Positions 1-64,000 of a stretch of 64,000 bases of DNA are shown piece after piece (the stretch's first letter is position 1; every line of letters begins with the position of its first letter). The stretch comes from Caldimonas thermodepolymerans (GTDB taxonomy: Bacteria > Pseudomonadota > Gammaproteobacteria > Burkholderiales > Burkholderiaceae_C), in the NCBI RefSeq assembly GCF_015476235.1, contig NZ_CP064338.1:2728001-2792000 (forward strand), given 5' to 3'. Position numbers and translations under genes: made by a program. Below the pieces are notes generated by a model. That model did no database searches and was not told the DNA's origin. It was given only the letters and a program-made list of their open reading frames with translations.

Positions 1-674
1 CGCTGGCGCGCGCCAAGCTGCGCCGCATGCTCGCCCCCTGGCCGGCGCTGGAAGTGGTGGGCGAAGCCGGCGACGGCGTGCAGGCCCTGCAGCTGTGCGC
101 CACCCTGGCCCCGGATGCCGTGTTCCTCGACGTGCAGATGCCCGGCTGCAGCGGGCTGGACGTGGCCGCCTCGCTGCCCGACCCGGCGCCGGAGGTCGTG
201 TTCGTCACCGCCTTCGACCGCTATGCGCTGCAGGCCTTCGACGCCGCGGCCCTGGACTACCTGCTCAAGCCGGTGGAGCCCGAGCGCCTGGCGCGCGCGG
301 TGCAGCGCCTGCTCGAGCGCGACCGCCCGGCCGCCGCCCCCGCCCTGCCCGCGCAGCAGCTGCTGATCGCCGACCGCGGCCGGGTCCACGTGGTGGACTG
401 CGCGCAGATCGACTGGCTGGAAGCGGCGGACAACTACGTGCACGTCGGTGCGCGGGAGTGGCTGATGCGACGGCCGCTGGCGGCGCTGCTCGCGGACCTG
501 CCGTCGCACTTCGCGCGGGTGCACCGCAGCGCGGCCGTCAACCTGCACCGCGTGGCCCATGTGCTGCCGCGCGGCGACAAGGGCGATGCGCTCGTCGTAC
601 TGCGCAGCGGCGCCGAGGTGCCCTGCAGCCGGGCGTGGCGGGCGGCGCTGGTGGCGCGGCTCGGGCCCGGCTGA
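1..674 (+). CDS. LytTR-family response regulator (5' truncated by window edge)
   Basis: Two-component response regulator of the LytR/AlgR type. The reading frame is open to the left edge and reads LARAKLRRM before the first internal Met at 27, which is the usual start of a receiver domain after the acidic pair, so the true start lies outside. The receiver has the phospho-acceptor Asp in AVFLDVQMPG and the conserved Lys in YLLKPVEP. A LytTR DNA-binding domain follows (DWLEAADNYVHV, then FARVHRSAAVNL). A LytS-type kinase partner would be expected just upstream but is not visible. It resembles the AlgR homologue at 29275-30033, so this genome has at least two such systems. Its target is unknown. 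Confidence 0.9.
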   Translation, partial: LARAKLRRMLAPWPALEVVGEAGDGVQALQLCATLAPDAVFLDVQMPGCSGLDVAASLPDPAPEVVFVTAFDRYALQAFDAAALDYLLKPVEPERLARAVQRLLERDRPAAAPALPAQQLLIADRGRVHVVDCAQIDWLEAADNYVHVGAREWLMRRPLAALLADLPSHFARVHRSAAVNLHRVAHVLPRGDKGDALVVLRSGAEVPCSRAWRAALVARLGPG

Positions 675-750
675 GTCCGGTTCGCCCCGGCCTGCCCGCG
701 CTTCGCCCCAGGCCGCTGCCGCACGGTGCGCCAGCGCCTAGGCTGCTGTC

Positions 751-1926
751 ATGACGCACGCACCGACCTCCCGCCTGTACTTCCTGGACTGGCTGCGCAT
801 CGCCGCCTTCGGCGTGCTGGTGCTCTACCACGTCGGCATGTACTACGTCAGCTGGGACTGGCATGTGAAGAGCCCGCACGCCGGCCCGGCACCCGAGCCC
901 TGGATGCTGCTCAGTTCGCCGTGGAGGCTGGGGCTGCTGTTCTTGGTCTCGGGCGTGGCCACGTCGACGATGCTGGCGCGCGACGCAGGCCGCGGCTGGC
1001 TGCGCGCGCGCTCGCAGCGCCTGCTGCTGCCCCTGGCCTGCGGCATGCTGCTGGTCGTGCCGCCCCAGCCGTACTTCGAGGTGGTGCAGCAGCACGGCTA
1101 CGCCGGCGGCTACCTGGACTTCCTGCGGCTGTACTTCCAGGGCCACGGCGGCTTCTGCCGCCCCGGTGCCGGTTGCCTGATCCTGCCGACCTGGAACCAC
1201 CTCTGGTTCGTGGCCTACCTGTGGGTCTACACGCTGGTGCTGTGGGCGCTGGTGCGCGGCGTTCCTGCGGCGCTGGAGCGCGCGGCCGTCCCCGCGCTGC
1301 GCCTGCTGCGTGGCCCGGCGCTGCTGCTGGCCCCGCTCGCGTTGATGGTCGCCTGGCGGGGGATGCTGGCACCGCGCTTTCCGTCCACCCACGCGCTGGT
1401 CGACGACTGGTACAACCATGCCGCCTACCTGAGCCTGTTCCTGCTCGGTGCGGTGCTCGCCCGCCGGCCCGAGGCGTGGGACGGGTTCGCGCGGCTGCGC
1501 CATGCGGCGCTGGTGCTGGCCCTGGCCGGTTGGGCGATGCTCGCGCTGCGCTACACCGGCTGGCCCGGGGCAGAAGCGCTGCGCGGCCTGCGGCCGGTGG
1601 CGTTCGGCACCGCGCAATGGTGCGGGATCGCCGCCGCGATCGGCTTTGCGCGCGTGCACTGGGACCGCGACCACGCCTGGCGCCGCTACCTGTGCGATGC
1701 GGTGTTTCCGGTCTACCTGCTGCACCAGACGCTGATCGTGCTGCTGACGCAGGCGCTCGCGCCGCTGGCATGGCCGCCGCTGGCCGAAGGCCCGGTGCTG
1801 GTGGTGCTGACGCTGGCGCTCAGCTTCGCGGGCTACGAGGGGGTGCGACGCGTCGCGCTGCTGCGGCCGTGGTTCGGCCTGGCGCGACGGCGGCCGTCCG
1901 CCCCGCTGGCCGCGGCCCCGGCCTGA
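751..1926 (+). CDS. Acyltransferase 3 family integral membrane protein
   Basis: 391 aa polytopic membrane protein of the acyltransferase-3 family (OpgC/OafA type), which transfers acyl groups from the cytoplasm to sugars or glycans at the membrane. It opens with the family signature RLYFLDWLRIAAFGVLVLYH, containing the conserved D-x-L-R and the His in VLYHVG. About ten hydrophobic segments follow, with a second conserved block at LPTWNHLWFVAYLW. A TAGGCT box at 739-744 lies only six bases before the ATG and could be a -10 element giving a very short leader. The substrate cannot be deduced; OpgC-like succinylation of osmoregulated glucans is one option. It converges with the peroxiredoxin gene. 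Confidence 0.82.
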   Translation: MTHAPTSRLYFLDWLRIAAFGVLVLYHVGMYYVSWDWHVKSPHAGPAPEPWMLLSSPWRLGLLFLVSGVATSTMLARDAGRGWLRARSQRLLLPLACGMLLVVPPQPYFEVVQQHGYAGGYLDFLRLYFQGHGGFCRPGAGCLILPTWNHLWFVAYLWVYTLVLWALVRGVPAALERAAVPALRLLRGPALLLAPLALMVAWRGMLAPRFPSTHALVDDWYNHAAYLSLFLLGAVLARRPEAWDGFARLRHAALVLALAGWAMLALRYTGWPGAEALRGLRPVAFGTAQWCGIAAAIGFARVHWDRDHAWRRYLCDAVFPVYLLHQTLIVLLTQALAPLAWPPLAEGPVLVVLTLALSFAGYEGVRRVALLRPWFGLARRRPSAPLAAAPA

Positions 1927-1935
1927 ACCCCGGCC

Positions 1936-2481
1936 TCACTTGCCGGCCTGGCTGCGCCGCCATGCCTCCACGGCCTGCAGCGTGCTGCGCACGTGGGCCA
2001 ACGGGTCCGACCCGGCGTGCACGTGCAGCACGCGTCCCTGCGGGCCGATGACGTAGGAAATGCGGTCCGCGGTGTCGGGACGCGCGGCCAGCGCCGCGTC
2101 GTACTGCCGGATCACGCGCGCCTCGCGGTCGGCGGCCACCGGGAACTTGCTGCCGCAGGCCTCAACCGAGAAGCGCTGCAGCGTCGCGATGTCGTCGGCC
2201 GACATGCCGATCACGCGCGCACCGAGTGCCTGGAATTGCGGCGTGGCCTCGGCGAAGGCGTGCGCCTCGATCGTGCAGCCGCTGGTGAAGGCCTTGGGGT
2301 AGAAGTACAGCACCACCGGCCCTTCGCGCAGCGCCTCGGCCAGCGAGAACGTGAAGGTCCGGCCGCCGAGCGCGGCCTCGGCGGTGAACACCGGCGCCGG
2401 AGCGCCGACCGGCAGCGCCGCGTGCGCGGCGCCCAGCGTGCAGGCCGCCAGGACCATGGCGGCAAGGGGCTTGGGCTTCAT
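1936..2481 (-). CDS. Exported peroxiredoxin (AhpC/TSA, Bcp-like)
   Basis: 181 aa thiol peroxidase that should reduce peroxides outside the cytoplasm. I chose the ATG at 2481 because an AGGAG lies nine bases upstream; the in-frame ATG at 2490 touches that same AGGAG and is too close. The N-terminus (MKPKPLAAMVLAACTLGAAHA) is a signal peptide, although a Cys inside it could make it lipoprotein-like. The peroxidatic Cys sits at residue 69 in PKAFTSGCTIEA, the PrxQ/Bcp-type site. Cys109 (VEACGSKF) may be the resolving Cys. The TraB/GumN gene lies upstream on the same strand, about 86 bases away. Confidence 0.85.
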   Translation of the reverse strand: MKPKPLAAMVLAACTLGAAHAALPVGAPAPVFTAEAALGGRTFTFSLAEALREGPVVLYFYPKAFTSGCTIEAHAFAEATPQFQALGARVIGMSADDIATLQRFSVEACGSKFPVAADREARVIRQYDAALAARPDTADRISYVIGPQGRVLHVHAGSDPLAHVRSTLQAVEAWRRSQAGK

Positions 2482-2567
2482 CGACGGCATCTCCTGTCGC
2501 GTCCACCGACTCTACTCCGGCCGGGCTTGCCTCGCACGAACCCCCACGCGGCAAGCGGGCACGCGGG

Positions 2568-3545
2568 CTACCGCGCAGGCCCTGCCACGGGGGCGCCGGA
2601 ATGCACCCGCTCGACCCGGAAGCCGCGCGCGGCCAGCAACGCCGGCAGGCCCTGCGGCCCCACCATGTGCAGCGCACCGACTGCGGCGAACACCTCCCCC
2701 TCGTCGTGCAGGGCGGCGATGCGCGCGGCCATGCCGGGATTGCGGTCGACCTGCAGGCGCCGCAGCGCGGCCCGGTCCGCCTCGCTGCGGATGCAGTCAC
2801 ACCACTGCTCGTAGCCGGCCAGGTCCTCCAGGTCGCCGCGCTCCCAGGCGTCGGCCAGTCTGCGGGTGATGCGACGGACCTGGCCCTGCTCCAGCTGCTC
2901 GAGCTGGTCCTCGATCGCCCGCAGCGCCTCCTCGGCGCTGCGCGGCAGCAGCGCGTCGGCCTGCTGCTGCGGCGTCTCCAGCGACACCACCGGCTTGCCG
3001 GTGCGGCGCGCGTACCCGGCCAGCATGAACTCCTGCGCCCAGGCCGAATGCAGGCCCTCCCAGCGCGCCTCGAGCACGCCGTAAGTGATCGCCTGGACCA
3101 CCGGATGCAGCCCCGCCAGCTGCTCCGCGTCCACGCAGGCGCGCTCGGCCTGACGCGCCAGGCGACGCCGCAGCGGCTCGGGCAGGTCCAGCGAACCGGT
3201 CAGCACCTGCTGGACCTGCTGCACCGTGGCGGGATCGGTCAGGTCCAGTTCCACCGCGATGCGGCGGCTGCGCGCCAGGGCCGCCCGCACCGCCGGGCCG
3301 GGCACGCTCCACTCGTGGCGGCCGACATGGATGGTGCCGTACAGCCAGGAGCTGCGGCCGTCGCGCTCGATGCGCCACAGCAGGCCGCGGTCGCGTGCGT
3401 TCAGCCGCGCGTGCTGCGCATCGGCACCGGAAGGCGGCACGGGCTGCGGCGGACAGGGGTCGGCCGCAGCCGTCGCCGCCTGCAGGCCGATGACCATCGC
3501 CGCCACGCAGGTCGCCAACCTGCGGCACCATCGAGTGCTGTCCAT
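2568..3545 (-). CDS. TraB/GumN family protein
   Basis: 325 aa secreted or periplasmic protein of the TraB/GumN (PrgY-like) family, some members of which are putative metalloproteases. It begins with a signal peptide rich in Ala/Val and carries the family block LLWRIERDGRSSWLYGTIHV at about residues 55-75. The C-terminal block GALHMVGPQGLPALLAARGF is also typical: family members end with a G-x-x-H motif and a conserved Leu/Gly stretch. GGGAGG precedes the ATG at good spacing. The function in bacteria is poorly known, and the neighbours do not define it. Confidence 0.85.
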   Translation of the reverse strand: MDSTRWCRRLATCVAAMVIGLQAATAAADPCPPQPVPPSGADAQHARLNARDRGLLWRIERDGRSSWLYGTIHVGRHEWSVPGPAVRAALARSRRIAVELDLTDPATVQQVQQVLTGSLDLPEPLRRRLARQAERACVDAEQLAGLHPVVQAITYGVLEARWEGLHSAWAQEFMLAGYARRTGKPVVSLETPQQQADALLPRSAEEALRAIEDQLEQLEQGQVRRITRRLADAWERGDLEDLAGYEQWCDCIRSEADRAALRRLQVDRNPGMAARIAALHDEGEVFAAVGALHMVGPQGLPALLAARGFRVERVHSGAPVAGPAR

Positions 3546-3635
3546 GCGTTCCTCCCGCTTTCACATCACAGACGTCAGTATCCTTCCTGCCGCAGGCCGG
3601 CAGGTTGCCCGACGGACCCTTGCCGACGAGACGCC

Positions 3636-4679
3636 ATGACCACCTTGCGTGAACTGCTGAACATCGAGATCCCGCTCATCCAGGCGCCCATGGCCGGCGT
3701 GCAAGGCGCCGCGCTGGCCGTGGCCGTCTGCAACGCCGGTGCGCTTGGTTCGCTGCCCTGCGCGATGCTCACGCCCGAAACGATGCGGCAGGAACTGCTG
3801 CGCCTGACCGCGCAGACCCCTCGACCGTACAACGTCAACTTCTTCTGCCACGCGCCGCCGGAGCCGGACGCGCAGCGCGAAGCCGCATGGCGCGAGACGC
3901 TGGCGCCCTACTACCGCGAGTTCGGCATCGATCCGGCCGGCATCCCCGCCGGCCCGGGCCGCGCGCCGTTCAGCGCTGCGGCCGCCGAGGTGCTGGAGGC
4001 GTTCCGGCCCCCGGTGGTGAGCTTCCACTTCGGCCTGCCCGACGACGCGCTGCTGGCGCGCGTGCGCAGCTGGGGCGCGAAGGTGCTGGCCTCGGCCACC
4101 ACGGTCGAGGAAGGCCGCTGGCTGGCGCGGCGCGGCGTCGACGCGGTGATCGCGCAGGGCGTCGAGGCCGGCGGCCACCGCGGCATGTTCCTGACCGACG
4201 ACCTCAGCACCCAGGTCGGCACGCTGCCGCTGGTGCGCCAGCTGGTCAAGGCGCTGGACCGCCCGGTGATCGCCGCCGGCGGCATCGCCGACGCGCAGGG
4301 CGTGGCCGCCGCGATGGTGCTGGGGGCCGCCGGCGTACAGGTCGGCACTGCCTACCTGCTGTGCCCGGAAGCGACGACCAGCGAGATCCACCGCCGCGCG
4401 CTGCGCAGCGAGGCGGCGCGCCACACCGCACTGACCAACGTGTTCACGGGGCGTCCGGCGCGCGGCATCGTCAACCGCGTCATGCGCGAGCTGGGGCCGA
4501 TCTGCCCGACGGCACCGGCATTTCCGCTGGCCACGGGCGCGATCGCGCCGCTGCGCGCCAAGGCCGAAAGCCTGGGCAGCGGCGACTTCACGCCGCTGTG
4601 GGCCGGGCAGGACGCGAGCGGCTGCCGCGAGGTCGGCGCGGCCGAACTCACCCGGGAACTGGCGCGCGGCTGCGCCTGA
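3636..4679 (+). CDS. Nitronate monooxygenase (2-nitropropane dioxygenase family)
   Basis: 347 aa FMN-dependent enzyme that oxidises alkyl nitronates, removing toxic propionate-3-nitronate. I set the start at the ATG of MTTLRELLNIEIPLIQAPMA because the family begins with exactly this L-x-I-x-x-PIIQAPMAG block; the frame is open far upstream but that region lacks homology. FMN/catalytic motifs are visible: the His in VEAGGHRG (catalytic base region), PVIAAGGIADAQG and GAAGVQVGTAYL (phosphate binding). It converges on the DUF421 gene. A 7-bp hairpin (4675-4692) spans the stop codon. Specificity within the family is not certain. Confidence 0.85.
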   Translation: MTTLRELLNIEIPLIQAPMAGVQGAALAVAVCNAGALGSLPCAMLTPETMRQELLRLTAQTPRPYNVNFFCHAPPEPDAQREAAWRETLAPYYREFGIDPAGIPAGPGRAPFSAAAAEVLEAFRPPVVSFHFGLPDDALLARVRSWGAKVLASATTVEEGRWLARRGVDAVIAQGVEAGGHRGMFLTDDLSTQVGTLPLVRQLVKALDRPVIAAGGIADAQGVAAAMVLGAAGVQVGTAYLLCPEATTSEIHRRALRSEAARHTALTNVFTGRPARGIVNRVMRELGPICPTAPAFPLATGAIAPLRAKAESLGSGDFTPLWAGQDASGCREVGAAELTRELARGCA

Positions 4680-4696
4680 GCCCTCGCTCAGGGGCG

Positions 4697-5218
4697 TCAA
4701 TCCGGCCGCGGCTCGGCGAGTGCGCGCCGCACGGCCTGCTCGACCAGGCGCGCGATCGCGTCCGCGTCCGGTGCATCGTCCCGGGGCACGATGGAGATGC
4801 CGCCGCTGGACTCCAGCACCGCAAAGCGGATCTGGTCCAGCCGCTCGAGGCCGTGCGTGAGCCGCGCGCTTTGCAGCACGTCGTCCTCGGTGACCAGCGA
4901 GCGCCGCATCGGGCCGTGCAGCACTCGGCCGTGCTCGACCAGCAGCAGCGGCGTGCCCTCGATGATCTTCTCGATGGTCGCCGACCGGCTCTTGACGACG
5001 GACAGTCCCAGGTCCATCAGCACCAGCGTCAGGATCACCGTCATCCCGGTGACCAGCGAATGGTCGTCGCCGATCAGCGCGTTCTGCGTGGCCTCGCTGA
5101 CGATCAGCAGCAGGATGAAGTCCAGCGTCGACAGCTCGCTCAGCGCGCGCTTGCCGGCCAGACGAAACAGCACCAGCAGGAACAGATAGATCGCCAGCGT
5201 GCGCAGGATGACGTCCAT
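4697..5218 (-). CDS. DUF421 (YetF-type) inner-membrane protein
   Basis: 173 aa protein with three N-terminal transmembrane helices followed by a cytoplasmic DUF421 domain. The family block FRLAGKRALSELSTLDFILL is present, and the domain ends with an acidic/Arg tail. The start is the ATG of MDVILRTLAIYLFLL at 5218, preceded by GGGAG; a longer open frame exists but lacks a ribosome-binding site. It lies 20 bases downstream of the next gene on the same strand, so the two are probably co-transcribed. YetF/YrbG-like proteins have no firm biochemical role; a function in the envelope is inferred from topology only. Confidence 0.85.
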   Translation of the reverse strand: MDVILRTLAIYLFLLVLFRLAGKRALSELSTLDFILLLIVSEATQNALIGDDHSLVTGMTVILTLVLMDLGLSVVKSRSATIEKIIEGTPLLLVEHGRVLHGPMRRSLVTEDDVLQSARLTHGLERLDQIRFAVLESSGGISIVPRDDAPDADAIARLVEQAVRRALAEPRPD

Positions 5219-5237
5219 GGTGCAGCTCCCACCTTCT

Positions 5238-5735
5238 TCACGGATAGACGAAGTGGCCGATCGGCTGCCGGGGCCCGCCATCCACCGCCAGCCATCCCTG
5301 CGCGGTGCCGACGCCGCGGGGCTGGAGCTGCACGCGTACCACGGTCCATTGCCCCGGCCGGGCGTGGAACACCAGCGTCGCCGCCTCGTCGTCGGCCGTC
5401 ACGCGCAGCGGCGCCGGGAACACCTCGCTCCACGCCACGGATTCGAGGTAGCGCGCGGCCACCTGCAGGCGCACCTCGTCCGACGCGGCGCGCAGGCGCA
5501 GCTCCAGCGCCTCGGGCGAGCCCCGGCGCAGGAAGCGCTGGTAGCGCATCGTGAGGCCCGCCGCCTCGGAGCCGCCGGAGGCCCGGGCCGCAGGCCCCTG
5601 CCCCAGCAGGCCGGCGGCCACCGCGACCAGCAGCAGCGCCAGCAGCGGCCAGACGATGCGCTGCAGGCGCCATTCGAACCGCTGCTGGCGGGGATCGGCA
5701 TTCAGCGACAGGCGGTGAGGGTCGGGCGAGCTCAT
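5238..5735 (-). CDS. Single-pass membrane protein of unknown function, partner of DUF421 gene
   Basis: 165 aa protein read from the ATG of MSSPDPHRLSLN; an alternative ATG five codons upstream (5750) cannot be excluded and neither has a clear Shine-Dalgarno. One transmembrane helix (WPLLALLLVAVAAGLLGQG, about residues 29-47) follows a short basic cytoplasmic N-terminus. The rest is a likely periplasmic beta-rich domain ending IGHFVYP. I do not recognise the family. Tight coupling to the DUF421 gene (20 bases) suggests the two act together at the inner membrane. Confidence 0.7.
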   Translation of the reverse strand: MSSPDPHRLSLNADPRQQRFEWRLQRIVWPLLALLLVAVAAGLLGQGPAARASGGSEAAGLTMRYQRFLRRGSPEALELRLRAASDEVRLQVAARYLESVAWSEVFPAPLRVTADDEAATLVFHARPGQWTVVRVQLQPRGVGTAQGWLAVDGGPRQPIGHFVYP

Positions 5736-5833
5736 GCGGTCCAAGGCCATGCCAGCCGTCCGGGCAAGCCCTGTGCCTTGCGTGCCCGCGTTGCAGAATC
5801 GGCCGAGCCCCGCCGGGGCACGGGAGCCTGTCC

Positions 5834-6529
5834 ATGCCGCAACACATCGGTATCGTCGGTTGCTCGGCCGAGGGTGCCGCGCTGTGCTTTCGCACGATCT
5901 GCACCGAAGGCCCGCGCTGGCTGGGTGGCCACGCCCACCCCGAGGTGTCGATGCACACGCATTCGCTGGAGGACTACGTCGCCTGCCTCGATCGCGGCGA
6001 CCTGCAAGGCGTGGCTGCGCTGATGCTCTCCTCGGCCCGCAAGCTGGCGCAGGCAGGCGCCGACGTCCTGATCTGCCCCGACAACACCATCCACCAGGCG
6101 ATGCACCTCGTGCGGCCGGCCTCGCCGCTGCCGTGGCTGCACATCGCCGAGGTGGTGGCCGACGAAGCGCTGCGTCGCGGCTTCCGCCGGCTGGGCATCA
6201 CCGGCACGCGCTGGCTGGTCGACAGCGACGTCTACCCCGCAGCCCTGGCGGCGCGCGGCCTCGCATGGCAGCGCCCCACGGCGGCCGAACGCGACATGCT
6301 GGGCCGCCTCATCATGGACGAGCTGGTGCGCGGCATCTTCACGCCCGAGGCGCTCGCGAGCTTCCGCCAGGTGATCCAGCGCATGAAGGAGCAGGGCTGC
6401 GACGCCGTGGTGCTCGGCTGCACCGAGATCCCGCTGCTCGTCGACGACGACCGCTCACCGTTGCCGACGCTGGACTCCACCCGCCTGCTCGCGCGTGCGG
6501 CGCTGCAGCGGGCATTGCGCCCCGCCTGA
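5834..6529 (+). CDS. Aspartate/glutamate racemase family protein
   Basis: 231 aa cofactor-independent racemase of the Asp/Glu/hydantoin superfamily, which uses two Cys residues as acid and base. The first catalytic Cys is residue 81 in ICPDNTIH and the second is residue 196 in LGCTEIPLL. The N-terminal GIVGCSAEGAALC loop is also typical. GGGAG lies seven bases before the ATG. Length matches the family. The substrate could be aspartate or another amino acid; the neighbouring TauE permease converges on it and gives no hint. Confidence 0.87.
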   Translation: MPQHIGIVGCSAEGAALCFRTICTEGPRWLGGHAHPEVSMHTHSLEDYVACLDRGDLQGVAALMLSSARKLAQAGADVLICPDNTIHQAMHLVRPASPLPWLHIAEVVADEALRRGFRRLGITGTRWLVDSDVYPAALAARGLAWQRPTAAERDMLGRLIMDELVRGIFTPEALASFRQVIQRMKEQGCDAVVLGCTEIPLLVDDDRSPLPTLDSTRLLARAALQRALRPA

Positions 6530-6539
6530 GGCCCTGCGT

Positions 6540-7286
6540 TCAACTGCGCAGCAGCGCGACCAGGCCCGAGACGAACACGACCCCGCCGGAGGCGGTCAGC
6601 AGGCCCAGCACCACCTGCCGGAACGCCTGCTGGCTCAGCCGCGCATACCAGCGCGCCCCGAGCAGCACCGGCACGCACAGCGACACGCCCACCAGGCCCA
6701 GTGCCGGCGCCATCGCCGGCTGCACGGCACCGGAGGCGAGGTAGGCCACCATCGTCGCGATCAGCGTGGCGAGGTTGAAGTTCTGGATCAGCGCGCGCTG
6801 GGTTTCCTTCTCCAGCCCGCGCAGGGTGCACCACAGCGTCGGGATCACGCCGGTGAAGCCGCCCAGCCCGCCCATCACGCCGCCGGCCATGCCGGCCAGC
6901 GCATCGCCCCGCCAGCCACCCTGCACCCGCGGCAGGCGCGGGGCAAGCAGCATCAACGGGCAGGTGACCAACAGGAAGGCCCCGAAGGCCAGCTTGAACC
7001 AGTGCACGTCCAGCATCGGCAGCACGCGCACCCCGAGCGGCACGCCCAGCGCCGCGCCGCCCAGCAGCGGCAGCAGCATCGCCCAGTTCCAGCGCCGCGG
7101 CAGGGTCAGGGCGGCCAGCACCTGCCCGGCCAGCGAACCGGCCACGGTCAGTACCGCGGCCAGGTGCGGATCCAGGCTCCAGACCCAGATCGACATCGCG
7201 ACCATGCCGAAGCCGAAGCCCGACAGCCCCTGCACGAAGCCGGCCGCCATGGCGCCCAGCGCGATCACCCCCATCTCCGACGTCAT
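6540..7286 (-). CDS. TauE/SafE family sulfite/organosulfonate exporter-like permease
   Basis: 248 aa integral membrane protein with about eight hydrophobic segments and the TauE/SafE signature FVQGLSGFGFGMVAMSIW near the N-terminus. I chose the ATG at 7286 (MTSEMGVIALGAMAAGF), preceded by AAGGCGG; a longer frame to 7355 is possible but its extra residues are not membrane-like. Family members move sulfite, sulfoacetate or other small anions. It lies downstream of the tungstate-type ABC operon on the same strand but 421 bases away, so co-transcription is doubtful. Confidence 0.8.
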   Translation of the reverse strand: MTSEMGVIALGAMAAGFVQGLSGFGFGMVAMSIWVWSLDPHLAAVLTVAGSLAGQVLAALTLPRRWNWAMLLPLLGGAALGVPLGVRVLPMLDVHWFKLAFGAFLLVTCPLMLLAPRLPRVQGGWRGDALAGMAGGVMGGLGGFTGVIPTLWCTLRGLEKETQRALIQNFNLATLIATMVAYLASGAVQPAMAPALGLVGVSLCVPVLLGARWYARLSQQAFRQVVLGLLTASGGVVFVSGLVALLRS

Positions 7287-7707
7287 GCCGCCTTGCCTGT
7301 CCGTGACGACCCTGGCGCCGATTGTCGCGTGTGCCGCCGCGTGGCCAGGTGCCACACCCCGCGCAGGGTCACGCCGGGCCGGCCCCGGCGCTCGCGCAGG
7401 CCGCCGGTTCGCCCACCTGCAAGCATGACCAGCGCCGCCGGCAGGATGCCGGCTTGCGCTCGAACGGCTTCCGGCGCGGCACCAGCGGGTTCATGGCCAG
7501 CGAGGATGGCGCGGTCGTGGCGGTTGCTCAGGATGCCGGCCATGAAGGCGTCATGGCCCGGGGACGGGGAAGCAGGGAAAGTGCGCGAGGGAGCGTGGCG
7601 GGACATCCGGCCAGGATGCCGCCCCGGCGACGGCCGGGTGATCTCCCCGCAGGCCGAGGTCCGGCCCGGCCGGGCCGGGCGGCCCGCATGGCGCGGGCGC
7701 GTGCGGC
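7287..7707. other. 421-bp gap with no credible gene
   Basis: Short open frames cross this stretch in several phases but none has a ribosome-binding site, recognisable family or typical codon pattern. Just after the tupA stop, on the minus strand, there are two strong GC-only dyads: a six-base-pair stem with a five-base loop at 7682-7698, and a CCCGGCC/GGCCGGG-type dyad at about 7662-7682. They lack a T-tract but could block transcription from the ABC operon before the TauE gene. Confidence 0.6.
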
Positions 7708-8550
7708 TCAGCGCTCTTCGTTGGCGTTGGGGAAGAACAGCTGTTCGCCGTTGATCTTGTACTCGGCGATGGTGGCCTGGCCCTGCGGCGAGACCACCCA
7801 GTCGGCGAAGGCCTGGGCCAGGTCGCGCTTGACGTGCGGGTGCCGGGCCGGGTTCACGACGATCACGCCGTACTGGTTGAACAGGCGCTTGTCGCCCTCG
7901 ACCAGCACGACCAGGTCGCCGCGGTTCTTGAACGACAGCCAGGTACCGCGGTCGGCCAGCACGTAGGCATTGGACGACGAGGCGATGTTGAGCGCCGGGC
8001 CCATGCCGCAGCCGCAGGCCTTGTAGCCCGCCACCTTCCCGGCCGGGTCGTCGACGCCGGCTTCCTTCCAGTAGCGCAGCTCGGCCGAGTGGGTACCGCT
8101 CTTGTCGCCGCGCGAGACGAACGGATGGGACGAGGCGGCCAGCTTGCGGAAGGCCTCCACCACGTCCTTGCCGCGCACGCCGGCCGGGTCGTCCTTCGGG
8201 CCGATGACCACGAAGTCGTTGTACATGACCGGCTGGCGCTTGATGCCGTAGCCCTCGGCGACGAACTTCTCCTCGGCCGCCTTGTCGTGCACGAACATCA
8301 CGTCCGCATCGCCGCGGCGCCCCATGTCCAGCGCCTGCCCGGTGCCGAGCGCGACGACGCGCACGGCGATGCCGGTGGCCTGCTTGAACGCCGGCAGCAG
8401 GTGGGCGAACAGGCCCGACTGTTCGGTGGAGGTGGTCGACGCCATCACGATGTGGCGCTCCTGCGCCCAGGAGGTCGTGCCGGCCGCAGCCAGCACCATG
8501 CCGGCACACGCCAGCAGCGCGCGCCTGCGCAGCCCGGTAATCAATGCCAT
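7708..8550 (-). CDS. tupA: Tungstate-type ABC transporter substrate-binding protein
   Basis: 280 aa periplasmic binding protein with a signal peptide ending near TTSWAQ. The mature N-terminus, IVMASTTSTEQSGLF, matches TupA/WtpA-like proteins, where the Thr/Ser-rich loop binds the oxyanion; TGQALDMGRRGDADV and SRGDKSGTHSAELRYW are further family blocks. An excellent AAGGAG lies upstream of the ATG, which overlaps the stop region of the ATPase gene by ten bases. With tupB and tupC it should import tungstate, possibly also molybdate, for pterin cofactors such as that of the formate dehydrogenase in this window. Tungstate over molybdate is inferred from family similarity only. Confidence 0.82.
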   Translation of the reverse strand: MALITGLRRRALLACAGMVLAAAGTTSWAQERHIVMASTTSTEQSGLFAHLLPAFKQATGIAVRVVALGTGQALDMGRRGDADVMFVHDKAAEEKFVAEGYGIKRQPVMYNDFVVIGPKDDPAGVRGKDVVEAFRKLAASSHPFVSRGDKSGTHSAELRYWKEAGVDDPAGKVAGYKACGCGMGPALNIASSSNAYVLADRGTWLSFKNRGDLVVLVEGDKRLFNQYGVIVVNPARHPHVKRDLAQAFADWVVSPQGQATIAEYKINGEQLFFPNANEER

Positions 8551-9311
8551 GGAAGTTCTCCTTTGAGAAAAAGCTCGGCTTCGCGGGGAAGCGGTCCTTG
8601 GAAGAAGTGGTCGGTCGTGACGTCGCAGAGCATGCGGCCCTGCTCCAGGTAGACCACGCGACGGGCCAGGCGCTTGACCTGGCCGAGGTTGTGCGAACTC
8701 ATCACCACCGTGATGCCGGCCGCGGCGAACTCCTCGATCAGTTCCTCGACCTCGCGCTTGGCGGTCGGGTCCAGGCTCGCGGTGGGTTCGTCGAGCAGCA
8801 GCAGCTGCGGCCGCAGCGCCCAGGCACGTGCCAGCGCGAGGCGCTGCTGCTGGCCGCCGGACAGCACGCGGCCGTTGCGGCGTGCCTCGTCGGCCAGGCC
8901 CACGCGCTTCAAGGCCGCTTCGGCCCGGTCACGCCGTTCGGCACGCGGCACGCCGGCAAGGAACAGCGCCAGCTCGACGTTGGCCCGTGCCGACAGCCGC
9001 AGCATGAACGGGCGCTGGAACACCATGGCCAGGCGCAGGCCGGGCGCCACCTCGCGGCGCCCCTCGCTGAGCGGCACCAGGCCGTGCAGCGCGCGCAGCA
9101 GCGTGCTCTTGCCGCTGCCGTTGGCACCGACCAGCGCGACGCGCTCGCCGCCGCGCACGGCCAGGTCGACCTGCTGCAGCGCCAGCTTGCGGCCGAAGCG
9201 CACGCTCGCCTGGTGCAGCGCAAGCTGCGGCAGCGCCGCCGAGGGCGCCGCCTCTGCGGGCACCGCCGGCGCGCCGAGCCCCTGCGGGGACGGTTTCAAG
9301 GCTGCACTCAT
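8541..9311 (-). CDS. tupC: Tungstate-type ABC transporter ATP-binding protein
   Basis: 256 aa ABC ATPase energising the TupAB importer. Walker A is GANGSGKST, the Q-loop lies in MVFQRPFML, the ABC signature is LSGGQQQRLALARAW, Walker B is LLLLDEPTASLDP, and the H-loop is SSHNLGQ. The ATG at 9311 overlaps the permease stop in an ATGA arrangement, which indicates translational coupling. About 25 residues rich in Pro/Ala precede the domain and look like a flexible extension. There is no C-terminal TOBE domain, in contrast to ModC. Confidence 0.86.
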   Translation of the reverse strand: MSAALKPSPQGLGAPAVPAEAAPSAALPQLALHQASVRFGRKLALQQVDLAVRGGERVALVGANGSGKSTLLRALHGLVPLSEGRREVAPGLRLAMVFQRPFMLRLSARANVELALFLAGVPRAERRDRAEAALKRVGLADEARRNGRVLSGGQQQRLALARAWALRPQLLLLDEPTASLDPTAKREVEELIEEFAAAGITVVMSSHNLGQVKRLARRVVYLEQGRMLCDVTTDHFFQGPLPREAELFLKGELPWH

Positions 9312-10024
9312 GCGTAGGCCTCGTCGGCACGCACGCGCCACTCGCGCAGCAGCGCGATCAGCGCATTGAGCAGGAGCACGATGGACAGCAGCACCACGCC
9401 CAGCGCCAGCGCGAGCGGCAGGTCGCCCTTGCTGGTTTCCAGCGCGATCGCGGTGGTCATGACCCGCGTCACGCCCTCGATGTTGCCGCCGACGATCATC
9501 ACCGCGCCGACCTCGGAAATCGCCCGGCCGAACGCGGCCAGCGCCAGCGTCAGCATGGCCATGCGTTCGTCCCACAGCAGGATCAGCGCGCAGCCCAGCC
9601 GCCCGGCGCCCATCGAGCGCAGCTGCTCGCCGTGGTCGCGCATCGCATCCTCGATGGTCTGGCGCGACAGCGCGGTGACGATGGGCAGCACCAGCACGGT
9701 CTGCGCCACCACCATCGCGGCCGGGGTGAACAGGATGCCCAGCGCGCCGAGCGGGCCGGCGCGCGACAGCAGCAGGTACACCAGCAAGCCGACCACCACC
9801 GACGGCAGGGCCAGCAGGGTGTTGAGCACGACCAGCACGGCGCGCCGGCCGGGAAACTGGTTCACCGCGATCCACGCGCCCAGCACCAGGCCCAGGCCGG
9901 TACCGATGGCGGTCGCGGCGGCGCTGACGCTCAGGGACAGGGAGGCGATCTGCAGCAGTTGCGGGTCCAGCGTGACGAGCAGATGCAACGTGCTGCGCAG
10001 GGCTTCGACGAAAGAGGATGACAT
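9308..10024 (-). CDS. tupB: Tungstate-type ABC transporter permease
   Basis: 238 aa membrane permease, first gene of the tupB-tupC-tupA operon, with five to six transmembrane segments and a binding-protein-dependent transport motif around AFGRAISEVGAVMIVGGNIE, the EAA-like loop that contacts the ATPase. I chose the ATG of MSSSFVEALR at 10024; an upstream in-frame start at 10042 also exists and no strong Shine-Dalgarno separates them. The gene is divergent from the regulator at 10095 across a gap of about 70 bases that contains an imperfect 18-bp palindrome. Confidence 0.84.
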   Translation of the reverse strand: MSSSFVEALRSTLHLLVTLDPQLLQIASLSLSVSAAATAIGTGLGLVLGAWIAVNQFPGRRAVLVVLNTLLALPSVVVGLLVYLLLSRAGPLGALGILFTPAAMVVAQTVLVLPIVTALSRQTIEDAMRDHGEQLRSMGAGRLGCALILLWDERMAMLTLALAAFGRAISEVGAVMIVGGNIEGVTRVMTTAIALETSKGDLPLALALGVVLLSIVLLLNALIALLREWRVRADEAYA

Positions 10025-10050
10025 GGGACGACGCCGCAGCAAGGCAGCCC

Positions 10051-10068
10051 GGCTATCCTAGGCGAGCC
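10051..10068. promoter_or_regulatory. Imperfect 18-bp palindrome between tupB and its regulator
   Basis: GGCT and AGCC arms flank a central CCTAGG, with two mismatched positions on each side of the core. It lies in the short divergent gap between tupB and the HTH/binding-protein regulator, so it is the best candidate operator for oxyanion-dependent control of both genes. The motif is not the classical ModE box. Confidence 0.35.
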
Positions 10069-10094
10069 TTTCACGTCACGCGATATGAACTCGC

Positions 10095-11192
10095 ATGCAT
10101 AGGATTCGCCTCACCTACTCCCTGGGCAACGACAGGACGCCGGACGACGACCTGCATCACCCGTTGCTGCACCTGCTGGAAGCCATCCATCGCAGCGGGT
10201 CGATCTCCGCTGCGGCGCGCGAGGTGAACCTGTCGTACCGCCACGTGTGGGGCGAACTGAAACGCTGGGAGCAGGAGCTGGGCCAGTCGCTGCTGGTGTG
10301 GTCCAAGGGCCAGCGCGCGCAGCTGGCCCCGTTCGGCGAGAAGCTGCTGTGGGCCGAGCGCCGTGCGCGTGCGCGCCTCGCGCCGCAGGTGGAGGCCCTG
10401 CGCAGCGAGCTGGAGCGCGCCTTCGCGGTGGCCTTCGACGCCGAGGCGGGCGTGCTGTCGGTCTATGCCAGCCACGACGCGGCGTTGCCGCGGCTGCGCG
10501 AGATGGCCATCGCGCAGCACAAGCTGCACCTGGAGATCCAGTTCATGGGCAGCGTGGATGCACTCGCCGCGCTCAACGAAGGCCGCTGCGTCGTCGCCGG
10601 GTTCCATGCACTGGTGCAGACCCCGCCGAGCTCGCCCACGGCGCGCGTCTACCGGCCGATGTTCAAGCCCGGCCACCACAAGCTGATCGGCTTCGCGGAA
10701 CGCACCCAGGGGCTGATCCTGCCGGCCGGCAATCCGCTGGGCATCCAGGGACTCGCGGACCTGGCCCGCCCCGGGCTGCGCTTCACGAACCGGCAGCGCG
10801 GCACCGGCACGCGGGTGGTGCTGGAGCAGCTGCTCGCGAGCACCGGGCTGGAACCCTCGGCGATCGCCACCTGGGAGCAGGCCGAGCCGTCGCACGAGGC
10901 GGTGGCCGAGGCGGTGGCCAGCGGCAGCGCCGACGTGGCCTTCGGCATCGAGGCAGCGGCACGCCGGCGCGGGCTGGACTTCATCGAGCTGGCGCGCGAG
11001 CAGTATTTCCTGGTCACGCTGCGCTCGCACCTGGAACAGCCCGAGGTGCTGAAGCTGCGTGCCTTGCTGCGCAGCGCGGCCTGGCAGCAGGTGCTGGCCA
11101 CCCTGCCCGGCTATGCGCCGGCACGCAGCGGCGAGGTGCTGTCGTTGCGCCAGGTGCTGCCGTGGTGGACCTGGCGCAAGCCCAAGCGCTGA
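10095..11192 (+). CDS. ModE/LysR-like HTH regulator fused to a periplasmic-binding-protein domain
   Basis: 365 aa putative oxyanion-responsive repressor. Residues 20-100 form a winged HTH like the N-terminus of ModE (LLEAIHRSGSISAAAREVNL, then SYRHVWGELKRWEQELG). Residues about 115-330 form a PBP-like ligand-binding domain (AGFHALVQTP, ILPAGNPLGIQ, RFTNRQRGTGTRVVLEQLL), resembling the C-terminal domain of MopR/YvgL-type proteins and taking the place of the molybdate-binding TOBE domain of ModE. Divergence from tupBCA strongly suggests that it senses tungstate or molybdate and controls that operon. The ligand is inferred. Confidence 0.8.
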   Translation: MHRIRLTYSLGNDRTPDDDLHHPLLHLLEAIHRSGSISAAAREVNLSYRHVWGELKRWEQELGQSLLVWSKGQRAQLAPFGEKLLWAERRARARLAPQVEALRSELERAFAVAFDAEAGVLSVYASHDAALPRLREMAIAQHKLHLEIQFMGSVDALAALNEGRCVVAGFHALVQTPPSSPTARVYRPMFKPGHHKLIGFAERTQGLILPAGNPLGIQGLADLARPGLRFTNRQRGTGTRVVLEQLLASTGLEPSAIATWEQAEPSHEAVAEAVASGSADVAFGIEAAARRRGLDFIELAREQYFLVTLRSHLEQPEVLKLRALLRSAAWQQVLATLPGYAPARSGEVLSLRQVLPWWTWRKPKR

Positions 11193-11202
11193 ACGGCCCC
11201 GT

Positions 11203-12396
11203 TCACACCGCGCAGCTGCGGAAACCGCAGAACAGGTCGTCGCGCTCGGGCGCGCAGGCGAGGCGCCCCTTGAGGTGCTTCATGCGCGGGCGCGTCGCGA
11301 ACGAGGCCCCGCGCAGCACCCGCAGGCCGCCGGCCGGCGGCGCGCTCTCTGCGGCCTGGCGAGGCCGCTCGCTGCCGGGATAGGGGGCGTAGCGGCTGGC
11401 GGTCCACTCCCACACCTCGCCCCAACGGAAGCCGCGCCCCGCGGCCACGCCGGCCGCCGTTTCCCACTCCAGCTCGGTCGGCAGGCGCCGCCCGGCCCAG
11501 CGGCACCAGGCCTGCGCCTCGTGCCAGCTGACATGCATCACCGGGGCGTTCATCGCCGCGCGCACCATCATGTCGCCGCGCTGCACCAGCACGCCGTGGC
11601 GCACCTGCTCGACGTAGCGCGGCGCACGCCGGCCGGTGGCCTGCAGCCAGGCCCAGCCCTCGGGCGACCACCAGCCGCGCTCGTCGTACCCACCGTCCTC
11701 GATGAACTCGACGTACTGCGCCCACGTGACCGGCTGCGCGTCGATCTCGAACTCCGCCACCGGGCAGTCGTGCGCCCCGCACTCGTTGTCGAACACGAAG
11801 CCGCGGCCGGGCTCGCAGCCCAGCCGCCAGCGGGTCGCGGGCACGTGCACCGCCGGGCGCAGCGCAAAGGGCACCGGCCAGGACAGCTCCGGCATCGGCA
11901 AGCCCAGCGCCTGGGCCATGCGCGCCAGCGCTTCGGCGTGCCGGTCCTCGTGAAACAGCGCGAGACGGAAGAAGTGCAGCCCCGCATCGGTCTCCGGTGC
12001 TCGCGCAAGCAGGTCCAGCGTGGTTTCCAGCGTGTCGACCAGGTACGCGCGGGTGGCTTCGGCATCCGGCAGCGACAGCGTCCACCGCTGCTCGTGCGGC
12101 ACGCGCACCGGGTCGTACAGGCGGTCGGCGCGCGGTTCGATCGACGCCAGCCGCGGCCGCGTGCCGTCGGCCTCCGGACCGCGATGGCGCTCGACGTTGC
12201 GGGCGATCCAGTACTCCTGGAACCAGCCCACGTGGCCCAGTTCCCACAGCGGCGGGTTCAGCTCGGGCGACGGCAGCACCGGCTGCGCGTGCTCGAACGC
12301 GCCGAACCGGTGCAGGGTGCAGTTGCGGCTGTCGATCAGGGCCAGCGACAGCAGGTCGCGGCCGGCACTGCGCATCTCCGGGGAATCGATGTCCAC
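11203..12396 (-). CDS. EgtB/SenA-type sulfoxide- or selenoneine-synthase-like iron enzyme
   Basis: 397 aa two-domain protein of the EgtB superfamily, which joins hercynine to a sulfur or selenium donor using non-haem iron. The N-terminal DinB-like domain carries the three expected iron ligands: His55 in WELGHVGWFQ and His149/His153 in FHEDRHAEAL. The C-terminal FGE-sulfatase domain has HVSWHEAQAWCRWAGRRLPT and ends DLFCGFRSC, matching the usual IF-x-GFR tail. I propose a GTG start at 12396 because a well-spaced GGAG precedes it; an ATG at 12375 is the alternative. It is divergent from selD, and an EgtB homologue beside selD (senC) is the hallmark of selenoneine loci. No egtD or senB lies nearby. 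EgtB and SenA cannot be separated by eye. Confidence 0.78.
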   Translation of the reverse strand: MDIDSPEMRSAGRDLLSLALIDSRNCTLHRFGAFEHAQPVLPSPELNPPLWELGHVGWFQEYWIARNVERHRGPEADGTRPRLASIEPRADRLYDPVRVPHEQRWTLSLPDAEATRAYLVDTLETTLDLLARAPETDAGLHFFRLALFHEDRHAEALARMAQALGLPMPELSWPVPFALRPAVHVPATRWRLGCEPGRGFVFDNECGAHDCPVAEFEIDAQPVTWAQYVEFIEDGGYDERGWWSPEGWAWLQATGRRAPRYVEQVRHGVLVQRGDMMVRAAMNAPVMHVSWHEAQAWCRWAGRRLPTELEWETAAGVAAGRGFRWGEVWEWTASRYAPYPGSERPRQAAESAPPAGGLRVLRGASFATRPRMKHLKGRLACAPERDDLFCGFRSCAV

Positions 12397-12589
12397 CTCA
12401 GCTCCACCCTCGCTCGTGGTCGCTCGCGCGCCAGGCCGTCGCGGCAGCCGGCGCGGCGTCAAGCGCAGGGCATTGTCGCACCCGCGCCGGCACGGCCCGT
12501 GGCAGGGAAAGCCCCGTCCGGCGCAGACAATGTCACGCCCGGCGCCTAAACTTTGATGTTTGCCCGCATCCTTGCCTCCGCACCAGACG

Positions 12590-13651
12590 ATGACTGCCTC
12601 TTCCTCCATTGCCGTTCCGCGCCTGACCTCCCTCTCCCACGGCGGCGGCTGCGGCTGCAAGATCGCGCCCGGCGTGCTGTCGGACATCCTCAAGCACAGC
12701 GGCACCGCCCTGCCGGTGCCCCCGGCCCTGCTGGTCGGGCTGGAGACCTCCGACGACGCCGCGGTCTACCAGCTCAACGACGAGCAGGCGCTGATCGCGA
12801 CCACCGACTTCTTCATGCCCATCGTCGACGATCCGCACGACTTCGGGCGCATCGCCGCCACCAACGCGATCTCCGACGTGTACGCCATGGGCGGCCGGCC
12901 CATCATGGCGCTGGCGCTGGTGGGCATGCCGATCAACGTGCTGCCGCTGGACGTGATCGGCCGCATCCTGGAAGGCGGCCAGCGCGCCTGCGCCGAGGCC
13001 GGCATCCCGGTCGCGGGCGGCCACACGATCGACTCGGTCGAGCCCATCTACGGGCTGGTGGTCATGGGGCTGGTGCACCCCTCGCGCATCAAGCGCAATG
13101 CCGACGCCCGGCCGGGCGACGTGCTGGTGCTCGGCAAGCCGCTCGGCGTGGGCGTGCTCTCTGCCGCGCTGAAGAAGGAGCAGCTCGACGCCGAGGGCTA
13201 CCGCCAGATGGTCGCCAGCACCACGAAGCTGAACACCCCGGGCCCGGACCTGGCCGCCCTGCCGGGCGTGCACGCGCTGACCGACGTGACCGGCTTCGGG
13301 CTGGCCGGCCACGGCCTGGAGCTGGCGCGCGGCGCGAACGTCACGGTACAGGTCGACTGGACACGCGTGCCGCTGCTGCCCGGCGTGCGCGAGCTGGCCG
13401 CGCAGGGCTTCGTCACCGGCGCCTCGGGGCGCAACTGGAACAGCTACGGCGCGCAGGTGCAGCTGCCCGAGGGCTTCGCGGCCGAAGACCGCGCGCTGCT
13501 GACCGACCCGCAGACCAGCGGCGGCCTGCTGGTCTCGTGCGCGCCGGACGCCGTGGACCAGGTGCTGCAGACCTTCCGGCAGCACGGCTTCGAGACCGCG
13601 GCGGTGGTCGGTTCGGTGGCCGAAGGCCCGGCGGGCCTGGTGGTGCGCTGA
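12590..13651 (+). CDS. selD: Selenide, water dikinase (selenophosphate synthetase)
   Basis: 353 aa enzyme making selenophosphate from selenide and ATP. The N-terminal loop HGGGCGCKIAPG holds the catalytic Cys21 (E. coli Cys17 equivalent), followed by Cys23 and Lys24. AIRS-family blocks follow: DDAAVYQLND, TDFFMPIVDDPHDFGRIAA, AGGHTIDSVEPIYG and TDVTGFGLAGHGLE. The ATG at 12590 gives the canonical N-terminus; an upstream TTG at 12560 only adds a Pro-rich leader. The product could feed tRNA 2-selenouridine, selenoprotein synthesis or selenoneine. The EgtB-type gene next to it favours the last, and the formate dehydrogenase here uses Cys instead of Sec. Confidence 0.93.
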   Translation: MTASSSIAVPRLTSLSHGGGCGCKIAPGVLSDILKHSGTALPVPPALLVGLETSDDAAVYQLNDEQALIATTDFFMPIVDDPHDFGRIAATNAISDVYAMGGRPIMALALVGMPINVLPLDVIGRILEGGQRACAEAGIPVAGGHTIDSVEPIYGLVVMGLVHPSRIKRNADARPGDVLVLGKPLGVGVLSAALKKEQLDAEGYRQMVASTTKLNTPGPDLAALPGVHALTDVTGFGLAGHGLELARGANVTVQVDWTRVPLLPGVRELAAQGFVTGASGRNWNSYGAQVQLPEGFAAEDRALLTDPQTSGGLLVSCAPDAVDQVLQTFRQHGFETAAVVGSVAEGPAGLVVR

Positions 13652-13723
13652 GCCCCTGTCCAGGAGGGCCCGCGATGCGCGCGATCCCGTCGACACGGCG
13701 TGATCGCGTTTCCGTGTGCGGGC

Positions 13724-14048
13724 GATGACCGCGGCAAACGGATGATGCTGGCAGCCGCAGGCTGCCCGCCCTCGGCGGCTCAACGCACCGTCGCGCCCTA
13801 TGTCACGGGACGCGTCATTCGCAGGCGTTCGCCGCGGATGCCGGGTGGTTGTGACAACCGCAGGCTGCCCAACCCTCGGGGGCGCAATGCGCCGTCGCGT
13901 CCCGCGCAGCGGGACGCGTCATTCGCGGTCGATGACCGCGAATGCCGAGTGATTGTGACAACGCGAGTTGCCCAATCCTCGCCGGCGCGGCAGCGCCGCC
14001 ACGGGCCGCACGGCGGCCCGTGTCATTCGCGGTCGATGACCGCGAATG
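13724..14048. repeat. Decaying ~104-bp tandem array built from the folE2 3' end
   Basis: About four units with a period near 104 bases run from about 13724 into the last codons of folE2. The two units next to folE2 are well conserved: a 25-bp perfect dyad (11-bp arms, GAT loop) occurs at 13920-13944 and again at 14024-14048, each followed on the plus strand by CCGAGTGATTGTGA. Each is preceded by a second hairpin: 10-bp arms at 13896-13918 and 9-bp arms at 14001-14021. The arm sequences differ between copies but both are self-complementary, which suggests selection for pairing. The two distal units (near 13724 and 13828) are degenerate. The terminal copy is inside folE2 and encodes its last eight residues plus the stop. 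The rest of the 13652-14022 gap holds no gene. Confidence 0.85.
14001..14021 (-). terminator. GC-rich hairpin just after the folE2 stop
   Basis: A perfect nine-base-pair stem (ACGGGCCGC / GCGGCCCGT, three-base loop) begins two bases beyond the folE2 stop codon on the minus strand. It has no T-tract, so it may act as an RNA 3'-end stabiliser or a weak terminator. A compensated version of the same hairpin recurs one repeat unit further on. Confidence 0.4.
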
Positions 14049-14838
14049 CCGAGTGATTGTGAATCGACTCGAAGTTCTCGACCTCGACGCGGTAGCGGCC
14101 GATGCGCGGCTCGGCGTTGAGGCGCAGCGCCACGTCGCGTACCAGGTCCTCGACGAACTTCGGGTTCTGGTAGGCGCGCTCGGTGATCCACTTCTCGTCG
14201 GTGCGCTTGAGCAGCGGCCAGATCTCGCTGGAAGCGCTCTCCTCGGCGAAGCGCACGAACTCGTGCCAGTCCAGGTCGCCGAGCAGCTCGGCGCGGATGG
14301 TCACGTGCGAGCGCTGGTTGTGCGCACCGAAGTCGGAGATCTCCTTCGAGCAGGGGCACAGCGACTTGACCGGCACCACCACCTCGGCCCACACCGTGGT
14401 GCGGCCCGCGCGGGTCTCGGCGATCCACTTGCCCTGGTAGTCGAGCAGGCTCTCGACGCCCGACACCGGCGCGGTCTTGCGGATGAAGAACGAGAAGCTC
14501 GCCTCGATGCGGCCCTCGCTGGCATTGAGCAGCCGCAGCATCCCGGCCAGGTCCTCGCGCAGGCCGGACGCGTCCATCGGCTTGCCGTGCTGCTCGTTCA
14601 GCCAGGCGACGAAGCGCGACATGTGCGTGCCCTTCTGCTCCGCGGGAAGCGCCACGTCCAGGCTCCACAGCGCCACGCCCGGTTGCACCTGGCCGCCGAC
14701 GCGCAGCTGGATGGGGTAGCGCACGTCCTTGACGCCCACGCGCTGGATCGCAAGGCGACGCTCGTCGCGCGAACTCTGCACGTCCGGCATCGCCTCGGAT
14801 GCAGGCACCAGGTTTTTCAGGCTGGTCATGTCGTTCAT
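14023..14838 (-). CDS. folE2: GTP cyclohydrolase I, FolE2 (type IB)
   Basis: 271 aa enzyme making 7,8-dihydroneopterin triphosphate from GTP, the first step of folate (and queuosine) biosynthesis, using the metal-flexible FolE2 fold. Visible blocks are VWSLDVALP-type tunnelling-fold strands, [20 protein letters not shown] with the active-site Cys (CPCSKE), and [14 protein letters not shown] chose the ATG of [10 protein letters not shown] at 14838 because AGAGGA precedes it. The last residues (VIDRE) are encoded by a perfect inverted repeat that is reiterated downstream, so the tail appears to have been rewritten by the repeat. Natural FolE2 proteins usually end soon after the SIH-x-H motif, so the tail is probably tolerated. 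Confidence 0.93.
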
Positions 14839-14927
14839 CGTTGTCCTCTGCCGCGGGCGCTTGGGCACCGCCCGCGCGACAGTCTGCGGCCTTCAGGCTT
14901 TCCTTTGCAGGCGCAGGGAGATCGTCA

Positions 14928-16820
14928 TCACTGGTTGGCGGCCGGCCACACCAGCTGGAGTTTCGCACCAAAGCGTTGCCGGATGGAGCGCTCGATGCCG
15001 GCCGCATCCAGCCCCTGCAATGCCAGCAGCCGGGCCGGATCGCCGTGTTCGACGAACTCGTCCTTCAGGCCCAGCATCAGCACCGGCGTGGTCAGCCCGG
15101 CCGCGTGCAGGGCCTCGGCCACCGCACTGCCTGCGCCACCCATCACGCAGCCTTCCTCGACCGTCACCAGCGCATCATGGGTGCGCGCCAGTTCCTCGAC
15201 CAGCGCGGTGTCCAGCGGCTTGACGAAGCGCATGTTGGCCACCGTCGCGTCGAGCGCTTCGGCGGCTTGCAGCGCCGGGTACAGCAGCGTGCCGAAGGCG
15301 AGGATCGCGATGCGCCGGCCCTGGCGACGCACCTCGCCCTTGCCGAACGGCAGCTCGACCATCTCCTTGCGCACCTCCACGCCCACGCCCGTGCCGCGCG
15401 GATAGCGCACCGCCACCGGGTGGTCCTGCCGGAACGCGGTGTAGAGCATCTGGCGGCACTCGTCCTCGTCGGCCGGGGTCAGCACGCTCATGTGCGGGAT
15501 GCAGCGCAGGTAGGCGATGTCGAACGCGCCCATGTGGGTCGCGCCGTCGGCACCGACGATGCCGGCGCGGTCCAGCGCGAACACCACCGGCAGCTTCTGG
15601 ATCGCCACGTCGTGGATCAGCTGGTCGTAGGCGCGCTGCAGGAAGGTGGAGTAGATCGCCACCACCGGCTTGAGCCCTTCGCAGGCCAGGCCGGCGGCGA
15701 AGGTCACGGCGTGCTGCTCGGCGATGCCGACGTCGAAGTAGCGCTTCGGGAAGCGCTGCTCGAACTCGACCATGCCCGAGCCCTCGCGCATCGCCGGCGT
15801 GATGCCGACCAGCCGCTCGTCGCGCTCGGCCATGTCGCACAGCCACTGGCCGAACACCTGGGTGAAGGTCGGCTTGCCGCCGGAGGTCTTCTTCAGTCCC
15901 TCCTGCGGGTCGAACTTGCCGGGGCCGTGGTAGGCGACCGGGTCGGCCTCGGCGAGCTTGTAGCCGTAGCCCTTCTTCGTGACGATGTGCAGGAACTGCG
16001 GGCCCTTGAGGTTGCGCAGGTTCTCCAGCGTCGGGATCAGCGCATCGAGGTCGTGGCCGTCGATCGGCCCGACGTAGTTGAAGCCGAACTCCTCGAAGAT
16101 GGTCGCCGGCGCGAGCATGCCCTTGGCGTGCTCCTCGATGCGGCGTGCCAGCTCCAGCAGCGGCGGCGCGGCCTTGAGCACCTGCTTGGCGCCTTCGCGC
16201 GCGGCGGCGTAGAAGCGCCCGGACATCAGCCGCGCGAAGTACTTGTTCAGCGCCCCGACCGGCGGCGAGATCGACATGTCGTTGTCGTTCAGGATCACCA
16301 GCAGGTCGGCCGCGCCCACGGCATGCGGGTCGCCGGCGTTGTTGAGCGCCTCGAAGGCCATGCCGGCGGTCATCGCGCCGTCGCCGATGATGGCCACCGC
16401 CTTGCGCTCCTCGCCCTTGAGCCGGGACGCCAGCGCCATGCCGAGCGCGGCAGAGATCGAGGTCGACGAATGCGCGGTGCCGAAGGTGTCGTACTCGCTC
16501 TCGTCGCGGCGCGGGAAGCCGCTCATGCCGCCCAGCTGGCGCAGCGTCGGCATGCGGTCACGCCGGCCGGTGAGGATCTTGTGCGGGTAGGTCTGGTGGC
16601 CCACGTCCCACACCAGGCGGTCGTGCGGGGTGTTGAAGACGTAGTGCAGCGCGATCGTCAGCTCCACCGTGCCCAGGTTGGACGACAGGTGGCCGCCGGT
16701 CTGGGACACGCTTTGCAGCACGAAGTCGCGCAGTTCCGCGGCCAGCCGCTTGAGCTCGCTGCGCGGCAGCCGGCGCAGGTCCGCGGGCGACTGGATGGTT
16801 TCGAGCAGGGGGTATTTCAT
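14928..16820 (-). CDS. dxs: 1-deoxy-D-xylulose-5-phosphate synthase
   Basis: 630 aa thiamin-diphosphate enzyme condensing pyruvate and glyceraldehyde-3-phosphate in the MEP isoprenoid pathway. Family landmarks are [35 protein letters not shown], the TPP motif [20 protein letters not shown], and in the C-terminal half [18 protein letters not shown]. The start ATG (MKYPLLETI) overlaps the ispA stop in an ATGA arrangement. It is the last gene of xseB-ispA-dxs, a widely conserved proteobacterial operon. Length is normal. Confidence 0.96.
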
Positions 16821-17746
16821 CAGCTTTGCCGATCCACGACTTTGTCGGCGAGCGCAGCCAGCCGGCGCACGTCGGCGAGGCCCGAGCGTGCCAGGGCCTG
16901 GTGGGCCTGCTCGCGCAGCTGCCCGGCATAGCGACGCGCGGCGTCGAGGCCGAGCACCGAGACATAGGTGGGCTTGCCGTTGTCGGCGTCCTTGCCGGCC
17001 GTCTTGCCGAGCGTCTCCGAGGCCTGCGTCACGTCCAGGATGTCGTCGACCACCTGGAACGCCAGCCCCAGGCTCCAGCCGTAGTCGGACAAGGCATCCC
17101 ACGCCGGGCCGTCGGTGCGCCCGCAGGCCGCGCCCATCTGCACGCTGGCGCGCAGCAGCGCGCCGGTCTTGCGGCGGTGCATGTCGCGCAGCTCGGTCTC
17201 GTCCAGCATGCGGCCGACGCTGGCCAGGTCGATCGCCTGTCCGCCGGCCATGCCCTCGCAGCCCGAGGCACGCGACAGCAGCCGGCACAGCGTCGCCTGC
17301 AGCGCGGGCGGCACGACCTCGCCCTCGGGCGTGAGCACCTCGAAGGCCAGCGCCTGCATCGCGTCGCCGGTCAGCATCGCGACCGCCTCGCCGAACTTCA
17401 CGTGCACGGTGGGCTTGCCGCGCCGCATCACGTCGTTGTCCATGCAGGGCATGTCGTCGTGCACGAGCGAATACGCGTGGATCAGCTCCACCGCGCAGGC
17501 CGCGCGCAACGCGGCTTCGGCGTGGCCGTCGACCGCTTCGGCCGCGGCCAGCACCAGCAGCGGCCGCAACCGCTTGCCGCCGTCGAGGACGCTGTAGCGC
17601 ATCGCCGCCCCGAGACCGGCCGGCGCATCGGCCGGCACCCAGCGCGACAGCGCGTCTTCCACGCGCAGCAGCTGGGCCTGCATCCAGCCGTCGAAGTCCG
17701 CCGCGGCGCAGGCGGCAGGGGTGCGATCGGTCGAGGTCAGGCTCAT
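16820..17746 (-). CDS. ispA: Farnesyl/geranyl diphosphate synthase
   Basis: 308 aa trans-prenyltransferase joining IPP to DMAPP/GPP. The first Asp-rich motif is [10 protein letters not shown], the second is VVDDILDVT, and [17 protein letters not shown] is the upstream substrate-binding block. The residues before the first Asp-rich motif ([14 protein letters not shown]) fit a short-chain (C15) synthase. Both ends overlap neighbours by four bases: the start with the xseB stop and the stop with the dxs start, so the operon is translationally coupled. Confidence 0.94.
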
Positions 17747-17982
17747 GCTTGCATCCACGGTTTGAGCTGGCCGTCTTCCAACACCTTGACCTGCTGCTCC
17801 ACGGCTTCCAGCCGGGCGCGGCAGTACGACAGCAGCTGGGCCCCGCGCTGGTAGCTCTGCAGCAGGCGGTCCAGCGGCAGCTGGCCCGATTCGAGTTCGG
17901 ACACCAGGCGCTCCAGTTCGGCCAGCGCCTCTTCGTAGCTGGCCGGTTCGGGAGGTGCGGCGGGGGACGTGGTCTTGGGCAT
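17743..17982 (-). CDS. xseB: Exodeoxyribonuclease VII small subunit
   Basis: 79 aa helical subunit of exonuclease VII, which degrades single-stranded DNA together with XseA (not in this window). The family signature [20 protein letters not shown] and the following [17 protein letters not shown] are present. A Pro/Ala-rich stretch precedes it. It is the first gene of the operon, overlapping ispA by four bases. The 268-base gap upstream is shared with the divergent Rieske oxygenase. Confidence 0.93.
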
Positions 17983-18104
17983 GACGTGCGCTGAAACTGT
18001 TGATTGTAGTCAGCGAGCCGCGCACCATTGTGGTGCATTTTGCGACGAAAGCCCGCATTTGACGGGAGATTGACCGCAGGCAAACCCCGCCCCCCCGGGC
18101 CGAC

Positions 18105-18125
18105 TAGAATGAGGGGTTCCCCCTC
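18105..18125 (+). promoter_or_regulatory. Possible -10 box followed by a hairpin, upstream of the Rieske gene
   Basis: TAGAAT (18105-18110) is directly followed by a six-base-pair GAGGGG/CCCCTC hairpin with a three-base loop (18111-18125). No convincing -35 sits at normal distance: TTGACC at 18070-18075 is 29 bases away. If TAGAAT is a real -10, the transcript would start inside or just after the hairpin, about 120 bases before the gene. Confidence 0.3.
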
Positions 18126-18250
18126 TTGCGATCCGGTGCGCCTGCGCTGCTGCGAGGCCCGGGCTTCCCACGGTCCGGATCGCCCCGCCCGGGGAGATGG
18201 GCCCACCGTGGGTGGTGGTTGGACATTGGTTTTTGGAGATCCTGGGGATC

Positions 18251-19354
18251 ATGTCAGACCTGAGCATTGCCCTCGCGCAAAGCCGCACGCAGCTGCCGGT
18301 ATCGGTGTATTTCGACGGCGAACTGTTCCGCCGCGAGATGGAGCTCATCTTCCAGTCCGGTCCGCGCTACCTCGGGCACGAGCTGGCAGTGCCCGAGGTC
18401 GGCGACTACTACGCCCTGCCGCAGGAAGGCGAAGGCCGCGCGCTGGTGCGCACGCCCGAAGGGATCGAGCTGATCTCCAACGTCTGCCGCCACCGCCAGG
18501 CCGTGATGCTGCGCGGGCGCGGCAACACGAAGAGCAACATCGTCTGCCCGCTGCACCGCTGGACCTACGGCCTGGACGGCCAGCTGCTGGGCGCGCCGCA
18601 CTTCCCGCAGGACCCGTGCCTGAACCTCAACCGCTACAAGGTGCGCACCTGGAACGGGCTGGTGTTCGAGGACAACGGCCGCGACATCGCCGCCGACCTG
18701 GCCCAGCTGGGCCCGAAGGCCGAGCTGGACTTCTCCGGCTACGTGCTGGACAAGGTCGAGCTGCACGAGTGCGACTACAACTGGAAGACCTTCATCGAGG
18801 TCTACCTCGAGGACTACCACGTCGGCCCGTTCCACCCTGGCCTCGGCAACTTCGTCACCTGCGACGACCTGCGCTGGGAGTTCGGCCGCGAGTACTCGGT
18901 GCAGACGGTGGGCGTGGCCAACGCGCTGCAGAAGCCCGGCTCCGAGACCTACCGCAAGTGGCATGACGCGGTGCTGCGCCTCAACGGCGGGCAGCCGCCC
19001 AGGCAGGGCGCGATCTGGCTGACGTACTACCCGAACATCATGATCGAGTGGTACCCGCACGTGCTGGTGATCTCCACGCTGTTCCCCAAGGGGCCGCAGA
19101 AGACCCTCAACGTGGTCGAGTTCTACTACCCCGAGGAAATCGCCGCCTTCGAACGCGAGTTCGTCGAGGCCGAGCAGGCCGCCTACATGGAGACCTGCGT
19201 CGAGGACGACGAGATCGCGCAGCGCATGGACTGGGGCCGCAAGGCCCTGCTGGAGCGGGGCGACAACGAGGTCGGCCCGTACCAGAGCCCGATGGAGGAC
19301 GGCATGCAGCACTTCCACGAGTGGTACCGCAAGGTCATGGACTTCAAGGACTGA
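18251..19354 (+). CDS. Rieske non-haem iron oxygenase, alpha subunit
   Basis: 367 aa ring-hydroxylating dioxygenase-type protein. The Rieske [2Fe-2S] cluster is bound by Cys79/His81 (NVCRHRQAV) and Cys99/His102 (VCPLHRWTYG). The catalytic domain has the mononuclear iron histidines 190 and 195 in LEDYHVGPFHPG. The ATG at 18251 gives the usual start; the frame extends 18 codons upstream without support. No beta subunit or ferredoxin is adjacent, so it belongs to the single-component, housekeeping-like group found next to xseB-ispA-dxs in many Burkholderiales (from family knowledge). The substrate is unknown. Confidence 0.88.
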   Translation: MSDLSIALAQSRTQLPVSVYFDGELFRREMELIFQSGPRYLGHELAVPEVGDYYALPQEGEGRALVRTPEGIELISNVCRHRQAVMLRGRGNTKSNIVCPLHRWTYGLDGQLLGAPHFPQDPCLNLNRYKVRTWNGLVFEDNGRDIAADLAQLGPKAELDFSGYVLDKVELHECDYNWKTFIEVYLEDYHVGPFHPGLGNFVTCDDLRWEFGREYSVQTVGVANALQKPGSETYRKWHDAVLRLNGGQPPRQGAIWLTYYPNIMIEWYPHVLVISTLFPKGPQKTLNVVEFYYPEEIAAFEREFVEAEQAAYMETCVEDDEIAQRMDWGRKALLERGDNEVGPYQSPMEDGMQHFHEWYRKVMDFKD

Positions 19355-19374
19355 GCGGTCCTTCCTTCCCGTGC

Positions 19375-19401
19375 ACGCCCGGCCCGTCCGGGCGTTTCCG
19401 T
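19375..19401 (+). terminator. Rho-independent terminator after the Rieske gene
   Basis: A perfect eight-base-pair stem (ACGCCCGG / CCGGGCGT, loop CCCGT) starts 20 bases past the stop codon and is followed by a T-rich run (TTCCGTTTCTT). This is one of the clearest intrinsic terminators in the window. Confidence 0.75.
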
Positions 19402-19420
19402 TTCTTCCGCCTGATGCCAT

Positions 19421-21211
19421 GTGGCACGCCGGTCTTATCATCGCGGGCGTGTCGCACGGCCTCCCTTCTTCGTGAACGCCGCGCCTGCTGAACTCCAGCG
19501 CCGGTCCCTCAGTCGCACCCTGCCCGCGGCAGTGTTGCTGCTGACGATCGTCCCGCTGGTGATCGCCGGCCTGCTGGCGCTGACCGAAAGCACCGAACGG
19601 CTGCGACTGGAACAGGAACGGCGCACCCGGCAGACTGCCGAGCTGATCGCCGGACGGGCCCGCCAGCTGATGCTCAACGGCGAACAGCTGGCCACGCTGG
19701 TGGCCTCGATGCCGGCCACCGCCCGCTTGCTGGCGGCGGACACGTCGGCCGACCCCACGCTCGACGGCCACCTCGGCAGCGTGGTGCGCAGCCACCCCGA
19801 GGTGGACCGGCTGCTGGTGCTCGACCCGCAGGGGCAGACCCGGGCCGCCTACCCGCCCCACACGCTGCCCGCCCCCACCCTCGAGGCCGCGCGGCGTGGC
19901 GTCGTCTCCCGGCGCTGGCTGCCCCGGCACACGCCGGAAGGCGGCGTGGACCTGCTGCTGCCGGTACGCGACGCCGCCAGCCCGCAGCCGCTCGGCTGGG
20001 TCGTGGTCGGCCTGCCCAACGAGACCATCGTCGCCGCGATCGGGCTGCCGGCCGACACCTCGGAGGAGGTGCGGGCGGTGCTGCACGACGAGGCGCACAA
20101 GCCGGTCGCCTCGGTGGCGCGCTGGCCGGAGCGCGCCGCGGGGCTGCCCATCGTCGCGCGCCAGCGCGCGCCGGAGGACACCGTCATCGCCGAGGCCGCC
20201 GTGCACGCCGGCTGGAGCGTGCGGGTGATCGAGTCGCTGGAGGCCTACCGCGCGCTGGTGCGGCGCGAGCTGCTGCACTACGGCCTGGTGGTGCTGGTCG
20301 TCTCGGGGCTGGCCGCGGCCGTGGCCTGGCGCTTCGCCCAGGGACTGGTGCACGACGTGCGGCGCGTGGCGCGCTCGGCGCGCGCCATCCTGCGCGGCCA
20401 CTACCTGAACGCGCACGTCGAGCTGGAACGCGACGACGAGCTGGGCTTGCTGGCGCGCTCGTTCAACCACATGAGCCGCGAGCTGGAGAAGCGCGAGCGC
20501 GAGCGCGACGTGTTCGGCCGGCTGGTCTCGCCCGAAGTGCGCGACCAGCTGCTGCAGGGCGAGCTGATGCTGGGCGGCCACGAGGTCGAGGTGACCGTGC
20601 TGCTGAGCGACATCCGCGGCTTCACGCAGCTGTGCGAGACGATGAAGCCGCGCGACATCGTGCTGACGCTCAACGAGTACTTCACCCGCATGACGCAGGC
20701 CGTCCAGCGCTACGGCGGCTATGTCAACAACTTCATGGGAGACGCGATGGTGGTGGTGTTCGGCGCGCCCACGCCGGACGAGCATCAGGTCGAGCGCGGC
20801 CTGTACGCCGCGGCCGCGATGCGGCAGGCCCTCAAGGAGTTCAACCAGGAACGGCTGGCCTACGGAGCCCCGCCGCTGCGCATCGGCATCGGGCTGGCCA
20901 GCGGCCCGGCGCTGGCCGGCCAGATCGGTTCGCCGGACCGATGCATCTACACGGTGATCGGCGACACGGTGAACGTCGCCGCGCGCCTGGAAAGCCTGAG
21001 CAAGCAGCATCGCGAGGCCGCGGTGCTGGTCAACCGCGAGACGCGCGACCGGCTGCCGCCGCACCTGCAGGCGCTGCTGCAGCCGCTCGGCGCCCACCAG
21101 GTCAAGGGCCGCGGCGGCAGCGTCGAGGTGTTCGCGCTGCCGCGCGACGCCGAGCTGCCGCCCCCGCCGGCGCACCTGCTGCGCCCGCTCGAGGACCACG
21201 AGGAGCCGTGA
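19421..21211 (+). CDS. Membrane-anchored class III nucleotidyl cyclase with HAMP domain
   Basis: Up to 596 aa from a GTG at 19421; a GTG at 19472 is an equally plausible start and neither has a Shine-Dalgarno. Two transmembrane helices (about residues 34-54 and 286-303) flank a Cache-like periplasmic sensor, followed by a HAMP segment (310-360) and a cyclase domain (388-575). The metal-binding Asp397 (LLSDIRGFT) and Asp441 (FMGDAMVVVFG) and the catalytic Asn518/Arg522 (VNVAARLES) are present. The base-specifying positions differ from adenylate cyclases: Asn437 replaces the usual Lys and Ile509 the usual Asp. It is coupled to the downstream EamA gene (stop and start share one base). The nucleotide product is uncertain. 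Confidence 0.85.
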   Translation: MARRSYHRGRVARPPFFVNAAPAELQRRSLSRTLPAAVLLLTIVPLVIAGLLALTESTERLRLEQERRTRQTAELIAGRARQLMLNGEQLATLVASMPATARLLAADTSADPTLDGHLGSVVRSHPEVDRLLVLDPQGQTRAAYPPHTLPAPTLEAARRGVVSRRWLPRHTPEGGVDLLLPVRDAASPQPLGWVVVGLPNETIVAAIGLPADTSEEVRAVLHDEAHKPVASVARWPERAAGLPIVARQRAPEDTVIAEAAVHAGWSVRVIESLEAYRALVRRELLHYGLVVLVVSGLAAAVAWRFAQGLVHDVRRVARSARAILRGHYLNAHVELERDDELGLLARSFNHMSRELEKRERERDVFGRLVSPEVRDQLLQGELMLGGHEVEVTVLLSDIRGFTQLCETMKPRDIVLTLNEYFTRMTQAVQRYGGYVNNFMGDAMVVVFGAPTPDEHQVERGLYAAAAMRQALKEFNQERLAYGAPPLRIGIGLASGPALAGQIGSPDRCIYTVIGDTVNVAARLESLSKQHREAAVLVNRETRDRLPPHLQALLQPLGAHQVKGRGGSVEVFALPRDAELPPPPAHLLRPLEDHEEP

Positions 21212-22101
21212 TGCAGGCCCCGCTGCTGATGGCGTTGTCGACCTTCCTGTTCGCCACGATGAGCCTGTGCGTGAAGTACGCCTCGGCGTACTACACCGCC
21301 GGCGAGATCGTGTTCTACCGCGGCATGATCGGCGCGCTGGTGCTGTGGTTCATGGTCCGGCGCCGTGGCGGCACGCTGCGCACCCCGGTACCGGGGATGC
21401 ACTTCTGGCGCAGCCTGTCCGGCGTCGCGGCACTGTGCACCTGGTTCCATGCGATCGGCAACCTGCCGCTGGCCACCGCGGTGACGCTGAACTACATGTC
21501 CTCGGTGTGGATGGCCCTGTTCCTGCTGGGCGGCGCGATCCTGATGGGCGGCTCGCGCATCGATTCGCGCCTGATCGCCACCGTGCTGACCGGCTTTGCC
21601 GGGGTGGCGCTGGTGCTGCGCCCGACGATCGAGCAGGACCAGCTGTGGTACGGGTTGGTCGGCCTGCTGTCGGGCATGCTCAGCGCCACCGCCTACCTGC
21701 AGGTCACGGCGCTGGGCCGCTGCGGCGAGCCCGAGTACCGCGTGGTGTTCTACTTCTCGCTGGGCGGCATGGTCGCCGGGGCGCTGACCATGCTCTACAC
21801 CGGCATCAGCGCGCACACGCCCACCGGCCTCGCGCTGCTGCTGGCGGTGGGGCTGCTGGCCACCGTCGCGCAGCTGCTGATGACGCGCGCCTACGCGACC
21901 GGCAAGACCCTGGTCAACGCGAGCCTGCAGTACCTCGGCATCGTCTACTCGTTCCTGTATGGTGCGTTCCTGTTCGACGACCCGGTGACCTGGATGGCGC
22001 TGCTCGGCATGGTGCTGATCGTGCTGGCCGGCGTGGCCGCCACCTTCCTGCGCACCCGGGCCGCCCCTTCAACGTCCGCCTCGACCACGACCGACACATG
22101 A
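21211..22101 (+). CDS. EamA/DMT-family transporter
   Basis: 296 aa inner-membrane protein with ten predicted transmembrane helices in two EamA repeats. The first opens MALSTFLFATMSLCVKYAS and includes VFYRGMIGALVLWF; the second ends with the family-like SLQYLGIVYSFLYGAFLFDD. AGGAG precedes the ATG, which shares its A with the stop codon of the cyclase. Its own stop overlaps the sulfurtransferase start (ATGA). Drug/metabolite transporters export amino acids or small metabolites; the substrate is not evident. Confidence 0.85.
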   Translation: MQAPLLMALSTFLFATMSLCVKYASAYYTAGEIVFYRGMIGALVLWFMVRRRGGTLRTPVPGMHFWRSLSGVAALCTWFHAIGNLPLATAVTLNYMSSVWMALFLLGGAILMGGSRIDSRLIATVLTGFAGVALVLRPTIEQDQLWYGLVGLLSGMLSATAYLQVTALGRCGEPEYRVVFYFSLGGMVAGALTMLYTGISAHTPTGLALLLAVGLLATVAQLLMTRAYATGKTLVNASLQYLGIVYSFLYGAFLFDDPVTWMALLGMVLIVLAGVAATFLRTRAAPSTSASTTTDT

Positions 22102-22958
22102 ACACGCCCGTGCTGATTTCCGCCGAAGACCTGCAGCTGCGCCTGTCCTCCGCCCGCCCGCCCGTGGTCTGGGATGCCAGCTTCGACCTCACCGACCCCG
22201 AGGCCGGCGAAGCCGCCTGGCGCAGCGGGCACATCCCGGCCGCGCACTACGCGCACCTGGAACGCGACCTGTCGGCGCCGAAAACCGGGCGCAACGGCCG
22301 CCACCCGTTGCCTGCGCGAGAGGCCTTCGCGGCCACTGCCGCGCGCCTGGGCGTGACGCCGGACACCCACGTGGTGGTCTACGACCGCCAGGGCTCGCCC
22401 TACGCGGCGCGCGCGTGGTGGATGCTCAAGTGGCTCGGGCACGAGGCCGTCTCGGTGCTCGACGGCGGGCTGGCGGCCTGGCAGGACGCCGGCGGCCGCG
22501 TGAGTGCCACGCCCACCGCGCCGCTGGCCACCGCGACGCCCTACCCGCTGCGCGAGCCGCTGGTGTCCGGGGTGGACGCCGACGCCCTGCTCGCGCGCCT
22601 GGGCTCGCCCGCGCTGCGCCTGGTCGATGCGCGCGCACCCGAGCGCTACCGCGGCGACGTCGAGCCCCTCGATCCGGTGGCGGGGCACATCCCGGGCGCG
22701 CTCAACCGCTTCTTCCAGCTCAACCTGGGCCCGGATGGCCGCTTCAAGCCGGCGGCGCAGCTGCGCCAGGAGTTCGAGTCCCTGCTGGGCGGGCAGCCCC
22801 CGGCCGAGGTGGTGCACCAGTGCGGCTCCGGCGTGACCGCCTGCCACAACCTGCTGGCGATGGAGGCTGCCGGCCTGACGGGCTCGTCGCTGTACCCGGG
22901 CTCGTGGAGCGAATGGTGCGCCGACCCGGCGCGCCCGGTCGCACGCGGCGCGGCCTGA
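22098..22958 (+). CDS. sseA: 3-mercaptopyruvate sulfurtransferase (tandem rhodanese)
   Basis: 286 aa protein with two rhodanese domains. The N-terminal inactive domain contains SGHIPAAHYAHLERDLSAP. The C-terminal domain carries the active-site loop CGSGVTA with Cys242, the signature of mercaptopyruvate sulfurtransferases rather than thiosulfate-specific rhodaneses. It transfers sulfane sulfur from 3-mercaptopyruvate to thiols or cyanide. It overlaps the EamA gene by four bases, so cyclase, transporter and sulfurtransferase appear to form one transcript. Confidence 0.9.
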   Translation: MNTPVLISAEDLQLRLSSARPPVVWDASFDLTDPEAGEAAWRSGHIPAAHYAHLERDLSAPKTGRNGRHPLPAREAFAATAARLGVTPDTHVVVYDRQGSPYAARAWWMLKWLGHEAVSVLDGGLAAWQDAGGRVSATPTAPLATATPYPLREPLVSGVDADALLARLGSPALRLVDARAPERYRGDVEPLDPVAGHIPGALNRFFQLNLGPDGRFKPAAQLRQEFESLLGGQPPAEVVHQCGSGVTACHNLLAMEAAGLTGSSLYPGSWSEWCADPARPVARGAA

Positions 22959-23055
22959 GGCCGGAACCGGGCACACCCCCGCAGTCTGACGCATCGGGCG
23001 GCGGTGCCGGGCGATTCCGGACCGGCACCGAGGGGGCAAGCCTTGCGCCATGCAC

Positions 23056-23069
23056 TTGTCCTGCGTCAA
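23056..23069 (+). promoter_or_regulatory. Weak FNR/CRP-type half-sites upstream of uspA
   Basis: TTGTC-N4-GTCAA resembles variants of the Anr/FNR box (TTGAT-N4-ATCAA). It lies 64-77 bases before the uspA start codon. UspA proteins of this class are often oxygen-regulated in related bacteria, but the left half-site deviates, so this is only a candidate. Confidence 0.25.
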
Positions 23070-23132
23070 CATGGGTCCGCTCGATACGGGCACGATGCAG
23101 TGCAGTACCCCGGACCAACCACGGAGGCCTCC

Positions 23133-23567
23133 ATGTACAAGCGCATCCTCGTTCCCACCGACGGGTCGGACATCACTCAACGTGCCGTCGCCACGGCGGT
23201 CTCGCTGGCCAAGCTGACCGGCGCCGAGATCTTCACGATCAGCGTCAAGGACCCGTACCCCTACAGCGCGATCTCGGAGATGCAGCCGACGCTGCCGCAG
23301 GAGTTCCTCGATGCCCAGGAGCGCATGGCGAGCAAGAACGTCGCCCAGGTGCGCGAGGCCTGCGCCGCGGCCGGGGTGACCTGCACCGGACACACGGTGG
23401 AATCGGTCAGCGTCTGGGAGGCCGTCATCGACTACGCCAAGCAGAACAACTGCGACCTGATCGTGATGGCCTCGCACGGCCGGCGCGGGGTGCAGGCCCT
23501 ACTGCTGGGCAGCGAGACCAACCGCGTGCTCACGCACTCCAGCATCCCGGTGCTGGTGGTGCGCTGA
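23133..23567 (+). CDS. uspA: Universal stress protein (UspA family)
   Basis: 144 aa single-domain USP fold. The start block MYKRILVPTDGSDITQRAV and the C-terminal nucleotide-binding motif VMASHGRRGVQALLLGSETN (G-2x-G-9x-G-S/T) indicate an ATP-binding UspA. GGAGG lies six bases before the ATG. It stands alone between the sulfurtransferase gene and the convergent ZIP transporter. The role is general stress survival; the exact trigger is unknown. Confidence 0.93.
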   Translation: MYKRILVPTDGSDITQRAVATAVSLAKLTGAEIFTISVKDPYPYSAISEMQPTLPQEFLDAQERMASKNVAQVREACAAAGVTCTGHTVESVSVWEAVIDYAKQNNCDLIVMASHGRRGVQALLLGSETNRVLTHSSIPVLVVR

Positions 23568-23594
23568 ACCGGTCGCAGGCCGGGGCCGGCGGCT

Positions 23595-24371
23595 TCAGTG
23601 CCGGTGGAACTGGCCGACGATGACCGTGATGAACACCAGGCCGATGCCCAGCCACAGCAGCTGCGCGGCGGTTTCCTTGAGCGACAGGCGCCGCTGCAGC
23701 TGCGGGATCAGGTCGGCCACGGCCACGTAGATGAAGCTCGACGACGCAATCACCAGCAGGTAGGGGAACAGGTCTTCCCAGGGCCCGACGACGAAGTAGC
23801 CGAGCACCCCGCCCAGCACCGCGGCCAGGCCCGACAGCGCGTTGTAGAACAGGGCCCGCGCGCGCGAGAACCCGGCGTTGAGCAGCACGATGAAGTCACC
23901 CACCTCCTGCGGGATCTCGTGGGCGATCACCGCCATCGCGGTGACGACCCCGAGGCGCGGCTCGGCGAGGAAGGCGGCGGCGATGATCACGCCGTCGCAG
24001 AAGTTGTGGATGCTGTCGCCCACCAGCACGCTCCAGCCGCCGCGGCCCGCCTGGTCGTGGTCGAAGCCGTGATGGTGGTGGTCGCCGTCGCCTTCGTGGT
24101 GGTGGCCGTGGCGGTACAGCTCGGCCTTCTCGAGCAGGAAGAAGAACAGCAGCCCGCCCAGCAGCGTGAAGAACAGCTCGTGCGCGCCGGCGGCGCTCTC
24201 GAAGGCTTCGGGCAGCACGTGCAGCAGCGCGGTGCCGAGCAGTACGCCGGTGGACAGGCTGACAAGGTGGCGCACCAGCTTGCTGAGCACGGCCAGCGTC
24301 AGGCTCGCGGCGATCAGCACCGAAACCAGTCCTCCCAGGAAGGTGGCGAGGACGATGTAAGTCAGCGTCAT
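23595..24371 (-). CDS. ZIP-family metal transporter
   Basis: 258 aa inner-membrane metal permease with eight transmembrane helices. The binuclear metal-site motifs are visible in TM4 (HNFCDG) and TM5 (HEIPQE). A His-rich cytoplasmic loop (HGHHHEGDGDHHHHGFDHD, near residues 88-106) probably senses or collects metal. The sequence resembles ZupT/GufA-like importers of Zn, Fe or Mn, although direction cannot be read from sequence. It converges on uspA. Confidence 0.9.
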   Translation of the reverse strand: MTLTYIVLATFLGGLVSVLIAASLTLAVLSKLVRHLVSLSTGVLLGTALLHVLPEAFESAAGAHELFFTLLGGLLFFFLLEKAELYRHGHHHEGDGDHHHHGFDHDQAGRGGWSVLVGDSIHNFCDGVIIAAAFLAEPRLGVVTAMAVIAHEIPQEVGDFIVLLNAGFSRARALFYNALSGLAAVLGGVLGYFVVGPWEDLFPYLLVIASSSFIYVAVADLIPQLQRRLSLKETAAQLLWLGIGLVFITVIVGQFHRH

Positions 24372-24507
24372 GTCGAATCGATCAAAGAGCCGCGCGAACG
24401 GGCCCTGCGCGGGCGACCCTTTGGCCCCGCAGGGATGTCAGGGCCGGCCGGGATGCCCCCCTCCGGCCCGACAGCGCAGCCCCTTGCGCTGCGACGTCAC
24501 CAGCCTG

Positions 24508-25377
24508 TCACGCGACTCCGTGGGTCTTGAACCAGGCCGTGCAGCGCTTCCAGCCGTCTTCGGCCGCGTCCTTGCGGTAGCTCGGCCGGTAATCGGCATG
24601 GAAGGCGTGCGGTGCGTCCGGATAGATCACGAACTCGGACTGCTTGGCCGCGGCGTTCCCGGCGGCCAGCGCGGCTTTCATCTTATCAACCGTGTCAAGC
24701 GGGATGCCGGTGTCCTGGCCACCGTACAGCCCCAGCACCGGGCCGTTGAGCTGGCCGGCCACGTCGATCGGGTGGCGCGGCTGCAGCGCGGTCTTGTCGC
24801 CCACCAGGCGGCCGTACCAGGCCACGCCGACCTTGACCGGGGCATGCGCCGCGTACAGCCAGGTGATGCGGCCGCCCCAGCAGAAGCCGGTCACGCCCAG
24901 GCGGCTGGTGTCCCCGCCGTTGGCCTTGGCCCAGGCCACGGTGGCGTCCAGGTCGCCCAGCACCTGCTCGTCGGGCACCTTGGAGATCAGCTCGGACAGC
25001 AGCTTGGAGATCTCCGTGTAGGCGCTCGCGTCGCCCTGGCGCACGAACAGCTCCGGGGCGATCGCCAGGTAGCCCAGCTTGGCGAAGCGGCGTGCGACGT
25101 CCGCAATGTGCTCGTGCACCCCGAAGATCTCGGAAATCACCAGGATCACCGGCAGGTTGCCCTTGCCCTCGGGCTGCGCGCGATAGGCCGGCATGCGGAA
25201 GTCGCCCACCGGGATCGTGACCTGCCCGGCCGTCAGGCCGGCGGTGTCGGTCGTGATGGTCTGCGCCGCCACCGGCAGCACGGCGGCCGCGAAGCTGCCG
25301 CCCACGGTGGTCTTCACGAAGTCGCGGCGGGAATAGTCATGGGTGGCGGTGAGGCTGTCGAAGTCTTTCTTTTCCAT
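24508..25377 (-). CDS. Tat-exported dienelactone hydrolase family protein
   Basis: 289 aa alpha/beta hydrolase. It begins with a twin-arginine signal (YSRRDFVKTTVGGSFAAA), so it should act in the periplasm. The dienelactone-hydrolase nucleophile is Cys166 in GVTGFCWGG, with Glu83 (ISEIFG) and the PHAFH histidine near the C-terminus completing the usual site, and the catalytic Asp probably in YGGQDTG. The ATG at 25377 is preceded by GGAGA. Many such proteins are annotated carboxymethylenebutenolidase, but no chlorocatechol genes are nearby, so the real substrate is unknown. Confidence 0.87.
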   Translation of the reverse strand: MEKKDFDSLTATHDYSRRDFVKTTVGGSFAAAVLPVAAQTITTDTAGLTAGQVTIPVGDFRMPAYRAQPEGKGNLPVILVISEIFGVHEHIADVARRFAKLGYLAIAPELFVRQGDASAYTEISKLLSELISKVPDEQVLGDLDATVAWAKANGGDTSRLGVTGFCWGGRITWLYAAHAPVKVGVAWYGRLVGDKTALQPRHPIDVAGQLNGPVLGLYGGQDTGIPLDTVDKMKAALAAGNAAAKQSEFVIYPDAPHAFHADYRPSYRKDAAEDGWKRCTAWFKTHGVA

Positions 25378-25477
25378 AGCGGGTCTCCGGGAGGTCGGGA
25401 AGGCGCGGTCCGTCGGCCTGGCCACAGCGCCGGCCCGACCGCAGGGCCCGGCGCTGCCATCTCGCGCACGGGGGCGC

Positions 25478-25507
25478 AGCTGCACAGAACGCAAGGAAGC
25501 TGCACAG
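25478..25507. repeat. Two 10-bp direct repeats in the dienelactone hydrolase/ppx gap
   Basis: AGCTGCACAG occurs at 25478-25487 and again at 25498-25507, a spacing of exactly 20 bases or about two helical turns. They lie in the 215-base divergent gap between the Tat hydrolase gene and ppx, so they may be a tandem regulator site. They do not match the PhoB box (11-base period). Confidence 0.35.
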
Positions 25508-25592
25508 GGTACACGAGACACGTCGGTCGTGCAGCGCATTCCTGCGTCGAGGGGTGCCGGCACGCGCGGCGAATGCGCAGACAATGCGCGCC

Positions 25593-27125
25593 ATGACTTC
25601 GCGGAAATCCGACCCGGCGGCGCAGGCCGCCGGCCCCCTGGCCGCCGTGGACCTGGGTTCCAACAGCTTCCGGCTCGAGATCGGGCAGCTGCAGGACGGG
25701 CACTACCGGCGCATCGACTACCTGAAGGAAACCGTGCGCCTGGGCGCCGGGCTGGACGACCGCAGCCGACTGACCGAACGCGCGATGCGCCAGGGCCTGG
25801 CCTGCCTGGCCCGCTTCGCCGAGCGCCTGCGCGGCTTTGCCCCGCACCGGGTGCGTGTCGTCGCGACGCAGACGCTGCGCGAGGCGGTCAACCGGGAGGA
25901 ATTCCTCGAACGCGCCGAGGCGGTGCTCGGCCAGCCGATCGAGGTGATCTCCGGGCGCGAGGAGGGCCGCCTGATCTACACCGGGGTGACCGCGCTGCTG
26001 CCCCACGCCCCCGGCCGCTGCCTGGTGATCGACATCGGCGGGCGCTCCACCGAGATGATCCTGGACGACGGCCCTGCGCCGCTGGTGGTCGAGTCGTTCC
26101 GCACCGGCAGCGTGAGCCTGTCGCTGCGCTATTTCGGCGACGGCCGCTTGACCCCCGCGGCGTTCCGGGCCGCCCAGATTGCCGCCGGCGCCGAGCTGGA
26201 GGAAGGCCTGCCGACCTTCGCGGCCGGCCGGTGGCAGCGGGCCTTGGGTTCGTCCGGCACGGTCGCGGCGGTCGCGCAGGTGCTGGCCGCCACCGGCCTC
26301 ACCGACGGCACGATCACGCCCGCGGCGCTGCGCTGGTGCATCGAACAATGCCTGCAGGCCCGGCGCGTCGACGCGCTGCACCTGCCGGGGCTGAAGGAGG
26401 AGCGCCGGGCGCTGATCGGCGGCGGGCTGTCGGTGCTGTACACCGTGCTGATGCAGTTCGGCATCGAGTCCCTGCACCCGGTGCGCGGCGCGCTGCGCCA
26501 CGGCGTGCTCGTCGAGCTGCACCAGCGGCTGCTGGCCGCGCAGGACTCCCGGGCCGTGCACGACGTGCGCGACGCGTCGGTGCGCCAGCTACAGCGGCGC
26601 TTCCACGTCGACCTGGCCCAGGCCGAGCGGGTGCAACAGGTGGCACGCGCGCTGTACCAGCGCGTGGAGCCGGATGCCCCGCCCGAGACCCGGCGCGAAC
26701 TGCAGTGGGCAGCCGCATTGCACGAAGTGGGCATGTCGGTCTCGCACCACCAGTACCACCGCCACGGCGCCTACCTGGTCGGCCACGCCGACGCGCCGGG
26801 CTTCTCGCAATCGCAGCAGCGCCGGCTGGCCACCCTGCTGCTCGGCCAGCGCGGCGGGCTGGGCAAGCTGCGCGACATGCTGCACGACGAGCGTGCGGCC
26901 TGGCAGGTGCTGTGCCTGCGCCTGGCGGTGCTGCTGTGCCACGGCCGCACGATGCCGCCCCGGTTCGACGCCCTGCGCGTGCAGCGCCAGGGCCGGGAGG
27001 TGCGGCTGCACTGGCCGCCCGGCTGGGCCGATGCGCACCCGCGCACGCTGTACCTGTTGCAGGAGGAACAGGCGGCCTGGCAACGCAGCGGGCGGCTGCG
27101 GTTGGTGCTGCCGCGCGCGAATTGA
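25593..27125 (+). CDS. ppx: Exopolyphosphatase, Ppx/GppA family
   Basis: 510 aa enzyme that removes terminal phosphates from polyphosphate or hydrolyses pppGpp. The ASKHA-fold motifs AAVDLGSNSFRLEIGQ (phosphate 1) and LVIDIGGRSTEM (phosphate 2) are clear, followed by GSSGTVAAV and SLHPVRGALRHGVL. The C-terminal third is an HD-like helical domain (ALHEVGMSVSHHQYHRHGAY). The ATG at 25593 gives the usual short N-terminus. The gene converges on ppk with 13 bases between them, so the two opposing polyphosphate activities face each other. Confidence 0.92.
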   Translation: MTSRKSDPAAQAAGPLAAVDLGSNSFRLEIGQLQDGHYRRIDYLKETVRLGAGLDDRSRLTERAMRQGLACLARFAERLRGFAPHRVRVVATQTLREAVNREEFLERAEAVLGQPIEVISGREEGRLIYTGVTALLPHAPGRCLVIDIGGRSTEMILDDGPAPLVVESFRTGSVSLSLRYFGDGRLTPAAFRAAQIAAGAELEEGLPTFAAGRWQRALGSSGTVAAVAQVLAATGLTDGTITPAALRWCIEQCLQARRVDALHLPGLKEERRALIGGGLSVLYTVLMQFGIESLHPVRGALRHGVLVELHQRLLAAQDSRAVHDVRDASVRQLQRRFHVDLAQAERVQQVARALYQRVEPDAPPETRRELQWAAALHEVGMSVSHHQYHRHGAYLVGHADAPGFSQSQQRRLATLLLGQRGGLGKLRDMLHDERAAWQVLCLRLAVLLCHGRTMPPRFDALRVQRQGREVRLHWPPGWADAHPRTLYLLQEEQAAWQRSGRLRLVLPRAN

Positions 27126-27138
27126 GCGGAGCGGACCG

Positions 27139-29226
27139 TCAGCCGACCGCAGGCTGCACGCTGTAGCGTGCCAGCAGCGCCTGTTGTGCGCTCGGGCCGT
27201 CGGTGCCGATGCGCTCGTAGCGACCGTCGGGCAGCTGCCGCCACGCGTCCTTGGCGTCGTGCAGGTAGGGCACCAGGCACTCGTCGATGATGCGCTGGCG
27301 CAGCGCCGCATCGCGCACCGGCCAGGCGACCTCGATGCGGCGGAACATGTTGCGGCTCATCCAGTCGGCGCTGGAGAGGTACAGCACCTCCTCGTCCGCG
27401 CCGCGCCCCCAGCGGAAGTACAGCACCCGCGAGTGCTCCAGGAAGCGCCCGACCACCGAGCGCACGCGTACCCGCTCGGTCCAGCCCTTCACGCCGGGCG
27501 GCAGGATGCAGGCGCCCCGCACGACCAGGTCGACCTGCGCGCCGGCCTGCGCCGCGTGCACCAGCGCCTCGATCAGCGGCACGTCGGTCAGCGCGTTGAG
27601 CTTGAGCACCACGCGCGCCGGCCGGCCGGCGGCGGCCGCCTCGGCGACCTGTCCGAGGTGGCGCAGCAGCTGCCGGTGCAGCGTGAACGGCGCCATCAGC
27701 AGCAGGCGCGGCGCACGCAGCCGCGTGAGGCTGGCCAGCTGCCGGAACACGGTGTCCACGTCGGCGGTCAGGTCCGGGTCGGCGGTGAGGTAGCCGACGT
27801 CGGTGTACTGCCGCGCGGTGCGCGGGTTGTAGTTGCCGGTCGACAGGTGCGCGTAGCGCCGCAGCACCGGGCCGCTGCGGCCCGCCTCGCGCCGGGTGAT
27901 CAGCAGCAGCTTGGCGTGCGTCTTCAGGCCCACCACGCCGTAGACCACCTGCGCGCCGACCGCTTCCAGCTGCTCGGCCCAGTTGATGTTGGCTTCCTCG
28001 TCGTGGCGCGCCTTCAGCTCGACGACCGCCATCACCTCCTTGCCGCGGCGCGCCGCCTCCAGCAGCAGGTCCATCAGCACCGACTGCGCGCCGGTGCGGT
28101 AGATGGTCTGCTTGATCGCCAGCACGTCCGGGTCGTAGACGGCTTCGCGCAGCAGCTGCACGACCGGCTCGAAGCTCTCGAAGGGATGGTGCAGCAGCAC
28201 GTCCTGCTGGCGCAGCTGCTCGAAGATCGGCACCGCGCGCTGCAGCGCCGCCGGCCAGGCCGGCTCGAAGCGCGGGAAGCGCAGTGCCGGCGCGTCGGCC
28301 TGCTGGATCAGCTGGTTCAGGCGCACCAGGTTCACCGGGCCGTTGACGCGGTACAGCGCCGCATCGGGCAGGCCGAACTGGTGCAGCAGGAAGGCCGAGA
28401 GTTCCGGCGGGCAGGAGCTGACCACCTCCAGCCGGATCGCCTTGCCGAAGTGCCGCGTGCTGAGCGACGTGCGCAGCGCCTGGCGCAGGTTGGTCACGTC
28501 CTGCTCGTCGATCGCCAGGTCGGAGTCGCGCGTGACGCGGAACTGCGAGAACGCCTCGACCGGGCGGCCGGGAAACAGCTCCTCCAGGTGGGCGCGGATC
28601 ACGCTGGACAGCAGCACGAAGGCCTGCTGTCCGCGCGCGGCGAGCTCGTCCGGCAGGCGGATCACGCGCGGCAGCACGCGGGGCACCTTGACGATCGCGA
28701 TGCCGTTCTCGCGCCCGAAGGCATCCTTGCCGCCCAGCTTGACGATGAAGTTCAGCGACTTGTTCGCGACCTGCGGGAAGGGATGTGCCGGGTCCAGCCC
28801 GACCGGCACCAGCAGCGGGCGCACGTAGCGATGGAAGAACTGCTCGACCCAGCGGCGCTGCGCGGCATTGCGCTGGGCATGGTTGAGGATCACGATGCCC
28901 TCGCGCTGCAACGCCGGCATCACCTCGTCGTTGAACACCGCGTACTGCCGGGTGATCAGCTCGTGTGCCGCGGCCGCCACCTCGGCGAGGTCGCCGGCGG
29001 AAACGCCACCGTCCGGCAGGCGCGAGGCGTCGAGGTAGTCGCCGAAACGCACCTCGAAGAACTCGTCCAGGTTGGACGAGACGATGCAGACGTAGCGCAG
29101 CCGCTCGAGGTAGGGCACGTCGGGGCGCCGGGCCTGGGCCAGCACCCGGTGGTTGAACTCGAGGATCGCGCGCTCGCGGTTGAGCAGCGCCAGCTTGGCG
29201 CCGCGTCGGGACACCTCGGCTTTCAT
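27139..29226 (-). CDS. ppk1: Polyphosphate kinase 1
   Basis: 695 aa enzyme making polyphosphate from ATP through a phosphohistidine. N-terminal block: RERAILEFNHRVLAQA, then YVCIVSSNLDEFFEVR. Catalytic region: DPDVLAIKQTIYRTG, and the autophosphorylated His in RYAHLSTGNYNPRTA. It ends soon after EVLYLSSADWMSRNMFRRIE, as expected. Length is normal. It follows algZ and algR on the same strand with a 48-base gap, so it may be co-transcribed with that two-component system. Confidence 0.95.
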   Translation of the reverse strand: MKAEVSRRGAKLALLNRERAILEFNHRVLAQARRPDVPYLERLRYVCIVSSNLDEFFEVRFGDYLDASRLPDGGVSAGDLAEVAAAAHELITRQYAVFNDEVMPALQREGIVILNHAQRNAAQRRWVEQFFHRYVRPLLVPVGLDPAHPFPQVANKSLNFIVKLGGKDAFGRENGIAIVKVPRVLPRVIRLPDELAARGQQAFVLLSSVIRAHLEELFPGRPVEAFSQFRVTRDSDLAIDEQDVTNLRQALRTSLSTRHFGKAIRLEVVSSCPPELSAFLLHQFGLPDAALYRVNGPVNLVRLNQLIQQADAPALRFPRFEPAWPAALQRAVPIFEQLRQQDVLLHHPFESFEPVVQLLREAVYDPDVLAIKQTIYRTGAQSVLMDLLLEAARRGKEVMAVVELKARHDEEANINWAEQLEAVGAQVVYGVVGLKTHAKLLLITRREAGRSGPVLRRYAHLSTGNYNPRTARQYTDVGYLTADPDLTADVDTVFRQLASLTRLRAPRLLLMAPFTLHRQLLRHLGQVAEAAAAGRPARVVLKLNALTDVPLIEALVHAAQAGAQVDLVVRGACILPPGVKGWTERVRVRSVVGRFLEHSRVLYFRWGRGADEEVLYLSSADWMSRNMFRRIEVAWPVRDAALRQRIIDECLVPYLHDAKDAWRQLPDGRYERIGTDGPSAQQALLARYSVQPAVG

Positions 29227-29274
29227 GCGGGCCAGTATAGGGAGGCCTGGCGCATGCAGGCATCCGCGCAGGGC

Positions 29275-30033
29275 TCAGAGCCCTTCGCTGGTCAGCGCCT
29301 CGCGCACCGCCGCCACCTGCCGGCGCGACACCGCCAGCCACTCGTCGATGCCGTCGACGCGCACCGCCCAGCCTTCCTTGCCGGCGTCCTCGTCGTCACC
29401 GGCCACCAGGCGCCGCTCCAGGGCCCGCACCGCGCGCCGCGCCACCAGGGCGTTGCGGTGGATGCGCAGGAAGCGCCGGCCCAGCCGCTCCTCCAGGTCC
29501 GAGAGCGAATCGTCCAGCACGTAGGTGCGGTGCAGGGTGCGCAGGGTCACGTACTTCAGCTCGGCCTTCAGGTACAGCACCTCGGACACCGGCACGCGGG
29601 TGACCCGGCCCCGGTCGTTGACCACCAGCACCGGTTCCTCGCCTGCCGTGGCCGCACCGCGCAGCTTCAGGCGCTCGGCCGCGCGCGCCAGCGCGGCCTG
29701 CAGGCGTTCGCGCCGCACCGGCTTGGTCAGGTAGTCGACCGCCTCGAGCTCGAACGCGGTGACGGCGTGCTCCGCATGGGCGGTCACGAACACCACCGCC
29801 GGCGCCTGCTCCATGGTGCGCAGCTGCGCGGCGAGCTGGGTGCCGTCGGCACCCGGCATCTGCACGTCGAGCAGCACCACGTCGCAGCGGTTGCCCGCCA
29901 GCCAGCTCAGTGCCTGCACCGCGCCGGCCGCCTCCCCTGCGACCTCGGCCGCCGGCGCCTGGCACTCGGCCAGCAGGCTGCGCAGGCGCAGGCGCGCGAG
30001 TTCCTCATCGTCGACGATCAAGACCCTCAGCAT
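29275..30033 (-). CDS. algR: AlgR-like LytTR response regulator
   Basis: 252 aa response regulator. The receiver has the acidic pair in VLIVDDEELAR, the phospho-acceptor in VVLLDVQMPGADG, and Lys in YLTKPVRRERL. The LytTR domain follows (VSEVLYLKAELKYVTLRT, RFLRIHRNALVA). GAGGGAG precedes the ATG. The order argH (divergent) - algZ - algR matches the Pseudomonas aeruginosa locus, which supports the name. There the next gene is hemC; here it is ppk. Targets in this organism are unknown, but type IV pili or exopolysaccharide are typical of homologues. Confidence 0.85.
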   Translation of the reverse strand: MLRVLIVDDEELARLRLRSLLAECQAPAAEVAGEAAGAVQALSWLAGNRCDVVLLDVQMPGADGTQLAAQLRTMEQAPAVVFVTAHAEHAVTAFELEAVDYLTKPVRRERLQAALARAAERLKLRGAATAGEEPVLVVNDRGRVTRVPVSEVLYLKAELKYVTLRTLHRTYVLDDSLSDLEERLGRRFLRIHRNALVARRAVRALERRLVAGDDEDAGKEGWAVRVDGIDEWLAVSRRQVAAVREALTSEGL

Positions 30034-30082
30034 GACTCCCTCTCGCTCCCATCGTGTGGTCGTGATGGCGGCCGCGGCGCGC

Positions 30083-31159
30083 TCAGGCCAGCGGCACCGC
30101 AATCTGCACCCGCCAGGTGTCCCGTTCGGGACCGGAGGCGAAGTGCGCGCTGACGTCGTGCATCAGGCGCAGCCGCTCCTTGACGTTGCGCAGCGCCATG
30201 CCGTGGCCCCGGGCGCCCGCCGCGGGGGCGGCCGGCAACGAATTCGTCACCGAGATGATCGCCTGCCCGCGGCGCACCGTGGTGCGCACCCGCACCCAGC
30301 CTCCTTCGGGCGACGGCTCGATGCCGTGGCGCACGGCATTCTCCACCAGCGGCTGCAGCAGCAGCGGCGGCACCCGCGCCCCCCCGGCCGCGTCGTCGAG
30401 CTCCCAGGTGACCTTCAGGCGCTCGCCGAAGCGGATCTGCTCGATCGCGAGGTAGCGCTGCGCGAGATCGATCTCCTCGTCCAGCGTCACCGCGCTGCCC
30501 GACTCGATCAGCGCGACCCGGAACAGCTCGGACAGGTCCTCCAGCACCGCCTCGGCCCGGGCCGGGTCGATGCGCACCAGCGCGATCGCGGTGTTGAGCG
30601 TGTTGAACAGGAAGTGCGGGCGGATGCGCGCCTGCAGTTCGGTCAGGCGCGCCTGGGTCACGGCCGGCAGCTCGCTGCGCGAGCGCAGGCGCAGGGCATA
30701 GAACAGCGCCGCGGCCAGGGCCGTGCCGGCCAGCAGGGGCGCGCCCTGCGACACCTGGTGCGAAAACGGCAGCCCCAGCAGCCCGACCTGCCACCAGCCG
30801 TAGGCCGCGCAGGCCGCCCCCAGCCCCGCGGCGACCAGCCATTGCACCGGCTCGGACAGCCGTGCCAGCGGCTTCTTCAGCGCGCATGCGACCACCAGCC
30901 AGGCCAGCGTGGCCGGCAGCGCCACACCCGCGCCGTAGGCAAAGGTCAGCAGCCAGTCGTCGAGGTCATGGACGACGAAGCTGACCGCCACCGCGACCAC
31001 CGCATGCACGAACAGCACCGCGCGCAGCACCACCCCCACCCGGCAGGCGTCGAAGGGCGACGACACCGTGGCCGGCGGCCGGGCGACGGCATGGTCGAAG
31101 ATGGTGGTCGTGCCGAACTGGCTGGTCGGCGGGGCCGGCCGCGCCTTGCGCACGGGCAT
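30083..31159 (-). CDS. algZ: AlgZ/FimS-like LytS-family sensor histidine kinase
   Basis: 358 aa membrane kinase without a classical H-box. Four hydrophobic segments (residues about 35-145) precede the His-kinase domain with RIRPHFLFNTLNTAIALVRI, the LytS/YehU-type phosphorylation motif. The ATPase region has LLLQPLVENAVRHGIEP (N-box) and GHGMALRNVKERL (G-box). The ATG at 31159 is the likely start, with only a weak ribosome-binding site. The stop is 49 bases before algR. The divergent gap with argH contains an 8-bp inverted repeat. Confidence 0.83.
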   Translation of the reverse strand: MPVRKARPAPPTSQFGTTTIFDHAVARPPATVSSPFDACRVGVVLRAVLFVHAVVAVAVSFVVHDLDDWLLTFAYGAGVALPATLAWLVVACALKKPLARLSEPVQWLVAAGLGAACAAYGWWQVGLLGLPFSHQVSQGAPLLAGTALAAALFYALRLRSRSELPAVTQARLTELQARIRPHFLFNTLNTAIALVRIDPARAEAVLEDLSELFRVALIESGSAVTLDEEIDLAQRYLAIEQIRFGERLKVTWELDDAAGGARVPPLLLQPLVENAVRHGIEPSPEGGWVRVRTTVRRGQAIISVTNSLPAAPAAGARGHGMALRNVKERLRLMHDVSAHFASGPERDTWRVQIAVPLA

Positions 31160-31208
31160 GCCGGGGGGTGGCAAGCGGGAGTCTCCTAGAATCTTGCAGT
31201 TCGCTCGT

Positions 31209-31228
31209 GTATGTCGTGGGCGACATAC
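31209..31228. promoter_or_regulatory. Perfect 8-bp inverted repeat between algZ and argH
   Basis: GTATGTCG and CGACATAC are separated by TGGG. The dyad lies 17 bases downstream of a TAGAAT box (31187-31192) and about 80 bases before the argH start. It could be an operator for argH or algZ, or a hairpin in the argH leader. It does not resemble an ARG box. Confidence 0.4.
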
Positions 31229-31309
31229 CGCGCCGATTCTCCAAGACAGCCCCAGCCTGCGGCAAGCCTCATACGCCACGCCTGCCGGCCGCCACATCAC
31301 CTGCTCACC

Positions 31310-32710
31310 ATGTCCGAATCCCAACTCGACAAGAAGTCCCAAGCCTGGTCCGCGCTGTTTTCCGAGCCGATGAGCGAACTGGTCAAGCGCTACACCGCCA
31401 GCGTGAACTTTGACCGGCGCCTGTGGCGCGCCGACATCCAGGGCTCGCTGGCGCACGCCGAGATGCTGGCCGCCCAGGGCGTGATCTCGGCCGATGACCA
31501 TGCGGCGATCCAGCGCGGCATGGCGCAGATCACGCAGGAGATCGAGTCCGGCCAGTTCGAATGGAAGCTCGAGCTGGAGGACGTGCACCTGAACATCGAG
31601 GCGCGCCTGACCCAGCTGGTCGGTGACGCCGGCAAGCGGCTGCACACCGGCCGCTCGCGCAACGACCAGGTCGCCACCGACGTGCGCCTGTGGCTGCGCG
31701 ACGAGATCGACGTGATCGCCGGCCTGTACACCGAGCTGCAGCAGGCCCTGCTCGACCTCGCGGAGAAGAACGTCGACGCCATCCTGCCGGGCTTCACCCA
31801 CCTGCAGGTCGCGCAGCCGGTCAGCTTCGGCCACCACATGCTGGCCTACGTGGAGATGTTCGCGCGCGACGCCGAGCGCCTGGCCGACGTGCGCCGCCGC
31901 GTCAACCGCCTGCCGCTGGGCGCCGCCGCCCTGGCCGGCACCAGCTACCCGCTGGACCGCGAACGCGTCGCGCGCACGCTGGGCATGGAAGGCGTGTGCC
32001 AGAACTCGCTGGATGCGGTGAGCGACCGCGACTTCGCGATCGAGTTCACCGCCGCGGCATCGCTCGCGATGGTGCACGTCTCGCGCCTGTCGGAAGAGCT
32101 CGTGCTGTGGATGAGCCAGAGCTTCGGCTTCATCGACATCGCCGACCGCTTCTGCACCGGCTCGTCCATCATGCCGCAGAAGAAGAATCCGGACGTGCCC
32201 GAGCTCGCGCGCGGCAAGACCGGCCGCGTGGTCGGCCACCTGATGGGCCTGATCACGCTGATGAAGGGCCAGCCGCTGGCCTACAACAAGGACAACCAGG
32301 AAGACAAGGAGCCGCTGTTCGACACCGTCGACACGCTCAAGGACACGCTGCGCATCTTCGCCGAGATGGTGGGCGGCATCACCGTCAAGCGCGAGGCGAT
32401 GGAACGCGCCGCGCTGCGGGGCTACGCGACGGCGACCGACCTGGCCGACTACCTGGTCAAGAAGGGCCTGCCGTTCCGCGACGCGCACGAGGTGGTCGCG
32501 CACGCGGTGAAGACCGCCATCCAGCAGGGCGTGGACCTGTCGGAGCTGCCGCTGGCCACGCTGCAGGGCTTCTCGCCACTGGTGGGCGAGGACGTCTACG
32601 AGGTGCTGTCGCTGCGCGGCTCGCTCAACGCGCGCAACATCCTGGGCGGCACTGCGCCCGAGCAGGTGCGCGCCCAGATCGCGCGCCACCGCGCCCGCCT
32701 GGCCGGCTGA
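31310..32710 (+). CDS. argH: Argininosuccinate lyase
   Basis: 466 aa enzyme splitting argininosuccinate to arginine and fumarate. The fumarase/aspartase signature is [16 protein letters not shown], with [16 protein letters not shown] and the catalytic-His region [11 protein letters not shown] also present. The ATG at 31310 ([14 protein letters not shown]) matches the family N-terminus. An in-frame ATG at 31211 would add 33 residues of low homology, so the region from about 31193 is more likely a long leader. Confidence 0.96.
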
Positions 32711-32715
32711 GCCCG

Positions 32716-32735
32716 CCTCCCCCAGGGCGGGGAGG
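32716..32735 (+). terminator. Possible argH terminator hairpin
   Basis: CCTCCCC and GGGGAGG form a seven-base-pair stem with a six-base loop starting six bases after the argH stop. There is no T-tract. Confidence 0.35.
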
Positions 32736-32886
32736 GGCGGCAGCCGCCTCGGCGCAGCGCGGATCGACGCCGGTTGCCTCGCGTTCACGCTTGACGCGCA
32801 AGGCACCACACGCCTTGCGCCACGTCAAGGCCGCGGCGGCGGCGCGCCGCTAGCCTGCCGGCAAGTCAACTTGCAGGAACGCCGCC

Positions 32887-33363
32887 ATGCCCGCCCTCGT
32901 CTGGTCCGATGCGCTCAAGCTCGACAACCCGCGCATGGACGCCACCCACCTCGAGTTCGTCGAACTGCTCAACCTGGTGAAGGCCGCGACCGGCGACGAG
33001 GTGCTGTCGCGCTACCGTCGCCTGATCGAGCACACCGAGGAGCATTTCGGCCAGGAAGACCGCTGGATGCGCCTGACCGGCTTTGCGCCCGAGAACTGCC
33101 ACCAGGGCCAGCACCGCCACGTGCTGCAGGTGCTGTACGAGATCGAGCGTCAGCTGCTGGAGCACCAGCCGGTCAACCTGCCGCGCTTTGCCGACGAACT
33201 GGGCGCCTGGTTCTCGCAGCATGCGCAGACCATGGACGCCGCGCTGGCCTGGCACCTCGAGCAGGTCGGCTTCGACACCGAGACCGAAACCCTGCGCGAG
33301 GCCGCGGCCGCCTCGTTGCCGGCCGAACCCATCACCGGTTGCGGCAGCCGCAGCTGCGGCTAG
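32887..33363 (+). CDS. Bacteriohemerythrin-like protein
   Basis: 158 aa four-helix oxygen/iron-binding protein. Ligand residues of the diiron site can be placed in DATHLEFVEL (His), HTEEHFGQEDRWM (His-x3-His and Glu/Asp), CHQGQHRHV (His-x3-His) and HAQTMDAALAWHL near the end. An AGGAA ribosome-binding site precedes the ATG, and a six-base inverted repeat (32861-32874) overlaps it and could modulate translation. Cys residues in the tail (TGCGSRSCG) are unusual and may be redox-active or bind metal. It is a candidate O2 or NO binder. Confidence 0.82.
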   Translation: MPALVWSDALKLDNPRMDATHLEFVELLNLVKAATGDEVLSRYRRLIEHTEEHFGQEDRWMRLTGFAPENCHQGQHRHVLQVLYEIERQLLEHQPVNLPRFADELGAWFSQHAQTMDAALAWHLEQVGFDTETETLREAAAASLPAEPITGCGSRSCG

Positions 33364-33376
33364 CCGACGATACGGC

Positions 33377-34009
33377 TCAGGCGTGGGCGTGCTCGCGCAG
33401 CTCGTGCCGTGCGCTGCGCAGCACCCGCAGGCCACCGCTGACGCCCAGCGCCGCGATCACCGTCGCGACGACCAGGTCGGGCCAGGCCGTGCCGGTGCCG
33501 AAGACGCCCAGCGCCGCCAGCATGATCGCGACGTTGGCCAGGGCGTCGTTGCGCGAGCACACCCACACCGATTCGGCATTCGCGTCGCCCTTGCGGAAGC
33601 GGTAGAGCATCGCGGCGACCGCGAGGTTGGCCACCAGCGCGGCCAGGCCGATGCCGCCCATGGTCGGCGCATCCGGCTGCGACCCCTGCCAGGCCAGCCA
33701 GCCGGCGTGCAGCAACACGCCCGCGCCATAGACCACCATCGCCCAGCCCTTCAGCCAGGCCACGCGCGAGCTCCACACCGCCGCGAGGCCCAGCACCGCG
33801 AGCGACAGCCCGTAGTTGGCCGCATCGGCGCCGAAGTCCACCGCATCGGCCAGCAACGAGGCCGACTCGGCCGACAGCCCGCCGACGATCTCGACGAGGA
33901 ACATCCCGGCGTTGACGACGAGCGCCACCCACAGCGCGCGCCGCCAGCGCGGGTCGTTCGCGTGCGTGCCCGCCGGGGCACAGGCATGGTCATGGCAATG
34001 TGCAGACAT
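33377..34009 (-). CDS. Short cation diffusion facilitator (CDF) transporter
   Basis: 210 aa inner-membrane metal exporter with six transmembrane helices and a His/Cys-rich N-terminus (MSAHCHDHACAP). The TM2 and TM5 metal-site blocks read ADAVDFGADAANYGLS and CSRNDALANVAIM; Asp residues replace the His of typical zinc CDFs, which suggests a different metal range. There is almost no C-terminal cytoplasmic domain, so it is shorter than CzcD. It is divergent from cadR and sits directly under a MerR-type promoter, so it should export Cd, Pb or Zn when the regulator is activated. Confidence 0.87.
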   Translation of the reverse strand: MSAHCHDHACAPAGTHANDPRWRRALWVALVVNAGMFLVEIVGGLSAESASLLADAVDFGADAANYGLSLAVLGLAAVWSSRVAWLKGWAMVVYGAGVLLHAGWLAWQGSQPDAPTMGGIGLAALVANLAVAAMLYRFRKGDANAESVWVCSRNDALANVAIMLAALGVFGTGTAWPDLVVATVIAALGVSGGLRVLRSARHELREHAHA

Positions 34010-34034
34010 GGGCTTCCTTTCCGACGTTAAAGTC

Positions 34035-34065
34035 ATTGGAAACCCTGTACCTGCTCCAGAGTCAA
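34035..34065 (-). promoter_or_regulatory. CadR/PbrR-type operator-promoter of the CDF gene
   Basis: On the minus strand a -35 TTGACT (34065-34060) and a -10-like TCCAAT (34040-34035) are 19 bases apart, the over-long spacing that MerR-family activators correct by twisting DNA. The spacer holds the dyad ACTCTGGA / TACAGGGT, close to known CadR/PbrR operators. The -10 is about 25 bases from the CDF start codon, and the dyad also overlaps the region just before cadR. Confidence 0.8.
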
Positions 34066-34068
34066 GCG

Positions 34069-34521
34069 ATGAAGATCGGAGACCTCGCCGCCGCCAGCGA
34101 CACCCCGGTGGAAACGATCCGGTACTACGAGCGCGCCGGGCTGCTGCCTGCGCCGCCGCGCACCGCATCGAACTACCGGCACTACGACGAAAGCCACGCG
34201 GCACGCCTGCGCTTCATCCGCCACTGCCGCGCGCTGGACCTGTCGCTGGACGAAATCCGCACGCTGCTGGAGCTGCGCGACCACCCGCAGGCCAGCTGCG
34301 CCGAGGCCAACGCCGTCATCGACGAGCACCTGGGCCACGTCGCGCAACGCATCCGCGAGCTGAAGCTGCTGCAGGCCCAGCTGCGCGAGCTGCGCTCGGC
34401 CTGCAACGGCGACGGCCCGGGCCGCGACTGCGGCATCCTCGGCCGGCTGGAGCAGGAAACCCCGGCCCCGCTGGCCAGCGGCCACGGCACCACCCACCTC
34501 GGGCGCACGCACGGGCGGTGA
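34069..34521 (+). CDS. cadR: Cd(II)/Pb(II)-responsive MerR-family regulator
   Basis: 150 aa metal-sensing activator. The HTH is MKIGDLAAASDTPVETIRYY, followed by the wing (ERAGLLPAPPRTASNYRHYD) and a dimerisation coiled coil. Candidate metal ligands are the Cys in ASCAEAN and the pair in ACNGDGPGRDCGIL, the C-terminal pattern of CadR/PbrR proteins. A His-containing tail (GHGTTHLGRTHGR) adds a possible second site, as described for CadR. It is divergent from the CDF transporter gene and should repress and activate that promoter. Confidence 0.9.
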   Translation: MKIGDLAAASDTPVETIRYYERAGLLPAPPRTASNYRHYDESHAARLRFIRHCRALDLSLDEIRTLLELRDHPQASCAEANAVIDEHLGHVAQRIRELKLLQAQLRELRSACNGDGPGRDCGILGRLEQETPAPLASGHGTTHLGRTHGR

Positions 34522-34554
34522 GCCGCCGCGGCCGCGACACGCATGGCCCATGAA

Positions 34555-34580
34555 GAAGGCGGCCCCGCAGGGCCGCCTTC
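34555..34580. terminator. Strong bidirectional terminator between cadR and the DUF5666 gene
   Basis: A perfect 11-base-pair stem (GAAGGCGGCCC / GGGCCGCCTTC) with a CGCA loop lies between two convergent genes, ending 27 bases from the DUF5666 stop. The A/T ends of the stem give short T-runs on both strands. Confidence 0.7.
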
Positions 34581-34606
34581 GGTCTCCCTGAGCAGGCTGC
34601 CGGGCC

Positions 34607-35818
34607 TCAGTTGCGGAACTCCACGCTCTGCGCGCGCAACGCCGCCCCGTTGGCACTCAGGCGACCTTCCACCTCGACACGCGCGCCGTTGGCCAGGTCG
34701 GCCTGCGTGCCGCCGGAGAACTGTGCCGCCGCGTACTCGACGGTGACGCCCTGCACGACGAAGGCCTGGGCGGTCGTGTCCAGCGACTGGATCGTCCCGC
34801 GCACCTCGAAATCGTCGTCGTCATCGTCGTCCCGGTCCTCGAAGTCCACCTTGCGCGCGACCAGCACGCCGTTGCGGATCGCGCCCTCGACCTCCACCCG
34901 TACCCCGTCGGCAAGGTTGCCGCTGTTGCCGTCGTCGAACTCCACCTGTGCCCCCGAGGCATCGACCGGGATGCCGTCCACACGGAAGTCCGCAAGCGAC
35001 TGGAAGTCGGAAACGTAGCCTTCGATTTCGGCCGTGGCCATGTCGTCGACCGTGCGGGCGGCGCTGGCCAGCGCCGTGGCGACCCAGTTGCCGCCCTGCT
35101 GCGCGGTCTGCAGGACCACGCGCACCAGCGCACCGTCGGCCAGCGCCGGCCGGCTGCCGGCAGGCACGCCGGCGTACGAGATCGTGGCGTTCCCGATGCG
35201 GAAGGTCTGGGCCGTGGCGTCGAGGCCGGACACCCGGCCGCGCAGGCGGTAGGCGTTGAGGTTGTCTTCGAACTCGACCCGGGTCGCGGCATGGTGGCCC
35301 GAGCCGGCGCCCAGGTACCCGTAGACGACGACCAGGTCACCGGCTCGCACGCTGTTGCGCCCGTCGGCAAAACCTTCGAACACGGTCCGGGCATCCAGCG
35401 CCACGGTCTGCCCCAGCACGGTCAGCGAGTCCGCGCCGACCGCGGTGACCGGCCCCCGGATCAGGCTGCTGAACCGCAGCTCGGTGGCCGTGCTGCGGTC
35501 GTCGTCGGACACCTCGGAGACCGGCCCGCCCTCGACCTCGACCACCATGCCCAGCCGCAGGTGGCCCGGGCCGACCGAGTTGCCCTCCTCGTCGCGGATC
35601 GTCGCGTTGGCATGGTCGAAATGGATGTCGTTGACGATGACGGAGGCAAAGCCTTCGATGCGACCGGACGCGAACACTCCCGCCGGACCGCCTCCTGCGC
35701 CGCTGCCGCCACCACCGCCCCCGCCGCCTCCACAGGCCGCCAGGGCAAAGGCGGACACCATGGCCAGCGCGGCATGGCGCAGGCCACCGGAGGGCCAACC
35801 AAAGAATGACTTCTGCAT
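34607..35818 (-). CDS. Lipoprotein with five tandem DUF5666 repeats
   Basis: 403 aa secreted lipoprotein. The signal peptide ends in a lipobox (FALAACGGG), then a nine-Gly linker. Five related beta-strand repeats of 60-75 residues follow, each starting with a G-x-V/I-x-G-type strand and ending with a block like LADGVRVEVEG, which matches DUF5666 (OB-like) domains. A run of seven Asp (EDRDDDDDDDFEV) lies between repeats four and five and could bind cations. GAGGAG precedes the ATG at 35818. The role is unknown; surface or periplasmic binding is likely. Confidence 0.82.
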   Translation of the reverse strand: MQKSFFGWPSGGLRHAALAMVSAFALAACGGGGGGGGGSGAGGGPAGVFASGRIEGFASVIVNDIHFDHANATIRDEEGNSVGPGHLRLGMVVEVEGGPVSEVSDDDRSTATELRFSSLIRGPVTAVGADSLTVLGQTVALDARTVFEGFADGRNSVRAGDLVVVYGYLGAGSGHHAATRVEFEDNLNAYRLRGRVSGLDATAQTFRIGNATISYAGVPAGSRPALADGALVRVVLQTAQQGGNWVATALASAARTVDDMATAEIEGYVSDFQSLADFRVDGIPVDASGAQVEFDDGNSGNLADGVRVEVEGAIRNGVLVARKVDFEDRDDDDDDDFEVRGTIQSLDTTAQAFVVQGVTVEYAAAQFSGGTQADLANGARVEVEGRLSANGAALRAQSVEFRN

Positions 35819-36104
35819 CTTCTGCTCCTCGAGGTCTCGTGGGATGGTGAAGCCGACCGCGATCCGGCCGGACAGGCTGCCGCGCGTCGGCGCGGCAGCG
35901 TGGACCCGGGAATCAACTGACGTGCCCGGCCCGGACCGCGGCGGCGCCCCGACACCGGGGCGCCCACGACCACAGAAACCAGGAGCGTGCAGGGATGCGG
36001 GACGCCCTGAGGGTAAGTGCACGCCAGCCTCGATCAGGCAGCAAAGTGCGACGGATGTAGCGGCTGGTAAGCCGCCGGCGGGACCGGAAGGAGCGAGCGC
36101 CCGC

Positions 36105-36890
36105 TCAGCGCACGACGAACTGGAAGTTCACCGTCTGCACCGGCTGCGCCTGGGGATTGCCGAGCGCGCGGTACGCGAAGCGCAGCGACAGTGCGCCCGG
36201 CTCGCGCGCCTCGTAGCGGAACACGTCGAAGCCGCTGCCCTGCACGTCAGGCAGGTGGAGCGGCTGGGCCACCTCGAACAGCTGGGGCGTGCTGCCGTCG
36301 ACCGCCGCCCAGCCGTAGCCCGTCCCCGGCTGGCTGGCCAGCATCAGCACGACCGGTTGTCCGGCGGGCACCTCCACCGTGCCGCCGGCATCGCCCTGGG
36401 TCAGCACGATGGCCGCCGGCGGCAGGTTGTCCGGCACGCGCAGCAGGCTGCGCGGCAGGTGCGGCGGCAGGTCGAGCAGGTTGACGTCCAGCGCGCGCAG
36501 CACCCGCGGGCTGGCCTGACGGAAGGCGCGCGTGCGCCCGGGCTGTTCCGGGTCGAGCTGGATCACCAGGGCCTGCGGGTCCTGCCGGGCGCCCCGCGCG
36601 GAGCGCCAGGTGCCGGACTGGGTGAAGCTGCGGTCGCCTTCCGGGCGGCCGAGGTAGGTCTGCAGCAGGTCGTAGCCGGCGGGCGCCCCGCCCGGGTCGG
36701 CGTACAGCTGCAGGTCGGTGCGGATGCCGCGGCAGTCGGCGCAGGGCAGGATGCCGACGTAGCGGGCCGCCACCACGCGATGCGGGCTCGGCGCGGCCGG
36801 CGACGCCGGCTGCCGGGGCCCGTGGGCGCATCCGGCGAGCAGCCCGGCTGCCAGCACCAGTCCCCAGTACCGCGCTTTCCACATGGCCAT
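36105..36890 (-). CDS. NlpE-like / chagasin-like fusion lipoprotein
   Basis: 261 aa lipoprotein (lipobox LLAGC, Cys21). The N-terminal domain has VGILPCADCRGIRTDLQLYA, the NlpE CxxC block used in surface-stress sensing by the Cpx pathway. The C-terminal domain (about residues 160-261) looks like a chagasin/inhibitor I42 fold: loop LASQPGTGYGWAAV corresponds to the NPTTG-Y-x-W motif and VQGSGFDVFRYEAREPG to the following loops that block papain-like proteases. AGGAG lies at good spacing before the ATG at 36890. An envelope stress or protease-inhibitor role is inferred. Confidence 0.78.
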   Translation of the reverse strand: MAMWKARYWGLVLAAGLLAGCAHGPRQPASPAAPSPHRVVAARYVGILPCADCRGIRTDLQLYADPGGAPAGYDLLQTYLGRPEGDRSFTQSGTWRSARGARQDPQALVIQLDPEQPGRTRAFRQASPRVLRALDVNLLDLPPHLPRSLLRVPDNLPPAAIVLTQGDAGGTVEVPAGQPVVLMLASQPGTGYGWAAVDGSTPQLFEVAQPLHLPDVQGSGFDVFRYEAREPGALSLRFAYRALGNPQAQPVQTVNFQFVVR

Positions 36891-36975
36891 GCGACTCCTG
36901 CGTTGTGCCTCCCGGAACGGAAGCCCCAACCGTAGCCGCAAAGCGCGCGCGGCGCAAACCCCGGGTCAGGTGGCG

Positions 36976-37689
36976 TCAGTCGCCCAGCGGCGAGACGCGG
37001 AACTCCTTGACGATCTCCAGCGAGTCCAGCATGTCCGCCAGCGCGCTGGCGTTGCCGGGGCTGCTGGTGCGCACCACCATGCGGTACTCGAAGAACCCGG
37101 CGTCGGTGTCCAGGCGGTAGTTGAGGTTGGCGATCGTGAAGCCGTAGCGCCGCATCAGCCGGCGCAGCTCGGTCTCGTCCATCTTCGCGTGGCGGTCGAA
37201 GCGCACCACGAAGTGGGCGTAGAACTGCGAGGGCATGCGGCTTTCTATCCAGCGGAACAGCGACAGCGTGCCCAGGGTCAGCACGGTCGCCACCAGCGCC
37301 GGAAAGTAGAAGCCGATGCCCATCAACACCCCGATCGCCGCGGTGGTCCAGATCGACGCGGCGGTCGTCAGGCCGCGCACCGACAGCCCTTCCTTCATGA
37401 TGGTGCCGGCGCCAAGGAAGCCGATGCCGGTCATGATGCCCTGCGTCATGCGCGTCGGGTCCAGCGTGATGCGCCCGCCGCTGATCTGCGGGAACCAGCG
37501 CGTCTCGTAGATCGTGACCAGCATCAGCAGCGCGGTGGACATGCAGACCAGCGCGTGGGTGCGGAAGCCTGCGGGACGGCCGTGGTAGCTGCGCTCCAGG
37601 CCGATCAGCCCGCCGATCAGCAGCGCGGCGACGAGCCGCACCACCATGTCGACGTAGTCGGGGTCGGAAATCAGGGTGTGCCAGTTCAT
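36976..37689 (-). CDS. MgtC/SapB family membrane protein
   Basis: 237 aa protein with an N-terminal MgtC domain of about five transmembrane helices, including LLIGGLIGLERSYHGRPAGF with the conserved acidic/Arg residues and MTGIGFLGAGTIMKEG. A C-terminal ACT-like cytoplasmic domain starts around residue 155. A GTGGAG site precedes the ATG. MgtC proteins aid growth at low magnesium and restrain the F1Fo ATPase in pathogens; here the role is unknown. The gene is divergent from dinB. Confidence 0.88.
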   Translation of the reverse strand: MNWHTLISDPDYVDMVVRLVAALLIGGLIGLERSYHGRPAGFRTHALVCMSTALLMLVTIYETRWFPQISGGRITLDPTRMTQGIMTGIGFLGAGTIMKEGLSVRGLTTAASIWTTAAIGVLMGIGFYFPALVATVLTLGTLSLFRWIESRMPSQFYAHFVVRFDRHAKMDETELRRLMRRYGFTIANLNYRLDTDAGFFEYRMVVRTSSPGNASALADMLDSLEIVKEFRVSPLGD

Positions 37690-37920
37690 CTCCACATGGG
37701 CAGGGCCGGTTGCGCCGGCACCGCCGCTCCTCTCGACGGTTCGGTATTCGGCCCCCGTGGCCGGGGACCCCTTGTTGTCGTCCAAGACCGGGACCATACC
37801 AAGATTCGCGACCCCGTGAGGTCCCAGGGGCGACGTCCCGCTCACCGGACGATCCGCGCGCGCTCGGGTACCCTTGCGGCTTCCGCTTTCCCGGCCAGCC
37901 GTCCCGGCCTTGCACGCACC

Positions 37921-39123
37921 ATGCGCCGCCTGATCGCCCACCTCGACATGGACGCCTTCTACGCGTCGGTCGAGCTGCTGCGCTACCCCGAGCTGAAGGG
38001 ACAGCCGGTAGTGATCGGCGGCGGGCGGCGCCACCAGCCGGTCGTGCGCGAGGACGGCCGGCGCGAGTTCGCCCGGCTGCGCGACTACGCCGGCCGCGGC
38101 GTGGTCACCACCGCCACCTACGAAGCGCGCGCCTTCGGCGTGCATTCCGGCATGGGCCTGATGAAGGCCGCCGCGCTGGCGCCCGATGCGATCCTGCTGC
38201 CGACCGACTTCGACGAGTACCGGCGCTACTCGCGCCTGTTCAAGGCCGCCGTCGCCGAGATCGCCCCGCACATCGAGGACCGCGGCATCGACGAGATCTA
38301 CATCGACCTCACCGAGGTGCCCGGCGCCCAGGAGCCGGCCGGCAGCGACCCGCTGGGCGGGGTGCGCGCGGTGGCGCAAGCCATCAAGGACAACGTGAGG
38401 CGCGCCACCGGGCTGAGCTGCTCGATCGGCGTGACGCCGAACAAGCTGCTGTCCAAGCTGTGCTCGGACCTGGAAAAGCCCGACGGGCTGACGCTGCTGG
38501 CCGAGGGCGACCTGCAGCGCCGCATCTGGCCGCTGCCGGCCAAGCGCATCAACGGCATCGGCCCGAAGGCGAGCGCCAAGCTGGAATCGTTCGGCATCCA
38601 CACGATCGGCGACCTGGCCGCTGCGGACCCGCGCTGGCTGGTCGCGCAGTTCGGCCAGAGCTACGGCCGCTGGCTGCACGAGGCCGCGCACGGCCGCGAC
38701 GACCGGCCGGTGGTCACCTACAGCGAGCCCAAGTCGCTCAGCCGCGAGACCACCTTCGAGCGCGACCTGCACGCGCGGCACGACCGCGAGCAGCTGGGCG
38801 TCACCTTCACCCGGCTGTGCGAGCAGGTCGCGGCCGACCTGGCGCGCAAGGGCTACGTGGGCAAGACCATCGGCGTGAAGGTGCGCTACGACGACTTCCG
38901 CACGCTCACGCGCGACCACACCCTGCCGCATCACACCGCCGACGCCCGCGAGATCCGGCGTGCCGCCGGCCTGTGCCTGAAGCGCGTGCCGCTGGAGCGG
39001 CGCCTGCGCCTGCTCGGCGTGCGGGTCGGCAGCCTGTGCAAGGCTTCCGAGGCCCCGGCACGCGAAGCCCAAGCCCCCGCCGCGCGCGAGGAGGCGCTGC
39101 CTTACACCCTGCCGCTGTTCTGA
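37921..39123 (+). CDS. dinB: DNA polymerase IV
   Basis: 400 aa Y-family lesion-bypass polymerase. Motifs: RRLIAHLDMDAFYASVE (first catalytic Asp pair), VVTTATYEARAFGVHSGM, IEDRGIDEIYIDLTE (second catalytic acidic pair) and GLSCSIGVTPNKLLSKLCSD. An insertion of about 20 residues (positions 38-58, rich in Arg) separates VVIGGG from GRGVVTT compared with E. coli. The C-terminus ends in YTLPLF, a good sliding-clamp binding motif. No LexA box is evident in the 231-base upstream gap. Confidence 0.93.
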   Translation: MRRLIAHLDMDAFYASVELLRYPELKGQPVVIGGGRRHQPVVREDGRREFARLRDYAGRGVVTTATYEARAFGVHSGMGLMKAAALAPDAILLPTDFDEYRRYSRLFKAAVAEIAPHIEDRGIDEIYIDLTEVPGAQEPAGSDPLGGVRAVAQAIKDNVRRATGLSCSIGVTPNKLLSKLCSDLEKPDGLTLLAEGDLQRRIWPLPAKRINGIGPKASAKLESFGIHTIGDLAAADPRWLVAQFGQSYGRWLHEAAHGRDDRPVVTYSEPKSLSRETTFERDLHARHDREQLGVTFTRLCEQVAADLARKGYVGKTIGVKVRYDDFRTLTRDHTLPHHTADAREIRRAAGLCLKRVPLERRLRLLGVRVGSLCKASEAPAREAQAPAAREEALPYTLPLF

Positions 39124-39154
39124 GCGGACGCCCGCGTCCGGCTAGCATCGCGCC

Positions 39155-40069
39155 ATGACCCGACCCGACCTGCGCCTGCCCTCGATCGAAGGACTGCGAG
39201 CCTTCGAGGCCGCGGCCCGCCTCGGCACCTTCGAGCGCGCCGCCGACGAGCTCAGCATCACCGCCAGCGCGGTGAGCAAGCGGGTCGCCACCGTCGAGGA
39301 GCTGCTCAACACCCAGCTGCTGGTGCGCAGCGGCAAGAGCCTGGGGCTCACCGCGGCCGGCAAGGAATACCTGGAGCAGGTGCGCCAGGTGCTCAGCCTG
39401 CTGGCGGCCGTGCCGCTGCATCGGCGCGCCGCGCAGCGGGTGCAGCGCCTGCGGGTGTGCAGCCCGCCCACCTTTGCCCGCCAGGTCCTGGTGCCGCACC
39501 TGCAGGGCTACAGCACCGCCCACCCCGAGGTGGAGCTGGAGGTGGTGCTGAGCATCCCCTACCTCGACGCCGGCCCGGCCGACGCGGACGTGGAGATCCG
39601 CAACGGCGCGCCCCCCTCGCCCGACGCCCGGCCGCTGATGCGCGATGTCCTCGTGCCGATGGCCGCGCCCGCGCTGCTGCAGCGCCTGCCCGCCCTGCGC
39701 ACGCCGGCCGACCTGCGCCATGCGCCGCTGCTGCGCACCCCGCTGGATCCGTGGACGCCCTGGTTCCGCGCCGCCGGGCTGGACTGGCCGGAGCCGTCCC
39801 GGGGCCCGCGCCTGGTGGACCTGGGCCTGCTGCTGGAGGCCGCCGTCAGCGGCCAGGGCATCGCGCTGGCCCGGCCCAGCCTGGCGCTGCCCTGGCTGCG
39901 CAGCGGCGCACTGCAGCCGGTGTCCACGCTCAGCATCCCGGCCGCCCATCCCTACCACCTGCTGCCGCACGCCGCCCAGGGCGCCGCGCCGGGCTTTGCC
40001 GCCTGGCTGCAGCAGATCTGCGAACAGGTCGCCGCCGAAGGGGCGGAACTTCTTTCGCGCCTGGCCTGA
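39155..40069 (+). CDS. LysR-family regulator (GcvA-like)
   Basis: 304 aa transcriptional regulator. The HTH reads EGLRAFEAAARLGTFERAAD then ELSITASAVSKRVATVEELL, matching the GcvA-type subgroup that begins with a P-S-x-x-x-L-R-x-F-E block. The C-terminal effector domain is of the PBP type. A TAGCAT box lies six bases before the ATG. It is directly upstream of, and co-directional with, the FMN 2-hydroxyacid dehydrogenase gene (73-base gap), so that gene is a plausible target. Confidence 0.86.
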   Translation: MTRPDLRLPSIEGLRAFEAAARLGTFERAADELSITASAVSKRVATVEELLNTQLLVRSGKSLGLTAAGKEYLEQVRQVLSLLAAVPLHRRAAQRVQRLRVCSPPTFARQVLVPHLQGYSTAHPEVELEVVLSIPYLDAGPADADVEIRNGAPPSPDARPLMRDVLVPMAAPALLQRLPALRTPADLRHAPLLRTPLDPWTPWFRAAGLDWPEPSRGPRLVDLGLLLEAAVSGQGIALARPSLALPWLRSGALQPVSTLSIPAAHPYHLLPHAAQGAAPGFAAWLQQICEQVAAEGAELLSRLA

Positions 40070-40142
40070 GCATCTTTCCGGGCACGGGCGCTCCCCGCTG
40101 CCTAGCATGGGTCGACATGGCACCCCTGTCCCGGAGAGACCC

Positions 40143-41336
40143 GTGAGCACTCCCATCGCCTGCATCGAGGACCTGCGCCGGCTGGCGCAACGGCGCGTGC
40201 CGCGCGCCATCTTCGAGTACGTCGACCGCGGCTCCTATGACGAGGTGACGCTGCGCGCCAACCGCCGCGACCTGGAGGCGATCGCGCTGCGCCAGCGGGT
40301 GGCGGTCGACGTCGAGCACCGCAGCACCGCCACCACGCTGGTCGGCGAGCCGGCGACGATGCCGGTGGCGATCGCGCCGACCGGGCTGACCGGCCTGAAC
40401 TGGGGCAACGGCGAGATGCTCGCCGCCCGCGCGGCACAGCGCTTCGGCGTGCCGTTCACGCTCAGCACCATGTCGATCTGCTCGATCGAGGACGTGGCCG
40501 CCTTCGTCGACCAGCCCTTCTGGTTCCAGCTCTACGTGATGCGCGACCGCGGCTTTGCCGCCTCCCTGATCGAGCGGGCCAGGGCCGCGAACTGCTCGGC
40601 CCTGGTGCTGACGCTGGACCTGCAGGTCCAGGGCCAGCGCCACCGCGACCTGAAGAACGGACTGGCCGTGCCGCCCAGGCTGACGCTGGCCAACGCGCTG
40701 GACGTGGCCAGCAAGCCCGCCTGGGCGCTGCGCGTGCTGGCCGGCAAGCGCAAGAGCTTCGGCAACCTCGACGGCTACGTGAAAGGCGCCGACACGCTGG
40801 CCACGCTGAGCCAGTGGATCGCCGGCCAGTTCGACCCGACGCTCAGCTGGGCCGACGTCGAATGGGTGCGCAAGCTGTGGGCAGGCAAGCTGATCCTCAA
40901 GGGCATCCTCGACGTCGAGGACGCGAGGATCGCGGCCAGCACCGGATGCGACGCCATCGTCGTCAGCAACCACGGCGGCCGGCAGCTGGACGGCGCGATC
41001 TCCAGCATCCGCGCGCTGCCCGAGATCGTGCAGGCAGTGGGCGACCGCACCGAGGTGCTGTTCGACGGCGGCGTGCGCTCCGGGCAGGACGTGCTCAAGG
41101 CCGTGGCGCTGGGCGCGCGCGGCTGCCTGATCGGCCGCGCCTTCCTCTACGGCCTGGGCGCCATGGGCGAGGCCGGCGTGACCACCGCGCTGGAGCTCAT
41201 CCGCCGCGAGCTGGACGTCAGCATGGCGTTGACCGGCACGCGCGACGTGCGCGAGGCGAGCCCTGCTTTGCTGCGCCTGCCGGACGGCTGGCGCCCGCTG
41301 CCGCCCGGCACGCCGGCCCTGCGGCAGGCGGCCTGA
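40143..41336 (+). CDS. lldD: FMN-dependent alpha-hydroxyacid dehydrogenase (L-lactate dehydrogenase type)
   Basis: 397 aa TIM-barrel flavoenzyme. Active-site motifs: APTGLTGLNWGNGE, LSTMSICSIEDVA, FWFQLYVMRDR, LTLDLQVQGQRHRDLKNG, and the catalytic His/Arg in IVVSNHGGRQLDGA; FMN phosphate site at LFDGGVRSGQDVLKAVALGA. I chose the GTG at 40143, which has GGAGA upstream; an in-frame ATG at 40107 lacks one. A nine-codon mini-ORF (ATG at 40117) ends exactly across this GTG, suggesting coupling. L-lactate or mandelate-like substrates are possible. Confidence 0.87.
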   Translation: MSTPIACIEDLRRLAQRRVPRAIFEYVDRGSYDEVTLRANRRDLEAIALRQRVAVDVEHRSTATTLVGEPATMPVAIAPTGLTGLNWGNGEMLAARAAQRFGVPFTLSTMSICSIEDVAAFVDQPFWFQLYVMRDRGFAASLIERARAANCSALVLTLDLQVQGQRHRDLKNGLAVPPRLTLANALDVASKPAWALRVLAGKRKSFGNLDGYVKGADTLATLSQWIAGQFDPTLSWADVEWVRKLWAGKLILKGILDVEDARIAASTGCDAIVVSNHGGRQLDGAISSIRALPEIVQAVGDRTEVLFDGGVRSGQDVLKAVALGARGCLIGRAFLYGLGAMGEAGVTTALELIRRELDVSMALTGTRDVREASPALLRLPDGWRPLPPGTPALRQAA

Positions 41337-41357
41337 GCCGGCGCGTGGCCTGCGGCC

Positions 41358-41720
41358 TCACGCCAGCTCGTCCAGCGCCGCCTGCACCATGGCCCTGACC
41401 AGGGCCTCGTCGACCGGCTGGCGGTAGCGGCACTTGAGGTGCCGCACCCCGCGCCTGCTGCCTTCCAGCTGCGGGAACTGCGGCGCGATGCCGGCGCCCT
41501 GGAAGAACTGCAGGTTGGCGTGCGTCTTGTGCGTGACGATGGCCAGCGCGTTGGTGCCGCGCCAGGTGAAGACCAGGTTGCCCCACTTCACCGTCTGCTC
41601 CAGGCCGGGCGCGGCCTCGAGAACCGCGCGTTGCAGCGCCTGTGCCGTGGCCCGCTCGTCGGGGGCGAGGTTGTCGAAGTAGGCCGCGACCAGCGCGGCG
41701 GGGCGGACTGTGGTTCGCAT
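41358..41720 (-). CDS. DUF1801 (YdhG/AF2226-like) domain protein
   Basis: 120 aa small cytosolic protein. The DUF1801 pattern is visible: VAAYFDNLAPDERATAQALQ, then TVKWGNLVFTWRG and ANLQFFQGA. Similar folds occur in bacterial frataxin-like iron proteins and in YdhG, but the biochemical role is not established. It is convergent with the hydroxyacid dehydrogenase gene and lies 75 bases downstream of the metallopeptidase gene on the same strand. Confidence 0.85.
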   Translation of the reverse strand: MRTTVRPAALVAAYFDNLAPDERATAQALQRAVLEAAPGLEQTVKWGNLVFTWRGTNALAIVTHKTHANLQFFQGAGIAPQFPQLEGSRRGVRHLKCRYRQPVDEALVRAMVQAALDELA

Positions 41721-41795
41721 CGTGAAGCAGGTTCCCTCTTGCTCTGCTGCATCTTCCTTGCCAGCGGCATGCCCGGTCCGCCGCCAGGCTCATCC

Positions 41796-42653
41796 TCAGG
41801 GGGCGCGGACCTCGAACGTGTTGCACTGCTGGAAGCTGCCGCTTTCCAGGCCGCGGCGGAACCACGCGACGCGCTGTTCCCCGGTGCCGTGCGTGAAGCT
41901 CTCGGGCACCACGGTGCCGCCGGCGCGCCGCTGCAGGTTGTCGTCGCCGATCTGCGCGGCGGCGTTCAGCGCCTCCTCGATGTCTCCCTGCTCCAGCAGC
42001 TGGCGCGCCCTGTCGGCGTGATGCGCCCACACGCCCGAGAAACAGTCGGCCTGCAGCTCCAGGCGCACGCTCAGCGCGTTGTACTCGGCCTGGCTGAGCC
42101 GGCTGCGCATCGAGTGGACCTTCTCGGTCAGGCCCAGCAGCTTCTGCACATGGTGCCCGACCTCGTGCGCGATCACGTAGGCCTGCGCGAAGTCGCCCGG
42201 CGCACCAAGCTTGTGCTTCAGCGTCTCGTAGAACGACAGGTCGATGTAGACCCGCTCGTCGGCCGGGCAATAGAACGGCCCCATCGCGGCCTGCCCCTGC
42301 CCGCAGGCGGTCGGCGTGCTGCCGCGGAACAGCACCAGCCGGGGCTCGCGGTACGTGGCGCCGCTGCGGGCGAACAGCTCCTGCCAGGTGTCCTCGGTAT
42401 CGGCCAGCACCACCGCGACGAACTGCGCCATCGTGTCGTCGGCCGGCGGGGCGGACGAGGGCACCTCCTGCGGCGCGCCCATGCCGCCGTCGAGCATGCC
42501 CAGCAGGGTCAGCGGGTTGATGCCCAGCACCCAGCCCAGCACCAGGGCGACGGCCACCGTGCCCAGGCCCAGGCCGCGGCCGCCGAGCGGCATGCCCCCG
42601 GACGCCCGGCGGTCCTCCACGTTGCGACTGGCCCTGCGGCCTTCCCATTTCAT
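41796..42653 (-). CDS. ypfJ: Neutral zinc metallopeptidase (YpfJ family)
   Basis: 285 aa membrane-anchored protein. After a basic cytosolic N-terminus (MKWEGRRASRNVEDRR, typical of the family) there is one transmembrane helix (about residues 30-48), then an extracytoplasmic peptidase domain with the zinc site AYVIAHEVGHHVQKLLG and a downstream ELQADCFSGVWAHH block carrying the third ligand. Cys pairs (YCPADERVYIDL and CFSG) may form a disulfide. The substrate is unknown. Confidence 0.9.
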   Translation of the reverse strand: MKWEGRRASRNVEDRRASGGMPLGGRGLGLGTVAVALVLGWVLGINPLTLLGMLDGGMGAPQEVPSSAPPADDTMAQFVAVVLADTEDTWQELFARSGATYREPRLVLFRGSTPTACGQGQAAMGPFYCPADERVYIDLSFYETLKHKLGAPGDFAQAYVIAHEVGHHVQKLLGLTEKVHSMRSRLSQAEYNALSVRLELQADCFSGVWAHHADRARQLLEQGDIEEALNAAAQIGDDNLQRRAGGTVVPESFTHGTGEQRVAWFRRGLESGSFQQCNTFEVRAP

Positions 42654-42917
42654 CGTTGCTCACCCCGTTGGACGGCGCACGCAGCGCCCCTGACCGCATC
42701 GTAGCCGGTGCCCGTGCGGCAGGAAACTGCGCGGCCCGCGTCAGCAAGAAATTCTGCGCCGTGCAAAAACTACCCTGCCAGCAGGGATCCCCGCAGGACG
42801 ACGGCCTGCGCACCGCCGGCAGGCGGCCCGGCGGGCCAAGGCATACCGGTTGCTGACCCTGTTGCCGTGGGCTCGCCGCCGGCGGGCTCTCCCATCCCCT
42901 GCCCCACGAGGAGTCCC

Positions 42918-44087
42918 ATGGCGAACATCAACTTCTTCGAAGCGAAAGGCTGCCCGCTCGACCGGCAGCGCTTCACCTGGAAGGACATCAGTCCCAAGCC
43001 CATCAGCAAGCTGGACGACGATGCGTTCACGCGCGTGCGCATCATCCTGATGAACGGCATCGAGCTCGATGCGCTGCGCCTGAAGCACCTCATCGCCCGG
43101 TTCAACGGCGAACTGCGTGTGCCGCTGGCCGAACTGCGCCGGGTCGAACAGCACCAGGCCACCACCATCAACTGGCTGCTGGGCGCCGACCATTCGCCCA
43201 TCGAGACCACCATCGCCTACGAGCAGGTCGCGATCGAGGTGACCGCCGCGGTGGCACAGAACGAGCCCGACCCGTACCTGGCCCAGGCCTACCGCTTCGG
43301 GCTGCTGGAGGACTTCGACCACCTCTATCGCTACTCCGCGCTGCTCGACCGCCTGGAAGGCAAGGACGCGAACAACATCCTGCAGGGCTACACCGACATC
43401 GTGCCGGGCCGCCCGACGATGCTGGAGCACCGCGCCCCGGTGGACGACGTGCGCATGCCCTACGAGAAGACGGCGGCTGCCACCCTCAGCAAGATCCACG
43501 CGGCCATGATCACCGCGGCCGAGTACCAGACGCACGACTACTACATGAACATCGGCCCGCTGTTCGCCGACCCCGTGGCACGCGAGCTGTATGCCGAGAT
43601 CGCCTCGATCGAGGAGCAGCACGTCACGCAGTACGGCTCGCTGGAGGACCCGACCGAGAGCTTCCTCGAGAAGTGGCTGATCCATGAAGCCACCGAGGTC
43701 TACCTCTACCACTCGTGCGTCGAGCAGGAAGGCAACCCGCGCGTCAAGGCGATCTGGGAGCGCTTCCTCGACTACGAGCTGGGGCACCTGCAGGTGGCGA
43801 TCAAGCTGTTCAAGGACATCGAGCGCCGCGACCCGGCCGAGGTGCTGGCCGAGGTGCCGACCATGCTGCCGTTCCAGAGCCAGCGCACCTTCGTGCGTGA
43901 CGTGCTGGAGAAGGAAGTGGGCTACCGCGCCATCGGCCCGGACTTCACTCCCGACGGCAGCGAAAGCGAGGCGACGCTTGCCTACCGCCAGCACATGAAC
44001 GCCAAGGGCTCGCCGTCGCAGGCCGTCTCTGCCGGCTACCGCTGGGCCCCGGGCACCGAACTGAACCGCAAGGTCGTCAACTACTGA
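42918..44087 (+). CDS. Large ferritin-like superfamily protein
   Basis: 389 aa helical protein. Glu/His pairs at helix spacing (LRRVEQHQATTINWLLGADH; SIEEQHVTQYGSLEDPTESF; WLIHEATEVYLYHSCVEQEG; YELGHLQVAIKLFKD) fit a ferritin/rubrerythrin-like diiron fold, with up to two such bundles in this long chain. GAGGAG lies five bases before the ATG. It is followed after 16 bases by a second, smaller ferritin-like gene, so both are co-transcribed. I do not recognise a named family; Mn/Fe catalase-like or oxidative stress roles are possible but unproven. Confidence 0.75.
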   Translation: MANINFFEAKGCPLDRQRFTWKDISPKPISKLDDDAFTRVRIILMNGIELDALRLKHLIARFNGELRVPLAELRRVEQHQATTINWLLGADHSPIETTIAYEQVAIEVTAAVAQNEPDPYLAQAYRFGLLEDFDHLYRYSALLDRLEGKDANNILQGYTDIVPGRPTMLEHRAPVDDVRMPYEKTAAATLSKIHAAMITAAEYQTHDYYMNIGPLFADPVARELYAEIASIEEQHVTQYGSLEDPTESFLEKWLIHEATEVYLYHSCVEQEGNPRVKAIWERFLDYELGHLQVAIKLFKDIERRDPAEVLAEVPTMLPFQSQRTFVRDVLEKEVGYRAIGPDFTPDGSESEATLAYRQHMNAKGSPSQAVSAGYRWAPGTELNRKVVNY

Positions 44088-44103
44088 ACACGAGGAGCCG
44101 CTG

Positions 44104-44826
44104 ATGCAGAACGCCACCCACATGGGCATGAACCGCACCGGGGCGAAGATGTCGCCGATCGACGTCAGTCGCATGGAAGAAGCGGCGATGAACGCGCCCG
44201 AAACCGAGCCCGACGGCTCCAGCATCACGATGATGCGCAGCGAGGCGATCGCCGAGGCCGACCGCGTCGGCTCGGTGCCCATCCCCGGCACCGTACGCGG
44301 CGTGGTCTCCACAGGCGTGTCCAAGCTCAAGGGCGAGAAGCCCGAGGTGCTGCTCGACAAGCTCGGCGAGCGCCTGGCCTTCGAGCGCACCGGCACGCGG
44401 CTGTACGAAGCGCTGATCGCCAAGTGCGAGATGACGCCGGACACCGGGCTGGTGCCGCCGCTGGCCGAACTGCAGCGCATCCACGACGAGGAGGCGCAGC
44501 ACTTCCACATGCTCGCCGAGGTGCTCGAAGGCATGGGCGCCGACCCGACGGCGCAGACGCCCTGCGCGGACGTCTCGGCGGTGATGTCGCAGGGCATCAT
44601 GCAGGTCGTCACCGACCCGCGCACCACCATCCCGCAGAGCCTGAACGCCATCCTGGTGGCCGAGCTGGCGGACAACGCGAGCTGGGAAATGCTGGTGCAG
44701 CTGGCCGAGGAGACCGGGCACGACGAGATGGCCGAGCGCTTCCGCGCCGCGCTGGCCGAGGAGGAACAGCACCTGGCGAGCGTGCGCCAGTGGCTGACCG
44801 CCGCCGTCTCGAACGAAGCACTCTGA
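44104..44826 (+). CDS. Ferritin-like domain protein
   Basis: 240 aa protein, second gene of the ferritin-like pair. The first 75 residues are a low-complexity extension containing SITMMRSEAIAEADRVGSVP. The helical domain then shows two diiron-type segments: FERTGTRLYEALIAK with IHDEEAQHFHMLAEVL, and VAELADNASWEMLVQLAEET with AEEEQHLASVRQWL. These match a DUF892/rubrerythrin-like arrangement of E-x-x-H motifs. A perfect 10-bp hairpin follows the stop. Confidence 0.78.
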   Translation: MQNATHMGMNRTGAKMSPIDVSRMEEAAMNAPETEPDGSSITMMRSEAIAEADRVGSVPIPGTVRGVVSTGVSKLKGEKPEVLLDKLGERLAFERTGTRLYEALIAKCEMTPDTGLVPPLAELQRIHDEEAQHFHMLAEVLEGMGADPTAQTPCADVSAVMSQGIMQVVTDPRTTIPQSLNAILVAELADNASWEMLVQLAEETGHDEMAERFRAALAEEEQHLASVRQWLTAAVSNEAL

Positions 44827-44848
44827 GCGCGTCGCGCCACGCGTGACC

Positions 44849-44874
44849 GCAGGCCGGCTCCCGCGCCGGCCTGC
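44849..44874 (+). terminator. Terminator hairpin after the ferritin-like pair
   Basis: GCAGGCCGGC and GCCGGCCTGC form a perfect ten-base-pair stem with a six-base loop, 22 bases after the stop codon, followed by CCGTTTC. Confidence 0.6.
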
Positions 44875-44879
44875 CCGTT

Positions 44880-45666
44880 TCAGGGCAGGCGACGCCCCCC
44901 GCCTCCCCAGCCGGCACAGGCCGCGGCAGCCCAGCGCCCGCCGAGCGCCAGCACGCCGGCACGGTAGCCGCTCGCAGGGGTCGCCCCCTCCGGCAGCGCC
45001 AGCACCCAGACGCTGCCGCCTTGGCTGGCCCAGACGATGCGCGCATCGGCCTGCGCGGCCGCATGCAGCGCCCGGGCCGGCGGCGTGCCCGGTGCCAGCA
45101 GCAGCGTGAGCCGGTGCGCCGCCCCGGGGGCCGGCTGCGTCGCCGCGGTCGCCGCCGCCAGCGTGACCGCGCCCACCAGCACGGCCCAGGCACCGGCCGG
45201 CCGGGCGCCCTCGCGCCGGCCGAGCCACCACCCGCCCAGCACGGGCAGCAGGCCGAACCCGAGCAGCCAGCCCAGGTCCCAGGCCAGCGGCTGCGCGACG
45301 TCCATGCGGATGCGGTGCAGGCCCAGCCACCAGTGGCTGAGCACGGCGTCCAGCACATGCCAGGCGCCAAAGCCCAGCAGCAGCGCCGCGGACAGGGCAC
45401 GGGCCGATCCAGGCGCATGCGGTGCGGCGCGCACCAGCCCCCCACAGCCCGGCCGCAGCCAGCAGGTACATCAGCAGGTGAAACAAACCGTCGGCCAGCA
45501 CCTGTACCCGCAGGCCCTGCCAGCCCGGGCCGTCCAGGCCGCTCAGCAGGTGGTGCCACTGCAGGATCTGGTGCAGCAGGATGCCGTCGAAGAAACCGCC
45601 CAGCGCGATGCCGAGCAGCACGCCGGCACGGCGCAGGCGCGGGTCGGGGATGGCGGTCGGCTGCAT
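44880..45666 (-). pseudogene. DUF2243 membrane protein gene broken by a frameshift in a C6 tract
   Basis: The N-terminal half reads RRAGVLLGIALGGFFDGILL and HQILQWHHLLSGLDG in one frame, then ADGLFHLLMYLLAAAGLWG; the continuation ALLLGFGAWHVLDAVLSHWW and LGLHRIRMDVAQPLAWDLGW lies in another frame. Together they are a complete DUF2243 protein of about 261 aa with five transmembrane segments. The frames switch at six consecutive C (G on the coding strand) at 45438-45443; removing one base restores the full protein. It may be a true mutation, a slippage-controlled gene or a sequencing error. The residues beyond the shift are well conserved, so any inactivation is recent. Confidence 0.82.
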
Positions 45667-45711
45667 GCCCCCAGCGCCGGCAAGCCGTGCGCCCGGCGGC
45701 GCCGGCGCCCG

Positions 45712-46281
45712 TCAGGTCTTGGGCAAAGTGACGCCGCGCTGGCCCTGGTACTTGCCGCCGCGGTCCTTGTAGCTGGTTTCGCAGACCTCGTCACTTTCGA
45801 AGAACAGCACCTGGGCGCAGCCCTCGCCGGCGTAGATCTTGGCCGGCAGCGGCGTGGTGTTGCTGAACTCCAGCGTCACGTAGCCCTCCCACTCGGGCTC
45901 GAAGGGCGTGACGTTGACGATGATCCCGCAGCGCGCGTAGGTGCTCTTGCCCAGGCAGATCGTCAGCACGTTGCGCGGGATGCGGAAGTACTCCACCGTG
46001 CGCGCCAGCGCGAAGCTGTTGGGCGGGATGATGCAGACGTCGGACTCGATGTCGACGAAGCTTTTCTCGTCGAAGTTCTTCGGGTCGACGATGGTCGAAT
46101 TGATGTTGGTGAAGACCTTGAACTCACGCGCACAGCGGATGTCGTACCCGTAGCTGCTGGTGCCGTAGCTGACGATCTTGTGACCGTCCGCAGCCTCGCG
46201 CACCTGGCCGGGCTCGAAGGGCTCGATCATCCCGTACTCCTCGGCCATGCGGCGGATCCATTTGTCGCTCTTGATGCTCAT
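45712..46281 (-). CDS. dcd: dCTP deaminase
   Basis: 189 aa enzyme converting dCTP to dUTP for thymidylate synthesis. Family motifs: [59 protein letters not shown] with the SxYARxG active site, [20 protein letters not shown] containing the catalytic Glu, and [12 protein letters not shown] at the C-terminus. The ATG at 46281 gives the standard length. It is divergent from the Mpo1-like gene. Confidence 0.96.
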
Positions 46282-46476
46282 GAGATTCCCCGTAAGTGGC
46301 GGCATTGTAGGGAAGCGGCGTCCGCCGCCCCGCCGCGGACCGTGACCGGGCGGCCGTTTCGGGTAAACCTGGATGCAAAGCTGCGACAAATTCCGGGATT
46401 TCGGGCGGCCGCCGGCCGCGAAAAGTCCTAGCATTGAGCCATGCGTCTGTCGCCAAGCTGCAGGAGAGCCTGACCC

Positions 46477-47004
46477 ATGCGCACTGCACTCGACCTTCTC
46501 ACCCAGTACGCCGAGTACCACCGCGACCGGCGCAACATCGTCACCCACTTCGTCGGCATCCCGATGATCGTGCTGGCGGTCGGCATCCTGCTGGCCCGCC
46601 CCGCGATTCCGGTCGGGGAGGTCGTGCTGACCCCTGGCTGGATCGTGTTCGCCGCCGCGGCGCTGTGGTACCTGACGCGCCACTTCGTGCTCGGGCTCGC
46701 GGTGAGCGTGGCCGTCGGGCTGCTGGTCGCCCTGGGCCACGAGGTCGGCGCCGGCAGCACCGCGCTGTGGCTGGGTGCGGGCCTCGGGCTGTTCTTCGTC
46801 GGCTGGGTGATCCAGTTCATCGGCCACTACTACGAAGGCCGCAAGCCGGCCTTCGTCGACGACCTGGTCGGCCTGCTGGTCGGCCCGATGTTCGTGGTCG
46901 CCGAAGCGATGTTCGCCCTGGGCTGGAACCGCGAGATGCTGCACGAGATCGAGCGGCGTGCCGGCCCGACCGTGCTGCGCGACTTGGCCAACGCCCGGCC
47001 CTGA
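46477..47004 (+). CDS. Mpo1-like (DUF962/YGL010w) membrane protein
   Basis: 175 aa protein with four transmembrane helices. The family's iron-binding His residues are visible in [20 protein letters not shown] and [16 protein letters not shown]. Yeast Mpo1 is an Fe(II) dioxygenase that removes one carbon from 2-hydroxy fatty acids; a similar role is possible here but not shown for bacteria. AGGAGA precedes the ATG. A ten-codon mini-ORF (46441-46473) with a TAGCAT box six bases upstream of it ends three bases before this start. Confidence 0.87.
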
Positions 47005-47013
47005 ACCCGGCGT

Positions 47014-47874
47014 TCAGGCCGCCGGTGGAACCGGCGGCGCCAGCTCCGGCTGGGCGACGAAGCGCTCGCGGCCGGTGTAGAGCAGGAAATGCCGGTTGGT
47101 GCAGCGCGCGAACAGCGCCATGCCCAGCTGCTCGGCCAGCCGGTGCCCCATCTCGGTGATGCCCGAGCGCGACACCACCACCGCCACGCCCATCTGGGCC
47201 GACTTGATCACCATCTCGCTGGTCAGGCGCCCGGTGGTGTAGAGCGTCTTGCCCTCGCCGCTCACGCCTTCCAGCCACATCCAGCCGGCGATCGCGTCCA
47301 GCGCGTTGTGGCGCCCGACATCCTCGGTGAACAGCAGCAGGCGCTCGCCTTCGAACAGCGCGCAGCCGTGCACCGAGCCGGCCGACTTGTAGACCGTCTC
47401 GTGCCGGCGCATCGCGTCCAGCAGGCCGTACAGCTCGCCCTGCGTCAGGCGGGTGTCGCCCAGCCGCAGCGACCCGACCTCGTCCATCAGCCCGCCGAAC
47501 ACCGTGCCCTGCCCGCAGCCGGTGGTCACGATGCGGCGCGCGGTGCGCGCCTCGATGTCCGCGACGCCGCCGCGCGTGGTGATCGCGCAGGCGTTGACGT
47601 CCCAGTCGACCTGCACGCTCTCGACCTGCGCGATGTCGGTCACCAGGCGCTGGTTGCGCAGGTACCCCAGCGCCAGCAGCTCGGGCTGCCCTCCCATGGT
47701 CATCAAGGTCACCAGCTCGCGCTTGTCGAGGTAGAGCGTGAGGTCCCGCTCGGCGGGCATCTGCACGACGCGCTCGTGGCCGAACTCGTCCACCACCCGG
47801 GCCTCGTGGGTGAAGCGGGTGGAGGCACTGCTCAGCAGCGGACGGGGACGGGCGGGTTCAGGCAAGGCGGACAT
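47014..47874 (-). CDS. fdhD: Formate dehydrogenase accessory sulfurtransferase
   Basis: 286 aa protein transferring sulfur from a cysteine desulfurase to the bis-MGD cofactor of formate dehydrogenase. Family blocks: LVTLMTMGGQPELLALGYL, TGCGQGTVF with a single Cys where E. coli FdhD has CxxC, and FTEDVGRHNALDAIAGWMW. The ATG at 47874 is followed by a Pro-rich leader. A perfect nine-base-pair inverted repeat (47018-47038) lies in its last codons and may end transcription. It closes the formate dehydrogenase operon, 108 bases after the preceding small gene. Confidence 0.94.
   Translation of the reverse strand: MSALPEPARPRPLLSSASTRFTHEARVVDEFGHERVVQMPAERDLTLYLDKRELVTLMTMGGQPELLALGYLRNQRLVTDIAQVESVQVDWDVNACAITTRGGVADIEARTARRIVTTGCGQGTVFGGLMDEVGSLRLGDTRLTQGELYGLLDAMRRHETVYKSAGSVHGCALFEGERLLLFTEDVGRHNALDAIAGWMWLEGVSGEGKTLYTTGRLTSEMVIKSAQMGVAVVVSRSGITEMGHRLAEQLGMALFARCTNRHFLLYTGRERFVAQPELAPPVPPAA
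47018..47038. terminator. Hairpin in the fdhD 3' end between convergent genes
   Basis: GCCGCCGGT and ACCGGCGGC pair perfectly around GGA, inside the final fdhD codons and 13 bases beyond the Mpo1-like stop. It could terminate the plus-strand transcript; no T-tract is present. Confidence 0.4.
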
Positions 47875-47982
47875 GGCAAGACAGCGACGCCCGGCGCAAG
47901 CGCCGGCATGAAGATCGGGTGACTCCAAGTGTGCCTCAAGCCCCGGGAGCGGACGGGGCGGGCCGCCCCTTGCTCGCCCGGC

Positions 47983-48369
47983 TCACTTCTGCTGCGCGGT
48001 CGGCTCCTGCGGGGCGGCCGTGTTGGGCGGCGTGGCGGCCGTCGGTGCGGGCGAATGGGCCCCGGCCTGTTCCAGCGGCGGGGTCGGCTCGACGAAGGGC
48101 CCCGGATCGGCGCAGGCCGGGGTCGGGGCCGGCGGCTGCACCGCCTTGCCCTGGGCCTGGGCGTCGCGCCGGTACTGCTCGGCGATGCGGTTCTGCCACA
48201 CGCACAGCTGGTACGCGCCGACCTTGTCGGCGTGGGCGGCGCGGGCCTTGGCCAGCTCCGCCTTGGCCTGCGCCTCGGCGGACGGCGGCGGCAGCTTGGC
48301 CGCCGCGGGGGTGCCGAAGGTCAGCGCCAGGACGGTGGACGCCGCGGCGAGCAGGAAGCGACGCGGCAT
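47983..48369 (-). CDS. Small exported protein of the formate dehydrogenase operon, unknown function
   Basis: 128 aa with a clear signal peptide (MPRRFLLAAASTVLALTFGT) and excellent AGGAGG. The mature part has a short helical segment rich in Ala/Lys (KAELAKARAAHADKVGAYQL) with two Cys (LCVWQNRIAEQYRR and TPACADPGP) that could form a disulfide, then a Pro/Ala/Thr-rich tail. I do not recognise the family. Its place between the cytochrome b subunit and fdhD suggests a periplasmic role with the enzyme. Confidence 0.75.
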   Translation of the reverse strand: MPRRFLLAAASTVLALTFGTPAAAKLPPPSAEAQAKAELAKARAAHADKVGAYQLCVWQNRIAEQYRRDAQAQGKAVQPPAPTPACADPGPFVEPTPPLEQAGAHSPAPTAATPPNTAAPQEPTAQQK

Positions 48370-48392
48370 GGCATCCTCCTTGGGTCGGCCGT

Positions 48393-49511
48393 TCAGGCCG
48401 ACGGGGTCACGGGGCGGCCCGAAGGTGCGGGCCGGGCCGACCGTTGCGCCGGGATCTTGCCGGCGCGGATGTCGTCGTACCAGAGCTCGTGGTGTTCGCG
48501 CGCCCAGGTTTCGTCGACATACCCGGTCTTCATGGCCTGATAGGCACCTTTCATGCCCACCGTACCCATGTAGATGTGGCCCAGGAACAGCGCCATCATC
48601 AGGATGGCCGCGACCGCGTGGACCATGTGGGCCACCTGCATCTGGCCGCGGGTCTCGCCCCAGCCCGGGATCAGCTTGTCGAGCACCAGGCCCGAGCCGA
48701 CCACCACCAGCCCCAGCAGCAGCACGCCGCCCCAGAAGACGAGCTTCTCGCCGGCGTTGAAGCGGTGCGAGGGCACGTGCTCCCCGGAGAACAGGCCGCC
48801 GCCCTTGGCCAGCCAAGCCAGGTCGTCGCGCGTGGGCAGGTTGTCCTTGATGAACGTGAGGATCACCACCACCAGCGACACCGCGAACACCGGTCCGGCG
48901 AAGTTGTGCAGGTTCTTCAGCCCGTAGGCCAGCCAGCCGAACAGCGTCCCGCCCAGCACGGGCAGCAGGAAAAACTTGCCGAACGCCATCACGATGCCGG
49001 AAATCGCGAGGATCGAGAACGCGATCGCGTTGACCCAGTGCGCCGCCCGCTCGAAGTAGGTGAAACGCTCCACCATCCGCCCGGTGGGCGCGTCGTGCAC
49101 GTCCAGCGGCCCCTTGCGCCAGTAGAACAGCGCGATGGCCACCAGCACGATCAGCAGCAGCGCCCCGCCGTAGGGCAGGATCCACTGGTTGCGCACCTGG
49201 CGCCAGGCCTCGCCGGCGGTCGTGCGCAGCGAGCCGGGATACTGCACCGTGCGCTGGATCAGCACGCCGGCCTCGGGCGCCGGCAGGCTGGTGTAGCCGG
49301 CCTGCTCGCCGGAGTTGCGCACGGCGCGCCAGAACGGCGCGTTGTTGCCGGGCTGGCTGCGCGCCCGCTCGGCGTTGGTGTCCTCGGGACGGGGGTCGGC
49401 CGGAGCGGTGAAGCCCTCCGGCGGAGCATGGGTCGGTGCTGCCTGCGCGAGCACGGCCGCCGGCATGCACAGCGCCGCCAGCAGCATCAGTCGGGTGATC
49501 AGGCCTTGCAT
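48393..49511 (-). CDS. fdnI: Formate dehydrogenase gamma subunit (membrane cytochrome b)
   Basis: 372 aa membrane anchor of the periplasmic formate dehydrogenase. A signal peptide and an unusually long N-terminal periplasmic region (residues about 23-110) precede four transmembrane helices. Haem-b His ligands can be placed in YFERAAHWVNAIAFSILAIS, LKNLHNFAGPVF and VAHMVHAVAAILMMALFLGH. The block MKTGYVDETWAREHHELWYD at the C-terminus is typical of FdoI/FdnI-like gamma subunits. AGGAG precedes the ATG. It passes electrons from the iron-sulfur subunit to quinone. Confidence 0.9.
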   Translation of the reverse strand: MQGLITRLMLLAALCMPAAVLAQAAPTHAPPEGFTAPADPRPEDTNAERARSQPGNNAPFWRAVRNSGEQAGYTSLPAPEAGVLIQRTVQYPGSLRTTAGEAWRQVRNQWILPYGGALLLIVLVAIALFYWRKGPLDVHDAPTGRMVERFTYFERAAHWVNAIAFSILAISGIVMAFGKFFLLPVLGGTLFGWLAYGLKNLHNFAGPVFAVSLVVVILTFIKDNLPTRDDLAWLAKGGGLFSGEHVPSHRFNAGEKLVFWGGVLLLGLVVVGSGLVLDKLIPGWGETRGQMQVAHMVHAVAAILMMALFLGHIYMGTVGMKGAYQAMKTGYVDETWAREHHELWYDDIRAGKIPAQRSARPAPSGRPVTPSA

Positions 49512-49534
49512 GGCATCTCCTGCCGGGACGGACG

Positions 49535-49771
49535 TCACTGCGTCCGCGTGTACTCGTTCTGCCCCTGGTTGCGGGCACGGATGTGCTGCTCCCAGCTGGC
49601 CTTGTCGCCGCGCTGCCAGCCGCCGGCCGCGAAGGGGTTGTCGGTCCCCTGCCAGGCCGGCGTGCCAGCCTTCTTGCGGGCCGCGTCGGCGGTCTGCGGA
49701 CGCTCGCTGCAGGCCATCAGGGCCGCGGCCACCAGGGCCAGGCCCGCGATGCGGATGGCGCCCTTCATCAT
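49535..49771 (-). CDS. Small lipoprotein of the formate dehydrogenase operon, unknown function
   Basis: 78 aa with a lipobox (LVAAALMACSER). The mature part is short and polar: WQGTDNPFAAGGWQRGDKAS then WEQHIRARNQGQNEYTRTQ. GGAGG lies well placed before the ATG at 49771, which overlaps the beta-subunit stop by four bases, so translation is coupled. I do not recognise the family. Position between beta and gamma subunits suggests a role in assembly or anchoring of the complex. Confidence 0.75.
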   Translation of the reverse strand: MMKGAIRIAGLALVAAALMACSERPQTADAARKKAGTPAWQGTDNPFAAGGWQRGDKASWEQHIRARNQGQNEYTRTQ

Positions 49772-50406
49772 GACTTGCCTCCTTCGGTCGCGGTGGCCGG
49801 CTGCTGGGTCGGGCCCTGCGTGGGCTTGCCATAGGCGGTGCCCCAGCCCCAGACCTCGCTGCCCTTGCCACGGGTCAGCACGCGGGTGCGGAAGATGTCG
49901 GCCACGATGTCGCCGTCGCCGCCGAGCAGCGCCTTGGTCGAGCACATCTCGGCGCACGCCGGCAGCTTGCCCTCGGCCAGGCGGTTGCGGCCGTACTTCT
50001 CGTATTCGGCCTGGCTACCCGGCTGTTCCGGACCGCCCGCGCAGAACGTGCACTTGTCCATCTTGCCGCGCAGGCCGAAGGTGCCGTTGCTGGGGAACTG
50101 CGGCGCGCCGAACGGGCAGGCGTACGAGCAGTAGCCGCAGCCGATGCAGATGTCCTTGTCGTGCAGCACCACGCCTTCCTCGGTGCGGTAGAAGCAGTCG
50201 ACCGGACACACGGCCATGCAGGGCGCGTCCGAGCAGTGCATGCACGCCACCGAGATGCTCTTCTCGCCGGGCACGCCGTCGTTCATCGTGACGACGCGGC
50301 GGCGGTTGACGCCCCAGGGCACGTCATGTTCGGCCTTGCAGGCGGTCACGCAGCCGTTGCACTCGATGCAGCGCTCGGCATCGCAAATGAACTTCATTCT
50401 TGCCAT
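49768..50406 (-). CDS. fdnH: Formate dehydrogenase beta subunit (four-cluster ferredoxin)
   Basis: 212 aa electron-transfer subunit. Four CxxCxxCxxxC-type motifs bind [4Fe-4S] clusters: CIECNGCVTACK, CMHCSDAPCMAVCP, CIGCGYCSYACP and CTFCAGG...CAEMC. There is no C-terminal transmembrane helix, unlike E. coli FdnH, so it must be held by its partners and moved with the Tat-exported alpha subunit. AAGGAG precedes the ATG. It is placed ten bases after the alpha gene. Confidence 0.93.
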   Translation of the reverse strand: MARMKFICDAERCIECNGCVTACKAEHDVPWGVNRRRVVTMNDGVPGEKSISVACMHCSDAPCMAVCPVDCFYRTEEGVVLHDKDICIGCGYCSYACPFGAPQFPSNGTFGLRGKMDKCTFCAGGPEQPGSQAEYEKYGRNRLAEGKLPACAEMCSTKALLGGDGDIVADIFRTRVLTRGKGSEVWGWGTAYGKPTQGPTQQPATATEGGKS

Positions 50407-50416
50407 GTCGATCTCC

Positions 50417-53386
50417 TTACGCTGCCTTCTCGATCTGGCAGACCGTGGTCTTGGTCTCCTGCATCATCGTCACGCTGTCGTAGCCGTAGGTGGTCGCGGT
50501 GTTGACCGCTTCACCCCGCACCACCGGCGCAGCGCCCTCGGGGTAGTACTGCAGCATGTCGGCGCCCTGCCAGCGGCCGGAGAAGTGGAACGGCAGGAAC
50601 ACCGTGTTGCGGTCCACGCGCTCGGTGACCAGCGCCTTCACGCGCAGGCGGGCACCGGTGGGCGTCATCACCCACACCGCATCGCCGTTGCGGATGCCGC
50701 GGTCGTTGGCCGCCACCGGGTTGATCTCGACGAACATCTCCTGCTGCAGCTCCGCGAGCCACGGGTTGGAGCGGGTCTCCTCGCCGCCGCCCTCGTACTC
50801 GACCAGGCGGCCGGAGGTCATGATCAGCGGGAAGCGCTGGCCGATGTCCTTGTTCTGCTGCTGCACGGTCTTGTACAGCGTGGGCAGACGCCAGAAGGCC
50901 ATCTTGTCGTCGTGCGTCGGGTACTTCTCGACCAGGTCCGGGCGGGTCGAATAGATCGGCTCGCGGTGCTGCGGGATCGGGTCGGGGAAGTTCCACACCA
51001 CGGCACGCGCCTTCGCGTTGCCGAACGGATGGCAGCCGTGGTTCTTCATCACGACGCGGATGATGCCGCCGGAGGGGTCGGTCTTCCAGTTCTTGCCCTC
51101 GGCGGCCTGCTTCTCTTCCTCGGTCAGCTCGTCCCACCAGCCGAGCTTCTTCAGCAGCACGTGGTCGAACTCGGGATAGCCGGTCGTGATGTCGGCGCCC
51201 TTGGAATGCGAGCCGTCGGCCGCCAGCAGCGACACGCCGTTGCGCTCGACGCCGAAGTTGGCGCGGAAGTTGCCGCCGCCCTCCATCACGTGGCGCGAGG
51301 TGTCGTACAGGTTGGGCGAGCCCGGGTGCTTGAGCTCCGGCGTGCCGTAGCAGGGCCACGGCAGGCCGAAGTAGTCGCCGTCCAGCACGTAGCCGGTTTC
51401 CTTGTCGACCCCGCCCTTGGCGCGCAGCGTCTTGACGTCGAAGACGTGCATGTTGCGCATGTGCGCCTTCAGGCGTTCGGGGCTCTGGCCGGTGTAGCCG
51501 ATGGTCCACACGCAGCGGTTGATCTCGCGCAGGATGGACTCGGGCTCCGGCTCGAGCATGCCGCCCTTGCCCTCGACCATCTTGTAGTTCTTGACCAGCT
51601 CCTTGCCGAAGCCCAGCTTCTCGGCCAGCTGGTACATGATCATGTGGTCGGTGCGCGACTCCCACAGCGGCTCGATGACCTTTTCGCGCCACTGGATCGA
51701 GCGGTTCGACGCCGTGCACGAGCCGGAGGTCTCGAACTGCGTCGTCGCGGGCAGCAGGTAGACCGCGCGGTTGGGGTTCTGGTCCTCGGGCTTGCCGGGC
51801 ATCGCCGCCATCGCCGCCGTCGCCGACGGGAACGGATCGATCACGACCAGCAGGTCGAGCTTGTCCATCGCGCGCTTCATGTCCAGGCCGCGCGTCTGCG
51901 AGTTCGGCGCATGGCCCCAGAAGAACAGCGCACGCAGGTTGGATTCCTGGTCGATCAGCTCGTTCTTCTCCAGCACGCCGTCCACCCAGCGGGAGACGGT
52001 CATGCCGGACTTGGTCATCATGCCGGGGGCATAACGGCTCTTGAGCCAGTCGAAATCCACGCCCCAGGCGGCGGCGAAGTGCTTGAACGAACCTTCGGCC
52101 AGGCCGTAGTAGCCGGGCAGCGAGTCGGGGTTCGGGCCGACGTCGGTCGCGCCCTGCACGTTGTCATGGCCGCGGAAGATGTTCGCGCCGCCGCCGGACA
52201 CGCCGATGTTGCCCAGCGCCAGCTGCAGGATGCACGAGGCGCGCACCATCGCGTTGCCGATCGAGTGCTGGGTCTGGCCCATGCACCAGACGATGGTGCT
52301 CGGACGGTTCTTGGCCATGATCTCGGCCACCTTGTAGCAGGTGGCCTCGTCGACGCCGCAGACCTCCTGGACCTTGTCCGGCGTCCACTTGGCCAGCACC
52401 TCCTCGCGCACCTCGTCCATGCCGTAGACGCGGTCGGCGATGTACTTCTTGTCTTCCCAGCCGTTCTTGAAGATGTGGTACAGCACCCCGAACAGGAACG
52501 GGATGTCGGTGCCCGAGCGGATCCGCACGTACTCGTCGGCCTTGGCCGCGGTGCGGGTGAAGCGCGGGTCGACCACGATCACCTTGCAGCCGGTCTCCTT
52601 CGCATGCAGCAGGTGCAGCATCGACACCGGGTGCGCCTCGGCGGCGTTCGAGCCGATGTACAGCGCCGCCTTGGCGTTCTGCATGTCGTTGTAGGAGTTG
52701 GTCATCGCGCCGTAGCCCCACGTGTTCGCGACGCCGGCGACCGTGGTGGAGTGGCAGATGCGCGCCTGGTGGTCACAGTTGTTGGTGCCCCAGAACGACA
52801 TCCACTTGCGCAGCAGGTAGGCCTGCTCGTTGCTGTGCTTGGACGAGCCGACCACGAACAGCGCGTCGGGACCGCTCTGCTCGCGGATCTCGAGCAGGCG
52901 CTTGGAGATCTCGTCGAGGGCCTGGTCCCACGAGATGCGCTGGTACTTGCCGTTGACCAGCTTCATCGGGTACTTCAGGCGGTATTCGCCGTGGCCGTGC
53001 TCGCGCACTGCCGCGCCCTTGGCGCAGTGGGCGCCGAGGTTGATCGGCGAGTCGAACACCGGTTCCTGGCGCACCCACACGCCGTTCTCGACGACGGCGT
53101 CGATCGCGCAGCCGACCGAGCAGTGACCGCAGACGGTGCGCTTGACCTCGACCTTGGTGGCCCCGCCTTCAGCGGCCTTCGGCGCATCGGCCGCACGGGC
53201 CTTGCGCACCAGGGTGAGCTGGGAGGCGGCGATGCCGGCCCCGACGCCGATGCCCGAACGGCGCAGGAAGGCCCGGCGATCCATGGTCGGGATGCTGCGG
53301 TTCAGCCCCCGGACAAGGCTCGAGACGAGCGTGGAAGAAGCACCGGCGGCTGGGGCCGACCCGGTCGATTTGCGAGTGAGCAGCAT
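50417..53386 (-). CDS. fdnG: Formate dehydrogenase alpha (catalytic) subunit, Cys form
   Basis: 989 aa molybdenum/tungsten bis-MGD enzyme oxidising formate to CO2 in the periplasm. A Tat signal (MDRRAFLRRSGIGVG) starts at residue 35 after an unusual N-terminal extension; AGGAG supports the first ATG. The [4Fe-4S] site is Cys86, 89, 93 and 121. The residue equivalent to the catalytic Sec of E. coli FDH-N is Cys211 in ARICHSTTV, and there is no in-frame TGA, so no selenium is needed. First gene after the short Tat-target gene. Tungstate import by the tup operon may supply its metal. Confidence 0.94.
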   Translation of the reverse strand: MLLTRKSTGSAPAAGASSTLVSSLVRGLNRSIPTMDRRAFLRRSGIGVGAGIAASQLTLVRKARAADAPKAAEGGATKVEVKRTVCGHCSVGCAIDAVVENGVWVRQEPVFDSPINLGAHCAKGAAVREHGHGEYRLKYPMKLVNGKYQRISWDQALDEISKRLLEIREQSGPDALFVVGSSKHSNEQAYLLRKWMSFWGTNNCDHQARICHSTTVAGVANTWGYGAMTNSYNDMQNAKAALYIGSNAAEAHPVSMLHLLHAKETGCKVIVVDPRFTRTAAKADEYVRIRSGTDIPFLFGVLYHIFKNGWEDKKYIADRVYGMDEVREEVLAKWTPDKVQEVCGVDEATCYKVAEIMAKNRPSTIVWCMGQTQHSIGNAMVRASCILQLALGNIGVSGGGANIFRGHDNVQGATDVGPNPDSLPGYYGLAEGSFKHFAAAWGVDFDWLKSRYAPGMMTKSGMTVSRWVDGVLEKNELIDQESNLRALFFWGHAPNSQTRGLDMKRAMDKLDLLVVIDPFPSATAAMAAMPGKPEDQNPNRAVYLLPATTQFETSGSCTASNRSIQWREKVIEPLWESRTDHMIMYQLAEKLGFGKELVKNYKMVEGKGGMLEPEPESILREINRCVWTIGYTGQSPERLKAHMRNMHVFDVKTLRAKGGVDKETGYVLDGDYFGLPWPCYGTPELKHPGSPNLYDTSRHVMEGGGNFRANFGVERNGVSLLAADGSHSKGADITTGYPEFDHVLLKKLGWWDELTEEEKQAAEGKNWKTDPSGGIIRVVMKNHGCHPFGNAKARAVVWNFPDPIPQHREPIYSTRPDLVEKYPTHDDKMAFWRLPTLYKTVQQQNKDIGQRFPLIMTSGRLVEYEGGGEETRSNPWLAELQQEMFVEINPVAANDRGIRNGDAVWVMTPTGARLRVKALVTERVDRNTVFLPFHFSGRWQGADMLQYYPEGAAPVVRGEAVNTATTYGYDSVTMMQETKTTVCQIEKAA

Positions 53387-53437
53387 GGTGGCTCCTGGCG
53401 ACAGCTGGGAGAGGAGACGGCGCGATGCGCCCCCCGG

Positions 53438-53644
53438 TCAGACGCGAGCGGTCTGGTAATAACGTTGCACGTGCTCGGTGAGCTGGTAGCCCTTGCGCTG
53501 GCCTTCCTGCGGCGACGGCTGGGGCTCCACCTGGGCCGGTTCCGGCGTGGAAGGCACGAGGCTTGCAACCGCGACGGCAGCGGTGGCCGCGCCGGCGCTG
53601 GCGAACAGGCGTCGTCGTGTGATCGATGCTTCTGGTTGGCTCAT
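53438..53644 (-). CDS. Formate dehydrogenase region Tat-target protein
   Basis: 68 aa protein starting with a twin-arginine signal (ASITRRRLFASAGAATAAVA), then a Pro/Gln-rich linker and a short conserved tail (KGYQLTEHVQRYYQTARV). This corresponds to the small 'formate dehydrogenase region TAT target' family found upstream of FDH alpha genes. AGGAAG precedes the ATG. It is the first gene of the operon, 51 bases before fdnG. Its role may be as a chaperone-like or escort subunit, but it is unproven. Confidence 0.85.
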   Translation of the reverse strand: MSQPEASITRRRLFASAGAATAAVAVASLVPSTPEPAQVEPQPSPQEGQRKGYQLTEHVQRYYQTARV

Positions 53645-53893
53645 GGTCGCTTCCTGGCTTCCTTAAACGGTGGCTTGTGCCTCGCATGCACACGAGGCGC
53701 AAGCCGATCCTATCGGCGCGGCGCATCGTTTGCACGCCCGGCTTTCCCGGATCGCCGCAGGTACGTTTGCTGCGCCGCAACAAGGCACGCCCGAGGTGCA
53801 CGACGGCGGACATGCAAGCGCGATCCATGCCAGTGCACACGAGATGCGCACACCCTTGATTTCCGGCAACTCCCGCATGGCGCCCCGGCCGGA

Positions 53894-53932
53894 TGCGACA
53901 ACTTGTCGCACCCGGTGCGACAATCTGTCATG
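53894..53932. promoter_or_regulatory. Tandem TGCGACA palindromes, likely a regulator binding region
   Basis: A perfect 17-bp palindrome (TGCGACAA-C-TTGTCGCA, 53894-53910) is followed exactly 22 bases later by a weaker copy (TGCGACA-N3-TGTCATG, 53916-53932). The spacing is two helical turns, as expected for two dimers binding side by side. It lies about 250 bases upstream of the formate dehydrogenase operon and 80 bases upstream of the Hsp20 heat-shock promoter. The regulator is unknown. Confidence 0.6.
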
Positions 53933-54011
53933 CTGCGACGCAGCAGCCGTGCCTATGCAAACTGTTGCATACCCGACTCACCTGCTTGGCTTTTGCAGTG
54001 CCTGCGACCCT

Positions 54012-54039
54012 CTTGAAAGCCCCTGCCCGGCGCCCATTT
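54012..54039 (+). promoter_or_regulatory. Sigma-32 (RpoH) heat-shock promoter
   Basis: A -35 CTTGAAA (54012-54018) and a -10 CCCATTT (54033-54039) are separated by 14 bases, an excellent match to the RpoH consensus (CTTGAAA-N11-16-CCCCATNT). The first Hsp20 gene starts about 70 bases downstream. Confidence 0.85.
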
Positions 54040-54108
54040 CGGCTTCAGGGACGACACGCCGGTGCCGGTTGGCAAGGCGCCGGCCCGCCAGGACAAGGAG
54101 CCATTCCC

Positions 54109-54564
54109 ATGCATGCGACTTCGTTCTTCAGCTTCCCGGATGCCCTGTCGGCCGAGTTCGAGCGGCTGCGCCGGGAAATGGACAGCCTGTTCCAGGCCAC
54201 CGGCTTCGCGCCCAGCATCCGCTCTGGCGCTCCGGGGGCGTTCCCCGCGCTGAACATCGGCACCACGCCGACCAGCGTGGAAGTCCACGCCTACGCGCCC
54301 GGAATCGATCCGTCGAAGATCGAGCTGACGCTGGACCGCGGCGTGCTGACGATCGCCGGCGAGCGCGCCCCGGACGTGCCGGACGGCGACGCCAGGACCA
54401 CCGTCTACAGCCGCGAGCGCTTCAGCGGCCGGTTCCGGCGTGCGGTCAGCCTGCCCCAGGACATCGATCCCTCGCAGGTAGCGGCCACCTACCGCGACGG
54501 CGTGCTGCGCGTGAGCATCGCGCGCAAGGGCCCGGCGCAACCGCGCCGCATCACCGTGCAATGA
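54109..54564 (+). CDS. Hsp20/alpha-crystallin small heat-shock protein
   Basis: 151 aa ATP-independent holdase. N-terminal arm: SAEFERLRREMDSLF. The alpha-crystallin domain spans about residues 45-140 (VEVHAYAPGIDPSKIELTL, VLTIAGERAPD, GRFRRAVSLPQDIDPSQVAA) with the A-x-x-x-G-V-L motif as YRDGVLRVSI. An AAGGAG lies ten bases before the ATG. It is controlled by the sigma-32 promoter upstream and followed after 24 bases by a second Hsp20 gene. Hetero-oligomers of the two are possible. Confidence 0.93.
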   Translation: MHATSFFSFPDALSAEFERLRREMDSLFQATGFAPSIRSGAPGAFPALNIGTTPTSVEVHAYAPGIDPSKIELTLDRGVLTIAGERAPDVPDGDARTTVYSRERFSGRFRRAVSLPQDIDPSQVAATYRDGVLRVSIARKGPAQPRRITVQ

Positions 54565-54588
54565 GCCGTACCTGAAAGGAGCAACGCC

Positions 54589-54960
54589 ATGAGCGATCGT
54601 CAACCGGTCCTGCGCCATCCCGAGGAAACGCGCGCCGCCGTGCCGCGCGTGGACGTGCTCGAGGACGAGGCCGGCATCACGCTGCTGGCCGACCTGCCGG
54701 GCGTGTCCAGGGAACAGCTGGAACTGCGGGTCGAGGGCGACACCCTGCACATCGAAGGCAAGGTGGCGACCGACGGGCCCGAGGGCCTGGAGCCGCTGTA
54801 CGCCGAGCTGCGCCTGCCGGCCTACCGGCGCTCGTTCACGCTCAGCCGCGAGCTGGACACCGAGCGCATCGAGGCCAGCCTGAACCACGGCGTGCTGCGG
54901 CTGCGCATCCCCAAGCAGGCGCACGCCCAGCCGCGCCGCATCGCCGTGCAGGTCGCCTGA
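54589..54960 (+). CDS. Second Hsp20 family protein
   Basis: 123 aa small heat-shock protein, class with a very short N-terminal arm. The alpha-crystallin domain is clear (DEAGITLLADLPGVSREQLE, VEGDTLHIEGKV, YRRSFTLSRELDTERIEASL, NHGVLRLRIPK). AAAGGAG precedes the ATG. Same operon as the previous gene. Its sequence differs clearly from its neighbour's, so the pair is an old duplication. Confidence 0.92.
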   Translation: MSDRQPVLRHPEETRAAVPRVDVLEDEAGITLLADLPGVSREQLELRVEGDTLHIEGKVATDGPEGLEPLYAELRLPAYRRSFTLSRELDTERIEASLNHGVLRLRIPKQAHAQPRRIAVQVA

Positions 54961-55058
54961 AAGCCAGAGTCCTCGGGAAGGCCGCGTCTCGGGCTACCAT
55001 CACGGTGTGAACCCTGCCGGGCCGCGGTGTCGCGCCCGGCAGCCCCAGCGATTCCGCC

Positions 55059-56444
<1,386 letters not shown>

Positions 56445-56459
56445 GCGCGGGACCGGCGC

Positions 56460-58436
56460 GTGAAGTTCGAACGCCTGTCGATCCGCGCCAAGCTGCTGTG
56501 GATGGTGCTGCTGCCGCTGGTGGTGGTGCTGCCGTTGCTGGGCGTGATCCTGCTGGGGTGGAGCAACACCGCGATCGACCGCCTGCTGGTGACCAAGGTG
56601 CGCAGCGACCTGGCCGTGGCGCGCGGCTACTTCGACCGCGTGCTGGACGAGGTCAGCACCGGCACCGACATCGCGGCGCAATCGCACCCGCTGCATCTCG
56701 CGCTCGCCCAGGGCCGCCCCGAGGCGATGCAGGACCTGCTGGAGCGTTTCCGGCAGCGCGCCGGGCTGGATTTCCTGAATGTCTATGACGCCTCCGGCCG
56801 GCTGGTCGCGGCCAGCTGGGGCCTGCCCGAGCAGCCCCGCCTGGCGCTGGACCGCGTGCCGCTGAGCGATGCCCGCCCGGCGGCCAGCGTCGAACTGCTG
56901 CAGCCCGAGGAAGTGGCCGGCATCGCCCCGCCCCTGGTGGGACGCCTGGGCATCCCGCTGGTGCCGACCGAAGGCGCGGCCCCGACCGACCGCCAGGTCG
57001 AACACCGCGCCCTGGTGGTGCTGGCCACGGCGCCGGTGCTCGACGCGGACGGGCGGCTGCTCGCGCAGGTGCGCGGCGGCGTGCTGCTCAACCGCAACCT
57101 CGCGTTCATCGACCACATCAACGAGATCGTCTACCCGGAAGGCTCGCTGCCGTTCGGCAGCCAGGGCACGGCGACGCTGTTCCTCGAGGACGTGCGCATC
57201 ACCACCAACGTGCGCCTGTTCGGCAACGAGCGCGCGATCGGCACGCGCGTCTCGCAGGCGGTGCGCGACGCGGTGCTGGGGCGCGGCAGCACCTGGCTGG
57301 ACCGCGCCTTCGTCGTCAACGACTGGTACGTCTCGGGCTACGAGCCGCTGCAGGACCGCCAGGGCCGCCGCGTCGGCATGCTCTACGTCGGCTTCCTCGA
57401 GCGGCCGTTCACGCTGGTGAAGTACGCGGTGCTGGCCGGCATCGGCATCGTGTTCTTCGGCGTGATGATCGGTGCCGCCTGGGTGTCGCTGCGACTGGCA
57501 CGCGGCATCTTCCAGCCGCTGGAGCAGATGGCGCGCACGATGCGCGAGGTCGAAGGCGGCAACGCGCAGGCGCGGGTCGGCGAAGTGGCCTCGCAGGACG
57601 AGATCGGGCAGCTGGCCGGCCACCTGGACCACCTGCTCGTTGCGGTGGACGAGAAGACCCGCGCGCTACAGCGCTGGGGCGAGGAGCTGGACCGCAAGGT
57701 GGCCGAGCGCACGCGCGACCTCGAGCGCGCGCAGCAGCAGCTGGTGCGCAGCGAGAAGCTGGCCGCGATCGGCCAGCTGACTGCCAGCGTCGCGCACGAG
57801 GTCAACAACCCGATCGCCGTGATCCAGGGCAACCTGGACCTGGTGCGCGAGCTGCTGGGCCCCGACGCCAAGCGCGTGGCCGCCGAGCTCAAGCTGATGG
57901 ACGAGCAGATCGAACGCATGCGGCTGATCGTCACGCAGCTGCTGCAGTTCGCGCGGCCGACGGAGTACGCGGGCTACGTGGAGTCGGTCGACGTGCACCA
58001 GGCGCTGGAAGCCAGCCTGGTGCTGGTCGGGCACATGCTGTCCAAGACCCGCATCGAGGTCGAGCGCGACTTCCGCGCCACCCGGACGGTGGGCATCAAC
58101 CGCCAGGAGCTGCAGCAGGTGCTGATCAACCTGATCGTCAACGCGGTGCAGGCCATGCCCGGCGGCGGCGTGCTGCGGCTGGCCACGCGCGACTGGGAGG
58201 ACCTGGGCGTGGTGGTCCAGGTCGCCGACACCGGCCCGGGGCTGAGCGAGGAACTGCTGGCCGAGCTGTTCCAGCCGTTCGTCACGCGCAAGAAGGACGG
58301 CACCGGCCTGGGCCTGTGGATCAGCCGCTCGATCGTCGAGCGCTACGGCGGCGACCTGCGCGGCGAGAACCGGCCGGAAGGTGGCGCCGTGTTCTCGCTG
58401 CGCGTGCGCGGCGAACCGGTGGAGGCCGCCGGCTGA
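56460..58436 (+). CDS. Sensor histidine kinase, partner of the NtrC-type regulator
   Basis: 658 aa membrane kinase from a GTG start. Two transmembrane helices (about residues 12-36 and 322-345) enclose a large Cache-type sensor domain (about 285 residues). A HAMP segment (LRLARGIFQPLEQMARTMRE), a coiled coil and the His-kinase core follow: H-box TASVAHEVNNPIAVIQGNLD, N-box NLIVNAVQAMP, G-box ADTGPGLSEELL and GTGLGLWISRSIVERYGG. It transfers phosphate to the regulator just upstream. The signal is unknown; the large Cache domain suggests a small organic acid or similar. Confidence 0.92.
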   Translation: MKFERLSIRAKLLWMVLLPLVVVLPLLGVILLGWSNTAIDRLLVTKVRSDLAVARGYFDRVLDEVSTGTDIAAQSHPLHLALAQGRPEAMQDLLERFRQRAGLDFLNVYDASGRLVAASWGLPEQPRLALDRVPLSDARPAASVELLQPEEVAGIAPPLVGRLGIPLVPTEGAAPTDRQVEHRALVVLATAPVLDADGRLLAQVRGGVLLNRNLAFIDHINEIVYPEGSLPFGSQGTATLFLEDVRITTNVRLFGNERAIGTRVSQAVRDAVLGRGSTWLDRAFVVNDWYVSGYEPLQDRQGRRVGMLYVGFLERPFTLVKYAVLAGIGIVFFGVMIGAAWVSLRLARGIFQPLEQMARTMREVEGGNAQARVGEVASQDEIGQLAGHLDHLLVAVDEKTRALQRWGEELDRKVAERTRDLERAQQQLVRSEKLAAIGQLTASVAHEVNNPIAVIQGNLDLVRELLGPDAKRVAAELKLMDEQIERMRLIVTQLLQFARPTEYAGYVESVDVHQALEASLVLVGHMLSKTRIEVERDFRATRTVGINRQELQQVLINLIVNAVQAMPGGGVLRLATRDWEDLGVVVQVADTGPGLSEELLAELFQPFVTRKKDGTGLGLWISRSIVERYGGDLRGENRPEGGAVFSLRVRGEPVEAAG

Positions 58437-58457
58437 CGCGCCGGCGGCCGCACGCAC

Positions 58458-59987
58458 TCAGGAAACGAACAGTGCGCGGTGCTGCTCGCGCAGCAGGTTC
58501 TTCTGCACCTTGCCCATCGCGTTGCGCGGCAGCTCGGGCTCGAAGAAGATGCGCTTGGGCACCTTGTAGTTGGCGATCTGCTGCTTCAGCCGCGCGATCA
58601 TCTCGGCCTCGTCGAGCTGGGCGCCAGGCCGCGGCACCACGATCGCGATGACGCCTTCGCCGAAGTCGGCATGGGGCACGCCCACGACCGCCGATTCGGC
58701 CACGCCGGGCATCTCGTTGAGGTGCCCCTCGATCTCGGCCGGATAGACGTTGTAGCCGCCGCTGATGATCAGGTCCTTGCTGCGGCCGACGATGGTGAGG
58801 TAGCCGCGCTCGTCGAAGCGGCCCACGTCGCCGGTCCTGAACCAGCCGTCCGCGGTGAACTCCTCGGCGGTCTTCTCGGGCATGCGCCAGTAACCCTTGA
58901 ACACGTTGGGCCCGCGCACCTGCACGTGGCCGATCTCGCCGACCGGGCAGGGCTGCCCCGCATCGTCGACCACGCGCACGCCCACGCCCGGCAGCGGCTT
59001 GCCGACCGTACCACCGATGCGCTCGCCGTCGGCCGCACGGCAGGGGTTGGAGGTGAGCATCACCGTCTCGCTCATGCCGTAGCGCTCGAGGATGGTGTGG
59101 CCGGTGCGCGCCTGCCATTCGCGGAAGGTCTCGATCAGCAGCGGCGCCGAACCCGAGATGAACAGCCGCATGCGCGCACACGCCTCGCGGGTCAGCCCCG
59201 GCTCGGCGAGCAGCCGCACGTACAGCGTCGGCACGCCCATGAACACCGTGGCGCGCGGCAGGCGCTCGATCACCGCACGCGGCTCGAACTTCGACAGCCA
59301 CAGCATCTTGCTGCCGTTGAGCAGCGCGCCGTGCGAGGCGACGAACAGCCCGTGCACGTGGAAGATCGGCAGCGCGTGGATCAGCACGTCGCCGGGCTGC
59401 CAGTCCCAGTAGTCCTTCAGCGTCAGCGCGTTGCTCAGCAGGTTGCCGTGCGTGAGCATCGCCCCCTTGCTGCGGCCGGTGGTGCCGGAGGTGTAGAGGA
59501 TGGCGGCCAGGTCGTCGGCGCGACGCCGTGCCGGCGCGTGGCGGTCGCCCTGGCGCGCGGCCTGCTCGAGCAGCGTGCCGGTACGGTCGGCATCCAGCGT
59601 GTAGACGTGCGCGACGCCCGCGGCGTCGGCCAGCTCACGCACCCAAGGCAGGTTGCGGCTCGCGCACACCACCACCCCGGGCTGCGCATCGTTGAGGAAA
59701 TACTCCAGCTCGGCCCGCTGGTAGGCCGTGTTCAGCGGCAGGTAGACCAGCCCGGCGCGCAGCGTGGCGAGATACAGCATCAGCGCTTCGACCGACTTGT
59801 CGGTGTGCGCTGCCACGCGGCTGCCGGCCGGCAGCTGCAGCGACTCGAGCAGGTTCGCCAGCATCGCGGTGGCACGCTCGAGGTCGTTCCACGTGTAGCC
59901 GAGCCCGTCTTCGGTCTCGATGGCGATGCCGTCCGGCCGCGCGAGGAAGGCCGTCTGCAGGGCACAGAAAAGGTTCTCGTTCTTCAT
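58458..59987 (-). CDS. matB: Malonyl-CoA synthetase (acyl-adenylate ligase)
   Basis: 509 aa ANL-superfamily enzyme activating malonate to malonyl-CoA. Motifs: AILYTSGTTGRSKGAMLTHG (ATP loop), the LPIFHVHGLFVASHGALL block found in malonyl-CoA synthetases, ERYGMSETVM, GWFRTGDVG, and the catalytic Lys in PRNAMGKVQKNLL. The ATG at 59987 is preceded by GGAGA. It belongs to a same-strand cluster with a GntR regulator, malonyl-CoA decarboxylase and a Bug binding protein, which strongly supports malonate as substrate. Confidence 0.9.
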   Translation of the reverse strand: MKNENLFCALQTAFLARPDGIAIETEDGLGYTWNDLERATAMLANLLESLQLPAGSRVAAHTDKSVEALMLYLATLRAGLVYLPLNTAYQRAELEYFLNDAQPGVVVCASRNLPWVRELADAAGVAHVYTLDADRTGTLLEQAARQGDRHAPARRRADDLAAILYTSGTTGRSKGAMLTHGNLLSNALTLKDYWDWQPGDVLIHALPIFHVHGLFVASHGALLNGSKMLWLSKFEPRAVIERLPRATVFMGVPTLYVRLLAEPGLTREACARMRLFISGSAPLLIETFREWQARTGHTILERYGMSETVMLTSNPCRAADGERIGGTVGKPLPGVGVRVVDDAGQPCPVGEIGHVQVRGPNVFKGYWRMPEKTAEEFTADGWFRTGDVGRFDERGYLTIVGRSKDLIISGGYNVYPAEIEGHLNEMPGVAESAVVGVPHADFGEGVIAIVVPRPGAQLDEAEMIARLKQQIANYKVPKRIFFEPELPRNAMGKVQKNLLREQHRALFVS

Positions 59988-60055
59988 CGTGTGAGGTCTC
60001 CGGTCGCGGGCGAGCGCGCCGCCCGCGTCCCCGACGCCCCGGCGGTGCCGGTACT

Positions 60056-61039
60056 TCAATCCAGCTTGGCGCCGGACGCCTTGGCCACCTCGGCCCAGCG
60101 CTTCACTTCTTCGGCCACGAATGTACCGAATGCCGGGCCGTAGGTCTCGGGAATCTCCGAGCCGAGCGAGGTCCAGGTCCTGCGGATCTCCTCGGAGGCG
60201 AAGGCCTTGCGCAGCTCGGCGGTCATGCGGTCGATCGCCTCCTTGGGCGTGCCCTTCGGCACCCACAGGCCGTACCAGGTACTGACCTTGTAGTCAGGGA
60301 TGCCCGCCTCGGCCGAGGTCGGGATGTCGGGGAAGCCCGGCGCGCGTTTCGGTGCCGCCACCGCCAGCGGGCGGATGCGCCCGGCCTTGATGTGGCCGGC
60401 CGACGAGCCCAGGCCGTCGAACATCATCTCCACCTGCCCGGCGATCAGGTCCTGCAGGGCCGGGCCGGCGCCGCGGTAGGGAATGTGCGTGATGAAGGTG
60501 CCGGTCTGGATCTTGAACAGCTCGCCAGCCAGGTGGTGCGAGGTGCCGTTGCCGGCCGAGCCGTAGTTCAGCTTGCCCGGCTTGGCGCGCACCTCCGCGA
60601 GCAGCTCCTGGACGGTGTTGATCGGCAGCTTCGGGTTGACGACGATCACCTGCGGCACGTTGGAAACCAGGCCGACCGGCGTGAAGTCGTTCAGGATGTC
60701 GTAGTCCAGCTTGGGGTACATCGCCGGCGCGATCGCGTGGTGCACCGCGCCCATGAAGAAGGTGTAGCCGTCGGCCGGAGCGCGCGCCGCCACCGACGCG
60801 CCGAGCGTGCCGCCCGCGCCCCCCTTGTTGTCGATCAGCACCTGCATGCCCAGCTGCTTGGTCAGCACCGCGGCCAGCGGTCGGGCAAACGCATCGGTGC
60901 CGCCGCCAGCGGGGAACGGCACGATGATGGTGATGGGCTTGGACGGCCAGGTGTCCGCCCGCACCGGCGAAGCACCGATAGCTGCCGTTGCGGCCACCGC
61001 CAGCGCCAGCGCGCGCACTGCATCACGACGTGTAAGCAT
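60056..61039 (-). CDS. Bug/TctC-family tricarboxylate-type substrate-binding protein
   Basis: 327 aa periplasmic protein with a signal peptide (MLTRRDAVRALALAVAATAA) and family blocks ITIIVPFPAGGGTDAFARPL, NKGGAGGTLGASVAARAPAD and NYGSAGNGTSHHLAGELFK. Bug proteins usually feed TctAB membrane subunits, which are absent here, so it either works with distant partners or as an orphan sensor. Context suggests malonate or a related dicarboxylate. Gaps of about 70 bases separate it from both mat genes. Confidence 0.88.
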   Translation of the reverse strand: MLTRRDAVRALALAVAATAAIGASPVRADTWPSKPITIIVPFPAGGGTDAFARPLAAVLTKQLGMQVLIDNKGGAGGTLGASVAARAPADGYTFFMGAVHHAIAPAMYPKLDYDILNDFTPVGLVSNVPQVIVVNPKLPINTVQELLAEVRAKPGKLNYGSAGNGTSHHLAGELFKIQTGTFITHIPYRGAGPALQDLIAGQVEMMFDGLGSSAGHIKAGRIRPLAVAAPKRAPGFPDIPTSAEAGIPDYKVSTWYGLWVPKGTPKEAIDRMTAELRKAFASEEIRRTWTSLGSEIPETYGPAFGTFVAEEVKRWAEVAKASGAKLD

Positions 61040-61110
61040 GTCTCAGGTCTCCTTGGTGGTTGGTCGATGTCGAAGAGATGAGCCCGACCCTCGCTCATGG
61101 ACGATGCCTG

Positions 61111-62472
61111 TCAAAGCCTTTGCGCGATCCGCTTCGAGCAGACGACCTCGCCGTGCACGAACCGGTCGTGCCGCTCCTCCACTTCGCCGAGGTCGTAGAG
61201 ATAGTTGACCATCAGGCCGAGCGACTGCTTCAGCCCCTTGCGGCCGGTGTCGGCCGCCCAGTTGATGCGCTCCAGTCGTGCGCCGTTGCCCAGGTGGAAG
61301 CGCGCCACCGGGTCCCCGCGCGGCGTGACCGACTCGTGCGCCAGGTAGTAGTGCGCCAGCAGTTCGATCGCATCGCGCAGCTCCGGCGGTGCGGCATCGG
61401 GCGTGAAGTCGCCCGGCATCCCCGTGAGCTCCGCGCCGAACCGCTCGCGCAGCGCGGCGTCGGCGCGCTGCAGGCGCTCACGCAGCCTCGGCTTCGCCGC
61501 GCCGGACGCCCAGTCGTGCGGCTGGCGCAGCCACGCAGTGAAGCCGGGGATGGGCGACAGGGTGCAGAACGTGCGCAGCTGCGGGAGCTCGCGGTGCAGG
61601 TGCTCGGCGACGCGCTTGATCAGGAAGTTGCCGAGCGAGACGCCCTTGAGGCCCGGCTGGCAGTTGCTGATCGAGTAGAAGGTGGCGACCTTGAAATGCC
61701 TGGGCGCCAGCGGCGGCGAGGCCGGATCGATCAGCGGCCCGATCGCGCCGGGCATGTCCGGCACCAGGGCCACCTCGACGAAGATCAGCGGCTCGCCGGG
61801 CAGCTGCGGATGGAAGAAGGCAAAGCAGCGGCGATCGGGCTGCAGGCGGCGGCGCAGGTCGGTCCAGCCGGCGATCTCGTGCACCGCCTCGTGCTCGATG
61901 ATGCGCTCCAGCAGCTCGGCGGGCGAGCGCCAGTCCATCTGCTCCATCTGCAGGAAGCCGGCGTTGAACCACGACGACAGCAGGTGCTGGAAGTCCGCCT
62001 CCACCGCGGCCAGGTCCGGCCGCTTGGGCAGGAGGGTCAGCAGCACCCGCCGCAGCGCGACGATGGCCGCCGTGCCGCCCGGGGCCCGGTTGAGCCGCCG
62101 CAGCAGCTCCTGGCGGGGCGGCTCGGCCGCGGTCGTCAGGCGGATCAGGTGCTCGGCCGTGGGCGCCTCGGCATAGCGTTGCGCGGCCTGCAGCACTTCT
62201 TCGGGGTCCGGTCCGAACTGCTGCTCCAGCAGCTCGAAGAACCCCACCAGCTGTTCGGGCGGCAGCGCCAGCAGCTCGCGCTGCAGGTGGGCCGCGATCG
62301 CGATGCTGTTGGCCTCGCCGCGCTCGGACAGCAGGCGCCGGCAGGTGTCGGCCACGCGCTGCATGCGGCGCGGGTCCGTCGCGCCGCGGCGCGCGCGGGC
62401 GCGCAGCGAGGAGATGCCCAGGCGCAGCGTGGAAGACGGCAGGCTGAACATCTCGTGCGCTCCCTTGGCCAT
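61111..62472 (-). CDS. matA: Malonyl-CoA decarboxylase
   Basis: 453 aa enzyme turning malonyl-CoA into acetyl-CoA. N-terminal helical domain, then a GNAT-like catalytic domain: YEAVHEI-type block here EHEAVHEIAGWTDLRRRLQP, RRCFAFFHPQLPGEPLIFVE, FKVATFYSISNCQPGLKGVS with the Ser and Gly of the active site, and RFHLGNGARLERINWAADTG carrying the catalytic His. Its ATG begins four bases beyond the gntR stop, so it is probably co-transcribed with the regulator. Confidence 0.93.
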   Translation of the reverse strand: MAKGAHEMFSLPSSTLRLGISSLRARARRGATDPRRMQRVADTCRRLLSERGEANSIAIAAHLQRELLALPPEQLVGFFELLEQQFGPDPEEVLQAAQRYAEAPTAEHLIRLTTAAEPPRQELLRRLNRAPGGTAAIVALRRVLLTLLPKRPDLAAVEADFQHLLSSWFNAGFLQMEQMDWRSPAELLERIIEHEAVHEIAGWTDLRRRLQPDRRCFAFFHPQLPGEPLIFVEVALVPDMPGAIGPLIDPASPPLAPRHFKVATFYSISNCQPGLKGVSLGNFLIKRVAEHLHRELPQLRTFCTLSPIPGFTAWLRQPHDWASGAAKPRLRERLQRADAALRERFGAELTGMPGDFTPDAAPPELRDAIELLAHYYLAHESVTPRGDPVARFHLGNGARLERINWAADTGRKGLKQSLGLMVNYLYDLGEVEERHDRFVHGEVVCSKRIAQRL

Positions 62473-62476
62473 GGTG

Positions 62477-63181
62477 TCAGGCCACGCGTGACTGGGCCGC
62501 CTCGCTGGCGCGCAAGGCCTTGAGGGCGGCCAGCTGGGCCATGAGGTGGTCGTGCATCAGGCGCTGGGCACGCTCGGCATCGCGTGCGCACAGCGCGTCG
62601 AGCAGCTCGCGGTGCTCGGCGATCGACGCCTCGAAGCGACCGGGCTGCGCCAGCTGGCGCCCGCGCAACATCCGCATGAAGCCGCGCAGCTGGTCGGTCG
62701 CGCGACTCAGCCACCCGTTGTGGGCGACCTCCTGCACGCGGGTATGGAACACGTGGTTGGCCCGGTAGTAGCCGTCGGCATCGTGGGCGGCGGCGTGCCG
62801 CTCCAGCTCGCCGTGCAGCAGCCGCAGTTCGGCCAGCTCGTCGTCGCTGGCATGCAGCGCGGCCTCGTAGGCGCAGCGGCCCTCCAGCAGCGCCATCACC
62901 GGGAACAGCTGCTCGGCGTCGTCCTCGGACACCTCGGTCACGACGCAGCCGCGCCGCGGCTGCAGCGTGACCAGCCCTTCGGAGGCCAGCACCTTGAGCG
63001 CCTCGCGCACCGGCGTGCGGCTGACGCCCCATTCCTGCACCAGCGCCAGCTCGTCGATGCGCTGGCCCGGCAGCAGGCGACGCTCGAAGATCAGCGTGCG
63101 CAGGCGCGACGCCACCTCTTCATGCAACGAGGCCGTACGGATCGGACTGCACGAAAGCGTGACAGAAGTGACAGATGTCAT
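62477..63181 (-). CDS. matR: GntR-family regulator of malonate genes (FadR/FCD type)
   Basis: 234 aa regulator with a GntR winged HTH (LHEEVASRLRTLIFERRLLP, VQEWGVSRTPVREALKVLAS) and a C-terminal FCD ligand domain with metal-binding His/Asp residues (YYRANHVFHTRVQE, EHRELLDALCARD). It is the first gene of the mat cluster. A ribosome-binding site is not evident before the ATG. An inverted repeat of the right size lies in the divergent gap (63235-63259). Confidence 0.86.
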   Translation of the reverse strand: MTSVTSVTLSCSPIRTASLHEEVASRLRTLIFERRLLPGQRIDELALVQEWGVSRTPVREALKVLASEGLVTLQPRRGCVVTEVSEDDAEQLFPVMALLEGRCAYEAALHASDDELAELRLLHGELERHAAAHDADGYYRANHVFHTRVQEVAHNGWLSRATDQLRGFMRMLRGRQLAQPGRFEASIAEHRELLDALCARDAERAQRLMHDHLMAQLAALKALRASEAAQSRVA

Positions 63182-63234
63182 GGCCGATACCGGGCGTTCA
63201 AGGTAACCTGCGGCTTCACGAACCTTAAAACTGA

Positions 63235-63259
63235 ATGAATACTAGGATCCAGAATTCAT
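63235..63259. promoter_or_regulatory. Imperfect inverted repeat in the matR/binding-protein gap
   Basis: ATGAATAC and GAATTCAT arms (seven of eight positions pair) flank a nine-base centre, within an AT-rich patch that stands out from the GC-rich surroundings. Position and size suit a GntR/FCD operator or a divergent promoter. Confidence 0.4.
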
Positions 63260-63315
63260 AATTACAAGTAAGGGTTGACCCTGCGCCTGCCGGGTCTGCA
63301 GAAGAAGAAACCACA

Positions 63316-63337
63316 AAGGGGCACCACCCCTTCTTTT
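63316..63337 (+). terminator. Terminator-like hairpin with T-tract in the leader of the binding-protein gene
   Basis: AAGGGG and CCCCTT form a six-base-pair stem with loop CACCA, followed by C and TTTT. It ends about 13 bases before the start codon and just before the ribosome-binding site, which is the layout of a transcription attenuator. Confidence 0.5.
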
Positions 63338-63349
63338 CGGAGGATCGAC

Positions 63350-64000
63350 ATGAAACGACTGCTTGCGGCATTGGCCATCGGCATGGGCTTGAGCGCTCCG
63401 GCGTCCAGCCAGATCCTGATCGGCCAGACAGCCGGGTTCAGCGGGCCGGTGGCCGCCGGCGTCCGGGAGACGACCGACGGGGCCCTGCTGTACATCGAGT
63501 CGGTCAATGCCCGCGGCGGCGTCAACGGGCAGAAGATCGAGCTGATCTCGCTCGACGACGGGTTCGAGCCCAAGCGAGCGGCGCAGAATGCGCAGGAACT
63601 GATCGTCGACAAGAAGGTGGTCGCGTTGTTCCTGGTGCGCGGCACGCCCCACACCCAGGCGGTCATGCCGCTGCTCGAGGAGCACAAGGTGCCGCTGATC
63701 GCGCCGTCCACCGGGGCGATGGCGCTGCACTCCCCGGTCCATCCCTACGTGTTCAACGTACGCGCCACCTACCAGCGTGAGGCCGAACGCGCCGTCCGGC
63801 ACCTGAGCCTGATCGGCATGGACCGCATCGCGGTGCTGCAGGTCGACGACTCCTTCGGTGCCGACGCGATCGAGGGCGCCAACGCCGGGTTCGCGGCGGT
63901 CGGCAAGAAGCCGGTGCTGCTGGAGAAGTTCGACCGCAGCAAGCCCGACTTCAGCCAGATCGCCCCGAAGGTCGCTCAGGCCCAGGCGCAGGCGGTCCTG
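63350..64000 (+). CDS. Branched-chain amino-acid type ABC substrate-binding protein (3' truncated)
   Basis: 217 codons are present, open to the window edge. A signal peptide (MKRLLAALAIGMGLSAPAS) is followed by ILIGQTAGFSGPVAAGVRET and the blocks GALLYIESVNARGGVNGQKI, LISLDDGFEPKRAAQNAQEL and LIAPSTGAMALHSPVHPYVF, all typical of Leu/Ile/Val, amide or urea-binding periplasmic proteins (LivJ superfamily). An AGGA lies upstream of the ATG. The remaining permease and ATPase genes should follow outside the window. The ligand is unknown. Confidence 0.88.
   Translation, partial: MKRLLAALAIGMGLSAPASSQILIGQTAGFSGPVAAGVRETTDGALLYIESVNARGGVNGQKIELISLDDGFEPKRAAQNAQELIVDKKVVALFLVRGTPHTQAVMPLLEEHKVPLIAPSTGAMALHSPVHPYVFNVRATYQREAERAVRHLSLIGMDRIAVLQVDDSFGADAIEGANAGFAAVGKKPVLLEKFDRSKPDFSQIAPKVAQAQAQAVL

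Follow-up and report, generated by a model that had tools for sequence, protein, structure and literature searches.

The SenA-like protein encoded beside selD in the DNA analysed here, a stretch of 64,000 nucleotides from Caldimonas thermodepolymerans (contig NZ_CP064338.1; hereafter the window), has lost the substrate pocket of SenA, and its genome holds no senB. We think it fairly probable that the gene comes from a selenoneine locus that lost senB and that its product is now a SenA pseudoenzyme, kept by purifying selection for a non-catalytic role. The pathway is described in PMC10891094, and likewise in PMC10903977, as formed by SenC, SenB and SenA, of which SenA is an iron-dependent enzyme that joins hercynine and selenosugars (PMC10891094).

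The senA-selD locus of the window

The senA-like coding sequence begins on the minus strand with a GTG at 12396, ends at 11203 and gives a protein of 397 residues. An open reading frame of 500 residues listed from 12705 overlaps selD, and 12705 is probably not the real start; the GTG, with the ribosome-binding-like AGGGTGGAG at it, is the likely one. The selD gene runs on the plus strand from an ATG at 12590 to 13651 (353 residues) and diverges from the senA-like gene, 193 bp separating their starts, and the regulator gene at 10095-11192 (plus strand), with some 10 bp between its end and the stop codon of senA, is thus convergent with senA. A sequence-only reading of this DNA had described the same arrangement, head-to-head with selD, facing a regulator gene on the other side and with neither senB nor egtD adjacent, and the model searches bear it out (E = 2.3e-134 for the SenA model NF041186 and E = 1.1e-164 for the SelD model); the three iron-ligand histidines that it named, His55, His149 and His153, are likewise present in the 397-residue numbering. 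The features are as follows:

11203..12396, minus strand: SenA-like protein of 397 residues, GTG start (NF041186 448.6 bits, cut-off 420; AlphaFold2 mean pLDDT 93.1; Z 52.8 to SenA 8ryz)
11932..11952, minus strand: iron motif HEDRHAE (H149, H153), kept; Met152, invariant in 63 intact SenAs, is Arg
11323..11391, minus strand: active-site loop, residues 336-358, with RPRQAAESAPPAGG in place of the DPYxDYSxPWFG of intact SenAs; the poorest-modelled part
11257..11265, minus strand: RNF motif (residues 378-380), changed to RLA; Asn379 and Phe380 correspond to two of the three substitutions in an OvsA variant that binds hercynine
12590..13651, plus strand: selD, selenide water dikinase (SenC-equivalent), 353 residues (TIGR00476 438.7 bits, cut-off 125)
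12397..12589, no strand: senA-selD gap, the site of senB in the relatives L048, L132 and L133; holds a short stretch resembling senB nucleotides ~62-125
12471..12481, minus strand: GTGCGACAATG element, a possible -10 region of senA; GACAATG is found in 6/6 members of the immediate subclade
10095..11192, plus strand: regulator with HTH and PBP-like domains, convergent with senA; a syntenic neighbour in a number of relatives

Beyond the senA stop lies an ABC transporter block (7708-11192) with its divergent HTH and PBP-domain regulator. The binding protein and the permease match the tungstate-uptake models TupA and TupB below their cut-offs (242.8 vs 400 and 159.1 vs 320), and this tup-like block adjoins senA in a number of relatives, whether their SenA is intact or altered.

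The protein is SenA-like rather than EgtB, one of the possibilities raised by the earlier reading: it passes the cut-off of the SenA model (448.6 bits over 420) and scores 221.5 bits with the EgtB model TIGR03440, under the cut-off of 360. Its AlphaFold2 model superimposes on SenA 8ryz with an rmsd of 1.8 over 392 residues at 45% identity, the Z of 52.8 comparing with about 40 for EgtB and OvsA structures (EgtB 40.5). A true EgtB (TIGR03440 593 bits) is encoded elsewhere in the genome beside egtD (340.7 bits, cut-off 290.9; C1:1862058-1862951), the pair occupying C1:1860775-1862951. Our SenA tree adds little to this question, since it contains one EgtB, which serves as its root.

The window genome is a single contig of 3.86 Mb. 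In a profile search of the whole of it the best match to the SenB model TIGR04348 reached 57 bits against a cut-off of 300, which confirms that senB is missing and, at the sensitivity of this model, eliminates the possibility, raised from the sequence, that it lies elsewhere in the genome. Matches below the cut-off, and none above it, also occurred in all 14 control genomes. As the genome also encodes SelA and a selenouridine synthase, the conservation of SelD is explained without selenoneine, and selD is most likely kept for selenocysteine and selenouridine synthesis.

Pocket residues in the window protein and in other SenAs

The pocket was mapped with PDB 8ux5, an entry titled OvsA M401Y/Q430N/A431F and, from its title and sequence, a hercynine-binding variant with selenoneine-biosynthetic activity, whose exchanged residues align to Tyr350, Asn379 and Phe380 of SenA. 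These are Glu, Leu and Ala in the window protein, where the DPYxDYSxPWF loop of intact SenAs is also absent, Ser96 is Pro and Met152 is Arg. In the pocket comparison proposed earlier as a check, the iron histidines are kept and the hercynine-site residues and loop of SenA lost. Since the hercynine/selenosugar pocket is gone, the window SenA should make neither selenoneine nor ergothioneine, and because the hercynine site is lost too, the suggestion that it uses a different selenium donor is disfavoured; with all three iron ligands in place, some metal-dependent chemistry would be possible. A frameshift as the cause of the changed loop was rejected, since no reading frame of the window stretch holds a PWF motif and similar losses are found in other genomes.

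The 63 SenAs that have a senB partner, adjacent or unlinked, share 99 columns of at least 95% invariance, of which 19 are kept in fewer than 60% of 22 altered SenAs (N47, E52, S96, H101, W105, L107, M152, H153, A156, M160, F336, Y347, D349, Y350, S351, W354, N379, R385 and D387). The window protein changes 12 of the 99, with 8 of the changes in a 20-column set defined without the window, L049 and L134 (p = 2.2e-4). AlphaFold2 predicts an intact fold both for the window protein, in which the pocket loop is the poorest part, and for L055, which has lost two iron histidines (mean pLDDT 93.6; Z 53.6 to SenA).

A first set of 86 SenAs comprised 48 beside senB, 16 with an unlinked senB, 7 second copies from genomes in which another SenA lies at senB, and 15 from genomes without senB, 9 of them metagenome assemblies, where absence is weaker. 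The motifs are present in 48/48 of the copies beside senB and 15/16 of those with an unlinked senB are intact; all seven second copies are altered, as are 14 of the 15 from senB-less genomes. The exception with an unlinked senB, L060, is altered despite the senB in its genome, and the senA beside that senB is cut to about 45 residues; the senB-less exception is the intact SenA of L087 (a draft genome), whose sequence equals that of L086, from a genome with senB. An iron histidine is lost in 18 of the 22 altered copies, and the full set of three is found in the window, L063, L076 and L077 (3/21 of the altered copies other than the window). At L164 (7961-10058), senB and selD adjoin a senA that ends after about 45 residues, with an altered SenA elsewhere in the genome, and this locus appears to be a senB without a working partner.

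The second set came from a draw of 299 family genomes and held 138 listed SenA matches, from 552 down to 392.2 bits; twelve listed matches of 391.6-383.2 bits and all unlisted ones were left out. Seventy-three of the 138 lie within 6 kb of senB and were read by residue only if they were also in the first set; among the other 65, the window and G290 had already been examined and 63 were fetched. All 26 fetched SenAs of senB-less genomes have lost Ser96 and Tyr347, 18 of them also an iron histidine, and 8 keep all three iron ligands; 23 of the 26 are new, because 9 of the 63 repeat the first set (L169, L170, L177, L184, L185, L201, L215, L225 and L229) and three of these belong to the 26. Asn379 is lost in 21 of the 26 and Tyr350 in 8, and the window is an extreme case for hercynine-site losses. 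The second copies are altered in 17 cases out of 18, a count that includes L228, a basal outlier with 32 core differences (16/17 without it), and the remaining one, L182, keeps the pocket. With an unlinked senB, 16 of 19 SenAs keep ten key residues, the three altered ones belonging to the L060 genome and to G205 and G110, which both also hold an intact copy. Four sequences counted as intact on the ten key residues (L178, L190, L194 and L196) carry changes at 2-3 of the 19 columns, and in two of them, L190 and L194, 13-14 core columns differ as well.

In a tree of 140 distinct sequences, with support that is modest in places (e.g. 0.315 for the window with L049), the altered copies fall into 14 groups, one of them the outlier L228, and require 9 Fitch steps. 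Some replacements recur, by shared ancestry or convergence: Ser96 to Pro, Tyr347 to Trp, and His153 to Arg, Leu, Gln or Cys. L182, which accompanies a senA-senB pair in its genome as a second SenA, has the ten key residues and differs at 21 core columns; it possibly represents another subfamily. No gene specific to the altered copies was seen among the neighbours listed, and the same block of tup-like genes, regulator, selD, folE2 and dxs surrounds intact and altered copies.

The presence of egtD also differs between these groups. It is found in 72/72 genomes where senA adjoins senB, in 16/17 with an unlinked senB, where the miss is a genome 74% complete, and in 21 of the 28 that have a SenA and no senB (first two groups against the senB-less, Fisher p = 1.6e-4); the seven senB-less genomes without egtD are 86-100% complete. 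One genome of the window's genus, G290, rated 100% complete, has an altered SenA, no senB and no egtD. A SenA without senB is thus not dependent on hercynine everywhere, and the window genome itself has egtD.

Loss of senB and selection on the altered copies

L048 (Caldimonas mangrovi) has the order senA, senB, selD, as do L132 and L133 from genomes of the same genus, with the regulator and the tup-like genes on the other side of senA as in the window. Three loci have senA next to selD with no senB between them, namely those of the window, of G290 (L134, from the same genus) and of L049 (Aquabacterium sp. A7-Y), and no SenB match in these three genomes passes the cut-off. Loss of senB from an ancestral senA-senB-selD locus in the window lineage is the best supported account of this gene order. 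A clear senB remnant was not found in the window gap, only a short, weak piece: the senB-like similarity in 12397..12589 is weak to moderate, its score being reached by 8, 0 and 6 of 200 shuffles against senB of L048, L132 and L133, respectively. Similarity at the start of senB does not count by itself, because this start overlaps that of senA, and a search for a remnant in L049, L134 and L065 gave nothing convincing.

The gap also carries the GTGCGACAATG element, whose GACAATG is present in all six subclade members, with or without senB, and whose full 11 letters are present in four of the six; GACAAT is found upstream in 10 of 87 loci and by chance in 1.4% of 220-base stretches. In L048, L132 and L133 the element lies inside the senB coding region, and because the same letters encode HCR of SenB, we suggest a role as senA promoter as an inference only.

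Close pairs of altered copies gave dN/dS values of 0.037-0.155 in 7/7 cases in a first comparison and of 0.029-0.131 in 14/15 in a second, the odd pair being saturated; five pairs are common to both. For intact pairs the values were 0.046-0.170 in 12/13, and the thirteenth pair is identical in protein. Three pairs with a very high dS (L048-L133, window-L049 and L186-L191) were not used, and L209-L213 (dS 3.5) was counted. Outside the pocket, altered pairs differ at 708/5426 positions (13.0%) and intact pairs at 620/4639 (13.4%); in the pocket the figures are 42/284 and 1/247, the latter low partly by construction, because a comparison of these two groups had served to select the 19 columns. 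For the close altered pairs, then, the pocket is lost and the rest is as constrained as in the enzyme.

No close relative of the window species with an altered gene was found for the same comparison, and the rate on the window branch is raised (dN/dS 0.182 vs 0.072 elsewhere, 2dlnL 7.66). A value of 1 is rejected on this branch (2dlnL 13.6), so the window copy would be somewhat relaxed and still constrained. The branch of the intact L048, taken as a control, has no such rise (2dlnL 0.65), and a test on the window, L049, their ancestor and L134 gave 0.111 vs 0.065 (2dlnL 6.64, from a computation with a numerical overflow warning). The window frame is open over its 397 codons, and no internal stop was found in the 143 matches extracted, nor among the listed SenA matches of the family draw. 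The altered SenAs do not appear to be products of simple decay.

At 27 positions a residue is conserved in at least 86% of altered copies and in less than 50% of the other SenA clade, and at 26 of these at least 73% of the intact members of the window's clade have the same residue. Clade-specific residues outlasting the active site would be the expected trace of an older non-catalytic role; common descent and fold constraints can contribute.

Competing readings and relation to known proteins

We give almost no credence to the idea that the window gene is an ordinary EgtB, which had been offered as an alternative: the EgtB fold is indeed common to both, and the model scores, the closer likeness to SenA structures and the separate egtB-egtD pair rule it out. 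It is very improbable that a selenoneine pathway still operates here through a senB located elsewhere or a substitute glycosyltransferase. The occurrence of unlinked senA and senB in some genomes would allow it, but the single-contig genome has no SenB match near the cut-off, and a SenA that is the sole copy in a genome with an unlinked senB keeps its pocket (except L060, whose genome lost the other senA), which the window SenA does not. It seems improbable to us that the protein is an active iron enzyme now coupling new substrates, such as another selenium or sulphur donor and an acceptor that is not hercynine. This reading could draw on the three histidines kept and on the adjoining selD, but the acceptor site has changed at Tyr350, Asn379 and Phe380, as has the loop, which is modelled least well, and His153 is missing as well from L049 and L134, the two altered copies nearest to the window protein.

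The window gene might also be a young pseudogene, its SenA left without a job by the loss of senB and its frame open only for lack of time; this we consider unlikely, less so than the readings above. The absence of senB from the genome, the poorly modelled pocket loop and the raised rate on the window branch, such as relaxed decay would give, are what this reading would lead one to expect. Against it stand the rejection of dN/dS = 1 on that branch, the lack of internal stops among the extracted matches, the strong purifying selection on altered copies elsewhere and the concentration of the window changes in the pocket rather than the core.

Under the pseudoenzyme reading that we favour, an ancestral senA-senB-selD selenoneine locus would have lost senB, and the remaining SenA would have kept its fold and, in the window genome, its iron histidines while losing the hercynine/selenosugar pocket. 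This would place the protein in a class of SenA pseudoenzymes that arose repeatedly within one Burkholderiales SenA clade, where purifying selection would maintain them for a non-catalytic task in binding, scaffolding or regulation, one that probably already accompanied catalysis in that clade. For the wider proposal, namely that one SenA clade had a second, non-catalytic function and dropped catalysis several times in Burkholderiales, after loss of senB or takeover by a second senA-senB, leaving a widespread family under selection whose members the NCBI model calls selenoneine synthase, we put the chances at about even. Nothing on SenA pseudoenzymes was found in the open-access literature searched.

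A SenA call may be read as a sign of selenoneine production. In the family draw, 19 of about 107 genomes with a listed SenA match of at least 420 bits have no senB match, and pocket residues are missing from the SenA of all 19 (17 fetched, plus the window and G290); distribution maps drawn from SenA alone would be too wide. The presence of senB together with a few pocket residues (e.g. Ser96, His153, Tyr347, Trp354 and Asn379) would probably be a better test of selenoneine. Conversely, 110 family-draw genomes have a senB match, and for 22 of them no SenA match of at least 420 bits is listed; these 22 hold either an orphan senB or a SenA just below the cut-off (as G269, 417.4). Should the altered proteins serve a purpose of their own, a second function of SenA would still await discovery, and the repeated parallel losses would be a natural experiment on the passage from enzyme to pseudoenzyme.

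Compared with SenA of Variovorax paradoxus (NF041186; PDB 8k5i, 8k5j and 8ryz), the window protein is the same in sequence model, fold, the three iron histidines and the neighbouring selD, and differs in the lack of senB, the loss of the DPYxDYSxPWF loop and of the YRNF motif, and the changes of Met152 to Arg and Ser96 to Pro. With EgtB (TIGR03440; 4x8b and 6o6l) it has the overall fold in common (Z about 40), but it falls below the EgtB cut-off and its genome has a separate EgtB with egtD. OvsA, the selenoxide synthase of ovoselenol synthesis (8u41 and 8u42; variant 8ux5), has a related fold at 31% identity and supplies the residue map of the hercynine site, where the window protein has neither the M/Q/A of native OvsA nor the Y/N/F of SenA as a set. 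FGE-domain proteins that lack catalytic residues, OCTIN being one, offer a precedent for a non-catalytic, structural FGE-type domain, and PMC5915273 describes a crystal-forming structural protein among them. The FGE domain of OCTIN carries an N-terminal extension of its own, and the available text of PMC5915273, from which SenA is absent, names the DinB-FGE proteins (sulfoxide synthases) as a separate group.
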